Assembly: GCA_016218495.1 (NCBI GenBank)
Contig: JACRDU010000103.1
Location: forward strand, 1 to 37,911
DNA: 37,911 bases
Source of the DNA: Elusimicrobiota bacterium
Lineage (GTDB): Bacteria > Elusimicrobiota > Elusimicrobia > UBA1565
Direction of reading: 5' to 3'
A model generated the notes under the pieces. The model was not told the origin of the DNA, ran no database searches, and was given only the letters and a program-made list of their open reading frames with translations. The translations under genes were made by a program, and so were the position numbers. Below, piece after piece: positions 1-37,911 of the stretch; positions within the stretch are counted from its first letter, which is position 1; each line of letters opens with the position of its first letter.

Positions 1-588
1 GGCCCCGGCCCGCTGGCCGCCTGGCTGCTGGCCAGCGCCGCCCCGGCGGAGGCCGCCGCGGTCTACGCGCGGCTCAACGCCCGCTCCCGCCAGGAGGTGG
101 CCGTGGAGCTGGCCGACGCCGCGGAGCCCTTCGCCGAGCCGCCCGCCTCCCGCGCCGAGCTGGCGGACCGCCTGCGACGCCGCGTGGCCGGCCTCGAGCT
201 GCTCGAGGACATGGTCCAGCGCTGCGGACCCGCGCTGCGCGCCGAGGCCGCCGGGGCCCTGCGCCTGCGGTCGGCCGGCGCCGCCGCGCGCCTGAGCGCC
301 CTGCCCCATTTCCCCGACCTGGGCCTGGCCGACGCCGAGGACCTGCGCCTGGCCCTGAGCCCCTTCAGCACGGCGCGCCTGGCCGCCGCCCTCTCCGGCG
401 AGCCCGCCGAGGTGCGCGCCGCCTTCCTCGACGCCCTGCCCCAGGTTCCCGCCGACCTGCTGCGCGAGCGCCTGGCCGAAGGCGCCGAAAGCCCTGACGC
501 TCCGGCCGCCCAGGGCGAGGTCCTGGCGCGCTGGACCCGCCTTGAGCGCCAGGGCCGGGTCCGGCCCGTCTCCTCGGGAGTCCGATGA
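1..588 (+). CDS. FliG C-terminal-like protein (5' end missing)
   Basis: The frame is open from base 1 to a TGA at 586-588, giving 195 residues of a protein whose start lies outside the window. The last ~95 residues follow the layout of the FliG C-terminal domain: a LPHFPDLGLADAEDLRLAL stretch like the FliG 'iFeDL..Ldd..iq..L' helix, then a 'LAAALSGEPAEVRAAFLDALP' region like 'LalALKga.eelrekfl.n', and a C-terminal LERQGRV like FliG 'rLeeeGki'. FliG forms the rotor switch ring of the flagellum and binds the stator through charged residues here. No other flagellar gene is visible, and sequence identity is low and alanine-rich. The protein could therefore be a FliG-derived helical adaptor rather than a true switch protein. 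The next gene starts inside its stop codon (ATGA), so the two are probably translated together. Confidence 0.5.
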   Translation, partial: GPGPLAAWLLASAAPAEAAAVYARLNARSRQEVAVELADAAEPFAEPPASRAELADRLRRRVAGLELLEDMVQRCGPALRAEAAGALRLRSAGAAARLSALPHFPDLGLADAEDLRLALSPFSTARLAAALSGEPAEVRAAFLDALPQVPADLLRERLAEGAESPDAPAAQGEVLARWTRLERQGRVRPVSSGVR

Positions 589-1226
589 GGGCTCGCCTGC
601 TGCTCCCGGGCATCCTCCTCCTCGGCGCCTGCCGCACGCCCGCGCCCCTGCCCCCGCCGCCTCCCGTCGAGGCCTCCGCGCCGGCCCCGCCCCCCGCGAG
701 GACGACCGACCTCCGTCGCCGCCTCATCTTGGACCGCTTGGGGGGGCCGGAGGCCTTCAACGAGATGCTGCGTCCCGACGACCTCGATGGCCCGGTGCTG
801 GCCGGCGGCGCGCTGGAGGCCTTCGCCCAGGGCAGCGAGCTGCGCGCCGTCCTGCTGGCCCAGGCCGCGCTGGGCGCCGACCCCGGCAACGGCGCGCGCC
901 GGCGCCTGCTCAAGGCGCTGGCGGAGGAGACGGGGATAGCCGCCGACCCGGAAGGGACCCTGCCGCTGCGCGCCTTGGTCCAGCACGAGCTGTCCCGCTC
1001 CGAGGCCGCCTTCTTCGAGGGAAGCTACGGCCCCGCCGTCCAGGCCTGCCGGCGCGCCCTGCTGCTCGACCCGGACGATGCCATGGCCTGGCTCAGGCTG
1101 GGCTCCTCGTTCTACGCGCTGGGCGACGAGGCCCGCGCCCGGGCCGCCTGGGACCGGGCCCGGCGCCTCAAGGCCGACGACCCCGCCTTGGCGCGCTTCC
1201 TGGCCGAGCGCGGCTGGGAGCAATAA
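585..1226 (+). CDS. TPR-containing lipoprotein
   Basis: 213 residues. The N-terminus is a short lipoprotein signal, MRARLLLPGILLLGAC, with lipobox LGAC and the lipidated Cys at 16. A Pro/Ala-rich linker follows to about residue 40. The C-terminal half carries at least two tetratricopeptide-like helical pairs (about residues 140-205; 'AFFEGSYGPAVQACRRALLLDPDDAMAW' region and 'LGDEARARAAWDRARRLKADDP' region). TPR repeats are protein-interaction scaffolds, so this is probably an envelope-anchored scaffold facing the periplasm. Its ATG overlaps the stop of the FliG-like gene by four bases, implying co-expression. The specific partner is not deducible. Confidence 0.75.
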   Translation: MRARLLLPGILLLGACRTPAPLPPPPPVEASAPAPPPARTTDLRRRLILDRLGGPEAFNEMLRPDDLDGPVLAGGALEAFAQGSELRAVLLAQAALGADPGNGARRRLLKALAEETGIAADPEGTLPLRALVQHELSRSEAAFFEGSYGPAVQACRRALLLDPDDAMAWLRLGSSFYALGDEARARAAWDRARRLKADDPALARFLAERGWEQ

Positions 1227-1245
1227 TTCAGAAACGGGATTTCCT

Positions 1246-1251
1246 TATAGT
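1246..1251 (+). promoter_or_regulatory. putative -10 box (TATAGT) for the coiled-coil gene
   Basis: TATAGT lies 8 bases before the ATG at 1260 in a short AT-rich gap. No convincing -35 is seen. A transcript starting 6-8 bases downstream would begin at or next to the start codon. Confidence 0.35.
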
Positions 1252-1259
1252 TATCCTGC

Positions 1260-2237
1260 ATGGCTGACGACAAGTACGAGGACTGGATGGCCGGGTTCCG
1301 GCGCGAGGTCGACGAGTCGCTGGCGTCGGCCGTGCCGCCCGTCCCCCCGGCCGAACCCGGCCGCGAGGCGCCTCCGGGCTCCGAGGCCATCTCGGCCATG
1401 AGCAAGGTCGTCGGCGAGTTCGAGGACTGGTGGAAGCAGGAGACCTCGGACCTGGGCGCCGCGCCGGAGCCCGTCACCGAATCCGAGCAGGTGGACAAGG
1501 AGCTCGACCTCTCCCGGCGCGAGGTGCGCGCCCTGCGCGGCGAGCTCGAGCGCCTGCGCGCGGACCCCGAGACGACGGCGCGGCAGTCGGCCGACCAGGG
1601 CCGGCGCCGCCTGGCCGAGGAGCGCGGCTCCCTGGCCGCGCGCAACGCGGAGCTCGAGACCGACAACGCCGCGCTGCGTCGGCGCGAGACGGAGGTCCTG
1701 GAACGCTTCTCCGAGCTCAAGGTCGAGTCCGGCCGCGCCCGCGACGCCTACGAGGAGCGCCTGGCGCGCCTCGAGGCGGCGCTGCGCGGCGCGGAGGAGC
1801 GCGTGAAGGCCCTGTCCGACGACCGCGCCTTCCTGCAGACCGAGTTCACCCGACAGGCCGGCAGGCTCGACGCCGCCGAGCGCGAGCTGGCCGAAGCCCG
1901 CCGGCGCGAGCAGTCCCTGGGCGAATCCCACCGCTCGGCGACGGACCGCCTGGAGGCCGAGCAGGCCCGCTGCGCCGAGCTGGAGCGCCGCGCCGCCGCC
2001 CTGCACGGCGAGCTCGAGGCCCTGCGCGCCCAGAGCGCCGCCCTGCAGGAGCGCCTCGTGCGCGCCGCCGCCCCCGATGCCGGCGAGCGCGCGCGCTCGG
2101 GGTTCGACGAGCTCAAGCGCCGGGAAGCCGCCCTCACCGACGCCTTCGACGCGCGCCAGAAGAAGCTGGAGGACCGCCTGCGCGAGGCCACGCTGTGGCT
2201 GGAGACCAAGCTGAGGGAAGCGGGGGGGACGGCGTGA
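1260..2237 (+). CDS. coiled-coil protein of unknown function
   Basis: 325 residues. After an acidic, Pro-rich N-terminus (about 1-85, with MADDKYEDWMAGF at the start) the protein is an almost unbroken Glu/Arg/Leu/Ala heptad-rich coiled coil from about residue 85 to 275, and a shorter helix ends the protein. There is no signal peptide and no membrane segment, so it is probably cytoplasmic. Its stop overlaps the GTG of the next coiled-coil gene by four bases, so the two proteins may pair. It could be a cytoskeletal or scaffold element; sequence alone does not allow a family name. Confidence 0.7.
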   Translation: MADDKYEDWMAGFRREVDESLASAVPPVPPAEPGREAPPGSEAISAMSKVVGEFEDWWKQETSDLGAAPEPVTESEQVDKELDLSRREVRALRGELERLRADPETTARQSADQGRRRLAEERGSLAARNAELETDNAALRRRETEVLERFSELKVESGRARDAYEERLARLEAALRGAEERVKALSDDRAFLQTEFTRQAGRLDAAERELAEARRREQSLGESHRSATDRLEAEQARCAELERRAAALHGELEALRAQSAALQERLVRAAAPDAGERARSGFDELKRREAALTDAFDARQKKLEDRLREATLWLETKLREAGGTA

Positions 2238-3292
2238 AATACTGGGTCTATCTCAACGGCGAGGTCCCCGGCAGCTACGAGGCCGCCGAGTTGGCCGGCA
2301 TCCCGGGCTTCGGCGAGACGGCCCTGGTCTGCCCCTCCACCGACCAGCTGGCCGAGCGGCGCTGGGAGCGCGCCGGCGCCTTCCCGGACATCGCCGAGGC
2401 CCTGCGCGCCGTCGCCCGCCCGCCCCTGCCGCCCCCGCAGCCCCCGGCGGTGCGCCTGGAGGGGCCGGCCCGGACCGTCACCCCCGACGAGATCCTCAAC
2501 GACTCCAGCCAGCGCCTGTTCCGGCATGTGACCGAGCTGATGAAGGAGCTGGAGAACCGCCGCGAGGAACGCGCCCTGACCCAGTCCCTGCAGCGCCGCG
2601 TGGCCGACCTCTCCAACGAGCTGACCGCCCTGCGCGAGCGCGCCACCTACCTGCAGGGGCGGGCCGACCTCATCCCCGGCTTCCAAGACCGCGAGCGCGA
2701 GCTCCAGGAGGCCCTGGCCCGCGCCCGCGCCGACCTGCACGAGACGCGGGGGGGGGCGGAACGCCTGGACGCCGACCTCGGCAAGGCCCTTACCGACCTG
2801 CAGAGCGCCCGGCGCGCCATCGAACAGCTCAAGACCGAGGCCGCCGAGCGCGAGGGGCTGCTCAAGGACGCCTCCACCCGGCTGGCGGAGAAGGAAGCCA
2901 CTCTGGCCAAGGCCTTCGGCGTCATCCGCCGCCTGGAGGAATCGCTCTACGGCCTGCTGCCCGGAGCCACGGCCGGCATCTCGCGCGAGGTGCCCGAGTA
3001 CCGGGCGCTGCGCAAGGCGGAGCCCGCTCCGGAGCCGGCCCGTGAGCGCTCTTCAGCGCCCGAGCCGGAACCGGAATCCGTCGCCGCTCCGGAACCGGAG
3101 CCGGAACCCGTCGTCGTCCCCCTCGTCCCGGAGCCGCCCGCCGCCGACGAGCGCCACTATTCCCTCGACCGCGCCCCGGCCGAGGAGCAGACGCCTCTGC
3201 CTCCTGAAGGCGAGGTGACTCCCGTCCCGCCGCCCTGGCAGGAGAAGCTCTCCGGCCTGCTGTCCTCCCTCAAAAAGAAGTTCGGCTCTTAA
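2234..3292 (+). CDS. coiled-coil protein with N-terminal GYF-like fold region
   Basis: 352 residues from the GTG at 2234; this start gives a 4-base overlap (GTGA) with the preceding gene and keeps the conserved-looking N-terminus. Residues 1-60 (KYWVYLNGEVPGSYEAAEL, then FGETALVCPS) resemble the GYF_2/DUF4339 type of small domain that begins 'WYvl.ngq.vGP.s..el'. About residues 95-260 are coiled coil. The C-terminal ~90 residues are a low-complexity Pro/Glu stretch (repeated PEPEPE-like units), ending in a basic amphipathic tail, SLKKKFGS, that might touch membrane. A run of nine G lies near 2749-2757 inside the coiled-coil part. Function unknown; probably a partner of the 1260-2237 product. 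Confidence 0.65.
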   Translation: MKYWVYLNGEVPGSYEAAELAGIPGFGETALVCPSTDQLAERRWERAGAFPDIAEALRAVARPPLPPPQPPAVRLEGPARTVTPDEILNDSSQRLFRHVTELMKELENRREERALTQSLQRRVADLSNELTALRERATYLQGRADLIPGFQDRERELQEALARARADLHETRGGAERLDADLGKALTDLQSARRAIEQLKTEAAEREGLLKDASTRLAEKEATLAKAFGVIRRLEESLYGLLPGATAGISREVPEYRALRKAEPAPEPARERSSAPEPEPESVAAPEPEPEPVVVPLVPEPPAADERHYSLDRAPAEEQTPLPPEGEVTPVPPPWQEKLSGLLSSLKKKFGS

Positions 3293-3380
3293 TTAGCACT
3301 CGCGCACCGGGATTGACAACTTTCCCCGGGCCGTGCTATTATTGGCAATCAAGGGATTTGAGTGCTTGCATCACGCACTC
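3293..3380 (+). promoter_or_regulatory. CIRCE-type half-sites around the groES promoter
   Basis: A perfect left half of the HrcA operator, TTAGCACTC, is at 3293-3301, starting directly after the previous stop codon. At the canonical 9-base spacing the right half is degraded (GATTGACAA, 6 of 9 matches to GAGTGCTAA) and has become the -35 box. A second element, GAGTGC (3360-3365), 9 bases, GCACTC (3375-3380), sits just downstream of the -10. It has the CIRCE arm sequence and spacing but the arms in reversed order. CIRCE normally binds HrcA and represses groE outside heat shock. HrcA control here is inferred. Confidence 0.6.
3313..3342 (+). promoter_or_regulatory. sigma70-type promoter of groES-groEL
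   Basis: A consensus TTGACA (3313-3318) is followed by 18 bases and an extended -10, TGC-TATTAT (TATTAT 3337-3342). Transcription would start near 3349, leaving a leader of about 60 bases that carries the downstream GAGTGC/GCACTC element. This is one of the strongest promoter matches in the window. Confidence 0.85.
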
Positions 3381-3412
3381 GACCAGAGAAATATCCGGAG
3401 GTTCCGAACACA

Positions 3413-3724
3413 ATGGCCGAAGCAACCCTCACGAAGGTGAAGATCCAGCCGCTGGGCGACCGCGTCCTGGTCCAACCCATCGAGCAGAAGGAAATGAAGA
3501 AGGGCGGCATCATCATCCCCGACACCGCCAAGGAGAAGCCGCAGGAAGGCAAGGTCGTGGCGACCGGCAAGGGCAAGACCTCCGATGAAGGCAAGGTCAT
3601 CCCCATGGACGTCAAGGCCGGCGACCGCGTCCTCTACGGGAAGTACTCTGGCTCCGAGATCAAGATCGACGACCAGGACTACCTGATCATGCACCAGGAA
3701 GACATCCTGGGCATCCTGTCGTAA
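3413..3724 (+). CDS. groES: co-chaperonin GroES
   Basis: 103 residues, the usual GroES length plus a few residues at the N-terminus. It forms the heptameric lid of the GroEL folding chamber in the cytoplasm. Diagnostic stretches are [12 protein letters not shown] near the start, then the mobile loop with [39 protein letters not shown] and a C-terminal ILGIL. The ATG at 3413 is chosen because a GGAGG ribosome site lies at 3397-3401 and homology starts soon after; an in-frame start at 3362 would precede the ribosome site. groEL follows 39 bases later in the same orientation. Confidence 0.97.
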
Positions 3725-3763
3725 TCGACCCTATCCTTATATAAGGCACGGAGGAAACAACAG

Positions 3764-5389
<1,626 letters not shown>

Positions 5390-5422
5390 GAAAGGCTAGG
5401 GGCCTGACGGCTCCTAGACGCG

Positions 5423-5459
5423 AAGGCCCCCCGGAGGGAGACCTCCGGGGGGCCTTTCG
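5423..5459 (+). terminator. rho-independent terminator after groEL
   Basis: A perfect 15-bp stem (5423-5437 with 5442-5456) closed by a GAGA tetraloop, with a short T run (TTT to 5457) after it. The arms begin AAGGCCCCCC. It also faces the 3' end of the convergent gene at 5461 and could act in both directions. Confidence 0.9.
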
Positions 5460-5460
5460 T

Positions 5461-5835
5461 TCAGCGGGGGGGAAGGTCGGCGACGACCTGGCAGCTTCCC
5501 TTGATGCACCGGACGGCGCTGGGGGGGCACATCATGGCGCAGACCATGGGGGTTTCGGCGACCCGGCAGCGGCCGGCCTTATTGACGGCCTCGAAGCCGC
5601 AGCAGGAGCTAACGCTGACGGTGGTGCAGTCGGAGTCGGCGGCGCAGGCAAAGACGGAGGTCGGCCAGTGCCCGGGGTCGTCGCCTAGGTCTCCGATGGG
5701 GAGACCGGCGCATTCGGGAGCGCCGTCCTCGCGGATGGCATGAGCCGGCTCGTTCCATCTGCTCCACGCCCAAAAGCAGACGCCGGCGACAAGGACCAGC
5801 GCCTCGAGAAGATGTCGTCGTTGGAATGAGGGCAT
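5461..5835 (-). CDS. membrane-anchored cysteine-rich protein
   Basis: 124 residues from the ATG at position 5835 (an upstream in-frame ATG at 5862 is possible but overlaps the neighbouring reading frame). One N-terminal hydrophobic segment (about 9-24, LLEALVLVAGVCFWAW) is followed by an exported domain with about nine cysteines: ACAADSDC, SSCCGF, GRC, VCAMMC, RCIKGSC. The pattern 'AC..DsDC..v...CCg...vn......C' is seen in many small secreted proteins of unknown function and suggests a disulfide-bonded periplasmic domain. It is convergent with groEL. Function unknown. Confidence 0.65.
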   Translation of the reverse strand: MPSFQRRHLLEALVLVAGVCFWAWSRWNEPAHAIREDGAPECAGLPIGDLGDDPGHWPTSVFACAADSDCTTVSVSSCCGFEAVNKAGRCRVAETPMVCAMMCPPSAVRCIKGSCQVVADLPPR

Positions 5836-5922
5836 TGTCGCCAAGTTAGGCCCTCTCATCATTCACGCGCATAGTCTTCTGAAGCGCCTCTCGGACATAC
5901 GACTGATACCGCGCGGCATCTT

Positions 5923-6148
5923 CTACGACGGCCGTCCCAGTCGCTCGGAGATCCAAACCTTGATAATGGACTGCCGGGTAACGCCCAGCCGGCTCGCTTC
6001 CTTGTCCAAGGAATGAATCATCCATGCAGGGAAGTCCACATTCACGCGTTTGGGGGGCCTCGTTGACTCGCTTCGCACGCGAAAGGTCCAGGTACTTTGA
6101 GATTTCTTCGCCGGCGTCGAACTTCTTGTCCAGGTCTTTAGCTTTCAT
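5923..6148 (-). pseudogene. CopG/BrnA-type antitoxin with a +1 frameshift
   Basis: The ATG at 6148 opens MKAKDLDKKFDAGEEISKYL, the classic N-terminus of CopG-like antitoxins paired with BrnT. After residue ~36 the reading frame departs from the family. Removing one base from the run of six G at 6052-6057 (C on the coding strand) restores PKRVNVDFPAWMIHSLD and then RLGVTRQSIIKVWISERL, a ribbon-helix-helix antitoxin ending at a TAG at 5923-5925 (74 residues). Unrepaired, the frame runs out of family to 5846. Its ATG overlaps the last codons of the BrnT remnant, as in intact operons. The cause could be real decay, slippage in the homopolymer or a sequencing error. Confidence 0.8.
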
Positions 6149-6323
6149 AGAGTTCCTTCTCCAAATTCCGAGACCGCCTGACGGAATTGATTCGGATTCG
6201 TCCCTGTCTGTGGGTCGCGATGGCGGACCAGAGCTTGTCTCCTACGCGCCCGATGAACATCACTCGAGGCTCATCGTCTGATTTGAGAGGGACCTCCAGG
6301 AGTTCTGGATCTTCCCGCCGAAG
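6138..6323 (-). pseudogene. BrnT-type toxin remnant, N-terminus missing
   Basis: Read on the minus strand from 6323, the frame gives EDPELLEVPLKSDDEPR, VMFIGRVGDKLWSAIATHR, QGRIRINSVRRSRNLEKELY and a TAA at 6138-6140. This matches the C-terminal two-thirds of BrnT ribonuclease toxins, including the RIRI-S-RR core. The first ~35 residues (normally a 'FeWD..K...N..KHgv.f' region) are absent. Instead the frame is closed upstream by the TAA that ends the unrelated gene at 6324. No start codon or ribosome site is evident, so it is very probably inactive. It overlaps the antitoxin start by 11 bases. Confidence 0.75.
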
Positions 6324-6653
6324 TTAGAGCGCATAAGCCTTTAGCCCAGTTTTCATGGCATTCACCAGACCCCCGTCCAAACCACCGCTCCCAGCGAACA
6401 TGTCTTCCTCGAAATCATATGCCCCGGAACTGTATCGGTAGATTCCAAACCGCCAGCCCTCGAAATCTCCAGTGAACTCAAGGCAGCAAATCGGCGCCGC
6501 CGGCTCACCGAAATCAGATCGGTCCAGAAGCAAGAAGCGACCCTTGAATCTCGCGACGTACTTGCTGTTCCGCTGTTTGGCATTGAAGGCGCGAATGACT
6601 TCCTCCGCGCGCAGTTTGACGTCTGCCGGAATCGCGTTTAATTTCTTTGCCAT
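6324..6653 (-). CDS. small protein of unknown function in the toxin-antitoxin island
   Basis: 109 residues from the ATG at 6653 (AGG just upstream); a TTG at 6668 would add five residues. The protein has no signal or membrane segment. The core KYVARFKGRFLLLDRSD, then EFTGDFEGWRFGIYRYSS, and AMKTGLKAYAL at the end look like a compact alpha/beta domain. I recall similar hypothetical proteins but cannot name a family. Its stop codon is immediately followed, in frame, by the BrnT remnant, so it seems to have been inserted into or recombined next to the toxin gene. Base composition is lower in GC than the flanks. Confidence 0.55.
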   Translation of the reverse strand: MAKKLNAIPADVKLRAEEVIRAFNAKQRNSKYVARFKGRFLLLDRSDFGEPAAPICCLEFTGDFEGWRFGIYRYSSGAYDFEEDMFAGSGGLDGGLVNAMKTGLKAYAL

Positions 6654-6754
6654 TTCCCTGCCGCTCAACGCGTGAATGATCGGCGCGCGCTATTGGATTC
6701 CTCAGACACGCGCGTGTCCGCTCCATCCGAAGTTAGCGTCCACAAAATCCTCTC

Positions 6755-6783
6755 TTGATGCCAGCGAAGTCCCCTGCTACCAT
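6755..6783 (+). promoter_or_regulatory. promoter of the small antitoxin gene, probably leaderless
   Basis: TTGATG (6755-6760), 17 bases, then TGC-TACCAT (TACCAT 6778-6783) directly followed by 6 bases and the ATG at 6790. Spacing and an extended -10 make this a good sigma70-type promoter whose transcript would start at the start codon. Confidence 0.6.
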
Positions 6784-6789
6784 TTGGGT

Positions 6790-6963
6790 ATGACCCTCAC
6801 CGCGCTGGCACAGGCTATCCGACATCTCCCGGGCCGGGACCAAGCCAAATTGTTTGAACGGATTGGCCCTTCTCTTGAAGATTATCTCTTGGCCAAGATT
6901 GGCCACGATCGATTCAAGAATTCCTCTCCGAAGCGGATTCCCTGGGCCGATTTGAAGCCCTGA
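6790..6963 (+). CDS. small antitoxin-like protein upstream of a RelE/ParE toxin
   Basis: 57 residues starting MTLTALAQAIRHLPGRDQAK and ending IPWADLKP. It lies 3 bases before a RelE/ParE-type toxin reading frame, so by position it is the antitoxin of that pair. The first half predicts helices and LPGRDQAKLFERI resembles the N-terminal part of short 'addiction module' antitoxins. The family cannot be named from sequence alone. The ATG at 6790 is chosen from the promoter; an upstream in-frame ATG at 6676 adds residues not resembling protein. Its toxin is broken, so it may be orphaned. Confidence 0.6.
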   Translation: MTLTALAQAIRHLPGRDQAKLFERIGPSLEDYLLAKIGHDRFKNSSPKRIPWADLKP

Positions 6964-6966
6964 ATT

Positions 6967-7248
6967 TTGCCCTACGAAATTGAGTTTCTCGAGGAAGCCG
7001 CAAAGGATTGGCTTGACCTCGATCGGTCCGTACGCAAGAAGCTCTCCGGGGCGATTGATCGCCTCAAATCCCAGCCGCAGCAATAAGGCAAGCCTCTTTC
7101 GTCCCCACTTCAAGGCCTCCGCCGGATTAGGAGCGGCGATTTCCGAATCGTCTATCGGGTCGACGAGCCGCGAATGAAAGTTGAAATTGGCGTCGCCTGT
7201 CATCGTTCCCGCGTTTACGACATCGCGCTCAAGCGGCGCCTCGTCTGA
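6967..7248 (+). pseudogene. RelE/ParE-type toxin interrupted by an in-frame stop
   Basis: From a TTG at 6967 the frame reads PYEIEFLEEAAKDWLDLDRS, VRKKLSGAIDRLKSQPQQ, then a TAA at 7084-7086, and continues in frame GKPLSSPLQGLRRIRSGDFR, IVYRVDE and a C-terminal HRSRVYDIALKRRL to TGA at 7246. The second part carries the RelE-family core (GKPL..l.GLrRiRsGdyRivYrvd). A full-length product would be 93 residues, normal for the family. The stop replaces the residue just before GKPL, so only about 39 residues would be made and the ribonuclease or gyrase-poisoning core would be lost. The partner gene ends 3 bases upstream. Confidence 0.8.
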
Positions 7249-7273
7249 ATCTCTCCTGGTTGTCACGCCACAC

Positions 7274-7323
7274 TGTGCCGCGCGCGCTACAGGAACTCCA
7301 TAAAGAAAGCGCGCGGCGGCACA
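7274..7323. repeat. imperfect inverted repeat downstream of the toxin remnant
   Basis: TGTGCCGCGCGCGC (7274-7287) is nearly complementary to GCGCGCGGCGGCACA (7309-7323), with one extra base in the right arm and a 21-base AT-richer loop. No T run follows. It could be an extragenic palindrome or a mobile-element end; no second copy is seen in the window. Confidence 0.45.
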
Positions 7324-7344
7324 AGCGCTTGGTTCGCCGGGGCA

Positions 7345-7764
7345 TCAGTAGAAGATTACATCCATGAACGCCACTCGTCGAGACCATATATCCAGCTCCG
7401 ATTGCTTCTTTGGTTTTGGTGAATTGAACCAAGGGGAAGAATGAATCAATTGGATTAGCTTCACATAGCCATCAACTCCGACAAAGCTTGTTTGCGGAAC
7501 GTCCAGAACCTCAGAAAGATTGGATCGCACATTTGTCGATGCTACCGTGCAGAAGAGATTGGGGCGCGTAATGCAGAGCAATCGCGCCCAACACTTCATC
7601 GTGTTCCCCATGCTGACCAGATCATGGAGCGTGGATTCGAATTTCGCCCAGCCTAACGTATAGGTTAACCAGCCTATCACGGCGAGGGAAACCACTCCCT
7701 CCATAATCCCCCACAAAATCCTCGCGAACACATCACCACCCGCCACCCTCCCCGCCGCCTGCAA
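7345..7764 (-). CDS. possible small membrane protein, unknown
   Basis: An open frame of 139 residues in the lower-GC island. A hydrophobic stretch near the N-terminus (about 14-38, FARILWGIMEGVVSLAVIGW) would make one membrane helix; the rest is a soluble domain without a recognisable motif. The start could be the ATG at 7764 or a later one. There is no clear ribosome site and no family match that I recognise, so it may be a chance frame. If it is not real, 7249-7939 holds no gene. Confidence 0.35.
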   Translation of the reverse strand: MQAAGRVAGGDVFARILWGIMEGVVSLAVIGWLTYTLGWAKFESTLHDLVSMGNTMKCWARLLCITRPNLFCTVASTNVRSNLSEVLDVPQTSFVGVDGYVKLIQLIHSSPWFNSPKPKKQSELDIWSRRVAFMDVIFY

Positions 7765-7916
7765 ACACTGCAGACTGGGTCAGCCTATCACCTCCCGCTA
7801 ATGTACCCTCCCACCTCCCCTAATTCAACCCCACCCATCACCCGCGCCAGGGACCACCGCCGCCGTTCCCTGGTACCAAGGTCCCTTGCCTTTCCCTTCA
7901 AAAAGTTTCTCGAAAT

Positions 7917-7945
7917 TTGCTTCCGTCGGACGCCTTTGCTATAAT
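7917..7945 (+). promoter_or_regulatory. sigma70-type promoter of yggS
   Basis: TTGCTT (7917-7922), 17 bases, TATAAT (7940-7945). Transcription should begin near 7952, just before the GTG at 7955. The 190 bases upstream, back to 7765, hold no gene, only short CAGCCTATCAC direct repeats near 7669 and 7779. Confidence 0.75.
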
Positions 7946-7954
7946 GACAGCCTG

Positions 7955-8668
7955 GTGGCAAAAGGCCCCATTTTGACGCACCCGCTCTTTGAACGCTGGG
8001 AAGCACTACGGAAACGCCTCGACTCCGCCGCGCAGCGCGTGAACCGCGCCCCGCAGTCCGTCGAAGTCGTCGCCGTCGTGAAATACGCCGCCCTGGAGGA
8101 CGTCCAGGCCCTCGTCGGGTCCGGACTCTGCCGGTGGTTCGCCGAGAGCAGGGTGCAGGACGCCCAGGCGCGGAGGACCGCCCTCGACACGGAAAGGGAT
8201 GCCTGGAGGTTCATCGGACGCCTCCAGACCAACAAGGCCAAGCACGCCCTCGAGCTCTTCGACCATGTCGACGCCCTCGATTCGCTGAGCCTGGCAGAAG
8301 CCCTGCAGAGGCGCCTCGAAGGGACCGGACGCCGCATCGGGATCCAGGTCCAGGTCAAGCTGACCGACCGCGAGACGCAGGGAGGGGTGGCGCCGGAGGG
8401 AGTGAAGGCGTTCGTGGAAGGCCTTAGGAACTTCCCGAACCTCCGCCCCGAAGGGCTGATGGGCATAGCGCCGCTGGGGGAGAGCCCCGAGGCCGCGCGG
8501 CCCACCTTCAAGAGGATGAAGGAGCTGTTCGATACGATTTTTACGGGTCCGGTCGGACCCGACGGGCCGTGGCTGTCGATGGGCATGAGCGGCGACTGCG
8601 AGGTCGCCGTCGAAGAGGGAGCGACGCTGGTCCGCGTCGGCTCGGACCTCTTCGGGCCGCGGGGCTGA
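7955..8668 (+). CDS. yggS: YggS/PROSC family PLP homeostasis protein
   Basis: About 237 residues from GTG at 7955, or 231 from TTG at 7973; the second fits the family length better, the first fits the promoter position. YggS proteins bind pyridoxal phosphate and buffer its cellular level. The PLP-lysine strand is VVAVVKYA; then come FAESRVQDA (family GENRVQEA), WRFIGRLQTNKAK, the VDALDSLSLAEAL helix, RPEGLMGIAP and the phosphate-binding LSMGMSGDCEVAVEEGATLV with VRVGSDLFGPRG at the end. The gene is followed 42 bases later by yggU, a common neighbour. Confidence 0.93.
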   Translation: MAKGPILTHPLFERWEALRKRLDSAAQRVNRAPQSVEVVAVVKYAALEDVQALVGSGLCRWFAESRVQDAQARRTALDTERDAWRFIGRLQTNKAKHALELFDHVDALDSLSLAEALQRRLEGTGRRIGIQVQVKLTDRETQGGVAPEGVKAFVEGLRNFPNLRPEGLMGIAPLGESPEAARPTFKRMKELFDTIFTGPVGPDGPWLSMGMSGDCEVAVEEGATLVRVGSDLFGPRG

Positions 8669-8710
8669 GATTTACAGACGTAGGCTGAGGCGGACCAAGG
8701 GAGGGAGTGA

Positions 8711-8974
8711 ATGATCGTAAAAGTGCGAGTCATCCCCAACGCCCCTGAGAACGAGGTCGTCAGCCGGATCGGCAGCGTCCTGCGGGTGAAAGTCACCGCG
8801 TCGGAAGTCGATGAGGAGGGCAACGGCGCCCTGCGCGACTACCTTGCCGCGTTCTTCGAGGTCAAACCCCGGTCGGTGAACATCATCCGCGGCGCCAAAG
8901 GCCGCGAGAAGACCGTCGAAATCACCGGCAAGAGTGAAGAGTCCCTCAAGCGCGTCATGGAGGCGATCCCGTAA
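8711..8974 (+). CDS. yggU: DUF167 family protein (YggU-like)
   Basis: 87 residues, typical of the DUF167/YggU family. Recognisable are the N-terminal VKVRVIPNAPENEVV, the central LRVKVTAS, the conserved helix NGALRDYLAAFFEV and the strand-helix end VNIIRGAKGREKTVEI. The biochemical role of the family is unknown. The ATG has a good GGGAGG ribosome site 5-10 bases upstream. It sits behind yggS, as in many genomes. Confidence 0.92.
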   Translation: MIVKVRVIPNAPENEVVSRIGSVLRVKVTASEVDEEGNGALRDYLAAFFEVKPRSVNIIRGAKGREKTVEITGKSEESLKRVMEAIP

Positions 8975-8999
8975 GGGACCGTCGCCTGCCTGAGGCAAC

Positions 9000-9030
9000 G
9001 AGGCCGGGAGCGGCATGCGCTCTCGGCCTC
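9000..9030 (+). terminator. hairpin between yggU and mtnA
   Basis: GAGGCCGGGAGC and GCTCTCGGCCTC pair with one mismatch around a GGCATGC-type loop. A T run is nearly absent (GTGAATTTC follows), so termination would be weak or rho-assisted. Confidence 0.5.
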
Positions 9031-9039
9031 GTGAATTTC

Positions 9040-9045
9040 TAGAAT
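9040..9045 (+). promoter_or_regulatory. putative -10 box (TAGAAT) of mtnA
   Basis: TAGAAT ends 5 bases before the ATG at 9051. No -35 is apparent because the upstream region is the hairpin. This arrangement would give a leaderless mRNA. Confidence 0.5.
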
Positions 9046-9050
9046 ACGGA

Positions 9051-10115
9051 ATGCCCGACATCTCCACCCTGACCGACCGGGTCGCCCCTCTCAAGAGGAA
9101 GGGCGACGCCGTCTACTTCCTGGACCAGCTCGCCCTGCCGGGGACCGTGCGCTACAAGCGCTGCGCCACCCCGGCCGCCGTGGCCGACGCCATAAGGACC
9201 ATGGTGCTGCGCGGCGCGCCCCTCATCGGCTGCGCCGCCGCCTACGGCTACGCCTTCGCCGCGAAGGGGGCCGGGAAGGCGGATGCCGCCGTCCTCGGAC
9301 GGCTGGCCAAGGCCGAGAGGCTGCTGGCCGCCTCGCGCCCGACGGCGGTCAACCTGTTCTGGGCCCTCAAGGCCATGAGCGGCAAGACCCGCTCCCTCTG
9401 CGCCGCCAAGACCACGCGCCTCTACCGCGAGCTCCTGGCCGCGGCCGACGCCGTCACCAGAGAGGACGTCGAGACCAACCGGCGCATGGCCGCCCACGGG
9501 GCGGCCCTGCTCAAGAAGGGCTCCACCGTCATGACCATCTGCAACACCGGGGCCCTGGCCACGGCCGGCATCGGCACGGCCCTGGGCGTGGTGCGCTGGG
9601 CGCGCCGCCTGGGCAAGATCAAGCTGGTCTATGCCCTGGAGACCCGCCCGTACCTGCAGGGCGCGCGCCTGACCATGTGGGAGCTGCAGCGCGAGGGCAT
9701 CCCAGCCCGGCTCATCACCGACGGCATGGCCGCCCACATCATGAAGACCGAGCGCATCGACGCCGTCCTCACCGGCGCCGACCGCGTCGCCGCCAACGGG
9801 GACGCCGCCAACAAGATCGGCACTTACGGCCTGTCGCTCCTGGCCAAGGCCCACGGCATCCCGTTCTACGTTGTGGCGCCCTCCACCACGGTGGACCTGG
9901 CCACCGCCGGCGGCGACGACATCCCCATCGAGGAGCGCTCCGAGCGCGAGGTCCTCGAGGTGCGCGGCCTGCGCCTGAGCCCGGCTGGTGCCCGGGCCCG
10001 CCATCCCGCCTTCGACGTCACCCCCGCGCGGCTCATCACGGCGCTGGTCACGGACCGGGGCGTCGTGAAGCCCCCGTCGAGGGCCCGTCTCAAGAAGGTC
10101 CTGTCTAAGTGCTAA
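9051..10115 (+). CDS. mtnA: S-methyl-5-thioribose-1-phosphate isomerase
   Basis: 354 residues, normal for MtnA, which converts methylthioribose-1-phosphate to methylthioribulose-1-phosphate in methionine salvage. Family signatures are all present: IRTMVLRGAPLIGCAAAYG (about 49-66), SRPTAVNLFWAL, TICNTGALAT with catalytic Cys164, LETRPYLQGARLTMWEL, and LTGADRVAANGD with catalytic Asp244, then NKIGTYGLSLLAKAHGIPFY. The ATG at 9051 matches the family N-terminus and the -10 box; the longer frame from 9015 adds unrelated residues. Related eIF2B-like sugar-phosphate isomerases are a minor alternative. Confidence 0.93.
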   Translation: MPDISTLTDRVAPLKRKGDAVYFLDQLALPGTVRYKRCATPAAVADAIRTMVLRGAPLIGCAAAYGYAFAAKGAGKADAAVLGRLAKAERLLAASRPTAVNLFWALKAMSGKTRSLCAAKTTRLYRELLAAADAVTREDVETNRRMAAHGAALLKKGSTVMTICNTGALATAGIGTALGVVRWARRLGKIKLVYALETRPYLQGARLTMWELQREGIPARLITDGMAAHIMKTERIDAVLTGADRVAANGDAANKIGTYGLSLLAKAHGIPFYVVAPSTTVDLATAGGDDIPIEERSEREVLEVRGLRLSPAGARARHPAFDVTPARLITALVTDRGVVKPPSRARLKKVLSKC

Positions 10116-10130
10116 CATCCCAGCTTCCCC

Positions 10131-10451
10131 ATGGCGACCCCCTATAGCATCGCCTTCGTCACCGCGCCGGACCGGGCCGCGGCGGACCGCCTGGCCCAGG
10201 GCCTGGTCGGCGGGCGGCTGGCGGCCTGCGTCAGCGTCCTGCCCAAAGCCGTCTCCACCTACCGCTGGAAGGGGAAGGTGGAGAAGGCCTCCGAGGCCCT
10301 GCTCGTCATCAAGACCCGCACCGCCCTCATGAAGGCCGTCTGCGGCTTCGTGTCGAAGAACCATCCCTATTCCGTCCCCGAGGTCATCTCATGGCCCATA
10401 GCCCATGGAGCCGCCCTCTACCTCAAGTGGTTGAAGGCGGAGACCTCGTGA
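10131..10451 (+). CDS. cutA: CutA1 family divalent-cation tolerance protein
   Basis: 106 residues. The family layout is complete: IAFVTAPDRAAADRLAQGLV, then GRLAACVSVLPKAVSTYRWKG, ASEALLVIKTRTALM and the C-terminal HPYSVPEVISWPI. CutA1 is a small trimeric protein linked to copper tolerance; its true role is uncertain. The stop overlaps the GTG of the next gene (GTGA), so translation is probably coupled. Confidence 0.93.
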   Translation: MATPYSIAFVTAPDRAAADRLAQGLVGGRLAACVSVLPKAVSTYRWKGKVEKASEALLVIKTRTALMKAVCGFVSKNHPYSVPEVISWPIAHGAALYLKWLKAETS

Positions 10452-11170
10452 CCGAGACCTCGTCTTTGGCCGCCTTGGTCAGCCACATCGCGGACGAAGG
10501 TCCCGACGCGCGCCTGCTGCGCCTGGAGCTGCCGGAAGGCCGCTCGCTGGAATGGCGCCCCGGACAGTTCGTCGAGGTCACCTTGCCCGGCTCCGGCCTG
10601 CCGGGGCGGGCCTTCTCCATCGCCAACGCCCCGCAGGACTGCGCGGCCGTCGAAATCCTCTTCGACCGCCGGGGACCGCTGGCCGAGCAGCTCTTCCGCC
10701 TGAAGGGCGGGGAACCCCTGCTGGTCCGGGGACCCATGGGCAAGTGGTCCTACCGCGACGAGGACCGCCGCGCGGCGCTGTTCTCCTCGGGCACCGGCAT
10801 CGCCCCGCTGCGCGCCATCGTGCGCTACGCGCTGGCCAAGGGCCTGCCCAACCGCCTCGACCTCTTCTACGCCGCCCCCACGCCCGGCAAACTGCTGCTG
10901 CGCCGCGAGCTCGAGGAGGCCGCCGAGAAGGGCGTCGGCGTGCACCTCTCGGTGACCGAACCCGAGGGGATGTGGGAAGAGGGGCTGTGGTGGGACGGCG
11001 CGCGCGGCCCGGTGACCTCCGAGGCGATGCGCTCGGCCCTGGGCCCGCTCGAGGACGTGGTCTTCTACATGTGCGGCGGAGGCCGGATGATCGAGGCCCT
11101 GCGCGCCGGGCTGCTCGCCGCCGGCGCCCGCGCCGACTCCTTCCGCGTCGAGAAGTGGGGGGATTATTAG
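10448..11170 (+). CDS. FNR-like FAD/NAD(P)-binding oxidoreductase
   Basis: 240 residues from the GTG at 10448, chosen for the 4-base overlap with cutA. The N-terminal barrel has the flavin-binding GRAFSIANAP (RxxS type) and RPGQFVEVTLPG. The C-terminal half has the nucleotide-binding SSGTGIAPLRAIV and the end motif MCGGGRMIEALRAGL. This is the ferredoxin-NADP reductase superfamily. It resembles PyrK-type electron-transfer subunits but lacks the C-terminal four-cysteine 2Fe-2S site, and no pyrD is adjacent. A soluble electron-transfer flavoprotein is the safest description. Confidence 0.8.
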   Translation: MTETSSLAALVSHIADEGPDARLLRLELPEGRSLEWRPGQFVEVTLPGSGLPGRAFSIANAPQDCAAVEILFDRRGPLAEQLFRLKGGEPLLVRGPMGKWSYRDEDRRAALFSSGTGIAPLRAIVRYALAKGLPNRLDLFYAAPTPGKLLLRRELEEAAEKGVGVHLSVTEPEGMWEEGLWWDGARGPVTSEAMRSALGPLEDVVFYMCGGGRMIEALRAGLLAAGARADSFRVEKWGDY

Positions 11171-11741
11171 CCCGGCCCGCGGCCTGGTCCTGGCCTCCGG
11201 CTCCCCGCAGCGGCGCCGCCTGCTGCGCACCCTGCGCGTGCCCTTCCGCATCGTCCCCGCCGGCGTCTCGGAGGCGTCGCGCGAGAAGAACCCGCGCCGC
11301 CTCGTCATCCTCTTGGCCCTGCGCAAGGCCCGGGCCGTGGCCCGCAAGCACCCCGAGGCGCTGGTGCTGGGCGCCGACACCATCGTGGTGTCGCGCGGGC
11401 GCATCCTGGGCAAGCCCGCCGACCTCGAAGAGAGCACACGGATGATGGACGACCTCAACGGGCGCTGGCACAGGGTCTACACCGGCGTGGCCCTGGTGCG
11501 CCACCGACCGCGGCGCTCCTGGGCCGAGGCCGCCGTGAGCCGGGTCAAGGCGCGCAAGCTGCCGGCCGAGCAGCTCCGGCGCTTCGCCGGCCGCCACATG
11601 GACAAGGCCGGCGGCTACGCGGTGCAGGACCACAAGGACCCCTTCGTCGAACGCATCGAAGGCTCGCGCGACAACGTCGTCGGCCTGCCGCTCGACGCCG
11701 TGCGCCGACTGCTCAAGCGCGCCTGCGCGGACGCGGCGTGA
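11166..11741 (+). CDS. maf: Maf/YhdE-type nucleoside triphosphate pyrophosphatase
   Basis: The Maf signature begins LVLASGSPQRRRLL, encoded from about 11184, so the gene must start upstream of the first GTG (11238). The only in-frame candidates before it are the ATT codons at 11163 and 11166, or a CTG at 11184. From 11166 the protein has 191 residues, the usual size. Other motifs: VLGADTIVV, LGKPADLEES, LNGRWHRVYTGVAL, AGGYAVQDHKDPFVERI and SRDNVVGLPLDAV. Maf enzymes hydrolyse non-canonical or methylated NTPs. It overlaps the flavoprotein stop and, at its end, the GTG of the histidine kinase. Confidence 0.85.
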   Translation: MSPARGLVLASGSPQRRRLLRTLRVPFRIVPAGVSEASREKNPRRLVILLALRKARAVARKHPEALVLGADTIVVSRGRILGKPADLEESTRMMDDLNGRWHRVYTGVALVRHRPRRSWAEAAVSRVKARKLPAEQLRRFAGRHMDKAGGYAVQDHKDPFVERIEGSRDNVVGLPLDAVRRLLKRACADAA

Positions 11742-12988
11742 AGCCGTTGTCGGCCTTCAGCGCGGGCGCCGTCCTGCGCGCCGCGAACCTGTTTTTGCTC
11801 CTGCTCTGGCTCTGGAGCCTGACGCGCCAGGGCCTGCTGGCCTCCGTGGCCCTGCCGGCTGGGACCGCCGCACTCTACGCCGCCGGCAACGCCGCGCTGG
11901 CCCTGAGCCGGCGCGAGCCGCCGCCCTGGGCCGAGGCCTTGCTGGCGGCGCTGGACATCGCCCTGGTCTGCTGGGCCGCGCTGTGGACGGGGACCGCGCA
12001 GCCGGACGCCGCGCTGGCCCTGCTGGTCCCGCTCTTCATGGCCGCCGTGCGCCTGCGCCCCGAGTGGGCCGGCGCGCTGAGCGCGGGGGCGGCCGTGGGC
12101 CTCTACTTCCTCACCCCGGCCCCGCGCCAGGAAGCGCTGTACCGCTCGGCCTTCATCCTCGCCGCCCCCTGGGGCCTGGCCCTGTTTGCGCGGGCCGCGC
12201 TGCGCTCGCGCGCGGCGGCGGTCCGCGAGCGCACGGCGCTGGCCCGCAGCCTCTTCTTCCACGAGTTCATCGCGCTGCTCCTCTTCCAGATCCGCGACTA
12301 CCTGACCTCGCTGACCGCGGTCGGCCAGCACCTGGAGCGCTCCGCGGCCGGCGACGCGGAGAAGGAGCTGGCCGGGAAGCTCTCCAAGATGGTCAACGAG
12401 CTCAACGGCAAGCTACGGCGCATGAGCGAGACCGTCGAGGAGCACACCACGACGCGCCGGCCGGCGAAATCCCCGCTCTGGAGCCTGGAGCCGCTGCTGC
12501 GCGAGTGCCTGGACAGCGCCGTCGCCTCCTTCCGCGTGCAGGGGCTCTCCACGCGGGTGTGGGTAGACCCGCGCATCAGGGGGCTGTCCTGCGACCGGGA
12601 CGCCGCCGCCGCCGCCCTGACCGCCGTCTTCGAGAATTCCCTGGAGGCCTTCCTGGCCGCCGGGCGCGGCGGCGCCATCACGGTCTCGGCGATGCTCGAC
12701 GGCAACGGCGAGCAGGCCGTCATCGAGGCGATGGACGACGCCGGCGGCGTGGCGGACGCCGCGCGCGAGCAGCTCTTCAGGCCGCTCTTCACGACCAAGT
12801 CGGCCCGCGGCGGCATCGGGCTGGGCCTGGCCATGTCCCGCCGCCTGCTCGAACGCGGCGGCGGCACGCTGGCCGTGCGCAGCGAGGGGGGCAGGACCTT
12901 CGCGCGCTTCGAGCTTCCGCTCAAGCCGGGCCTGCCGCGCGTGCGCAACGAGGAGTCCACATGGGCCGGGCGACGCTCCTCGCTCTAG
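11738..12988 (+). CDS. orphan membrane histidine kinase
   Basis: 416 residues from GTG at 11738 (4-base overlap with maf). The N-terminal ~150 residues form five or six hydrophobic helices. A dimerisation/phosphoacceptor-like helix with SLFFHEFIALLLFQIRD follows near residue 170. The C-terminal HATPase_c domain has an N-box FENSLEAFLAAG, a G1-like MDDAGGV, LFRPLFTTK and a G2 box GGIGLGLAMSRRL. It should be a sensor kinase with no extracytoplasmic domain of note. No response regulator is next to it. It overlaps the following exported protein by 28 bases, hinting at a functional link. Confidence 0.8.
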   Translation: MKPLSAFSAGAVLRAANLFLLLLWLWSLTRQGLLASVALPAGTAALYAAGNAALALSRREPPPWAEALLAALDIALVCWAALWTGTAQPDAALALLVPLFMAAVRLRPEWAGALSAGAAVGLYFLTPAPRQEALYRSAFILAAPWGLALFARAALRSRAAAVRERTALARSLFFHEFIALLLFQIRDYLTSLTAVGQHLERSAAGDAEKELAGKLSKMVNELNGKLRRMSETVEEHTTTRRPAKSPLWSLEPLLRECLDSAVASFRVQGLSTRVWVDPRIRGLSCDRDAAAAALTAVFENSLEAFLAAGRGGAITVSAMLDGNGEQAVIEAMDDAGGVADAAREQLFRPLFTTKSARGGIGLGLAMSRRLLERGGGTLAVRSEGGRTFARFELPLKPGLPRVRNEESTWAGRRSSL

Positions 12989-13578
12989 CCGCCGCGGCGG
13001 CGCTGGGAGCGGCCCCCCAGGCCGCTGTGCCGCGCACCGACGCCCTGGTGGAGGCCGGCCGCGCCCGCCAGAACGCCCTGGCCCCGCTCTTCGACGAGCT
13101 CGAGGCCTTGCGCCGCAGCTACTCCTGGGAGCGCGACGAGTCCCGGGCCGCGGCCCGGCGCGAGGACCTGCGCGCGCGGCTCGTCCCGGAGCTCAAGTTC
13201 CTCGACGCCACCGCGGCGGCGCTGGAGGGGGAGGTCCGGCGCTTCACCTCCGAGCACGGCCTGGAGACCCTGAACCTCCTGGCCTCGGGCCTGGGCGACG
13301 CGCCGCCCGAGGTGAAGTCGGCCATGCGCGGCCAGACCTTCATGTACCAGGCCCGCACCACCGTGCGCACCGGCATGGACCTGCTCAACGCCGAGGAGCG
13401 CGAGTGGTCCGCCTTCCAGGCCGTCGCCTCCGAGCGCCGCTTCAGCCGCCGGGTCGTCACCGCCCTCGTCGTCGTCATCGTCCTCGTCGCGGCGTTCGCG
13501 ATCCGCCTGTCGGTCGTCCTGCGCCGCCGCCGCAACGAGCGCACCCCCGAAATCGTCGAGCGCAAGCGGCTGCCCTAG
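12961..13578 (+). CDS. exported protein with C-terminal membrane anchor
   Basis: 205 residues. The N-terminus MGRATLLALAAAAALGAAPQ looks like a cleavable signal. The middle is helical and charged (about 25-155), and a single strong membrane helix (VVTALVVVIVLVAAFAIRLSVVL) lies near residues 164-186, followed by a basic cytoplasmic tail. The ATG lies inside the end of the kinase gene. A sensory or stabilising partner of the kinase is possible. No family is recognised. Confidence 0.65.
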   Translation: MGRATLLALAAAAALGAAPQAAVPRTDALVEAGRARQNALAPLFDELEALRRSYSWERDESRAAARREDLRARLVPELKFLDATAAALEGEVRRFTSEHGLETLNLLASGLGDAPPEVKSAMRGQTFMYQARTTVRTGMDLLNAEEREWSAFQAVASERRFSRRVVTALVVVIVLVAAFAIRLSVVLRRRRNERTPEIVERKRLP

Positions 13579-13581
13579 CGC

Positions 13582-13605
13582 GCCGCATTCCCCGGCGAAT
13601 GCGGC
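13582..13605 (+). terminator. hairpin after the kinase operon
   Basis: A perfect 9-bp stem, GCCGCATTC (13582-13590) with GAATGCGGC (13597-13605), and a six-base loop. No T run follows. It contains the in-frame ATG at 13599, which argues against that ATG being the start of the next gene. Confidence 0.5.
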
Positions 13606-13652
13606 CCCGCCCCGCCCTTGCCGCCCCTCCGCGTCCCGTCTATCAGACCGAC

Positions 13653-14939
13653 GTGACGAACTCCGGCCCTCCCGGGCCCGTCCCGGGCGGCCCGATCGAC
13701 CCTCGTCTGGCGCGGCCCGCCCCGGCCGGCGCACCGTCCGTTCCCAGGCAGCAGCCCGCGCCCCAGCCCGCCGCTCCGGCGGCGCCCGCCTATCCGCCCT
13801 CCTTCACCGAACTCCTGGAGGGCTCGGCCATCGGCCTGTTCACCCCCGGGGACGCCTATGGCGCCCTGGGCGCTCGCCCGGAGCCGAATTCCGCCGACGC
13901 CGCGCTGGCCATGCTGGCCTGGGGCGCCGCCATGGTGGCCGTGCTCTGCGCCTTCGCCTGGGCGCGCCTCAACGCCGAGTCGTGGGGGGTCCTGCCCCTG
14001 GCCGGGGGAGCCTTGGGCGGCCTGGTCCTCTCCGTGCCGCTTGGCTTCGCCGGGGCCGCCGTCCTGCACGCCCTGGGCGCCATGTCGGGCGGACAGGGAG
14101 GCTTCGCGCGCTCGGTGGAAGCCGCCGCGCTGCTCGGCCCCGCCCCGGCCCTGCTCTGCGCCGCCCTCTTCGCCCCCGACCCCGCCTGGATGGCGGCCCC
14201 GACGCTCTACGCCACCTGGCTGGCGGTCAACGCCGTCGAGAAGCTGCACGACGCGCCGGTGGGCCAGGCCTGGATGATTCTGGGCTTCTGCGGCGCGCTG
14301 GCCGCCGGCTCCCAGGTGCTGGGCCGCGAGAAGCTGACCCTGGCCCTGGTGCGCGTCGAGAACGCCGCCACCGTCATGACGAACAACCCCAACGCGCGCG
14401 AGGAGCACCGGCCCGCCGCCCGCCTCGACGCCCCACTCTCCACGCCGGCGTCCCGCCCGACGGGGGACCGCATGGCGGGAGACCCCGGCACCGCCGGCCC
14501 CATCGAGGCCGACCCCCTGGCCGCCGGCACGCCGGCCCAGCGCTCGTCGCTCGATTACCTGCGCCAGCCCGGACAGCCCGACGAGGCGGGGGGGGACATC
14601 CCCATCGAGCAGGACCCCCGGATGGTCCAAGCCAAGGCTTTGCAGCAGAACGGGGTCGACCTCATCGAGAACCTGCGCAGGACCATCGGCTCCAACCCCG
14701 AGGCCATGAGGGGGGTCCCGCCCCAGCAGGCCCAGGCGCTGCAGGGGCTGCTCGACCAGTTCCAGAAGAACATGGCCGGCGGGCAGGGCAAGATGTCGCC
14801 GGAGCAGACCCAGGCCCTCATCAAGCAGGTGATGTCGGCTTTGGGCAAGAACGCGCCCCAGGGCCTCGCCCCTCAGACGGGGGGGCCGCCCAAGGCCCCG
14901 CGCCGCCGCGCCGCCCCGCCCCCGCCCTCCGGCGATTGA
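13653..14939 (+). CDS. Yip1-like multi-pass membrane protein with long C-terminal tail
   Basis: 428 residues from GTG at 13653; a start at the ATG 13599 would lie in a hairpin. A Pro-rich N-terminus is followed by ELLEGSAIGLFTPGDAYGAL, a typical entry into a Yip1 domain. Five hydrophobic helices lie between about 70 and 225. The C-terminal ~180 residues are soluble, Pro/Gln-rich and predicted partly helical (NPEAMRGVPPQQAQALQGLL, MSPEQTQALIKQVMSALGK). Yip1-family proteins in bacteria have unknown roles. The gene runs up to 12 bases before lipA. Confidence 0.6.
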   Translation: MTNSGPPGPVPGGPIDPRLARPAPAGAPSVPRQQPAPQPAAPAAPAYPPSFTELLEGSAIGLFTPGDAYGALGARPEPNSADAALAMLAWGAAMVAVLCAFAWARLNAESWGVLPLAGGALGGLVLSVPLGFAGAAVLHALGAMSGGQGGFARSVEAAALLGPAPALLCAALFAPDPAWMAAPTLYATWLAVNAVEKLHDAPVGQAWMILGFCGALAAGSQVLGREKLTLALVRVENAATVMTNNPNAREEHRPAARLDAPLSTPASRPTGDRMAGDPGTAGPIEADPLAAGTPAQRSSLDYLRQPGQPDEAGGDIPIEQDPRMVQAKALQQNGVDLIENLRRTIGSNPEAMRGVPPQQAQALQGLLDQFQKNMAGGQGKMSPEQTQALIKQVMSALGKNAPQGLAPQTGGPPKAPRRRAAPPPPSGD

Positions 14940-14945
14940 TATAAT
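14940..14945 (+). promoter_or_regulatory. consensus -10 box (TATAAT) of lipA
   Basis: TATAAT ends 6 bases before the GTG at 14952 and overlaps the TGATATAAT end of the previous gene. No -35 consensus in the GC-rich upstream sequence. The transcript would start at the GTG. Confidence 0.6.
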
Positions 14946-14951
14946 CCCCGG

Positions 14952-15851
14952 GTGAGCGCCCCCGCCGCCCCCGCCCGACGCCTGCCGCCCTGGCTGCGCA
15001 TCCGTCCGCCGTCGGGCGAGCGCTACGAGGCCGTGAAGCGCCAGATGGGCGACGGGGTCCTGCACACGGTCTGCGAGGAGGCGCGCTGCCCCAACGTGGC
15101 CGAGTGCTGGGGCGGCGGCACGGCCACCTTCATGGTGCTGGGCGACGAGTGCACGCGCGGCTGCCGCTTCTGCTCGGTGGCCACGGCCCGCCTGCCCGCG
15201 CCCCCCGACCCCGCCGAGCCGGGGCGCCTGGCCGAGTCGCTGGCCAGGCTGGGCCTCACCTACGCCGTCGTGACCACGGTCTGCCGCGACGACCTGCCCG
15301 ACCAGGGCGCCGCCCACCTGGCCGCCTGCATCCGCGCCGCGCGCGAGCGCTGCCCCGAGCTCCTGCTCGAGTTCCTCATCCAGGACTTCCGCGGCGACGA
15401 GTCCCTGGTCGAGACCGTCTGCGGCGCCGGCGCCCATGTGCTGGCCCACAACCTGGAGACCGTCGAGCGCCTGACCCCGACGGTGCGCGATACCAAGGCC
15501 GGGTACGGGCTCTCGCTCGGGGTGCTGGCCGCCCTCAAGCGCCTGGCCCCGGGGGTCAAGACCAAGTCCTCTTTGATGCTGGGCCTGGGGGAGACGGAAG
15601 GCGAGCTTTTCAAGGCCTTCCGCGACCTGCGCGCCGCCGGGGTCGACATCCTGACCTTGGGCCAGTACCTGCGGCCCACCGGGCAGGGGCACCATCTGCC
15701 CGTGGCCGAGTTCATCACGCCGGAACGCTTCGAGGCGCTGGGCACGGCCGCGCGGGCCGAGGGGTTCATGTACGTCGCCTCGGGGCCGTTCGTGCGCTCC
15801 TCGTACCGGGCGGGCGAGCTCTTCCTCGAAGGGATGCTGCGCGCGAAATGA
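14952..15851 (+). CDS. lipA: lipoyl synthase
   Basis: 299 residues. LipA is a radical SAM enzyme that inserts two sulfur atoms into octanoyl groups on carrier proteins. Both iron-sulfur sites are visible: the auxiliary cluster CEEARCPNVAEC (Cys41, 46, 52) and the radical SAM CTRGCRFC (Cys67, 71, 74). The C-terminal RSSY (about 282-285), whose serine ligates the sacrificial cluster, is intact. Other marks: TVCRDDLPDQGA, AHNLETVERLTP, KSSLMLGLGET and LGQYLRPT. The stop overlaps the ATG of lipB (ATGA). Confidence 0.97.
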   Translation: MSAPAAPARRLPPWLRIRPPSGERYEAVKRQMGDGVLHTVCEEARCPNVAECWGGGTATFMVLGDECTRGCRFCSVATARLPAPPDPAEPGRLAESLARLGLTYAVVTTVCRDDLPDQGAAHLAACIRAARERCPELLLEFLIQDFRGDESLVETVCGAGAHVLAHNLETVERLTPTVRDTKAGYGLSLGVLAALKRLAPGVKTKSSLMLGLGETEGELFKAFRDLRAAGVDILTLGQYLRPTGQGHHLPVAEFITPERFEALGTAARAEGFMYVASGPFVRSSYRAGELFLEGMLRAK

Positions 15852-16477
15852 CCGTCTCCGCGCCGGCCCTGCTCACCCGCGACCTCGGGCTCATCGGCTA
15901 CGACGAGGCCTGGGCGCTGCAGCGCGCGCTGGCGGCCGAGCGCGCCGATGGCCGAGGGCGGGACGTCCTGCTCCTCCTCGAGCACCCCCCGGTCTACACG
16001 CGCGGCACCTCCTCGCGCGGGGAGGGCGGGCCGCTGCCCCATCCCGTGCGCGACGCCGAGCGCGGCGGACAGACCACCTACCACGGCCCCGGCCAGCTCG
16101 TCGCCTACCCTATCGTGCACCTCAAGGAGCGCGGGCTAACCGTCGGCGCCTGGCTGCGCGGCCTGGAGTCCGCCGTCATCGCCGTCCTGGCCGGCTTCGG
16201 GCTGGAGGGCGAGCGCGTGGCGGGGGCCACCGGCGTCTGGTGCCGCGGCCGCAAGACGGCGTCCATCGGCGTGGCGGTGAAGGGCTGGGTGGCCTACCAC
16301 GGCCTGGCGCTGAACGCCGAGCTGGACCTGGCCCCCTTCGCCGCCATCCGCCCCTGCGGCTTCGCCCCCGAGGTCATGACCTCGCTGACGCAGCTGCTCG
16401 GGCGCCGCGTCGGCGCGGCGGAGCTCAAGGCCCCCCTGGCCGCGGCCCTGGAAGCGGAGCTCTCCCATGCTGCTTGA
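15848..16477 (+). CDS. lipB: lipoyl(octanoyl) transferase
   Basis: 209 residues. LipB moves octanoate from acyl carrier protein to lipoyl domains, before LipA acts. Key motifs are RGGQTTYHGPGQLVAYPIV (about 72-90), GRKTASIGVAV with catalytic Lys136, HGLALNAELDL and RPCGF with catalytic Cys170. It overlaps lipA by four bases and the next SDR gene by 11 bases, so it belongs to a tight operon. Confidence 0.96.
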   Translation: MTVSAPALLTRDLGLIGYDEAWALQRALAAERADGRGRDVLLLLEHPPVYTRGTSSRGEGGPLPHPVRDAERGGQTTYHGPGQLVAYPIVHLKERGLTVGAWLRGLESAVIAVLAGFGLEGERVAGATGVWCRGRKTASIGVAVKGWVAYHGLALNAELDLAPFAAIRPCGFAPEVMTSLTQLLGRRVGAAELKAPLAAALEAELSHAA

Positions 16478-17192
16478 AGGCCGCCGCGTCCTCGTCACCG
16501 GCGCCGCCCGCCGGGTGGGGGCGGCCTTGGCGGAGGCGTTGGCCGCGCGCGGGGCGCGCCTGGCCCTGCACTGCCACCGCTCGAAAAAGGAGGCCGCCGC
16601 CCTGGGCAAGCGCCTGGGGGCCGTGGTCCTGTCGGCCGACCTCGCCGACCCGGCCCAGACCGCCCGCCTGGCCCGCGACGCCGTGCGCGTCCTGGGCGGG
16701 CTGGACGTGCTCGTCAACAACGCCTCGGTCTACGCGAAGCACCCGTTCGGCACGGCCACCGCCCGCGACTTCGACCTCCAGATGGCGGTGAACGCCCGCG
16801 CCCCTCTGCTGCTGACCCAGGCCCTGGCTCCGGCCCTCAGGAAGGCCCGGCCCGGGAAGGTGGTCAACATCGCCGACTGGTCGGGCAAGCGCCCCTACGC
16901 CGACTACGCCCCCTACTGCGCATCCAAGGCGGCGCTATTGGCCATCACCCAGTCTTCGGCCAAGGCCTTGGCCCCGCACATCCTGGTCAACGCCGTGCTG
17001 CCGGGGCCCGTCCTCGAGCCGGCGGGGGGCAAGGAGGCCGCCCGGCGCTGGAGGGCGGCGGCCAAGGCCACCTTGCTGGGCCGCACCGGCTCGCCCGCCG
17101 ACGTCTGCGCGGCCGTGCTCTTCCTGCTCGAGGGCTCCGATTTCATCACCGGCGCCGCCGTCCCCGTCGAGGGCGGGCGGCTGGCCGCCTAG
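16467..17192 (+). CDS. short-chain dehydrogenase, pteridine-reductase-like
   Basis: 241 residues with the classical SDR fold. The NADP site reads VLVTGAARRVGAALA, then LHCHRSKKEA (basic residues suited to the NADPH phosphate), VNNAS, and catalytic Tyr150-xxx-Lys154 in PYCASKAAL. The TGAARRVG and NIADWSGKRP stretches are typical of pteridine reductases/FolM-like enzymes rather than fatty-acid FabG. With the adjacent 6-pyruvoyl-tetrahydropterin-synthase-like gene this suggests pterin reduction. FabG-like activity is the alternative. Confidence 0.75.
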   Translation: MLLEGRRVLVTGAARRVGAALAEALAARGARLALHCHRSKKEAAALGKRLGAVVLSADLADPAQTARLARDAVRVLGGLDVLVNNASVYAKHPFGTATARDFDLQMAVNARAPLLLTQALAPALRKARPGKVVNIADWSGKRPYADYAPYCASKAALLAITQSSAKALAPHILVNAVLPGPVLEPAGGKEAARRWRAAAKATLLGRTGSPADVCAAVLFLLEGSDFITGAAVPVEGGRLAA

Positions 17193-17200
17193 GAGGCCGC

Positions 17201-17602
17201 ATGTACGCCGTCACCAAGCACATCTCGTTCTGCTACGGGCACCGCCTGCTCGAGTACTCCGGAAAGTGCCGGCACCTGCACGGCCACAACGGCACGCTCG
17301 AGATCGAGATCGAGAAGCCCAAGCTGGACAAACTGGGCTTCGTGATGGACTTCTCCGACATCTCGGCCCTGGTCAAGAAGTGGGTCGACACCGAGCTCGA
17401 CCACAAGATGCTGCTCAACCAGAACGACCCCATCATCGCGATGATGAAGGAGCACCAGCAGCCCTATGTCGCCGTGGCCGGCAATCCCACGGCCGAGGCC
17501 ATCGCCAAGCTGGTCTTCGACTGGTGCCGGGCGCACGACGTGCCGGTGACCTCGGTCCGCCTCTGGGAGACGCCCACTTCGAACGCCTGCTATCGGGACT
17601 GA
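17201..17602 (+). CDS. queD: 6-carboxytetrahydropterin synthase / PTPS-like protein
   Basis: 133 residues. Zinc ligands are His14 (FCYGHRL) and the HLHGHNG pair (His27, His29); the catalytic cysteine is Cys23 in GKCRHLHGH. VMDFSDISALVKKW, LDHKMLLN and LWETPTSNACY complete the QueD/PTPS pattern. QueD makes carboxytetrahydropterin for queuosine; PTPS-type members feed folate or biopterin. The adjacent pteridine-reductase-like SDR keeps both options open. It has a GGAGG ribosome site and ends 6 bases from the convergent GH1 gene. Confidence 0.85.
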   Translation: MYAVTKHISFCYGHRLLEYSGKCRHLHGHNGTLEIEIEKPKLDKLGFVMDFSDISALVKKWVDTELDHKMLLNQNDPIIAMMKEHQQPYVAVAGNPTAEAIAKLVFDWCRAHDVPVTSVRLWETPTSNACYRD

Positions 17603-17608
17603 CGGCGG

Positions 17609-18880
17609 CTACAGCACGGCGCCGTTGGACTTGACGATGGAGGCGTAGAGCTTCGCCCCGTTGGCTGGCTTGCGCTTGAAGGCCTTGGCGCGGTCCACCG
17701 AGTAGAGCCCGAAGCGCGGCGTGAAGCTGCCCCACTCGTAGTTGTCCACCAACGACCAATGCAGGTAGCCGCGCACGTCGGCGCCCTGCCCCATCGCCCA
17801 GGCCAGGGAGCGCAGGTGGTCGCGCAGGAAGTCCTCGCGGCGCAGGCCGGTGGCGTCGGCGATGCCGTTCTCGGTGACCAGCAGCGGGACCTTGTAGGCG
17901 TTCCACAGGCGCAGGGCCACGCGCCCCAGCCCGGTGGGCACGACCTCCCAGCCCATGTCAGTGCGCGCCCCTTCGCCGCGCCGTCCGCCGAGCAGATGGA
18001 ACAGGGGCTTGCCCATGGCGGCCTCGAGCTCGCCGTAGCCCGGCATCGCCCCCATGGGCAGCAGGCGCGAGGCCGCGACGTAGATGCGCGTGTAGTAGTT
18101 CAGCCCCAGGAAGTCGAGTTCCCCGGCAGAGCCCAGGACGTCGAGGAGGTGGCCGTGCACCAGGCGGTCCCATGACTGCAGGGCCTGCAGGTCCTCCACC
18201 CGCGCGCGCGCCGGCTCGAGGTCGGCCACGTTCTGGGCCAGGCCCACCTTGGCCTCCGGCTGAGCGGACTTGATGAGGCGCCGCGCCTCACGGTGGGCCC
18301 GCGCCACGCGGTCGATGAGACCGTCCTTGAGGAAGGTCCGCTCCAGCGAGAACAGGTGCCGCAGCCCCGGGGGCCAATGGCCCAGCCCGTAGCCGAACAT
18401 GAGCCAGACCAAGGGCTCGTTGAACGTAACCCATTCGCTGACCTCGCCGCGCAGGGCCAGGACGACGCGGTCGACGAAGCGCAGGAAGTGCTCGACGGGC
18501 TCCTCGCCCAGCCAGCCGCGCGGATGGCGCTCGTAGAGCCAGGCCGGCTCGGAGAAGTGGTGCAGGCAGACGATGGGGCGGATGCCGGCCAGGCGCAGGG
18601 AGCGGGCCATCGCCGCGTAGCGCTCCAGCGCCTCGTCGTAGAACTCCCCGGGGTGGGGGCAGACCCGCGACCATTCCACCGAGAAGCGGTAGGCGTTGGC
18701 GTGCAGCTCCTGCAGGCAGCGCACGTCCTCGCGCCACATCTCCCAGGAGTTGGCGGCCTGGCCGCACGGCTCGAGGCGCTTCTTGGCCTCCCAGGCCGCC
18801 CAGTTCGAGCCGGTGTTCCCGCCCTCGACCTGGTAGGCGGCCGTCGAACAGCCCCAGAGGAAGCCTTCGGGGAAGGGCAT
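17609..18880 (-). CDS. glycoside hydrolase family 1 beta-glycosidase
   Basis: 423 residues from the ATG at 18880, which starts MPFPEGFLWGCSTAAYQVEG, the normal GH1 N-terminus. Catalytic glutamates are Glu155 in TFNEP (acid/base) and Glu337 in VTENG (nucleophile). RFSVEWSRV, FLGLNYYTR and LHWSLVDNYEWGSF are further GH1 marks. There is no signal peptide, so it acts on imported or intracellular beta-glycosides. It is coupled to the upstream zinc-ribbon gene by a one-base overlap. Substrate specificity cannot be read from the sequence. Confidence 0.93.
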   Translation of the reverse strand: MPFPEGFLWGCSTAAYQVEGGNTGSNWAAWEAKKRLEPCGQAANSWEMWREDVRCLQELHANAYRFSVEWSRVCPHPGEFYDEALERYAAMARSLRLAGIRPIVCLHHFSEPAWLYERHPRGWLGEEPVEHFLRFVDRVVLALRGEVSEWVTFNEPLVWLMFGYGLGHWPPGLRHLFSLERTFLKDGLIDRVARAHREARRLIKSAQPEAKVGLAQNVADLEPARARVEDLQALQSWDRLVHGHLLDVLGSAGELDFLGLNYYTRIYVAASRLLPMGAMPGYGELEAAMGKPLFHLLGGRRGEGARTDMGWEVVPTGLGRVALRLWNAYKVPLLVTENGIADATGLRREDFLRDHLRSLAWAMGQGADVRGYLHWSLVDNYEWGSFTPRFGLYSVDRAKAFKRKPANGAKLYASIVKSNGAVL

Positions 18881-19218
18881 CAGAACCCGCGCAGGGCCAT
18901 GCCGACCATGGCGTTCATCATCGTGAAGACCTGATAGAGGCGCCAGCAGACATAGCCGGTCAGGACCAGCAGGGCCAAGGTCCAGCCCGTCTTTTCGCCG
19001 CTGGAGAGCTTCGGGGAACGCCAGACCAGGAACACGCCGAAGGGTCCGAGGCCCAGGAGCGAGGCGACCAGGATGCCCCAGCGCGTGTAGTACCAGGGGA
19101 TGTGGTCGCCCTGGCCCTTGCCGCAGTGGCGGCAGTAGCGGTCGAACGGGTCGAGCACCTTGGAGCAGGCCCAGCACAGGACCGGGAGGGGTGGGGCGGG
19201 GACGGGAGCTTCGGTCAT
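18880..19218 (-). CDS. zinc-ribbon membrane protein
   Basis: 112 residues. A CxxC...CxxC zinc ribbon (Cys15, Cys18, Cys29, Cys32; CWACSKVL and YCRHCGKG) is followed by two membrane helices (about 47-66 and 80-97). Small proteins of this build are common and mostly uncharacterised. It is divergent from trxB, with only 27 bases between the starts, so promoters overlap there. Confidence 0.7.
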   Translation of the reverse strand: MTEAPVPAPPLPVLCWACSKVLDPFDRYCRHCGKGQGDHIPWYYTRWGILVASLLGLGPFGVFLVWRSPKLSSGEKTGWTLALLVLTGYVCWRLYQVFTMMNAMVGMALRGF

Positions 19219-19233
19219 AGTCCTGTGAAATCC

Positions 19234-19239
19234 TATAAT
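19234..19239 (+). promoter_or_regulatory. consensus -10 box (TATAAT) of trxB
   Basis: TATAAT ends 6 bases before the trxB ATG at 19246, in the short divergent gap. No clear -35. A leaderless trxB transcript is likely. On the other strand an AT-rich TATAGG could serve the zinc-ribbon gene. Confidence 0.6.
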
Positions 19240-19245
19240 TTACGC

Positions 19246-20178
19246 ATGGAAGAGAACCGGAAGGTCGTCATCATCGGGTCGGGCGCGGCGGGCTACACCG
19301 CCGCCATCTACGCGGCGCGTGCCAACCTGTCCCCGCTGCTCTTCGGCGGCGTGGCCATGGGCGGCCAGCTGATGATCACCTCCGACGTGGAGAACTTCCC
19401 GGGCTTCCCCGAGCCCGTGATGGGCCCCGAGCTGATGGAGCGCATGATGAAGCAGGTCCAGCGCCTCGGAGTGACCATCGTCCCCGAGCTGGTGAAGACG
19501 GTGGACCTCTCCAAGCGCCCCTTCTTCGTCGAGACGACCGAGGGGAAGACGGCCCGCGCCGAGGCTCTCATCGTGGCCACCGGCGCCACCGCCAAGTGGC
19601 TGGACATCCCCTCCGAGAAGCGCCTGATGGGCAAGGGCGTCTCGGCCTGCGCCACCTGCGACGGCTTCTTCTTCAAGGGCAAGGAGGTCTTCGTCGTGGG
19701 CGGCGGCGACACCGCCATGGAAGAGGGGACCTTCCTGACCAAGTTCGCCTCCAAGGTCACCGTCGTGCACCGGCGCGACTCGCTGCGGGCCTCCAAGATC
19801 ATGGCCGAGCGCGCGCGGAAGAACCCCAAGGTGTCCTTCATCTGGGACTCCGTCGTCGACGAGGTGCTGGGCGACGTCAAGGTCACCGGCGTGCGCCTCA
19901 AGAACCTCAAGACCGGGGCCAAGACCGACCACGCCGCCGGCGGCCTGTTCATGGCCATCGGCCACGAACCGGCCACCAAGTTCCTCGGCGGCCAGCTCAA
20001 GACCGACGAAGCCGGCTACATCGTCACCGACGGCCGCACTCGCACCAGCGTCGAAGGCGTCTTCTCGGCCGGGGACTGCATGGACACCCGCTACCGCCAG
20101 GCCGTCACCGCGGCCGGCACCGGCTGCATGGCCGCGCTCGAGGCCGAGCGCTGGCTGGCCGAACAGGGGACGCACTAA
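19246..20178 (+). CDS. trxB: thioredoxin reductase
   Basis: 310 residues. FAD-dependent enzyme that reduces thioredoxin with NADPH. The FAD site IIGSGAAGYTAAIYAAR, the redox pair Cys135-Ala-Thr-Cys138 (ACATCDGFFF), the NADPH site VGGGDTAMEEG and the C-terminal FAD contact GVFSAGDCMDTRYRQ are intact. The ATG at 19246 is set by the FAD motif and the -10 box; the longer open frame upstream is non-coding. Confidence 0.96.
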   Translation: MEENRKVVIIGSGAAGYTAAIYAARANLSPLLFGGVAMGGQLMITSDVENFPGFPEPVMGPELMERMMKQVQRLGVTIVPELVKTVDLSKRPFFVETTEGKTARAEALIVATGATAKWLDIPSEKRLMGKGVSACATCDGFFFKGKEVFVVGGGDTAMEEGTFLTKFASKVTVVHRRDSLRASKIMAERARKNPKVSFIWDSVVDEVLGDVKVTGVRLKNLKTGAKTDHAAGGLFMAIGHEPATKFLGGQLKTDEAGYIVTDGRTRTSVEGVFSAGDCMDTRYRQAVTAAGTGCMAALEAERWLAEQGTH

Positions 20179-20236
20179 CTGTCCTGACTTTCGCCGTACC
20201 GAATTGCCCAATCCAACCGCCGTTGCCGAGGGACGG

Positions 20237-20257
20237 CCGCTCCCCCGCGGGGAGCGG
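20237..20257. terminator. hairpin between convergent trxB and glpK
   Basis: CCGCTCCCC and GGGGAGCGG form a perfect 9-bp stem with a CGC loop between two genes that converge. There is no T run, so any termination would rely on other factors. Confidence 0.5.
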
Positions 20258-20281
20258 GCGGAACAAGGGGGCATGGCGCCG

Positions 20282-21772
20282 TTATAGCGGCCCGATTTCC
20301 CTAGCCAGCTCCTGCTGCGCCCGCACGAACCTGTCCCAGGCCCCGTGCAGCCTGCGAGCCTCTTCGGCCGCCATCGTCGGCTTGAAGACCTTCCCCGCCT
20401 TCTGCGCGCGCAGCGCCCCGTGCCAGGGCAGGCCGGCGGCCTCGGCGGCCAGGGAGGCGGCGCCCAGCGCCGTGGCCTCGCGCTCTTTGAGCCGGGCGAG
20501 GGGCTGCTGCAGGAGGTCGGCTTGGAAGCGCACCAGGTGGTCCAGGGCGGCCAGCCCGCCGCCGGCCTTGAACGAGGACGGGGCGTGCCCCGCCGCGCGC
20601 GCCGCGGCTACGCCGTCGGCGATGAGGAAGGCCAGGCCTTCGACCACGCCGCGCACGATGTCGTCCTTCGAGGCGTCCTGCGCCAGGCCCCAGAAGACCG
20701 TCGGCGTCCGGTAGTCCCAGCGCGGCGCGCCCAGGCCGCCGATGGCGGGGAGCGCCAGGATGCGCCGGCGCGAGCGCCGGCAGGCCGCGTCGGCGCGGCG
20801 CGGGTCGTCGAGCAGGCCGAGGTGCGTCTTCAGCCAGTCCAGCGAGGTGCCGGCCGCATGGACGGTGCCTTCGAGGAAGTAGCGGCAGGGCTCGCCCGCC
20901 TTCTGCCAGGCCGCCGAGGTCAGCAGGCCCGGCACCCGGGCCAGGCGCGTGCCGGTGTGGAGCAGGAAGAAGGCGCCCGTCCCGTAGTTGAGGACGCCGG
21001 CCCCCGGTTCGTCGGCGCCCTGCCCGAGGGCCGCCGCCTGCTGGTCGCCGATGCAGGCGGTGACGCGCAGGGTCCGGCCGCGCCGCGTGAAGGACCCGAA
21101 GTCCCCTGCCGTGGGGCCCAGCGCGGGCAGGCAGGCGCGCGGCACGCCGAACAAGGACAGGAGCTCGTCGTCCCAGTCACCCGTCGTCAGGTTGAACAGC
21201 AGGGTGCGCTGGGCCATCGTGGGGTCGGCGCGGAAGACCTCTCCCTTGCTCAGGCGCCAGAGCACCCAGGTGGAGACAGGGCCGATGCGCAGCCGCCCCG
21301 ATGCGGCGAGCCTGCGCGCCTCGGCCGACTCCTCGAGCAGCATCCGCACCTTGGGCGCGGAATAGTACGGATTGAGGTAGAGGCCGGTCTTGGCATGCAC
21401 CCGCTCCTGCAGGTCCCGGTCGCCGGCCAGCGGCGCCAGCCACGCCGCCGCGCGGGCGTCCTGCCAGGACGGGGCGGGCAGGACGGGCTTTCCGGAGTCG
21501 GCGTCCCAGAGCACCACCGTAGAGCGCTGGCAGGACAAGCCCAGCGCGGCCTCCTCGGTGGCGCGCGGCAGGGCGTCGAGCGCCGTGTCGAGGGCGCCCT
21601 CCAGAGTCCTGGCCAAATCCATGGCGTCGTGCTCCACGCGTCCGGGGGAAGGATAGCGCGTGCGTACCGGCCTCTGGGCCCACGCCGCCGTGCGCCCTCG
21701 TTCATCGAAGGCCAGCGCGCGCGAGCTGGAGCTGCCCTGGTCGAGGGCGATGACGACTTGGCGGTTCTTCAT
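20282..21772 (-). CDS. glpK: glycerol kinase (FGGY family)
   Basis: 496 residues. FGGY kinases phosphorylate sugars or polyols; the N-terminal ALDQGSSSSRALAFD, SCQRSTVVLWDADSG, ACIGDQQAAALGQG, LNYGTGAFFLLHTG and FKAGGGLAALDHLVRFQADLL match glycerol kinase best. Product glycerol-3-phosphate would serve lipid synthesis, which fits the acyltransferase gene that overlaps it by four bases. The GlpK signature 'RTP..QWPG'-type residues are not all conserved, so another FGGY polyol is possible. Confidence 0.82.
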   Translation of the reverse strand: MKNRQVVIALDQGSSSSRALAFDERGRTAAWAQRPVRTRYPSPGRVEHDAMDLARTLEGALDTALDALPRATEEAALGLSCQRSTVVLWDADSGKPVLPAPSWQDARAAAWLAPLAGDRDLQERVHAKTGLYLNPYYSAPKVRMLLEESAEARRLAASGRLRIGPVSTWVLWRLSKGEVFRADPTMAQRTLLFNLTTGDWDDELLSLFGVPRACLPALGPTAGDFGSFTRRGRTLRVTACIGDQQAAALGQGADEPGAGVLNYGTGAFFLLHTGTRLARVPGLLTSAAWQKAGEPCRYFLEGTVHAAGTSLDWLKTHLGLLDDPRRADAACRRSRRRILALPAIGGLGAPRWDYRTPTVFWGLAQDASKDDIVRGVVEGLAFLIADGVAAARAAGHAPSSFKAGGGLAALDHLVRFQADLLQQPLARLKEREATALGAASLAAEAAGLPWHGALRAQKAGKVFKPTMAAEEARRLHGAWDRFVRAQQELAREIGPL

Positions 21773-22854
21773 AGCGAGCTCCTGATGACGACCTCGGCCA
21801 GCCAGGCCCCGTAGCCTCCGGCGATCAGCGCCGTGCGGACCCGGCGGTAGGCGGGGAAGCGGAAGTAGGTCACCCAGGCCAACGTCCCGACGATGACGAA
21901 CTCGAGGGCGGTGTTCCAGCGGTTGGGGGCGCCGAAGGAGGCCCAGGCGAAGGCGGCCAAGGTCGCCCAGGGCAGGAACTGGCGCAGCCACTTGAGCCCC
22001 AGGCCGCGCCATTCGACCGCCAGCTCGAGGCCCAACACCGATGCGTAGACGCCCAGGCAGGGAAGCACCGGCGCGCCGAAACGCACCCAGCCCTCGGGGG
22101 ACAGCAGCAGGCGCGCGCCCAGCACGAAGAAGAAGGGCAGGCCCTCCACCCACAAGGACGGCGGCTGCGGGGCGGCCTTGAAGATGCGGTCGAGGCGCGC
22201 GTCGCGCCGCAGCGAGGGCACGAGCTTCTTGTGGATGCGGTCGATGAGGCCCTCGATGACCTTGCGCTCGAGGGTCTTGTCGCGCCGCCAGGCCGCGCGC
22301 TCGGCCGCCCGCACCATCAGCGGGGGGTGGAAGAAGATGGTGATGGGCCCGGGCTTGGGGAACAATTCGCCGCGGCGCCAGACGCGCCGTCCGCCGACGA
22401 TGGTGGCGGGCACGATCGGCGCGCCCGTGATGAGGGCCAGGCGCGCCACGCCGGACTTGACCGGGTTCATCGGCTCCATGGTCTTGGTCCTGCCGCCTTC
22501 CGGGAAGATTCCGAAGAGCTCCCCGGCGCGCAGGACCTTCACCGCGGCCTCGAAGGAGCCGCGCCCGGGCTTCTTCATGTTCACCGGGATGGCCCCGTAG
22601 GCGCGCATCATCGCTCCCAGGAGGGGGATGCGGAACGGCTTCTCCCAGGCCATGAAGCGTACCGGGCGCTTGAGCCCCACCATGATGAAGGCGGGGTCGA
22701 GGTAGGTGGGGTGGTTGGCCGCGATGATGGCCGCGCCGTTGGCCGGGACGTGCTCGGCGCCGTGCACGCGGATGTCGTGGTAGAGGGTGAAGAGCCAGCT
22801 CGCCGCCAGCCTCAGGGCTTTGTGGGCGGGCGGGGCGACTCCGGCGGGCCTCAC
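21769..22854 (-). CDS. PlsC-like acyltransferase with membrane C-terminal extension
   Basis: 361 residues from a GTG at 22854. Acyltransferase motifs are NHPTYLD (His48, Asp53) and FPEGGRTKT (about 117-125). These belong to 1-acyl-glycerol-3-phosphate acyltransferases, which make phosphatidate from lysophosphatidate. The C-terminal ~150 residues add several hydrophobic helices, making it longer than standard PlsC (~240). It is coupled both to the GNAT gene upstream and to glpK downstream, so a glycerol-to-membrane-lipid route is implied. Confidence 0.82.
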   Translation of the reverse strand: MRPAGVAPPAHKALRLAASWLFTLYHDIRVHGAEHVPANGAAIIAANHPTYLDPAFIMVGLKRPVRFMAWEKPFRIPLLGAMMRAYGAIPVNMKKPGRGSFEAAVKVLRAGELFGIFPEGGRTKTMEPMNPVKSGVARLALITGAPIVPATIVGGRRVWRRGELFPKPGPITIFFHPPLMVRAAERAAWRRDKTLERKVIEGLIDRIHKKLVPSLRRDARLDRIFKAAPQPPSLWVEGLPFFFVLGARLLLSPEGWVRFGAPVLPCLGVYASVLGLELAVEWRGLGLKWLRQFLPWATLAAFAWASFGAPNRWNTALEFVIVGTLAWVTYFRFPAYRRVRTALIAGGYGAWLAEVVIRSSL

Positions 22855-23432
22855 GACAAGAGCAGCTCCATGCGCAGCGCGTGGGTCTCGCCGGCCGGCT
22901 CGCCCTCGGCCACCTTGAAGCCCGCGTCCTCGTAGAGCTTCTTCGAGCCCCGGTACTCCGAGCCCCCGATGGCGGGCTCATAGGGGTAGGCCTCCAGCGA
23001 GCGCGCCCCCCCCTTGCGCGCCTTCTCGATGACGCCGCGCAGGATCTCGGCGGAATGCCCGCGCCCGCGGTGGGCGAAGGCCACCGCCAGGCAGGCCACC
23101 GACCAGACCGAGTCGTCCCAGGGGCCCAGCCGGCTGCCGGGGCGGTCCTTGAGGTACGGGTAGCCCGTCTTGGGGCCGGCGGCGGTCCAGCCGACGAAGG
23201 CGCCGTCGTCGTCGCGTTTGGCCAGGAATCCCAGGTGGCCTCCGGCGGCGATGCGCTCGGCGACGGCCTTGAGGTTCTCAGCCGGTCGCTCCTTGCAGCG
23301 GGCCTCCCAGTCCGGGCCGAAGGAGTGCCAGACGGAGCAGAAGCAGCCGCCGAACTCCTTGCCCCCCAGCAGGCGCTCGAACTGCTGCATGTGGCGCTGG
23401 TCCAGCTCGACGAGGTGCAGCAGAACGCTCAT
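22851..23432 (-). CDS. GNAT family N-acetyltransferase
   Basis: 193 residues. The acetyl-CoA-binding motif A is visible as SVACLAVAFAHRGRGHSAEIL (VxxxxRGRG pattern), followed by the EKARKGGARSLEAYP strand and KLYEDAGFKVAEG, the usual GNAT end. The N-terminal GGKEFGGCFCSVWH is typical of a GNAT subgroup annotated only as acetyltransferases. The substrate is unknown. It overlaps both neighbours by four bases. Confidence 0.8.
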   Translation of the reverse strand: MSVLLHLVELDQRHMQQFERLLGGKEFGGCFCSVWHSFGPDWEARCKERPAENLKAVAERIAAGGHLGFLAKRDDDGAFVGWTAAGPKTGYPYLKDRPGSRLGPWDDSVWSVACLAVAFAHRGRGHSAEILRGVIEKARKGGARSLEAYPYEPAIGGSEYRGSKKLYEDAGFKVAEGEPAGETHALRMELLLS

Positions 23433-24652
23433 GATTCCTCCGAGACCTTCTTGATGCGCAGCGTGGCCGACTCGACCTTCTTGCCCATGCGCTGGAGCCT
23501 GTCGCGCAGGTCCATCGGCAGCCCGGGGTCGCGCATCAGCTCCTGCACCTTGGCGGCCAGCGGGCCGGTGACGCGGTCCCAGTAGCCGGCCCCGCGGATG
23601 GCGTCCAGCACGGTCTTCTTGTTCTCCGGGCCGAACTCCCAGCGCTCGTCGTGGCGGACCGTGGCCGAGTAGCGCTCGCCGAAGGCGCGCACATAGCCCT
23701 TCTCCCCGAGCGAGGCGACGATCTGGTCCTTGAGCTCCTCGGCCTTCTCCTCGAGCTCCTTGAGCTGGTCGTGCAGCTTGCCGTAGCGGTCGATGAGCTT
23801 GGCGATCTTGGCGTCGTCCTTCAGGGCCTCGGGCTCCGGCGCGGCGGCGGGCTTGCCGTAGGCGTGTTCCCAGGCCGGGCACAGGGGCTTGAAGTCGCAC
23901 CAGTGGCAGGTGGTCTCGGCCGAGACCTTGGCCTGCTTGGAGAACTCCGGGCTGCGCTCGAAGACGGTGGGGAAGTGCTTGATCTCGGCGCGCTCGAGCT
24001 TGGCGAGGTTCCCTTTGATGTCGGAGTGCACCTTCACGATGCGCTCGCGCAGGGCGTCGACCTGGGACTGGGAGTGGGGCTCGGAGGTGACCGGGGTCTG
24101 GGAGGGGAGATGGTAGAGGGTGAGGCGCTCGACCTTCATGCCCAGGAGCTGCTCGCAGGCCATCTGGTACATCGTCAGCTGGTCGGAGAGGACGGCGGCG
24201 TCCTTCGGGAAGGCCTTGCCGGTCTTGTAGTCGAGGATGGCGATGCGGTCGTCGCCGACCTTGTCTATGCGGTCGACGAAGCCGGTGACCTTGACCCCGT
24301 CCACCTCGAGGTTGAAGCCGTACTCGACGAAGTACGGGATGCGGAACTGGTCGATGTGCTTCTTGTGGTACTCGCGCAGGATGGCGCGGCCCTGCTCCTT
24401 GTACTCGGCCTCCTGCTTAGGGTCCTTGTAGCCCTCGGTCAGCCAGTGGTCGGAGTAGTACTGCAGGACCTCCTCGATGGAGGGAGGGGGGAGGGTCTTC
24501 ACCCCGTAGAAGTACTCCAGGGCGTCATGGATGGATTTCCCGAAGGAGAAGAAGTGCTTGGGCTTCTCCGGCACCTTCTGAACGTAGCGGAAGTGCCACT
24601 TCATGGGGCACTCGATGTACATCCCGATGGAGGAGTGGGAGAGCGGCCTCAT
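23429..24652 (-). CDS. RecB-like PD-(D/E)XK nuclease with 4Fe-4S cluster
   Basis: 407 residues from the ATG at 24652. The start MRPLSHSSIGMYIECPMKW is typical of the PDDEXK_1 (RecB/Cas4/AddB C-terminal) group. Catalytic residues: His42 in GKSIHDALE, Asp127 in GFVDRID, Asp141 and Lys143 in ILDYKTGK. Cysteines 15, 249, 252 and 258 (CHWCDFKPLC) match the AddB-type 4Fe-4S clasp. A coiled coil near 275-320 and a ~90-residue tail follow. It is a stand-alone nuclease with no helicase or CRISPR genes beside it, so a DNA repair role is only inferred. Confidence 0.88.
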   Translation of the reverse strand: MRPLSHSSIGMYIECPMKWHFRYVQKVPEKPKHFFSFGKSIHDALEYFYGVKTLPPPSIEEVLQYYSDHWLTEGYKDPKQEAEYKEQGRAILREYHKKHIDQFRIPYFVEYGFNLEVDGVKVTGFVDRIDKVGDDRIAILDYKTGKAFPKDAAVLSDQLTMYQMACEQLLGMKVERLTLYHLPSQTPVTSEPHSQSQVDALRERIVKVHSDIKGNLAKLERAEIKHFPTVFERSPEFSKQAKVSAETTCHWCDFKPLCPAWEHAYGKPAAAPEPEALKDDAKIAKLIDRYGKLHDQLKELEEKAEELKDQIVASLGEKGYVRAFGERYSATVRHDERWEFGPENKKTVLDAIRGAGYWDRVTGPLAAKVQELMRDPGLPMDLRDRLQRMGKKVESATLRIKKVSEES

Positions 24653-24659
24653 TGGCCGG

Positions 24660-24665
24660 ATTGTA
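24660..24665 (-). promoter_or_regulatory. putative -10 box (TACAAT) of the nuclease gene
   Basis: On the minus strand TACAAT ends 7 bases before the ATG at 24652. No -35 is seen. Again a leaderless arrangement. Confidence 0.45.
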
Positions 24666-24678
24666 ACAAATGCGTCCG

Positions 24679-25059
24679 TCAGAGGGTCCGGCGCAGGGCC
24701 GCCAGCCGCAGGACCAAGGCGTCCGTCTCCCCCTGCGGCGGCCACGGGGCCTTGAGGCGCTTGTCCGCCGCGGCCAGCGCGCGCCACAGCGCCGATTCCG
24801 AGCGCAGCGCGTCGGGAGGGGGGATATCGAGGTATTCGTACACCAGCGAGACGAACTCGGAGGCGCTGTAGGTGCCGTCCGGGGCGCGCTCGCCCTCTTC
24901 GTCGCCCGGGACGCGTTCGCCGTCCACGCTGACCCAGGCCCGCGCCAGGGCGCCGCCCACCGTCTCTTTGTACGGGGGGATGACGAGGTCGACCCGCTTC
25001 CGGAGCTCCGGGACGAGGTTCATCAGCGCCAGGTGGCGGATGGCCGGCCACTTCATCAT
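24679..25059 (-). CDS. hypothetical protein
   Basis: 126 residues beginning MMKWPAIRHLALMNLVPELRKR. It has no signal peptide or membrane helix. The middle, TYSASEFVSLVYEYLDIPPP, is probably helical. It begins 8 bases after the GH30 stop, so it is co-transcribed with it. No family is recognised. Confidence 0.6.
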   Translation of the reverse strand: MMKWPAIRHLALMNLVPELRKRVDLVIPPYKETVGGALARAWVSVDGERVPGDEEGERAPDGTYSASEFVSLVYEYLDIPPPDALRSESALWRALAAADKRLKAPWPPQGETDALVLRLAALRRTL

Positions 25060-25066
25060 GCCGGGC

Positions 25067-26473
25067 TCACCAGACGAAGGTGCCTACGGCGCCGGGCTTG
25101 AGCTGGACGGCGAAGGCGCGCCTCCCCTGCTTGAAGGTGAAGTCGCGCCGGTCGCCTCCGCTGTTGCGCACCACCAGGACGAAGCGCCCGTCGGGCCGCC
25201 GATAGGCGACGTTGGGGAGTCCCTCGAGCGCCGCGGTGAATACGCGCACGGAGCCCGGACGCACGAACTTCGAGGCGTGCGCGATGATGTAATAGGCCGG
25301 GTTGCGCGTCACGGCGTCGCCGTCGATGGTCAGGGCCCCCAGGCAGCGGTCGCAGCCGCCCTGGTCGGTGTGGGGGTTCAGGTCCGGGTCAGCGGCGAGG
25401 TTCCATTCCAGCACGGTCCGGCACCAGTTGCGCGGCGCGCCGACCACGAGGTTGTCCGTGTGCCAGGACAGCTCTCCGGCGAAGTCGGCGGGCGCGCCCA
25501 CCCACTGTTCGGTGAAGTAGAGGTCCTTGTCGGGATGGGCGTCATGGACCTTGCTCAGGTCCGAGATGGGGCCGTCGTAAAGGTGGAAGGCCGAGCCCGC
25601 CGCGTAGCGGGCCGCCGCCGGGTCGGCAAGGATGTCCAGCGGATAGTCGATACGGTCGGCGTTGTGGTCGTAGAGGAGGAGCTTGACGGGCAGCTTCGCC
25701 GCCGCGAAGGCCGGCCCGAGATGGTCCCTCAGGAAATCCCTCTGCTCCGCCGCTTCCATGACCATGCTGGGGTTGTTCTTGGGGTTGAGCGGCTCGTTCT
25801 GGATGGTCAGCGCATCGATGGACACGCCCTCCTTGGCCATCTCCCGGACGTAGCGCACCAGGTACGAGGCGTAGGCGCCGTGGTATTCCGGGCGGAGCTT
25901 GCCGGCGATGGGGCTGCCGTTGTCCTTCATCCAGGCCGGCGCCGACCAGGGTGAGCCGAGGAGCTTGAGCCTCGGCGCGACGGCCAGGATCTCCTTGAGG
26001 ACCGGGATGAGGTGCTCCCGGTCGGGAGCCAGGGAGAACTTCTCCAGCCTCGGGTCCGTCCCTCCGGGGGGGAGGTCGTCGTAGCTGAACACGGAGGCAT
26101 CCAGGTCCGAGGCCCCGACGCTGAGGCGCAAATAGCTTACGCCGATGCCGGCCTCGGGGTCGAAGAGCTCCTTGATGAGCTCGGCACGTTTGGCGGGGGA
26201 CATGCGGTGCATAAGCATTGCGCTGCCGCCGGTGAGGGTGTAGCCGAAGCCCGCCATCGACTGATAGCGGCGCTCCGGGTGGACGACGAGCTCGGGCTGC
26301 TGGCCCGCGCCGCGCGGGATGTCCGGCTGGCGGGCGAAGAGGGCGGCCTTGTCGGGAGTGGTCAGCCAGAACTGGGCGGACCCGTTCTGACGGGGGAGGT
26401 GGCCGCACCCCGCCGCGAGGACGGCGAGGAGGATCCCGCCGCAGTGCGCCTTCAACCAGGAGACTACGCTCAT
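25067..26473 (-). CDS. glycoside hydrolase family 30 lipoprotein
   Basis: 468 residues from the ATG at 26473, chosen because it gives a lipoprotein signal with lipobox LAAGC (Cys23). The catalytic pair is Glu227 in TIQNEP (acid/base) and Glu322 in YFTEQW (nucleophile). SMAGFGYTLTGGSAM, YLRLSVGASDLD, GSPWSAPAWMK and VRPGSVRVF are GH30/glucosylceramidase marks. The enzyme should sit on the outer face of a membrane and cleave beta-glucosidic or related bonds in glycans or glycolipids. Its ATG overlaps the phosphatase stop by four bases. Confidence 0.9.
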   Translation of the reverse strand: MSVVSWLKAHCGGILLAVLAAGCGHLPRQNGSAQFWLTTPDKAALFARQPDIPRGAGQQPELVVHPERRYQSMAGFGYTLTGGSAMLMHRMSPAKRAELIKELFDPEAGIGVSYLRLSVGASDLDASVFSYDDLPPGGTDPRLEKFSLAPDREHLIPVLKEILAVAPRLKLLGSPWSAPAWMKDNGSPIAGKLRPEYHGAYASYLVRYVREMAKEGVSIDALTIQNEPLNPKNNPSMVMEAAEQRDFLRDHLGPAFAAAKLPVKLLLYDHNADRIDYPLDILADPAAARYAAGSAFHLYDGPISDLSKVHDAHPDKDLYFTEQWVGAPADFAGELSWHTDNLVVGAPRNWCRTVLEWNLAADPDLNPHTDQGGCDRCLGALTIDGDAVTRNPAYYIIAHASKFVRPGSVRVFTAALEGLPNVAYRRPDGRFVLVVRNSGGDRRDFTFKQGRRAFAVQLKPGAVGTFVW

Positions 26474-27045
26474 TTTCGCACCTCTGAGCCGGGCAGCGCC
26501 TTGCCGTCGAATTTCTTCCAGACCTCGCGCAGCCCGCGCAAGGAGCGGTGGAAGCCTATCGCCCGCATCTCCGCATAGGCTTTTTCCTTGGGGAGGCGTT
26601 CGTGAAGGACGCGGTAGAGCCCGACGATCAAGCCGGTCCGGTCCTGACCGTGCAGGCAATGGACATAGACCGGCCTAAGCGCCTCATCGCGCAGGGCTTC
26701 CACCGCAAGCCGGATGCGCGCGGGGTCCGGGGCCCAGAAGACGTCGCCGACCTCGGAGGGCGGCCCGGAGGCGTCTATGACCTTCATCCCGAGCTTGGCC
26801 GCCTCGTCGTCGGACCCTTCGGACTTGAAATTGAGCTTCACGACGGTCCGGACGCCCCTGGACTTCAAGAAGGCCCAGCCCGCGCTGGTGGGCTGTCCGC
26901 CCCGGAAGACGCCGGGCGCGACCTCATGGAAGGTGGGGATGTCCTCGGGCGAGACGGCCGCCGCCGGCTTGCGCGCCTGGACGAGGGACGCCGGGAGGAT
27001 GACGGCGAGGAGGCCGGCACAGGCGGTGCGCCTAGGGATCGCCAT
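26470..27045 (-). CDS. exported dual-specificity/tyrosine phosphatase-like protein
   Basis: 191 residues from the ATG at 27045; in-frame ATGs up to 27081 are possible. A signal peptide MAIPRRTACAGLLAVILPAS leads, then VFRGGQPTSAGWAFLKSRGV and the active-site loop VHCLHGQDRTG (Cys130, Arg136), the HCx5R(T) motif of protein tyrosine phosphatases. The GQP..G-F..L...G..tVi.L layout is that of small DSP/Siw14-type phosphatases. Being exported, its substrate might be a phospho-lipid or inositol phosphate rather than a protein. It is coupled to the GH30 gene. Confidence 0.85.
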   Translation of the reverse strand: MAIPRRTACAGLLAVILPASLVQARKPAAAVSPEDIPTFHEVAPGVFRGGQPTSAGWAFLKSRGVRTVVKLNFKSEGSDDEAAKLGMKVIDASGPPSEVGDVFWAPDPARIRLAVEALRDEALRPVYVHCLHGQDRTGLIVGLYRVLHERLPKEKAYAEMRAIGFHRSLRGLREVWKKFDGKALPGSEVRK

Positions 27046-27077
27046 GACTCCAGATGCAACCCATCCCTGCGTCCCCA

Positions 27078-27437
27078 TCAAGCCCCCTTTCTCTTCGCGC
27101 GGTAGCGGCCGCGCTTATCCATGGCGACGGATGCGAACGAAAGCCGGATGTCGTAGACACCGAGGATGGTCTCCAGCGTGGCCACCTCCGGATTGCCCTT
27201 CGCCGAGAGCGTCTTATAGAGCGTCGTCCGGCTCAGCTTCGTGCGTTTGGCCAGCTTCCCAATGCCGCCTTGGGCTTCGACCACGTTTCGCAGGGCCTGG
27301 AGCATGTAGGAGGAATCGCCCTCCCGCGCGGCGCCGTCGAGGTAGAGCGAGGCGAGTTCGGGATCCCGGAGCTGCTCGATTAGGAAATCGTGGTAGGGCG
27401 TCAGTTTCAAGTCATCCGGGCTGACAGCGCCGTCCAT
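27078..27437 (-). CDS. HigA-type antitoxin (XRE-like)
   Basis: 119 residues from the ATG at 27437. A helix-turn-helix with GGIGKLAKRTKLSRTTLYKTL and the tail NPEVATLETIL are typical of the 'addiction module antidote' partner of HigB/Gp49-like toxins. The acidic N-terminus (SPDDLKLTPYHDFLIEQLRDP) fits the same group. It should neutralise the toxin and repress the shared promoter. It overlaps the toxin by 31 bases. Its end is within 35 bases of the phosphatase start. Confidence 0.85.
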   Translation of the reverse strand: MDGAVSPDDLKLTPYHDFLIEQLRDPELASLYLDGAAREGDSSYMLQALRNVVEAQGGIGKLAKRTKLSRTTLYKTLSAKGNPEVATLETILGVYDIRLSFASVAMDKRGRYRAKRKGA

Positions 27438-27700
27438 AACGACCTTGCGCGGAAGATGTCCGCGGCCTGCGAGCCTTTCGTTCCGCCCCCCAGGAGAAGG
27501 ACGATTCTGCCCGCGTGCCTTCCGAAGTAAACGCGGATTCCCGGACCGAGATGGATGCGCAGTTCCCATACCCCTCCACCGACGGAACGATGGTCTCCGA
27601 AGTCACCCCGCTGAATCCGGTCCAGGCGGGCCAGAACCGCACGTCTGACGGGGCCGTCGTCGGCGCAAGCGAACCAGCGTTTGAAACGCTCCGAGACCAT
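27407..27700 (-). CDS. HigB/Gp49-like toxin of the RelE superfamily
   Basis: 97 residues. The core RRAVLARLDRIQRGDFGDH, then VWELRIHLGPGIRVYFGR and IVLLLGGGTKGSQAADI, matches the Gp49-like/HigB toxin family, which cleaves mRNA at the ribosome. Toxin first, antitoxin second is the HigBA order. Unlike the elements at 5923-7248, this pair looks intact. The promoter upstream is strong. Confidence 0.87.
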   Translation of the reverse strand: MVSERFKRWFACADDGPVRRAVLARLDRIQRGDFGDHRSVGGGVWELRIHLGPGIRVYFGRHAGRIVLLLGGGTKGSQAADIFRARSLWTALSARMT

Positions 27701-27737
27701 GATTGTCCACGGTCCCTCATGAATCGACGCCCTTCTG

Positions 27738-27766
27738 ATTGTATCTTATAGAAGACATTTCTTCAA
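27738..27766 (-). promoter_or_regulatory. promoter of the HigBA-like pair
   Basis: On the minus strand TTGAAG (27766-27761), 17 bases, TACAAT (27743-27738). The -35 overlaps the stop codon of the upstream HEAT-like gene. The leader to the ATG is about 30 bases. Confidence 0.7.
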
Positions 27767-28386
27767 GGCCCGATTCCATCGCTCCGTAGCCCCAGCCTCG
27801 CTATCAGGGCGTCCACGGCCTCCGGCTCGTAATGCCGGACGGAATCCTCGGGCGGGACCCCCAGCTCCAGCCCAAGCTGCCGGCTCAGAGCGCTCAGCGC
27901 CTCGAAGCGCAGGCGGCCTTCGCCGTCTCCGAAAACCACGCCGCGCAGGGCCTCTTCCGCCTTCGCACACCGCGCCCCGCCCAGCGCGCGCGCGGCGGCG
28001 CGGCGGCGCGTGACGAAGAGGCCGGACAGCTCGGCCAGCGCGTAGTCGAGCATGGCCTCGTCCTTGTCCGTCCGCCACAAGGCGACGGCGAACTCCAGGT
28101 CCATCCAGTCCCCGCGCCTGCGCCCCGCGGAGGCGAAGGCCCGGCGCAGCAGGGCGGCGGCCCGGGGGGAGCCAATGAGTTCGAGGGCACGCAGCTGGCG
28201 GCAGTCGGGCGCGCCGGAGGCCTCGACGGCCTCCAGGACCTTCGCCTCAAGGGCGGCCTTGTCCGGGGGGGTAAGGCGCGCGATGACGTTCTCTTCGGAG
28301 GGGAGCAGGCCGGCGCCTTCGCCGTACTCCAGCGCACGGAAGACGGCCTCCAGCGCCGCTTCCAAGGGAGCGCTAGGCACGCTCAT
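27763..28386 (-). CDS. HEAT-repeat-like helical protein
   Basis: 207 residues from the ATG at 28386. It is made of repeating alpha-helical pairs with SPRAAALLRRAFASAG, TRRRAAARALGGARCAKAEE and RFEALSALSRQLG, which look like HEAT/PBS-type repeats. No signal or membrane helix. It probably serves as a protein-binding scaffold. It overlaps the preceding membrane-protein gene by 14 bases, so it ends the sigma-factor operon run. Confidence 0.6.
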   Translation of the reverse strand: MSVPSAPLEAALEAVFRALEYGEGAGLLPSEENVIARLTPPDKAALEAKVLEAVEASGAPDCRQLRALELIGSPRAAALLRRAFASAGRRRGDWMDLEFAVALWRTDKDEAMLDYALAELSGLFVTRRRAAARALGGARCAKAEEALRGVVFGDGEGRLRFEALSALSRQLGLELGVPPEDSVRHYEPEAVDALIARLGLRSDGIGP

Positions 28387-28801
28387 TGGGAGGGACCGCG
28401 CGGGAGACGGCGCGCTTGCGCAGGAACCAGCCCAGCGCCGCGGAAAGCCACAGGGAGGGGAAGGCGGCGGCGAGCCAGACCATCGCCATGACGTCGTCGA
28501 AGTTCCGGTTGACGCCCAACGCCAGCGCGGCGTAGAAGCAAACGGCGCAGCCGGGCAGGAGCAGAAAGGCGCCGCCGCCCACGAAGCGGCCGACCAGGGC
28601 CCCGGCGGGGAAGGCGACGACGAAGGAGACGGCCAGGGGCAGGGCCAAGGCGGAGCGGTCCACCCAGTTCCGGGAGCCGTAGGCGACCTGCTCCAAGAAG
28701 CGGATGGTCCAGGTGCTGGTCCAGTACAGGACGGGAGGCAGGAGCAGGGCCAGGGCCAGGGCCAGAGCAAGCAGGAAGCGTCCGAGCCGGCTCGACGGCA
28801 T
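28373..28801 (-). CDS. four-helix membrane protein, unknown
   Basis: 142 residues. Four hydrophobic segments near 8-27, 48-68, 72-92 and 105-125. No charged motif that suggests transport or catalysis. Its ATG follows the lipoprotein stop with no gap and it overlaps the HEAT-like gene, so the three are one transcription unit. Confidence 0.6.
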   Translation of the reverse strand: MPSSRLGRFLLALALALALLLPPVLYWTSTWTIRFLEQVAYGSRNWVDRSALALPLAVSFVVAFPAGALVGRFVGGGAFLLLPGCAVCFYAALALGVNRNFDDVMAMVWLAAAFPSLWLSAALGWFLRKRAVSRAVPPNERA

Positions 28802-29596
28802 TCAGCCCCCGGCCGGCGCGAACTTGGCCAGCTCGGTGTTGGGGTTCTCGGCGCCCGGCACGCCGACGGTGGTCTTCACCCGGCCCACGGCCGGGCAATA
28901 GTAGTCGTACACCCAGGAATCGAAGCCCTTCACCTGGGTGCGGATCTTGAGGCAATCGGAATAGGACCCGGCCTTGGTGGCGACCCGCGCCGCGTCGTCC
29001 TCGATGGTGTAGGTCACGGGCCCCTGAGGCTGGTCGGCGGCCCAGGAGCGCCCCTTCGCGTACGGCCAGCGCAGGATGGGGGAGCGCACGCCCTCCTGGG
29101 TCTCCCAGACGCTCCAGTCCTCCTTGTCGTAATGGCGCCGGTAATCGCGGAATGCCGTCTCGCCGGCGTAGAACTTCCCGGTGACCAGGCCCTGCGCCGA
29201 AGCGGTGGCGGTCAGGACCTGCAGCTCGAGGCGCATGTTGGCGCCGCCGCTGAGCGTGTCGACGAAGGTCCAGCGCGCGCCCTGGGCCAGCGGGAAGTAG
29301 TCGGGGCAGGCCATCAGCCCGAGCACGGCCGGCCCGGTGAACGGGCCGTTGAAGCGCGCGGCGGCTTCGAAGTGGTGTCTGGCCTCGGGGCAGCGGCCGA
29401 GGACCTCGGCGTAGAGCCTGCCGGCGTGGTAGGAAGCCTCTTGGCTCCGCGGGTCCTTCGGATGCTCCTCGAGGAACCGCTCCCAGGACTTCACGGCCTT
29501 CAGCGGGGCCTCGGCCTCCTGATGGATAGCGCGTTCGAAGGCCGCGTCGGCGCCGCAGCCGCTCAGCAGGACCAGGCAGAGGAGGAGGGGTCTCAT
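28802..29596 (-). CDS. lipoprotein with TPR-like N-terminal repeats
   Basis: 264 residues from the ATG at 29596. The signal MRPLLLCLVLLSGCGAD has a lipobox LSGC (Cys14). Residues ~20-90 contain TPR-like helices (AEAPLKAVKSWERFLEEHPKD; EARHHFEAAARF). The C-terminal part starts YFPLAQGARWTFVDTLSGG and looks like a beta-sheet domain common to uncharacterised lipoproteins. It lies 27 bases after radC in the envelope-stress gene group. Confidence 0.7.
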   Translation of the reverse strand: MRPLLLCLVLLSGCGADAAFERAIHQEAEAPLKAVKSWERFLEEHPKDPRSQEASYHAGRLYAEVLGRCPEARHHFEAAARFNGPFTGPAVLGLMACPDYFPLAQGARWTFVDTLSGGANMRLELQVLTATASAQGLVTGKFYAGETAFRDYRRHYDKEDWSVWETQEGVRSPILRWPYAKGRSWAADQPQGPVTYTIEDDAARVATKAGSYSDCLKIRTQVKGFDSWVYDYYCPAVGRVKTTVGVPGAENPNTELAKFAPAGG

Positions 29597-29623
29597 GCGC
29601 TCACCCCGAGGGTACCACAATCC

Positions 29624-30298
29624 TCACGCCTCCATCAGCCCCCGCTCCCGGAAGCTGAAGTAGCCGCGCGCCGCGACGATGAGGTGGTCGAGCACGGGCA
29701 ATCCCAGGATGCGGCCCGCCTCGCAGAGGCGCCGGGTGGTCTCCCGGTCCTCGCGCGAGGGCTCGGGGTCCCCCGAAGGATGGTTGTGGGCGACGATGAG
29801 GGCGGCCGCGGGGCGCTCGAGGGCGGGGGCGAAGACCTCGCGGGGATGGACCAGGCTGGCCGTCAGGGTGCCGACGGAGACCGTCTCGCGGTGCAGCGGG
29901 CGATGGGTGGCGTCGAGGTAGAGGGCGACGAAGTGCTCCTTCTTGAGCGGGGCCAGCTCGCCGAGCTCGCGCAGGGCGCGGCGCGGGGAATCGATGGGCT
30001 CGGGGGAGGAGGGGGAGGCCCCCGCCCAGCGCCGGGCCAGCTCCAGGGCGGCGGCCAGGCGCGCGGCGCGCGACGCGCCCAGCCCGCGCTCGGCGGCCAG
30101 CTCGGCCGGGGCGAGGCGGCCGAGGGCCCCTTCGGGATGGCGGCAGAGCAAGGCCTCGGAGAGCGCCAGGGCGTCCTGTCCCGGGACGCCGGTGCCCAGC
30201 ACGCAGGACAGGAGCTCCGCTTCGCTGAGCGCCGCCGGACCGCGCGCGAGGAGCCGCTCCCGCGGGCGGGAGGAGGGCGCCTGAGGCAGGGAGCTCAC
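29624..30298 (-). CDS. radC: RadC family JAB/MPN-domain protein
   Basis: 224 residues from a GTG at 30298, set by a four-base overlap with the RseB-like gene. The JAMM metal site is complete: HNHPSGDPEPSRED with His171, His173, Ser181 and Asp184; the conserved Glu lies in KKEHFVALYLD. An N-terminal helix-hairpin-helix-like region (ALSEAELLSCVLGTG) is typical. The family is named for radiation sensitivity but its role is unresolved. Its place inside an ECF sigma operon is unusual. Confidence 0.92.
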   Translation of the reverse strand: MSSLPQAPSSRPRERLLARGPAALSEAELLSCVLGTGVPGQDALALSEALLCRHPEGALGRLAPAELAAERGLGASRAARLAAALELARRWAGASPSSPEPIDSPRRALRELGELAPLKKEHFVALYLDATHRPLHRETVSVGTLTASLVHPREVFAPALERPAAALIVAHNHPSGDPEPSREDRETTRRLCEAGRILGLPVLDHLIVAARGYFSFRERGLMEA

Positions 30299-31317
30299 GG
30301 AGCCTTCGGCGCGGGGACGGACTCCGCCACTTTGCGCAGCTCGTCGGCGGAGAGCCGTCCCATCAGCACGAAGCGGTCCCCGGCCGACCACTCCAGCGAT
30401 TTGCCGTCGGCCAGCAGGCTGAGCCCGGCCTGCGCGGCGCCCACCTTCGTGCGCCGGGGCCGGCTGCCGGCCGGGGGACGGATCCGGGTCCGGGCCGGGG
30501 ACTGGAACATCGAGAGGGCGTCGACCCCGTCCGACCAGCGGTAATGCAGGAGGGTGGCTCCCTTGTAAGGGAGCACGCTGACGCTCTCGAAGACATAGCC
30601 CGGGGGCACCCAATCCGGCGGGCGCGGGAGCATCCCGGTGGCGCCGGCGGCCTCCTCGAGCTCCAAGGCGTCCGGCGCGGGGCGCGCCTTGAGCACCCGT
30701 GTCCCGGCCGGGGGCTTGAAGCGGAAATCCGAGGCTGCGGGCTTGACGGAGAGGTCGATGGTCTCGAAGCTCATCTTGAAGGCCTCGGAGCCGTCGGGCG
30801 CGAAGACGGCCCGGCGCAGGACCACGCCCTCCTCGGCGTCCACGCAGAGCGTTTGGGCCGGGGCCCCGCCGCGGCGCGGCGAGACCTCCAGGACCCGGCA
30901 CGGCCGCCCGGCCACGGTGTCCTCGCCGGCGCGACGCACCTCATAGTTGTCGAGCAGCAGGGCCAGCTCCTCCTCGGGGTCGGAGAAAGGGCGGGCCGAG
31001 GCCCGCGAGCCCCCCTGCCAGGCCGTCTTCAGACGCCTGTCCCAGACCCACTCGGTCTCGGCGTCGGAGACGACCAGGCGCTCCACCGTGCCGAAGCGGT
31101 CGAGGGTCTCGCGGCGGGAGCGGCCGGGGGGGGCGTAGCGCACGTTGAGCCAGCGCGTCTCCGGGACGTTGGAGCGGGCCTCCGTGACCGACACCGTGCC
31201 GCTGTAGGAGACGGCGGGCGGGTCCAGCGCTTCCCGCAACAAGCGCGCAGCGTCGTCCTCCACGGCCCAGGACGGCAGGGCGAGCAGGCACAGGAGCAGG
31301 GCCGCCTCAGAAGACAT
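30295..31317 (-). CDS. MucB/RseB-like exported sigma regulator
   Basis: 340 residues. A signal peptide (about 1-18, MSSEAALLLCLLALPSWAVE) precedes a LolA/RseB-type beta domain: YSGTVSVTEA, TEWVWDRR, and DNYEVRRAGEDTVAGRPCRV, with a second smaller domain (WVPPGYVFESVSVLPYKG, HYRWSDGVDALSMFQS). RseB binds the periplasmic part of the anti-sigma factor and blocks its proteolysis until lipoproteins or misfolded porins displace it. The gene directly follows an ECF sigma/anti-sigma pair, which supports that role. Confidence 0.85.
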   Translation of the reverse strand: MSSEAALLLCLLALPSWAVEDDAARLLREALDPPAVSYSGTVSVTEARSNVPETRWLNVRYAPPGRSRRETLDRFGTVERLVVSDAETEWVWDRRLKTAWQGGSRASARPFSDPEEELALLLDNYEVRRAGEDTVAGRPCRVLEVSPRRGGAPAQTLCVDAEEGVVLRRAVFAPDGSEAFKMSFETIDLSVKPAASDFRFKPPAGTRVLKARPAPDALELEEAAGATGMLPRPPDWVPPGYVFESVSVLPYKGATLLHYRWSDGVDALSMFQSPARTRIRPPAGSRPRRTKVGAAQAGLSLLADGKSLEWSAGDRFVLMGRLSADELRKVAESVPAPKAP

Positions 31318-31792
31318 CGCCTTCCCCTCCGGCCGAAGCCAGGGTCAGGTCGGGGGCCGGGGGCTCCGTCTCGGCAGGAGCCAGGGGCATCGTGCGCAGG
31401 AAGCGCTCGTGGGCCGACACCAGCACCTCGGCCGGCACCTCGAGCTCGGCGTCGGGGGCCGGGCCGCGGTGGGTGAAGACGAGCAGGGCCGCGGCGGCCA
31501 GGCCCGCGGCGGCGACGGCGCCGGCCGGCTGCAGGAAACCCGAGCGAACCTCGCCGAGCAGGCGCGCCCACCAGGGCGCGGGGCGCGCCCCAGCCAGAAG
31601 GGAATCGACGAAGCCCGGCGGAGCGTCAGGCGCGGGGAGGGCGGCCAGCGCGCGCCGGGCGGCTTCGATGGAGCGCAGGCGCCGCGCGCAGGCCGCGCAG
31701 CCGGACAGGTGCGCCCGGACGAAGGCCGCCTCTTCGGCGGGGGCCTCGCGGTCCGCGAAGGCCGACAGCGATTCGGAGTTCGGACAGGTCAT
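31307..31792 (-). CDS. zinc-finger anti-sigma factor
   Basis: 161 residues. The ZAS zinc motif HLSGCAAC (His28, Cys32, Cys35) lies near the N-terminus, followed by a membrane helix at about 90-107 (AGAVAAAGLAAAALLVF) and a periplasmic tail. The protein should hold the ECF sigma factor at the membrane and release it on signal. It overlaps the sigma gene by four bases and the RseB-like gene by 11. Confidence 0.85.
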   Translation of the reverse strand: MTCPNSESLSAFADREAPAEEAAFVRAHLSGCAACARRLRSIEAARRALAALPAPDAPPGFVDSLLAGARPAPWWARLLGEVRSGFLQPAGAVAAAGLAAAALLVFTHRGPAPDAELEVPAEVLVSAHERFLRTMPLAPAETEPPAPDLTLASAGGEGDVF

Positions 31793-32349
31793 GGCTTCAC
31801 CTCCGGCATGCGAGACAAGACGGTGCGGAAGGCCATCCGGGCACGGTTGATGCGGGAGCGGATGGTCCCGAGCGGGACGTCGAGGACCTTGGCCGCCTCT
31901 TCGTAGCCGCGACCCTCCATGTCGCAGAGCACGAGGACGGAGCGGTGCTCCGGGCTGAGCTTGTCGAGGGCGCGCCGCACCGCGGCGCCGGCGTCCCGGC
32001 GTTCCAGGGTCTCGAGCAGGGCCTCTTCCTGGTCGGGCAGGAGGTCGGCATAGCTCTCTTCCCCGAAAGGGCCGGAAACCGGGACATCCAGGGAAACGGT
32101 GCGCCGCCGCTCGTGCCGGCGCGTCTCGTCGAAGACCACGTTGCGCAGGATGCGGAAGAACCAGGCGTCGAAGGGCTTGGACGGGTCGTGCTCGTCGAGG
32201 TGGGCCAGCAGGCGGTGGAAGGCCTCTTGGGCCATCTCCTTGGCCTCTTCGGGGTTGCCGCAGAGGCGATAGGCGAATTGGTAGGCCTTGTTGCCATAGC
32301 TCCGTACGAACTCCTCGAAGTTCCGGCCTTGAACCGCCTCGAAAGCCAC
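31789..32349 (-). CDS. ECF-type RNA polymerase sigma factor
   Basis: 186 residues from a GTG at 32349. This start is preferred because AGGGAGG lies 6 bases upstream; the ATG at 32406 would add 19 residues. Region 2 reads FRSYGNKAYQFAYRLCGNP-like at its start and AQEAFHRLLAHLDEHDPSKP; region 4 reads LSPEHRSVLVLCDMEGRGYE and LGTIRSRINRARMAFR, all typical of SigE-type ECF factors. It should direct polymerase to envelope-stress genes, with the next two genes as regulators. Confidence 0.93.
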   Translation of the reverse strand: MAFEAVQGRNFEEFVRSYGNKAYQFAYRLCGNPEEAKEMAQEAFHRLLAHLDEHDPSKPFDAWFFRILRNVVFDETRRHERRRTVSLDVPVSGPFGEESYADLLPDQEEALLETLERRDAGAAVRRALDKLSPEHRSVLVLCDMEGRGYEEAAKVLDVPLGTIRSRINRARMAFRTVLSRMPEVKP

Positions 32350-32421
32350 CCGCCGCCTCCCTTTGGACGCCGCCCCGATTCTCCCATCTTGGGGCCCCTC
32401 CGGCAACGGGCCCTATGCTAG

Positions 32422-32446
32422 TACGCGCGAAGGCCGAAAAAGTTCC
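32422..32446 (-). promoter_or_regulatory. ECF-type promoter, probably autoregulatory
   Basis: On the minus strand GGAAC (32446-32442), 16 bases, CGTA (32425-32422), a close fit to GGAAC-N16-CGT(A/C) promoters used by ECF sigma factors. It lies about 70 bases before the preferred sigma start. Self-activation is inferred. Confidence 0.65.
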
Positions 32447-32472
32447 ATCAATCTTGAACGGCGCTCTAATGT

Positions 32473-32478
32473 TAGAAT
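32473..32478 (+). promoter_or_regulatory. putative -10 box (TAGAAT) of the Lgt-like gene
   Basis: TAGAAT ends 7 bases before the ATG at 32486. TTGAAC lies at 32454-32459, but at 13 bases spacing it is too close for a standard -35. The divergent ECF promoter is about 30 bases away. Confidence 0.45.
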
Positions 32479-32485
32479 CAGCGAA

Positions 32486-33283
32486 ATGCGGCCGATCCTC
32501 TTCTCCTTCGGGAACCTGCACGTCCTCGCCGCCCCGGTCTTCGCCGGCTTCGCCGCCATCGCCGCGGCGCTCTACATCCGCCGCAACCGCGCCTACGCGG
32601 AACTCGACGGAGAGCGCTACTGGGACCTGATGCTGCCTCTGGCCGTAGGCACCATCGGGGGCGGCGTGCTGCTCTACTTCTTCTTCTACGGGGGGGGAGC
32701 GGCCAAGAACTGGGCGAACTTCCTGCGCACGCACCGGGTCGGAGGCGGGGCCTTCTACGGGGACATCATCGGGGCCCTGACCACCGCCTGGGTGGTCTGG
32801 AAGGTGAAAGGGCTGTCGTTCCGCAAGACCGCCGACCTCATCGGAGCGGCCGCTCCGCTCGGCCTGGCCGTGATGCGCCTGGGCTGCCTGCAGCACGGCT
32901 GCTGCTACGGCAAACGCACCGACCTGCCCTGGGGGATCGTCTTCAGCGACGAACGCTCGGCCGTCTGGCGCCGCTACCTGAACACGCCGCTGCATCCGAC
33001 CCAGGTCTATGAGTTCCTCGTCGCCTGCGCCATCTTCGCGGCGGCGCACTTCCTCGTGCTTCCGCGCGTCAAGGACGGCCGGCTCCCCCGCGGCTCGGTC
33101 CTTGTCTTCTTCCTGGTCTCCTACGGCGTGCTGCGCTTCATGCTGGAATTCCTGCGCGGCAGCGACCCGGGCCTATACCGTCCCTACGGGTTGACCACCG
33201 CCCAGGCGCTGGCCGTGGCCTCCGCCACGGGGGCCTCCGTCCTGTGGGCGTACTGGAAGAAGACCGATGCCCTCAAGGCCTGA
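32486..33283 (+). CDS. prolipoprotein diacylglyceryl transferase family protein (GCCYG variant)
   Basis: 265 residues with about seven membrane helices. Lgt attaches diacylglycerol from phosphatidylglycerol to the lipobox cysteine. The family layout is visible (FYGDIIGALTTAWVVWK; MRLGCLQHGCCYGKRTDLPW; HPTQVYEFLVACAIF; GSVLVFFLVSYGVLRFMLEFLR). The usual Lgt signature GR-GNF-N-E is replaced here by R-LGC-HGCCYG, as in a wide group of Lgt-like paralogues. Standard Lgt activity is therefore uncertain. It starts a + strand unit with the WGT membrane protein and two GGCCG-tailed peptides. Confidence 0.85.
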   Translation: MRPILFSFGNLHVLAAPVFAGFAAIAAALYIRRNRAYAELDGERYWDLMLPLAVGTIGGGVLLYFFFYGGGAAKNWANFLRTHRVGGGAFYGDIIGALTTAWVVWKVKGLSFRKTADLIGAAAPLGLAVMRLGCLQHGCCYGKRTDLPWGIVFSDERSAVWRRYLNTPLHPTQVYEFLVACAIFAAAHFLVLPRVKDGRLPRGSVLVFFLVSYGVLRFMLEFLRGSDPGLYRPYGLTTAQALAVASATGASVLWAYWKKTDALKA

Positions 33284-34052
33284 CCCGCGGCGCTGGGCCC
33301 TCTTCCTCGGAGGCGCCGTCCTGATGCTGGCGGTGGCGCTTTGGCGCCGAGACCTCTTCCTGCAGGCGCTGAGCGTGACCCTGGCCCAGCTCCAGCGCGG
33401 CGGCTTGGCACGGGTCAAGCTCCTCATAGAAGCCGGGCTCTTCGCCGGCATCCTCCTCTACACCCTGCGGGTCATCCCGGAACGCGCCGACCTGCGCAAG
33501 GACGCCCTGCGCGTCGCGCTGGGCTTCGCGGCGGGCTACCTGGCCGAGGCCTGGGGGACGCGCTTGGGGCTGTGGCGCTACTACACGCGGGAGACTCCCC
33601 CGCTCTGGATCGTCCCGGCCTGGCCGCTGGGCGCATTGGTCATCGAGCGCACCGCGGCGCGTTGGGCTCCCGCCCTGTCGCGCCTGCCCGCGGCGGCCGG
33701 GAGGGGGCTGCATGCCCTGGCCATCTTGCTGGTCCTATCCACCTTCCTGCTGATGGCGGGCCCCGCCATAGGCCACCCCGCCACTTGGGCGGCCTTGGCC
33801 GTCGTCTTCTGGGCGCTCTTTTGGCGCATCAGCGCGCGGGACCTACCCGTGCTGGCCGCGGGGGCGTTCTGCGTGCTTTTCGCCGACACCTGGGGCACGA
33901 CCAACAACTGCTGGCGCTATTGGCTGCAGCGCCCGTACGGCACCTGGGGGTTGGCGGCCGGCGTGGGCTTCGGGGTCTGCTTCGACACGGCCGTGGTCCT
34001 GGGCTGCCTGAAAGCGGCAGAGGGCCTAGATGGTATGGGCCAAAGGTCCTAG
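33267..34052 (+). CDS. membrane protein with duplicated WGT-WRY motif
   Basis: 261 residues and six to eight hydrophobic helices. Two sections repeat the same spacing: Glu94-A-WGT with WRY at 103-105, and Asp207-T-WGT with WRY at 216-218. Each is followed by a Trp/Pro-rich stretch (LWIVPAWPLG; RPYGTWG). This suggests an internal duplication with an acidic residue in each half near the membrane. I do not recognise the family. It overlaps the Lgt-like gene by 17 bases. Confidence 0.7.
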   Translation: MPSRPDPRRWALFLGGAVLMLAVALWRRDLFLQALSVTLAQLQRGGLARVKLLIEAGLFAGILLYTLRVIPERADLRKDALRVALGFAAGYLAEAWGTRLGLWRYYTRETPPLWIVPAWPLGALVIERTAARWAPALSRLPAAAGRGLHALAILLVLSTFLLMAGPAIGHPATWAALAVVFWALFWRISARDLPVLAAGAFCVLFADTWGTTNNCWRYWLQRPYGTWGLAAGVGFGVCFDTAVVLGCLKAAEGLDGMGQRS

Positions 34053-34064
34053 GCCCTTTGGCCC
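34037..34064 (+). terminator. hairpin at the end of the WGT gene
   Basis: GGGCCAAAGG (34037-34046) and CCTTTGGCCC (34055-34064) make a perfect 10-bp stem with an 8-base loop covering the stop codon. Only TT follows, so it could be an attenuator, partial terminator or mRNA stabiliser before the small-protein genes. Confidence 0.55.
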
Positions 34065-34134
34065 TTGCCGACGCCTCGGACCCAAGGCAAAGTCTCTATA
34101 CGGACGCGCCCGAGATTCGGGCCGGGGGAAGACC

Positions 34135-34386
34135 ATGAGGAACATTCTCAAGAAAGGATTGGTGCTCGGCTTCGCCTTCGCCGCATTGGGGGCCTTGGCC
34201 ATCTCCCCCGGCTTCACACAGACCAATGACCGCGGGACGAGCGGGGCCCCGAACGGCACCGGGATGACCGGTGAAGAGGCGCAGGCCTATCGCGACGGAT
34301 ACAACGCCTCGTTCCAGAAGGCCAAGGAAGACCAGCAGGCCGCTCTGGACAAGGAACAGGAATCTTCGGGCGGGTGCTGCGGCTGA
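34135..34386 (+). CDS. small exported protein with SSGGCCG tail (copy 1)
   Basis: 83 residues from the ATG at 34135, preceded by GGGGGAAG. Residues 1-29 form a signal peptide (MRNILKKGLVLGFAFAALG, then ALAISPGFTQ). The mature part is hydrophilic, with AYRDGYNASFQKAKEDQQ, and ends ESSGGCCG. The only cysteines are the two at the C-terminus. It is paralogous to the next gene. Lower GC codons than neighbours are not obvious. Function unknown; the Cys pair could carry a lipid, metal or disulfide. Confidence 0.75.
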   Translation: MRNILKKGLVLGFAFAALGALAISPGFTQTNDRGTSGAPNGTGMTGEEAQAYRDGYNASFQKAKEDQQAALDKEQESSGGCCG

Positions 34387-34403
34387 GGCCCAGGAGAACC
34401 AAA

Positions 34404-34607
34404 ATGAAAAACATGACCAAATTCATGGTGTTCGCTCTGGCGCTCAGCGCCCTCGGAACGATGGCCGTCTCGGCCCCCGCGGCCGACACGACAGCGGCAT
34501 ACAACCAAGGCAGGGCCGATGGCTCGGCCAAAGGGAAGCAGGCCGCCATCGACGACCAGCCCGCGGACGAGAAAGAGGAGTCGTCTTCCGGCGGCTGTTG
34601 CGGCTAG
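34404..34607 (+). CDS. small exported protein with SSGGCCG tail (copy 2)
   Basis: 67 residues from the ATG at 34404, with AGGAG 6-10 bases upstream. Signal peptide about 1-27 (MKNMTKFMVFALALSALGTM). The mature part has AAYNQGRADGSAKGKQAA and ends EESSSGGCCG. The AY..G......K.K..Q.A..D spacing and the tail match copy 1, 17 bases upstream. A terminator follows at 34641. The two are the most abundant-looking small genes of the cluster, with good ribosome sites. Confidence 0.75.
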   Translation: MKNMTKFMVFALALSALGTMAVSAPAADTTAAYNQGRADGSAKGKQAAIDDQPADEKEESSSGGCCG

Positions 34608-34640
34608 CCGACGACAGAGCCGGATTCCCCCGTAATAGAA

Positions 34641-34670
34641 GAGGCCCGCCGAAAGGCGGGCCTCTCTGTT
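34641..34670 (+). terminator. rho-independent terminator after the GGCCG-tailed genes
   Basis: A perfect 10-bp stem, GAGGCCCGCC with GGCGGGCCTC, a GAAA tetraloop and TCTGTTAT after it. It may also act on the convergent gene that ends at 34708. Confidence 0.85.
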
Positions 34671-34707
34671 ATGGGGATGGAATAATAACAGGCACGATGG
34701 AATAGGT

Positions 34708-35610
34708 CTAGCGGGGCTGGGACTGTTGGTGGCGTTGGACGGCGGTCTTGGCGCCGGAGAGGTTCGTCATGTTGCCGGTGACCTTGAGGTCGGAGGCCAG
34801 GGTCTTCAGGGCGGAGAGGTCCTGGCCGGGCTGGATGGCCTGCGGCAGCAGGCTGCCGGTGCGCGGGATGAGGTAGCCGGTGAGGTCGGTGACGAAGGTG
34901 GCCACCTTCTTGTCCTCGGTGAGGAAGCGCTTGACCTCGTCGTAGACCGGCTTCGGGGGCTTCTGGCGCAGGCCCTCGAGCATCATCCCCATCGTGACCC
35001 GCCAGACGTCACCGTTGGTGGCGTACTTGTATACGGTCTTGCGCACCTCGGGCAGAGCCACCGCTCCGCGAACGAAGTCATAGGGGTTCCGATTCCTCTC
35101 ATACTGGGCTTTGAGCGCCATATACCTCGGCATGCGTCCGAAGGCCGCGTCGACCTCCCGGACGATGGACTCCTTCTTGCGGTAGCGGGTAGTAATCTTC
35201 TTGAGCCGGTCCTGTTCGGCTCTGACGAGGTGGTCGTACTTCATGACCATCTCCCGCTCCCTGGATCTGGAATCGTCCTCCTGCTCCTTGGGGTCCTTAT
35301 AGAAGATTTTGTCCTTTTCGGGGACGAAGCCGGACAGGCCGGGGCCGGCCGAGGCTAGGCGCGACTGAGCCTCCCTTTCCGCCTGTGAGACGTAGCGCTC
35401 CGACGAGGGGAAGGCGGGGGCAGGCTCGTCGTCCGGAACCGCTTCGACGTTGAAGGCCTCCGCCTCCGAGACTTCGGCGGCTTGCTCCTGTGCCTGTTTG
35501 CGCCCGAGCATCCACCACATGAAGAGGGTCAGCGCCAGGATGGGGATCAGCGCCAGCCACCATTTGAATCCGGAAGGCGCGGGGGCCTGGGATGGGGTTT
35601 CCTCTTCCAT
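34708..35610 (-). CDS. membrane-anchored protein of unknown function
   Basis: 300 residues. A short cytoplasmic N-terminus, one membrane helix (about 16-35, WWLALIPILALTLFMWWML), an acidic linker, a helical section with a basic coiled-coil stretch (EQDRLKKITTRYRKKE) and a C-terminal domain. It is a bitopic protein with its bulk in the periplasm. No family is recognised. It has its own promoter at 35626-35654. Confidence 0.65.
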   Translation of the reverse strand: MEEETPSQAPAPSGFKWWLALIPILALTLFMWWMLGRKQAQEQAAEVSEAEAFNVEAVPDDEPAPAFPSSERYVSQAEREAQSRLASAGPGLSGFVPEKDKIFYKDPKEQEDDSRSREREMVMKYDHLVRAEQDRLKKITTRYRKKESIVREVDAAFGRMPRYMALKAQYERNRNPYDFVRGAVALPEVRKTVYKYATNGDVWRVTMGMMLEGLRQKPPKPVYDEVKRFLTEDKKVATFVTDLTGYLIPRTGSLLPQAIQPGQDLSALKTLASDLKVTGNMTNLSGAKTAVQRHQQSQPR

Positions 35611-35617
35611 AATGGGC

Positions 35618-35631
35618 TACACTGAAGTGTA
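35618..35631. promoter_or_regulatory. palindrome overlapping the -10 of the 34708-35610 gene
   Basis: TACACT-GA-AGTGTA, a perfect inverted repeat of 6-base arms that includes the -10 hexamer on the minus strand. It could be a repressor site or a chance result of the -10 sequence. Confidence 0.4.
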
Positions 35632-35654
35632 ATGTGGAGGTCGGCCCCTGTCAA
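35626..35654 (-). promoter_or_regulatory. sigma70-type promoter of the 34708-35610 gene
   Basis: On the minus strand TTGACA (35654-35649), 17 bases, TACACT (35631-35626). The -35 overlaps the stop codon of the oxidoreductase gene. The leader before the ATG at 35610 is only about 8-10 bases. Confidence 0.75.
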
Positions 35655-36541
35655 GAAACCGGGTCCAGGCGCTCCAGGACCTTCGTCACCGCGAGGGCGC
35701 GCGCGCCGTTGCTAGGGCCTCCCCGACGAACCAGACGGGCGAACGCCTCGAGGGCGAAACGCAGGTTATGGCCCTCGGCGGCAGAGAACCGGGAGAGCTT
35801 CCCGGGCAAGAGGTCTCCTACCACCCAGCGCAGGCGCCTATACCGCCGCACCAGCAACGCCGGAGAGCTCCCGGGACGATAGAGCACGCTCCCCTCGGTC
35901 CCGTAGAGGACGACCTCGGTATCTTTCCCAGGGTAGTTGAGGCTCAAGGAAATCTCCGCCCGGAACCCGGGCCCCTCGGCCGAGATAGCCCCGCTCTCGA
36001 CCGCGCCGCGGCAGACCACGAGGTCGCGGCGAATGAAGCGCAGGCCTTCCAGAGGCACGAACAGGTCGAGGACCGAGAGCATGTGCGAACCGAGGAGCCA
36101 GTACACGCTGCCTCCTCCGAATCGTCCCAGATGGCGCACTGAAAGCTCCGCTCCGCTCAGACGACCGATGGCTCCGGAGCGCACCAACTCCCGCGCCTTG
36201 GCCAGGGCGCGCGAGAATGTGTGGGTATAGTCCACCATGAGCGGGGCCTCGCGGGCCCGTGACAAGGCGAGGAGATTCCGGCATTGCTCGACGCTGAAGC
36301 ACAAAGGCTTCTCGCAGAAGACGGCATTGCCGGCCGTCAGTGCCGCAGATACGATGCGAGGACGCGCGGCGTTGGGCACCGCCTCGACCACAGCCTCCAA
36401 CTCAGGATTGCGGGCCGCTTCGACCGCCCCGGCGCGTCCGCTGACGCCCGCCAGCTCGAACAGAGGGGACTCCCTCAGGTAGCGTTCGAGCTTGGAACCC
36501 CAGTAGCCGCGCCCGATGAGGCAGACCCGGACGGGCCTCAT
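35651..36541 (-). CDS. Gfo/Idh/MocA family NAD(P)-dependent oxidoreductase
   Basis: 296 residues. The Rossmann motif is LIGRGYWGSKL near residue 9, and the family lysine is in FCEKPL (EKP, about 77). The C-terminal half has the Gfo/Idh/MocA beta-sheet pattern (LGRFGGGSVYWLLGSHMLSVLD with a conserved His). These enzymes oxidise or reduce sugars, often nucleotide-sugar precursors. It overlaps the radical SAM gene by four bases, so they may act in one pathway. Confidence 0.85.
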   Translation of the reverse strand: MRPVRVCLIGRGYWGSKLERYLRESPLFELAGVSGRAGAVEAARNPELEAVVEAVPNAARPRIVSAALTAGNAVFCEKPLCFSVEQCRNLLALSRAREAPLMVDYTHTFSRALAKARELVRSGAIGRLSGAELSVRHLGRFGGGSVYWLLGSHMLSVLDLFVPLEGLRFIRRDLVVCRGAVESGAISAEGPGFRAEISLSLNYPGKDTEVVLYGTEGSVLYRPGSSPALLVRRYRRLRWVVGDLLPGKLSRFSAAEGHNLRFALEAFARLVRRGGPSNGARALAVTKVLERLDPVS

Positions 36542-37692
36542 GGCGCGCCGTCCCGCGAGGCCCAGCGGGCGTTGATCTCGAGGGCCATCCGGTTGCAGCG
36601 GGCCCCCTCCGCGAAGCAGGTAGAAGGACGGAAAGCTGGGTCCTGGTCCCGGAGCATCATCGCCTCCAGCTCAGGCAGGGCCTCCGGGATGCAACCGAGC
36701 CGGTTCATGGCGAAGCTCGGCGTCGCCGTGCTCGAGCAGCGGTAGACCCAGCCGTCGGCACCGAAGGTAATCTGGTAATAGCCGTACACGCATTGGAGGA
36801 AGTGCATCCGGTCCACATCCTGGTGCTCCGGAGAGATGTAGAAGACGAAGGGCCTCTCCTCGCGATCCTTCGAAAGTAGCCGGGAGAGGCGGCGTTCATA
36901 TTCCGCGCGCTGGCCGACTTCGACTGTCCCCTTATACCGCCGGACCTCCTCGAAGTCCTTCCCGTAGACCTCGTAAGGGATGGAGAATCTCAGAGTGTCT
37001 ACTCCAATCCGGCGGGCGGTCTCCACCATCGCTGAGAGCTCGGCCTCCGAGGAGTTGTGCTTATTGAGCAGATAGCAGACCCTAATCTTGGGAGTAGTCC
37101 GCGTCCCACGCGCGGAGACGGCCATGCGCAAGCCCTCGATGATATCGGTGAACCAGTCCTGGTCGAGGTTCTTGGTCAGCATGTGGCTCTCGGGCGCGCC
37201 CGCGTCTAGGCTGACCGAAAGATAGTCCTGCGGGCCCGAGGAGATGCGGCACAGCTCGGAGAGGAACCCGGAATCCCCCTCGAGCTTCTTGAGCAGCGAC
37301 CCGTTGGTATGGATTCCGAAGCTCGAGCCGTGGCGCTTGGTCAGGCGCAGATAGTCCATGAAGCGCGGGTTCATGAGCGGCTCGGTATAGACGCCGCCAT
37401 AGATGCAGTAGGGGACCCGCCCCCCGAGTTCATCGAGCAGTCGGAGCCCCTTGTCCTCCCATTGGCCCATCTCTTGAGCGAGCAGCTTGCCCTGGCAATA
37501 GTAGCAGTGGAAGTTGCACGGGGTGGCCCTGTCCGCGGGGAGATGAATCTCCAACTGCCGGGGATACACGAGCCTGCCTGAGAATACCTCTGACAGGCCG
37601 CCGCCCAAATGGCGCTTCAGGAGCTCGAAATAGTGGTACTCTGCGGGCCTCAAGTCCTGATTACGGGGCTCAGCCCCTTGTCGGTCATCCAT
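36538..37692 (-). CDS. radical SAM protein with SPASM-like C-terminal cysteines
   Basis: 384 residues. The radical SAM cluster motif is Cys59-x3-Cys63-x2-Cys66 (CNFHCYYC). YGGVYTEPLMNPRF and IHTNGSLL are the usual barrel strands. After the barrel comes a Cys-rich part: CVYGYYQITFGADGWVYRC, GC and CFAEGARC, which fits an auxiliary SPASM/twitch Fe-S site. Such enzymes modify peptides or sugars; with a Gfo/Idh/MocA partner a sugar or cell-surface substrate is plausible. It is led by a strong promoter. The substrate is unknown. Confidence 0.85.
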   Translation of the reverse strand: MDDRQGAEPRNQDLRPAEYHYFELLKRHLGGGLSEVFSGRLVYPRQLEIHLPADRATPCNFHCYYCQGKLLAQEMGQWEDKGLRLLDELGGRVPYCIYGGVYTEPLMNPRFMDYLRLTKRHGSSFGIHTNGSLLKKLEGDSGFLSELCRISSGPQDYLSVSLDAGAPESHMLTKNLDQDWFTDIIEGLRMAVSARGTRTTPKIRVCYLLNKHNSSEAELSAMVETARRIGVDTLRFSIPYEVYGKDFEEVRRYKGTVEVGQRAEYERRLSRLLSKDREERPFVFYISPEHQDVDRMHFLQCVYGYYQITFGADGWVYRCSSTATPSFAMNRLGCIPEALPELEAMMLRDQDPAFRPSTCFAEGARCNRMALEINARWASRDGAP

Positions 37693-37730
37693 GCTCTGGC
37701 CCGCCGCGGAAGCGGCCGATTTCCGTCGGG

Positions 37731-37759
37731 AGTATAGCCCCCGCCCCGCTTGGTGTCAA
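37731..37759 (-). promoter_or_regulatory. sigma70-type promoter of the radical SAM operon
   Basis: On the minus strand TTGACA (37759-37754), 17 bases, TATACT (37736-37731), a near-consensus promoter. The leader to the ATG at 37692 is about 30 bases. Confidence 0.8.
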
Positions 37760-37911
37760 CGCCGCCGTTTCTCCAAGTTCACACACTTTTAAGGGCGTGG
37801 TTGTTCCCCTCCAACGGATCGCTCGGCACGGCAGAACCGGTAGAATCCTGCGTCTCGGTCTGCCAGAGCCCGAGGGGGGCAAAGAGGGGGCCCGCCGAGG
37901 GCAACCGAGCA
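37760..37911. other. non-coding end of the window
   Basis: No gene is supported here. On the + strand a TAGAAT at 37841-37846 could be a -10 for something that begins near 37853 and continues beyond the window. The G-rich end does not match an RNA family that I can name. Confidence 0.3.

Follow-up and report, generated by a model that had tools for sequence, protein, structure and literature searches.

The window, a stretch of 37,911 nucleotides, is contig C69 in an Elusimicrobiota genome of 4.15 Mb (labelled G000), and between positions 32486 and 34607 it holds four consecutive genes on the + strand, the first two of which share 17 nt of reading frame, as an earlier note on this DNA had described. 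The first gene (32486..33283, 265 aa) encodes a membrane transferase, an Lgt paralogue that belongs by profile to PF01790 (145 bits, cut-off 24.9, E 3e-42) and to what we call the Lgt subfamily. The second (33267..34052, 261 aa) encodes a polytopic membrane protein, WGT, in which a WGT...W.Y motif occurs twice (EAWGTRLGLWRYYT and DTWGTTNNCWRYWL). After a gap of 82 nt follows pepA (34135..34386), and after a further 17 nt pepB (34404..34607), each preceded by a purine-rich, ribosome-binding-like stretch (judged by eye). The product of pepA is an exported protein of 83 aa, built from a signal or anchor sequence, a low-complexity linker and a C-terminal GGCCG (...ESSGGCCG); that of pepB, 67 aa long, has the same architecture and ends in ...ESSSGGCCG. 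The two are paralogues with 40% identity and, from these start codons, the final Cys pair, Cys81 and Cys82 in pepA, comprises their sole cysteines, which agrees with the earlier description of an exported pair whose cysteines lie only in a C-terminal SSGGCCG. The unit ends in a long GC-rich hairpin on the + strand (about 34628..34676; RNA fold MFE -50 kcal/mol, z -7.3), which sits between convergent genes, with the opposing gene at 34708, and is likely a bidirectional terminator; it is absent from the list given by a consensus terminator scan. Because this gene set is found again across nine genera, its arrangement is not due to chance, and we refer to it below as the module.

Divergent from the module (30295-32406, - strand) lie genes for an ECF sigma factor, a zf-HC2 anti-sigma factor and a MucB/RseB-like protein, a trio of the envelope-stress type. 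ECF sigma-like ORFs adjoin the module also in G001, G005, G004 and G006, and the ECF sigma set may therefore control the module. At the end of the window (35651-37692, - strand), a gene for a GFO/IDH/MocA oxidoreductase overlaps one for a radical SAM protein.

Lgt-family proteins move diacylglycerol onto cysteine thiols. The window genome encodes LspA and five PF01790 genes, and the Lgt-like gene is thus an extra copy; against the TIGR00544 equivalog it scores 88 bits, under the cut-off of 118.9 and hence outside the equivalog. A profile of the subfamily (A1), made from six neighbour loci and run on 341 Elusimicrobiota genomes, returned 16 matches of at least 270 bits and one at 210 bits, with the remainder below 200. 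These 16 members form a single clade (support 100/99) apart from the ordinary Elusimicrobiota Lgts. The AF2 model of the Lgt-like protein (pLDDT 93.2) matches E. coli Lgt (5azb) with Z 18.4 and rmsd 3.8 over 240 residues, and the next match scores 8.2.

To describe the active site, we compared 15 members of the subfamily with 13 ordinary Elusimicrobiota Lgts, using E. coli numbering. Y235, R239 and R246 are present in 15/15 members and R143 in 14/15 (K in one), and E202, D129, G99 and G154 are also retained. The pocket formed by R143 and R239 activates the C3-O bond of phosphatidylglycerol (PMC4728403), and since both arginines are kept, as R131 and R217 in the window protein, the donor pocket looks intact, while residues of the entry side are altered: Y26 is replaced by A or S and G142 by M in 15/15 members, and R73 by V, L or A in all of them, whereas the ordinary Lgts have both Y26 and G142 intact (13/13) and a K at the R73 position. 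Both Y26 and G142 are essential in E. coli Lgt, as is H103 (PMC4728403, PMC13251419), and activity of the subfamily is therefore not to be assumed. Loss of H103 was considered as a mark of an altered enzyme and ruled out, because the ordinary Elusimicrobiota Lgts likewise have F, Y or W there; H103 and N146 are substituted in both groups alike and both positions also vary in other phyla, H103 being Y, W or F in other species (PMC13251419). As for the other Lgt copies, the four further PF01790 genes of the window genome lie on C139, C117, C95 and C125 (L006, L007, L009 and L010); that on C95 has Q at the H103 position, and that on C125 is short and very divergent (36 bits against the A1 profile). 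Across the phylum, the genes for ordinary Lgts often stand in tandem pairs (G008:C3, G012:C4, G022:C8, G028:C35, G033:C11, G040:C156).

The WGT protein has no Pfam or NCBIfam family, Insig included, for any of its 53 relatives. The first five structural matches to its AF2 model (pLDDT 93.7) are all Insig proteins, headed by mycobacterial MvINS (4xu4, 4xu6), with the next unrelated match at Z 4.3; however, this resemblance is borderline (Z 8.2, Foldseek E 0.09), spans WGT residues 72-261 and comes with no sequence family link and with unrelated partners, and so the modelled Insig-like fold is only suggestive. MvINS was reportedly crystallised with diacylglycerol bound, in a structure paper of 2015; if it does bind this lipid, an Insig-like WGT would, by analogy, fit a lipid-presenting partner. 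Outside Elusimicrobiota, Chloroflexi and a few other groups have WGT relatives of about 35% identity, as part of a widespread unnamed membrane family (L069-L137; Chloroflexi, one Myxococcales, one Gracilibacteria) whose loci are without Cys-tail peptides: our strict tail rule gave 0 matches in these 69 Chloroflexi-type WGT loci from other phyla (882 kb), and the Lgt subfamily is absent from the 14 genomes with such relatives that were searched for it. We therefore rejected WGT as a marker of the module beyond the phylum.

The tails of the exported proteins vary more than the GGCCG of the earlier note. Every readable neighbourhood of a subfamily gene but one holds one to three Cys-tail genes, and the tails include GGCCG, GGCCGG(S), GGCCS, TGCCG, GGGGCGCG, GCCGSTN(N)SSS and CGNCGSGA, as well as GCGCG and CGNCG, so that CC, CxC and CxxC spacings are all found and neither GGCCG nor GGCCS is universal. 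What is conserved is a pair of closely spaced cysteines no more than about 10 residues from the C-terminus, and the description as GGCCG was too narrow. Along the peptides, the N-terminal half is well conserved, with a segment [KR]xxVIxFAxAxxGxMxVSxRxxA whose conservation exceeds the needs of a plain signal peptide; the linker is almost free to vary, and the Cys pair is constant. The signal peptides do not end in a lipobox Cys, and because the final pair comprises the sole cysteines of most peptides, these offer no signal-sequence Cys for ordinary Lgt action; in peptides of G216, G005:C3 and G000:C92, additional cysteine lies in the early part of the signal sequence rather than where it ends. 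The copy on C92, the third in the window genome, is unlinked to the module, and several genomes hold peptides unlinked to the genes for the Lgt subfamily and WGT. In G191 and G216 the peptide genes lie 1-2 kb from the subfamily gene on the opposite strand, and the exceptions to a local peptide are G006, at a contig end, and G215, with a peptide ending in GGCCSKSK on another contig. Pfam and NCBIfam matches to the peptides look like low-complexity noise, and we set them aside.

The co-occurrence of the three components, which the earlier note had proposed as its check, proved strong. Among the 341 genomes, the Lgt subfamily and WGT are both present in 16, the Lgt subfamily only in 0, WGT only in 1 and neither in 324 (Fisher 1.5e-26); the WGT-only genome is G007, where WGT lies about 0.5 kb from the contig end. 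In G005 (C38/C64) and G022 (C58/C69) the two are co-present yet unlinked. A peptide is found in 15 of the 16 genomes with the subfamily, and the corresponding table (both 15, Lgt only 1, peptide only 3, neither 322; p 2.4e-22) is not fully independent, since the peptide profile (A3) was built in part from peptides adjoining Lgt loci. Because co-occurrence is partly inherited by descent, we repeated the tests collapsed by genus, and obtained p values of 5e-13 for the Lgt subfamily with WGT and 5e-12 for the Lgt subfamily with the peptide. Less biased evidence comes from the first pattern search and from the loci found with the A1 profile. The first search, for genes encoding a signal peptide, a low-complexity stretch and GGCCG-COOH, found them in 8 of 57 genomes, and five of the newly found genomes have the tailed gene beside an Lgt. 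The prospective search led from 6 seed loci to 10 new loci of the subfamily, with a peptide in the genome for 9 of the 10; the tenth (G006) is without a peptide and is interrupted by a contig end. Of these results, the prospective one carries the least bias. The strict tail rule gave matches in 13 of 15 subfamily loci, 12 of them true and one spurious, in L175, a locus with three real peptides that each have an extra Cys and fall outside the rule; at the 27 other Lgt loci (101 kb) it gave none. The peptides track the Lgt-subfamily clade specifically, and not other Lgt copies. Distances within the Lgt subfamily and within WGT also correlate (r 0.69, Mantel 0/5000), which fits joint inheritance and is no proof of contact. 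These data strongly support the association of the Lgt subfamily, WGT and the peptides.

The converse case, GGCCG tails that are common without these neighbours, had been named as one that would refute the idea, and we find it clearly only in G009, with G002 and G007 being at contig ends. G009 (91% complete) has four Cys-tail exported peptides without the Lgt subfamily or WGT; they are of a separate type (..VSLKR.TVAQ..) with GGCCG(G) and SGCCG tails (L043 2006-2564, L220 6416-6610, L054 7393-7779). We also rejected GGCCG as a general anchoring tag: in five genomes with the system, the matches with a readable locus show the tail on short exported proteins only, and the other pattern matches lie in noncoding or unlikely frames, part of the matches having carried no locus.

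To account for this association, we propose that a dedicated Lgt paralogue puts diacylglycerol on the C-terminal cysteines of exported peptides, a reading to which, judging from sequence conservation, we give an even chance. The small proteins would be exported via an N-terminal signal or anchor sequence and would then display a flexible, fast-evolving tail with two terminal cysteines. The paralogue, in which the catalytic arginines of Lgt and its pocket for the donor lipid appear to be retained and the entry side is changed, would take diacylglyceryl from phosphatidylglycerol and place it, on the periplasmic side, on one C-terminal thiol or on both; WGT, as the constant partner, would possibly bind either the lipid or the lipidated tail, or pass it on. 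The resulting peptide would be anchored to the membrane by its C-terminus, and by its N-terminus too if the signal is uncleaved. The conservation is most economically read as lipid on the C-terminal Cys pair, because a clade of a thiol-lipidating family travels with exported proteins in which the C-terminal thiols vary least. What the data show is the gene set with its conservation and co-occurrence, the clade to which the enzyme belongs, and the fold and residue pattern; from these we infer which reaction takes place, its acceptor and donor lipid, what WGT does and what use the cell makes of the product.

The subfamily might instead be a second ordinary or degenerate Lgt that serves N-terminal lipoboxes elsewhere, with the peptides linked to it through the same envelope process and left unmodified. 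The shared fold, the membership in PF01790 and the multiple Lgts of several genomes agree with this, as does the case of M. smegmatis, whose second Lgt, MSMEG_5408, is changed at Y26 and presumed to be of low activity (PMC13251419). We nevertheless consider it unlikely, since the peptides follow this one clade rather than the other Lgt copies, and since the invariant M for G142 and A or S for Y26 would suggest a changed substrate rather than redundancy. That the Cys pair forms a metal or thiol site, in tethered periplasmic metal binders or redox tails, while the Lgt-like protein and WGT have another target in the same process, seems to us quite unlikely: closely spaced cysteines are also compatible with metal binding or disulfide chemistry, the CC, CxC and CxxC spacings resemble soft-metal sites and some linkers are acidic, but the linkers are otherwise of low complexity and share no further ligand residues, the constant companions are a thiol-lipidating enzyme family and a membrane protein, and the neighbours that could be identified include no recognised metal transporter, thioredoxin or metalloregulator. 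A lipopeptide with a signalling or antimicrobial role, whose C-terminal segment would first receive lipid and then be set free, WGT serving as its exporter, as the partner of a protease or as an immunity protein, would explain tandem paralogous precursors with variable middles and a conserved end, and has a parallel in DAG-RiPP hybrids that use Lgt on an N-terminal Cys (PMC12636315), but is improbable, as no constantly present protease, ABC exporter or modifying enzyme was seen, and the constant end spans about 5 residues only, with the N-terminal half better conserved.

The module shares with the housekeeping Lgt the PF01790 family, the fold (5azb), the catalytic arginines and the donor pocket, and presumably an exported cysteine as acceptor; it differs in the replacement of Y26, R73 and G142, in its sub-equivalog score, in having WGT as a partner, and in peptides that are without a lipobox Cys and carry their cysteines at the C-terminus. 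To our knowledge, Lgt action has so far been described on the N-terminal lipobox cysteine only. Eukaryotic Rab GTPases are prenylated on C-terminal GGCC thiols, and resemble the proposed product in bearing lipid on a terminal Gly-Gly-Cys-Cys; however, they are cytosolic, carry prenyl groups and depend on unrelated enzymes. DAG-RiPPs (Dyb pathway) also apply the Lgt pathway to small ribosomal peptides, but there an ordinary Lgt pathway places diacylglyceryl on the N-terminal Cys and an MNIO enzyme modifies the C-terminus (PMC12636315). The nearest published idea is MYXO-CTERM of Myxococcota, a group of exported proteins whose C-terminal Cys motif (GCGC in its generic form, CC in TraA) resembles the tails described here; in this myxosortase system, the MYXO-CTERM proteins are predicted to be lipidated by a postulated "predicted Lgt-like acyl-transferase", the enzyme being unidentified (PMC11980579). 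Unlike MYXO-CTERM proteins, the peptides have 1 to 8 residues after the second Cys, with no transmembrane helix or Arg-rich end, and because nothing hydrophobic follows the Cys no sortase step would be needed. A search of 189 Myxococcota genomes, a set without a positive control, gave no member of the Lgt subfamily. A search of the literature library for Lgt with C-terminal lipidation or with Elusimicrobia found nothing, and no account of this gene set.

The gene set is new and the enzyme kind known, two of the three parts of the module belong to no Pfam or NCBIfam family, and the proposed reading makes an unusual and directly testable prediction. With its two genes and a small peptide, the module could be reassembled in E. 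coli, with mass spectrometry as the readout. Tentatively, and at slightly less than even probability, the module would define a second kind of bacterial lipoprotein, in which S-diacylglyceryl on C-terminal cysteines provides the anchor, put there by an Lgt clade devoted to this task together with a lipid-binding, Insig-like partner, and which is made without lipobox, signal peptidase II or sortase. If true, this would provide an enzyme of the type postulated, but not identified, for MYXO-CTERM, and C-terminal acceptors for a dedicated Lgt clade would reverse the polarity of lipoprotein anchoring.
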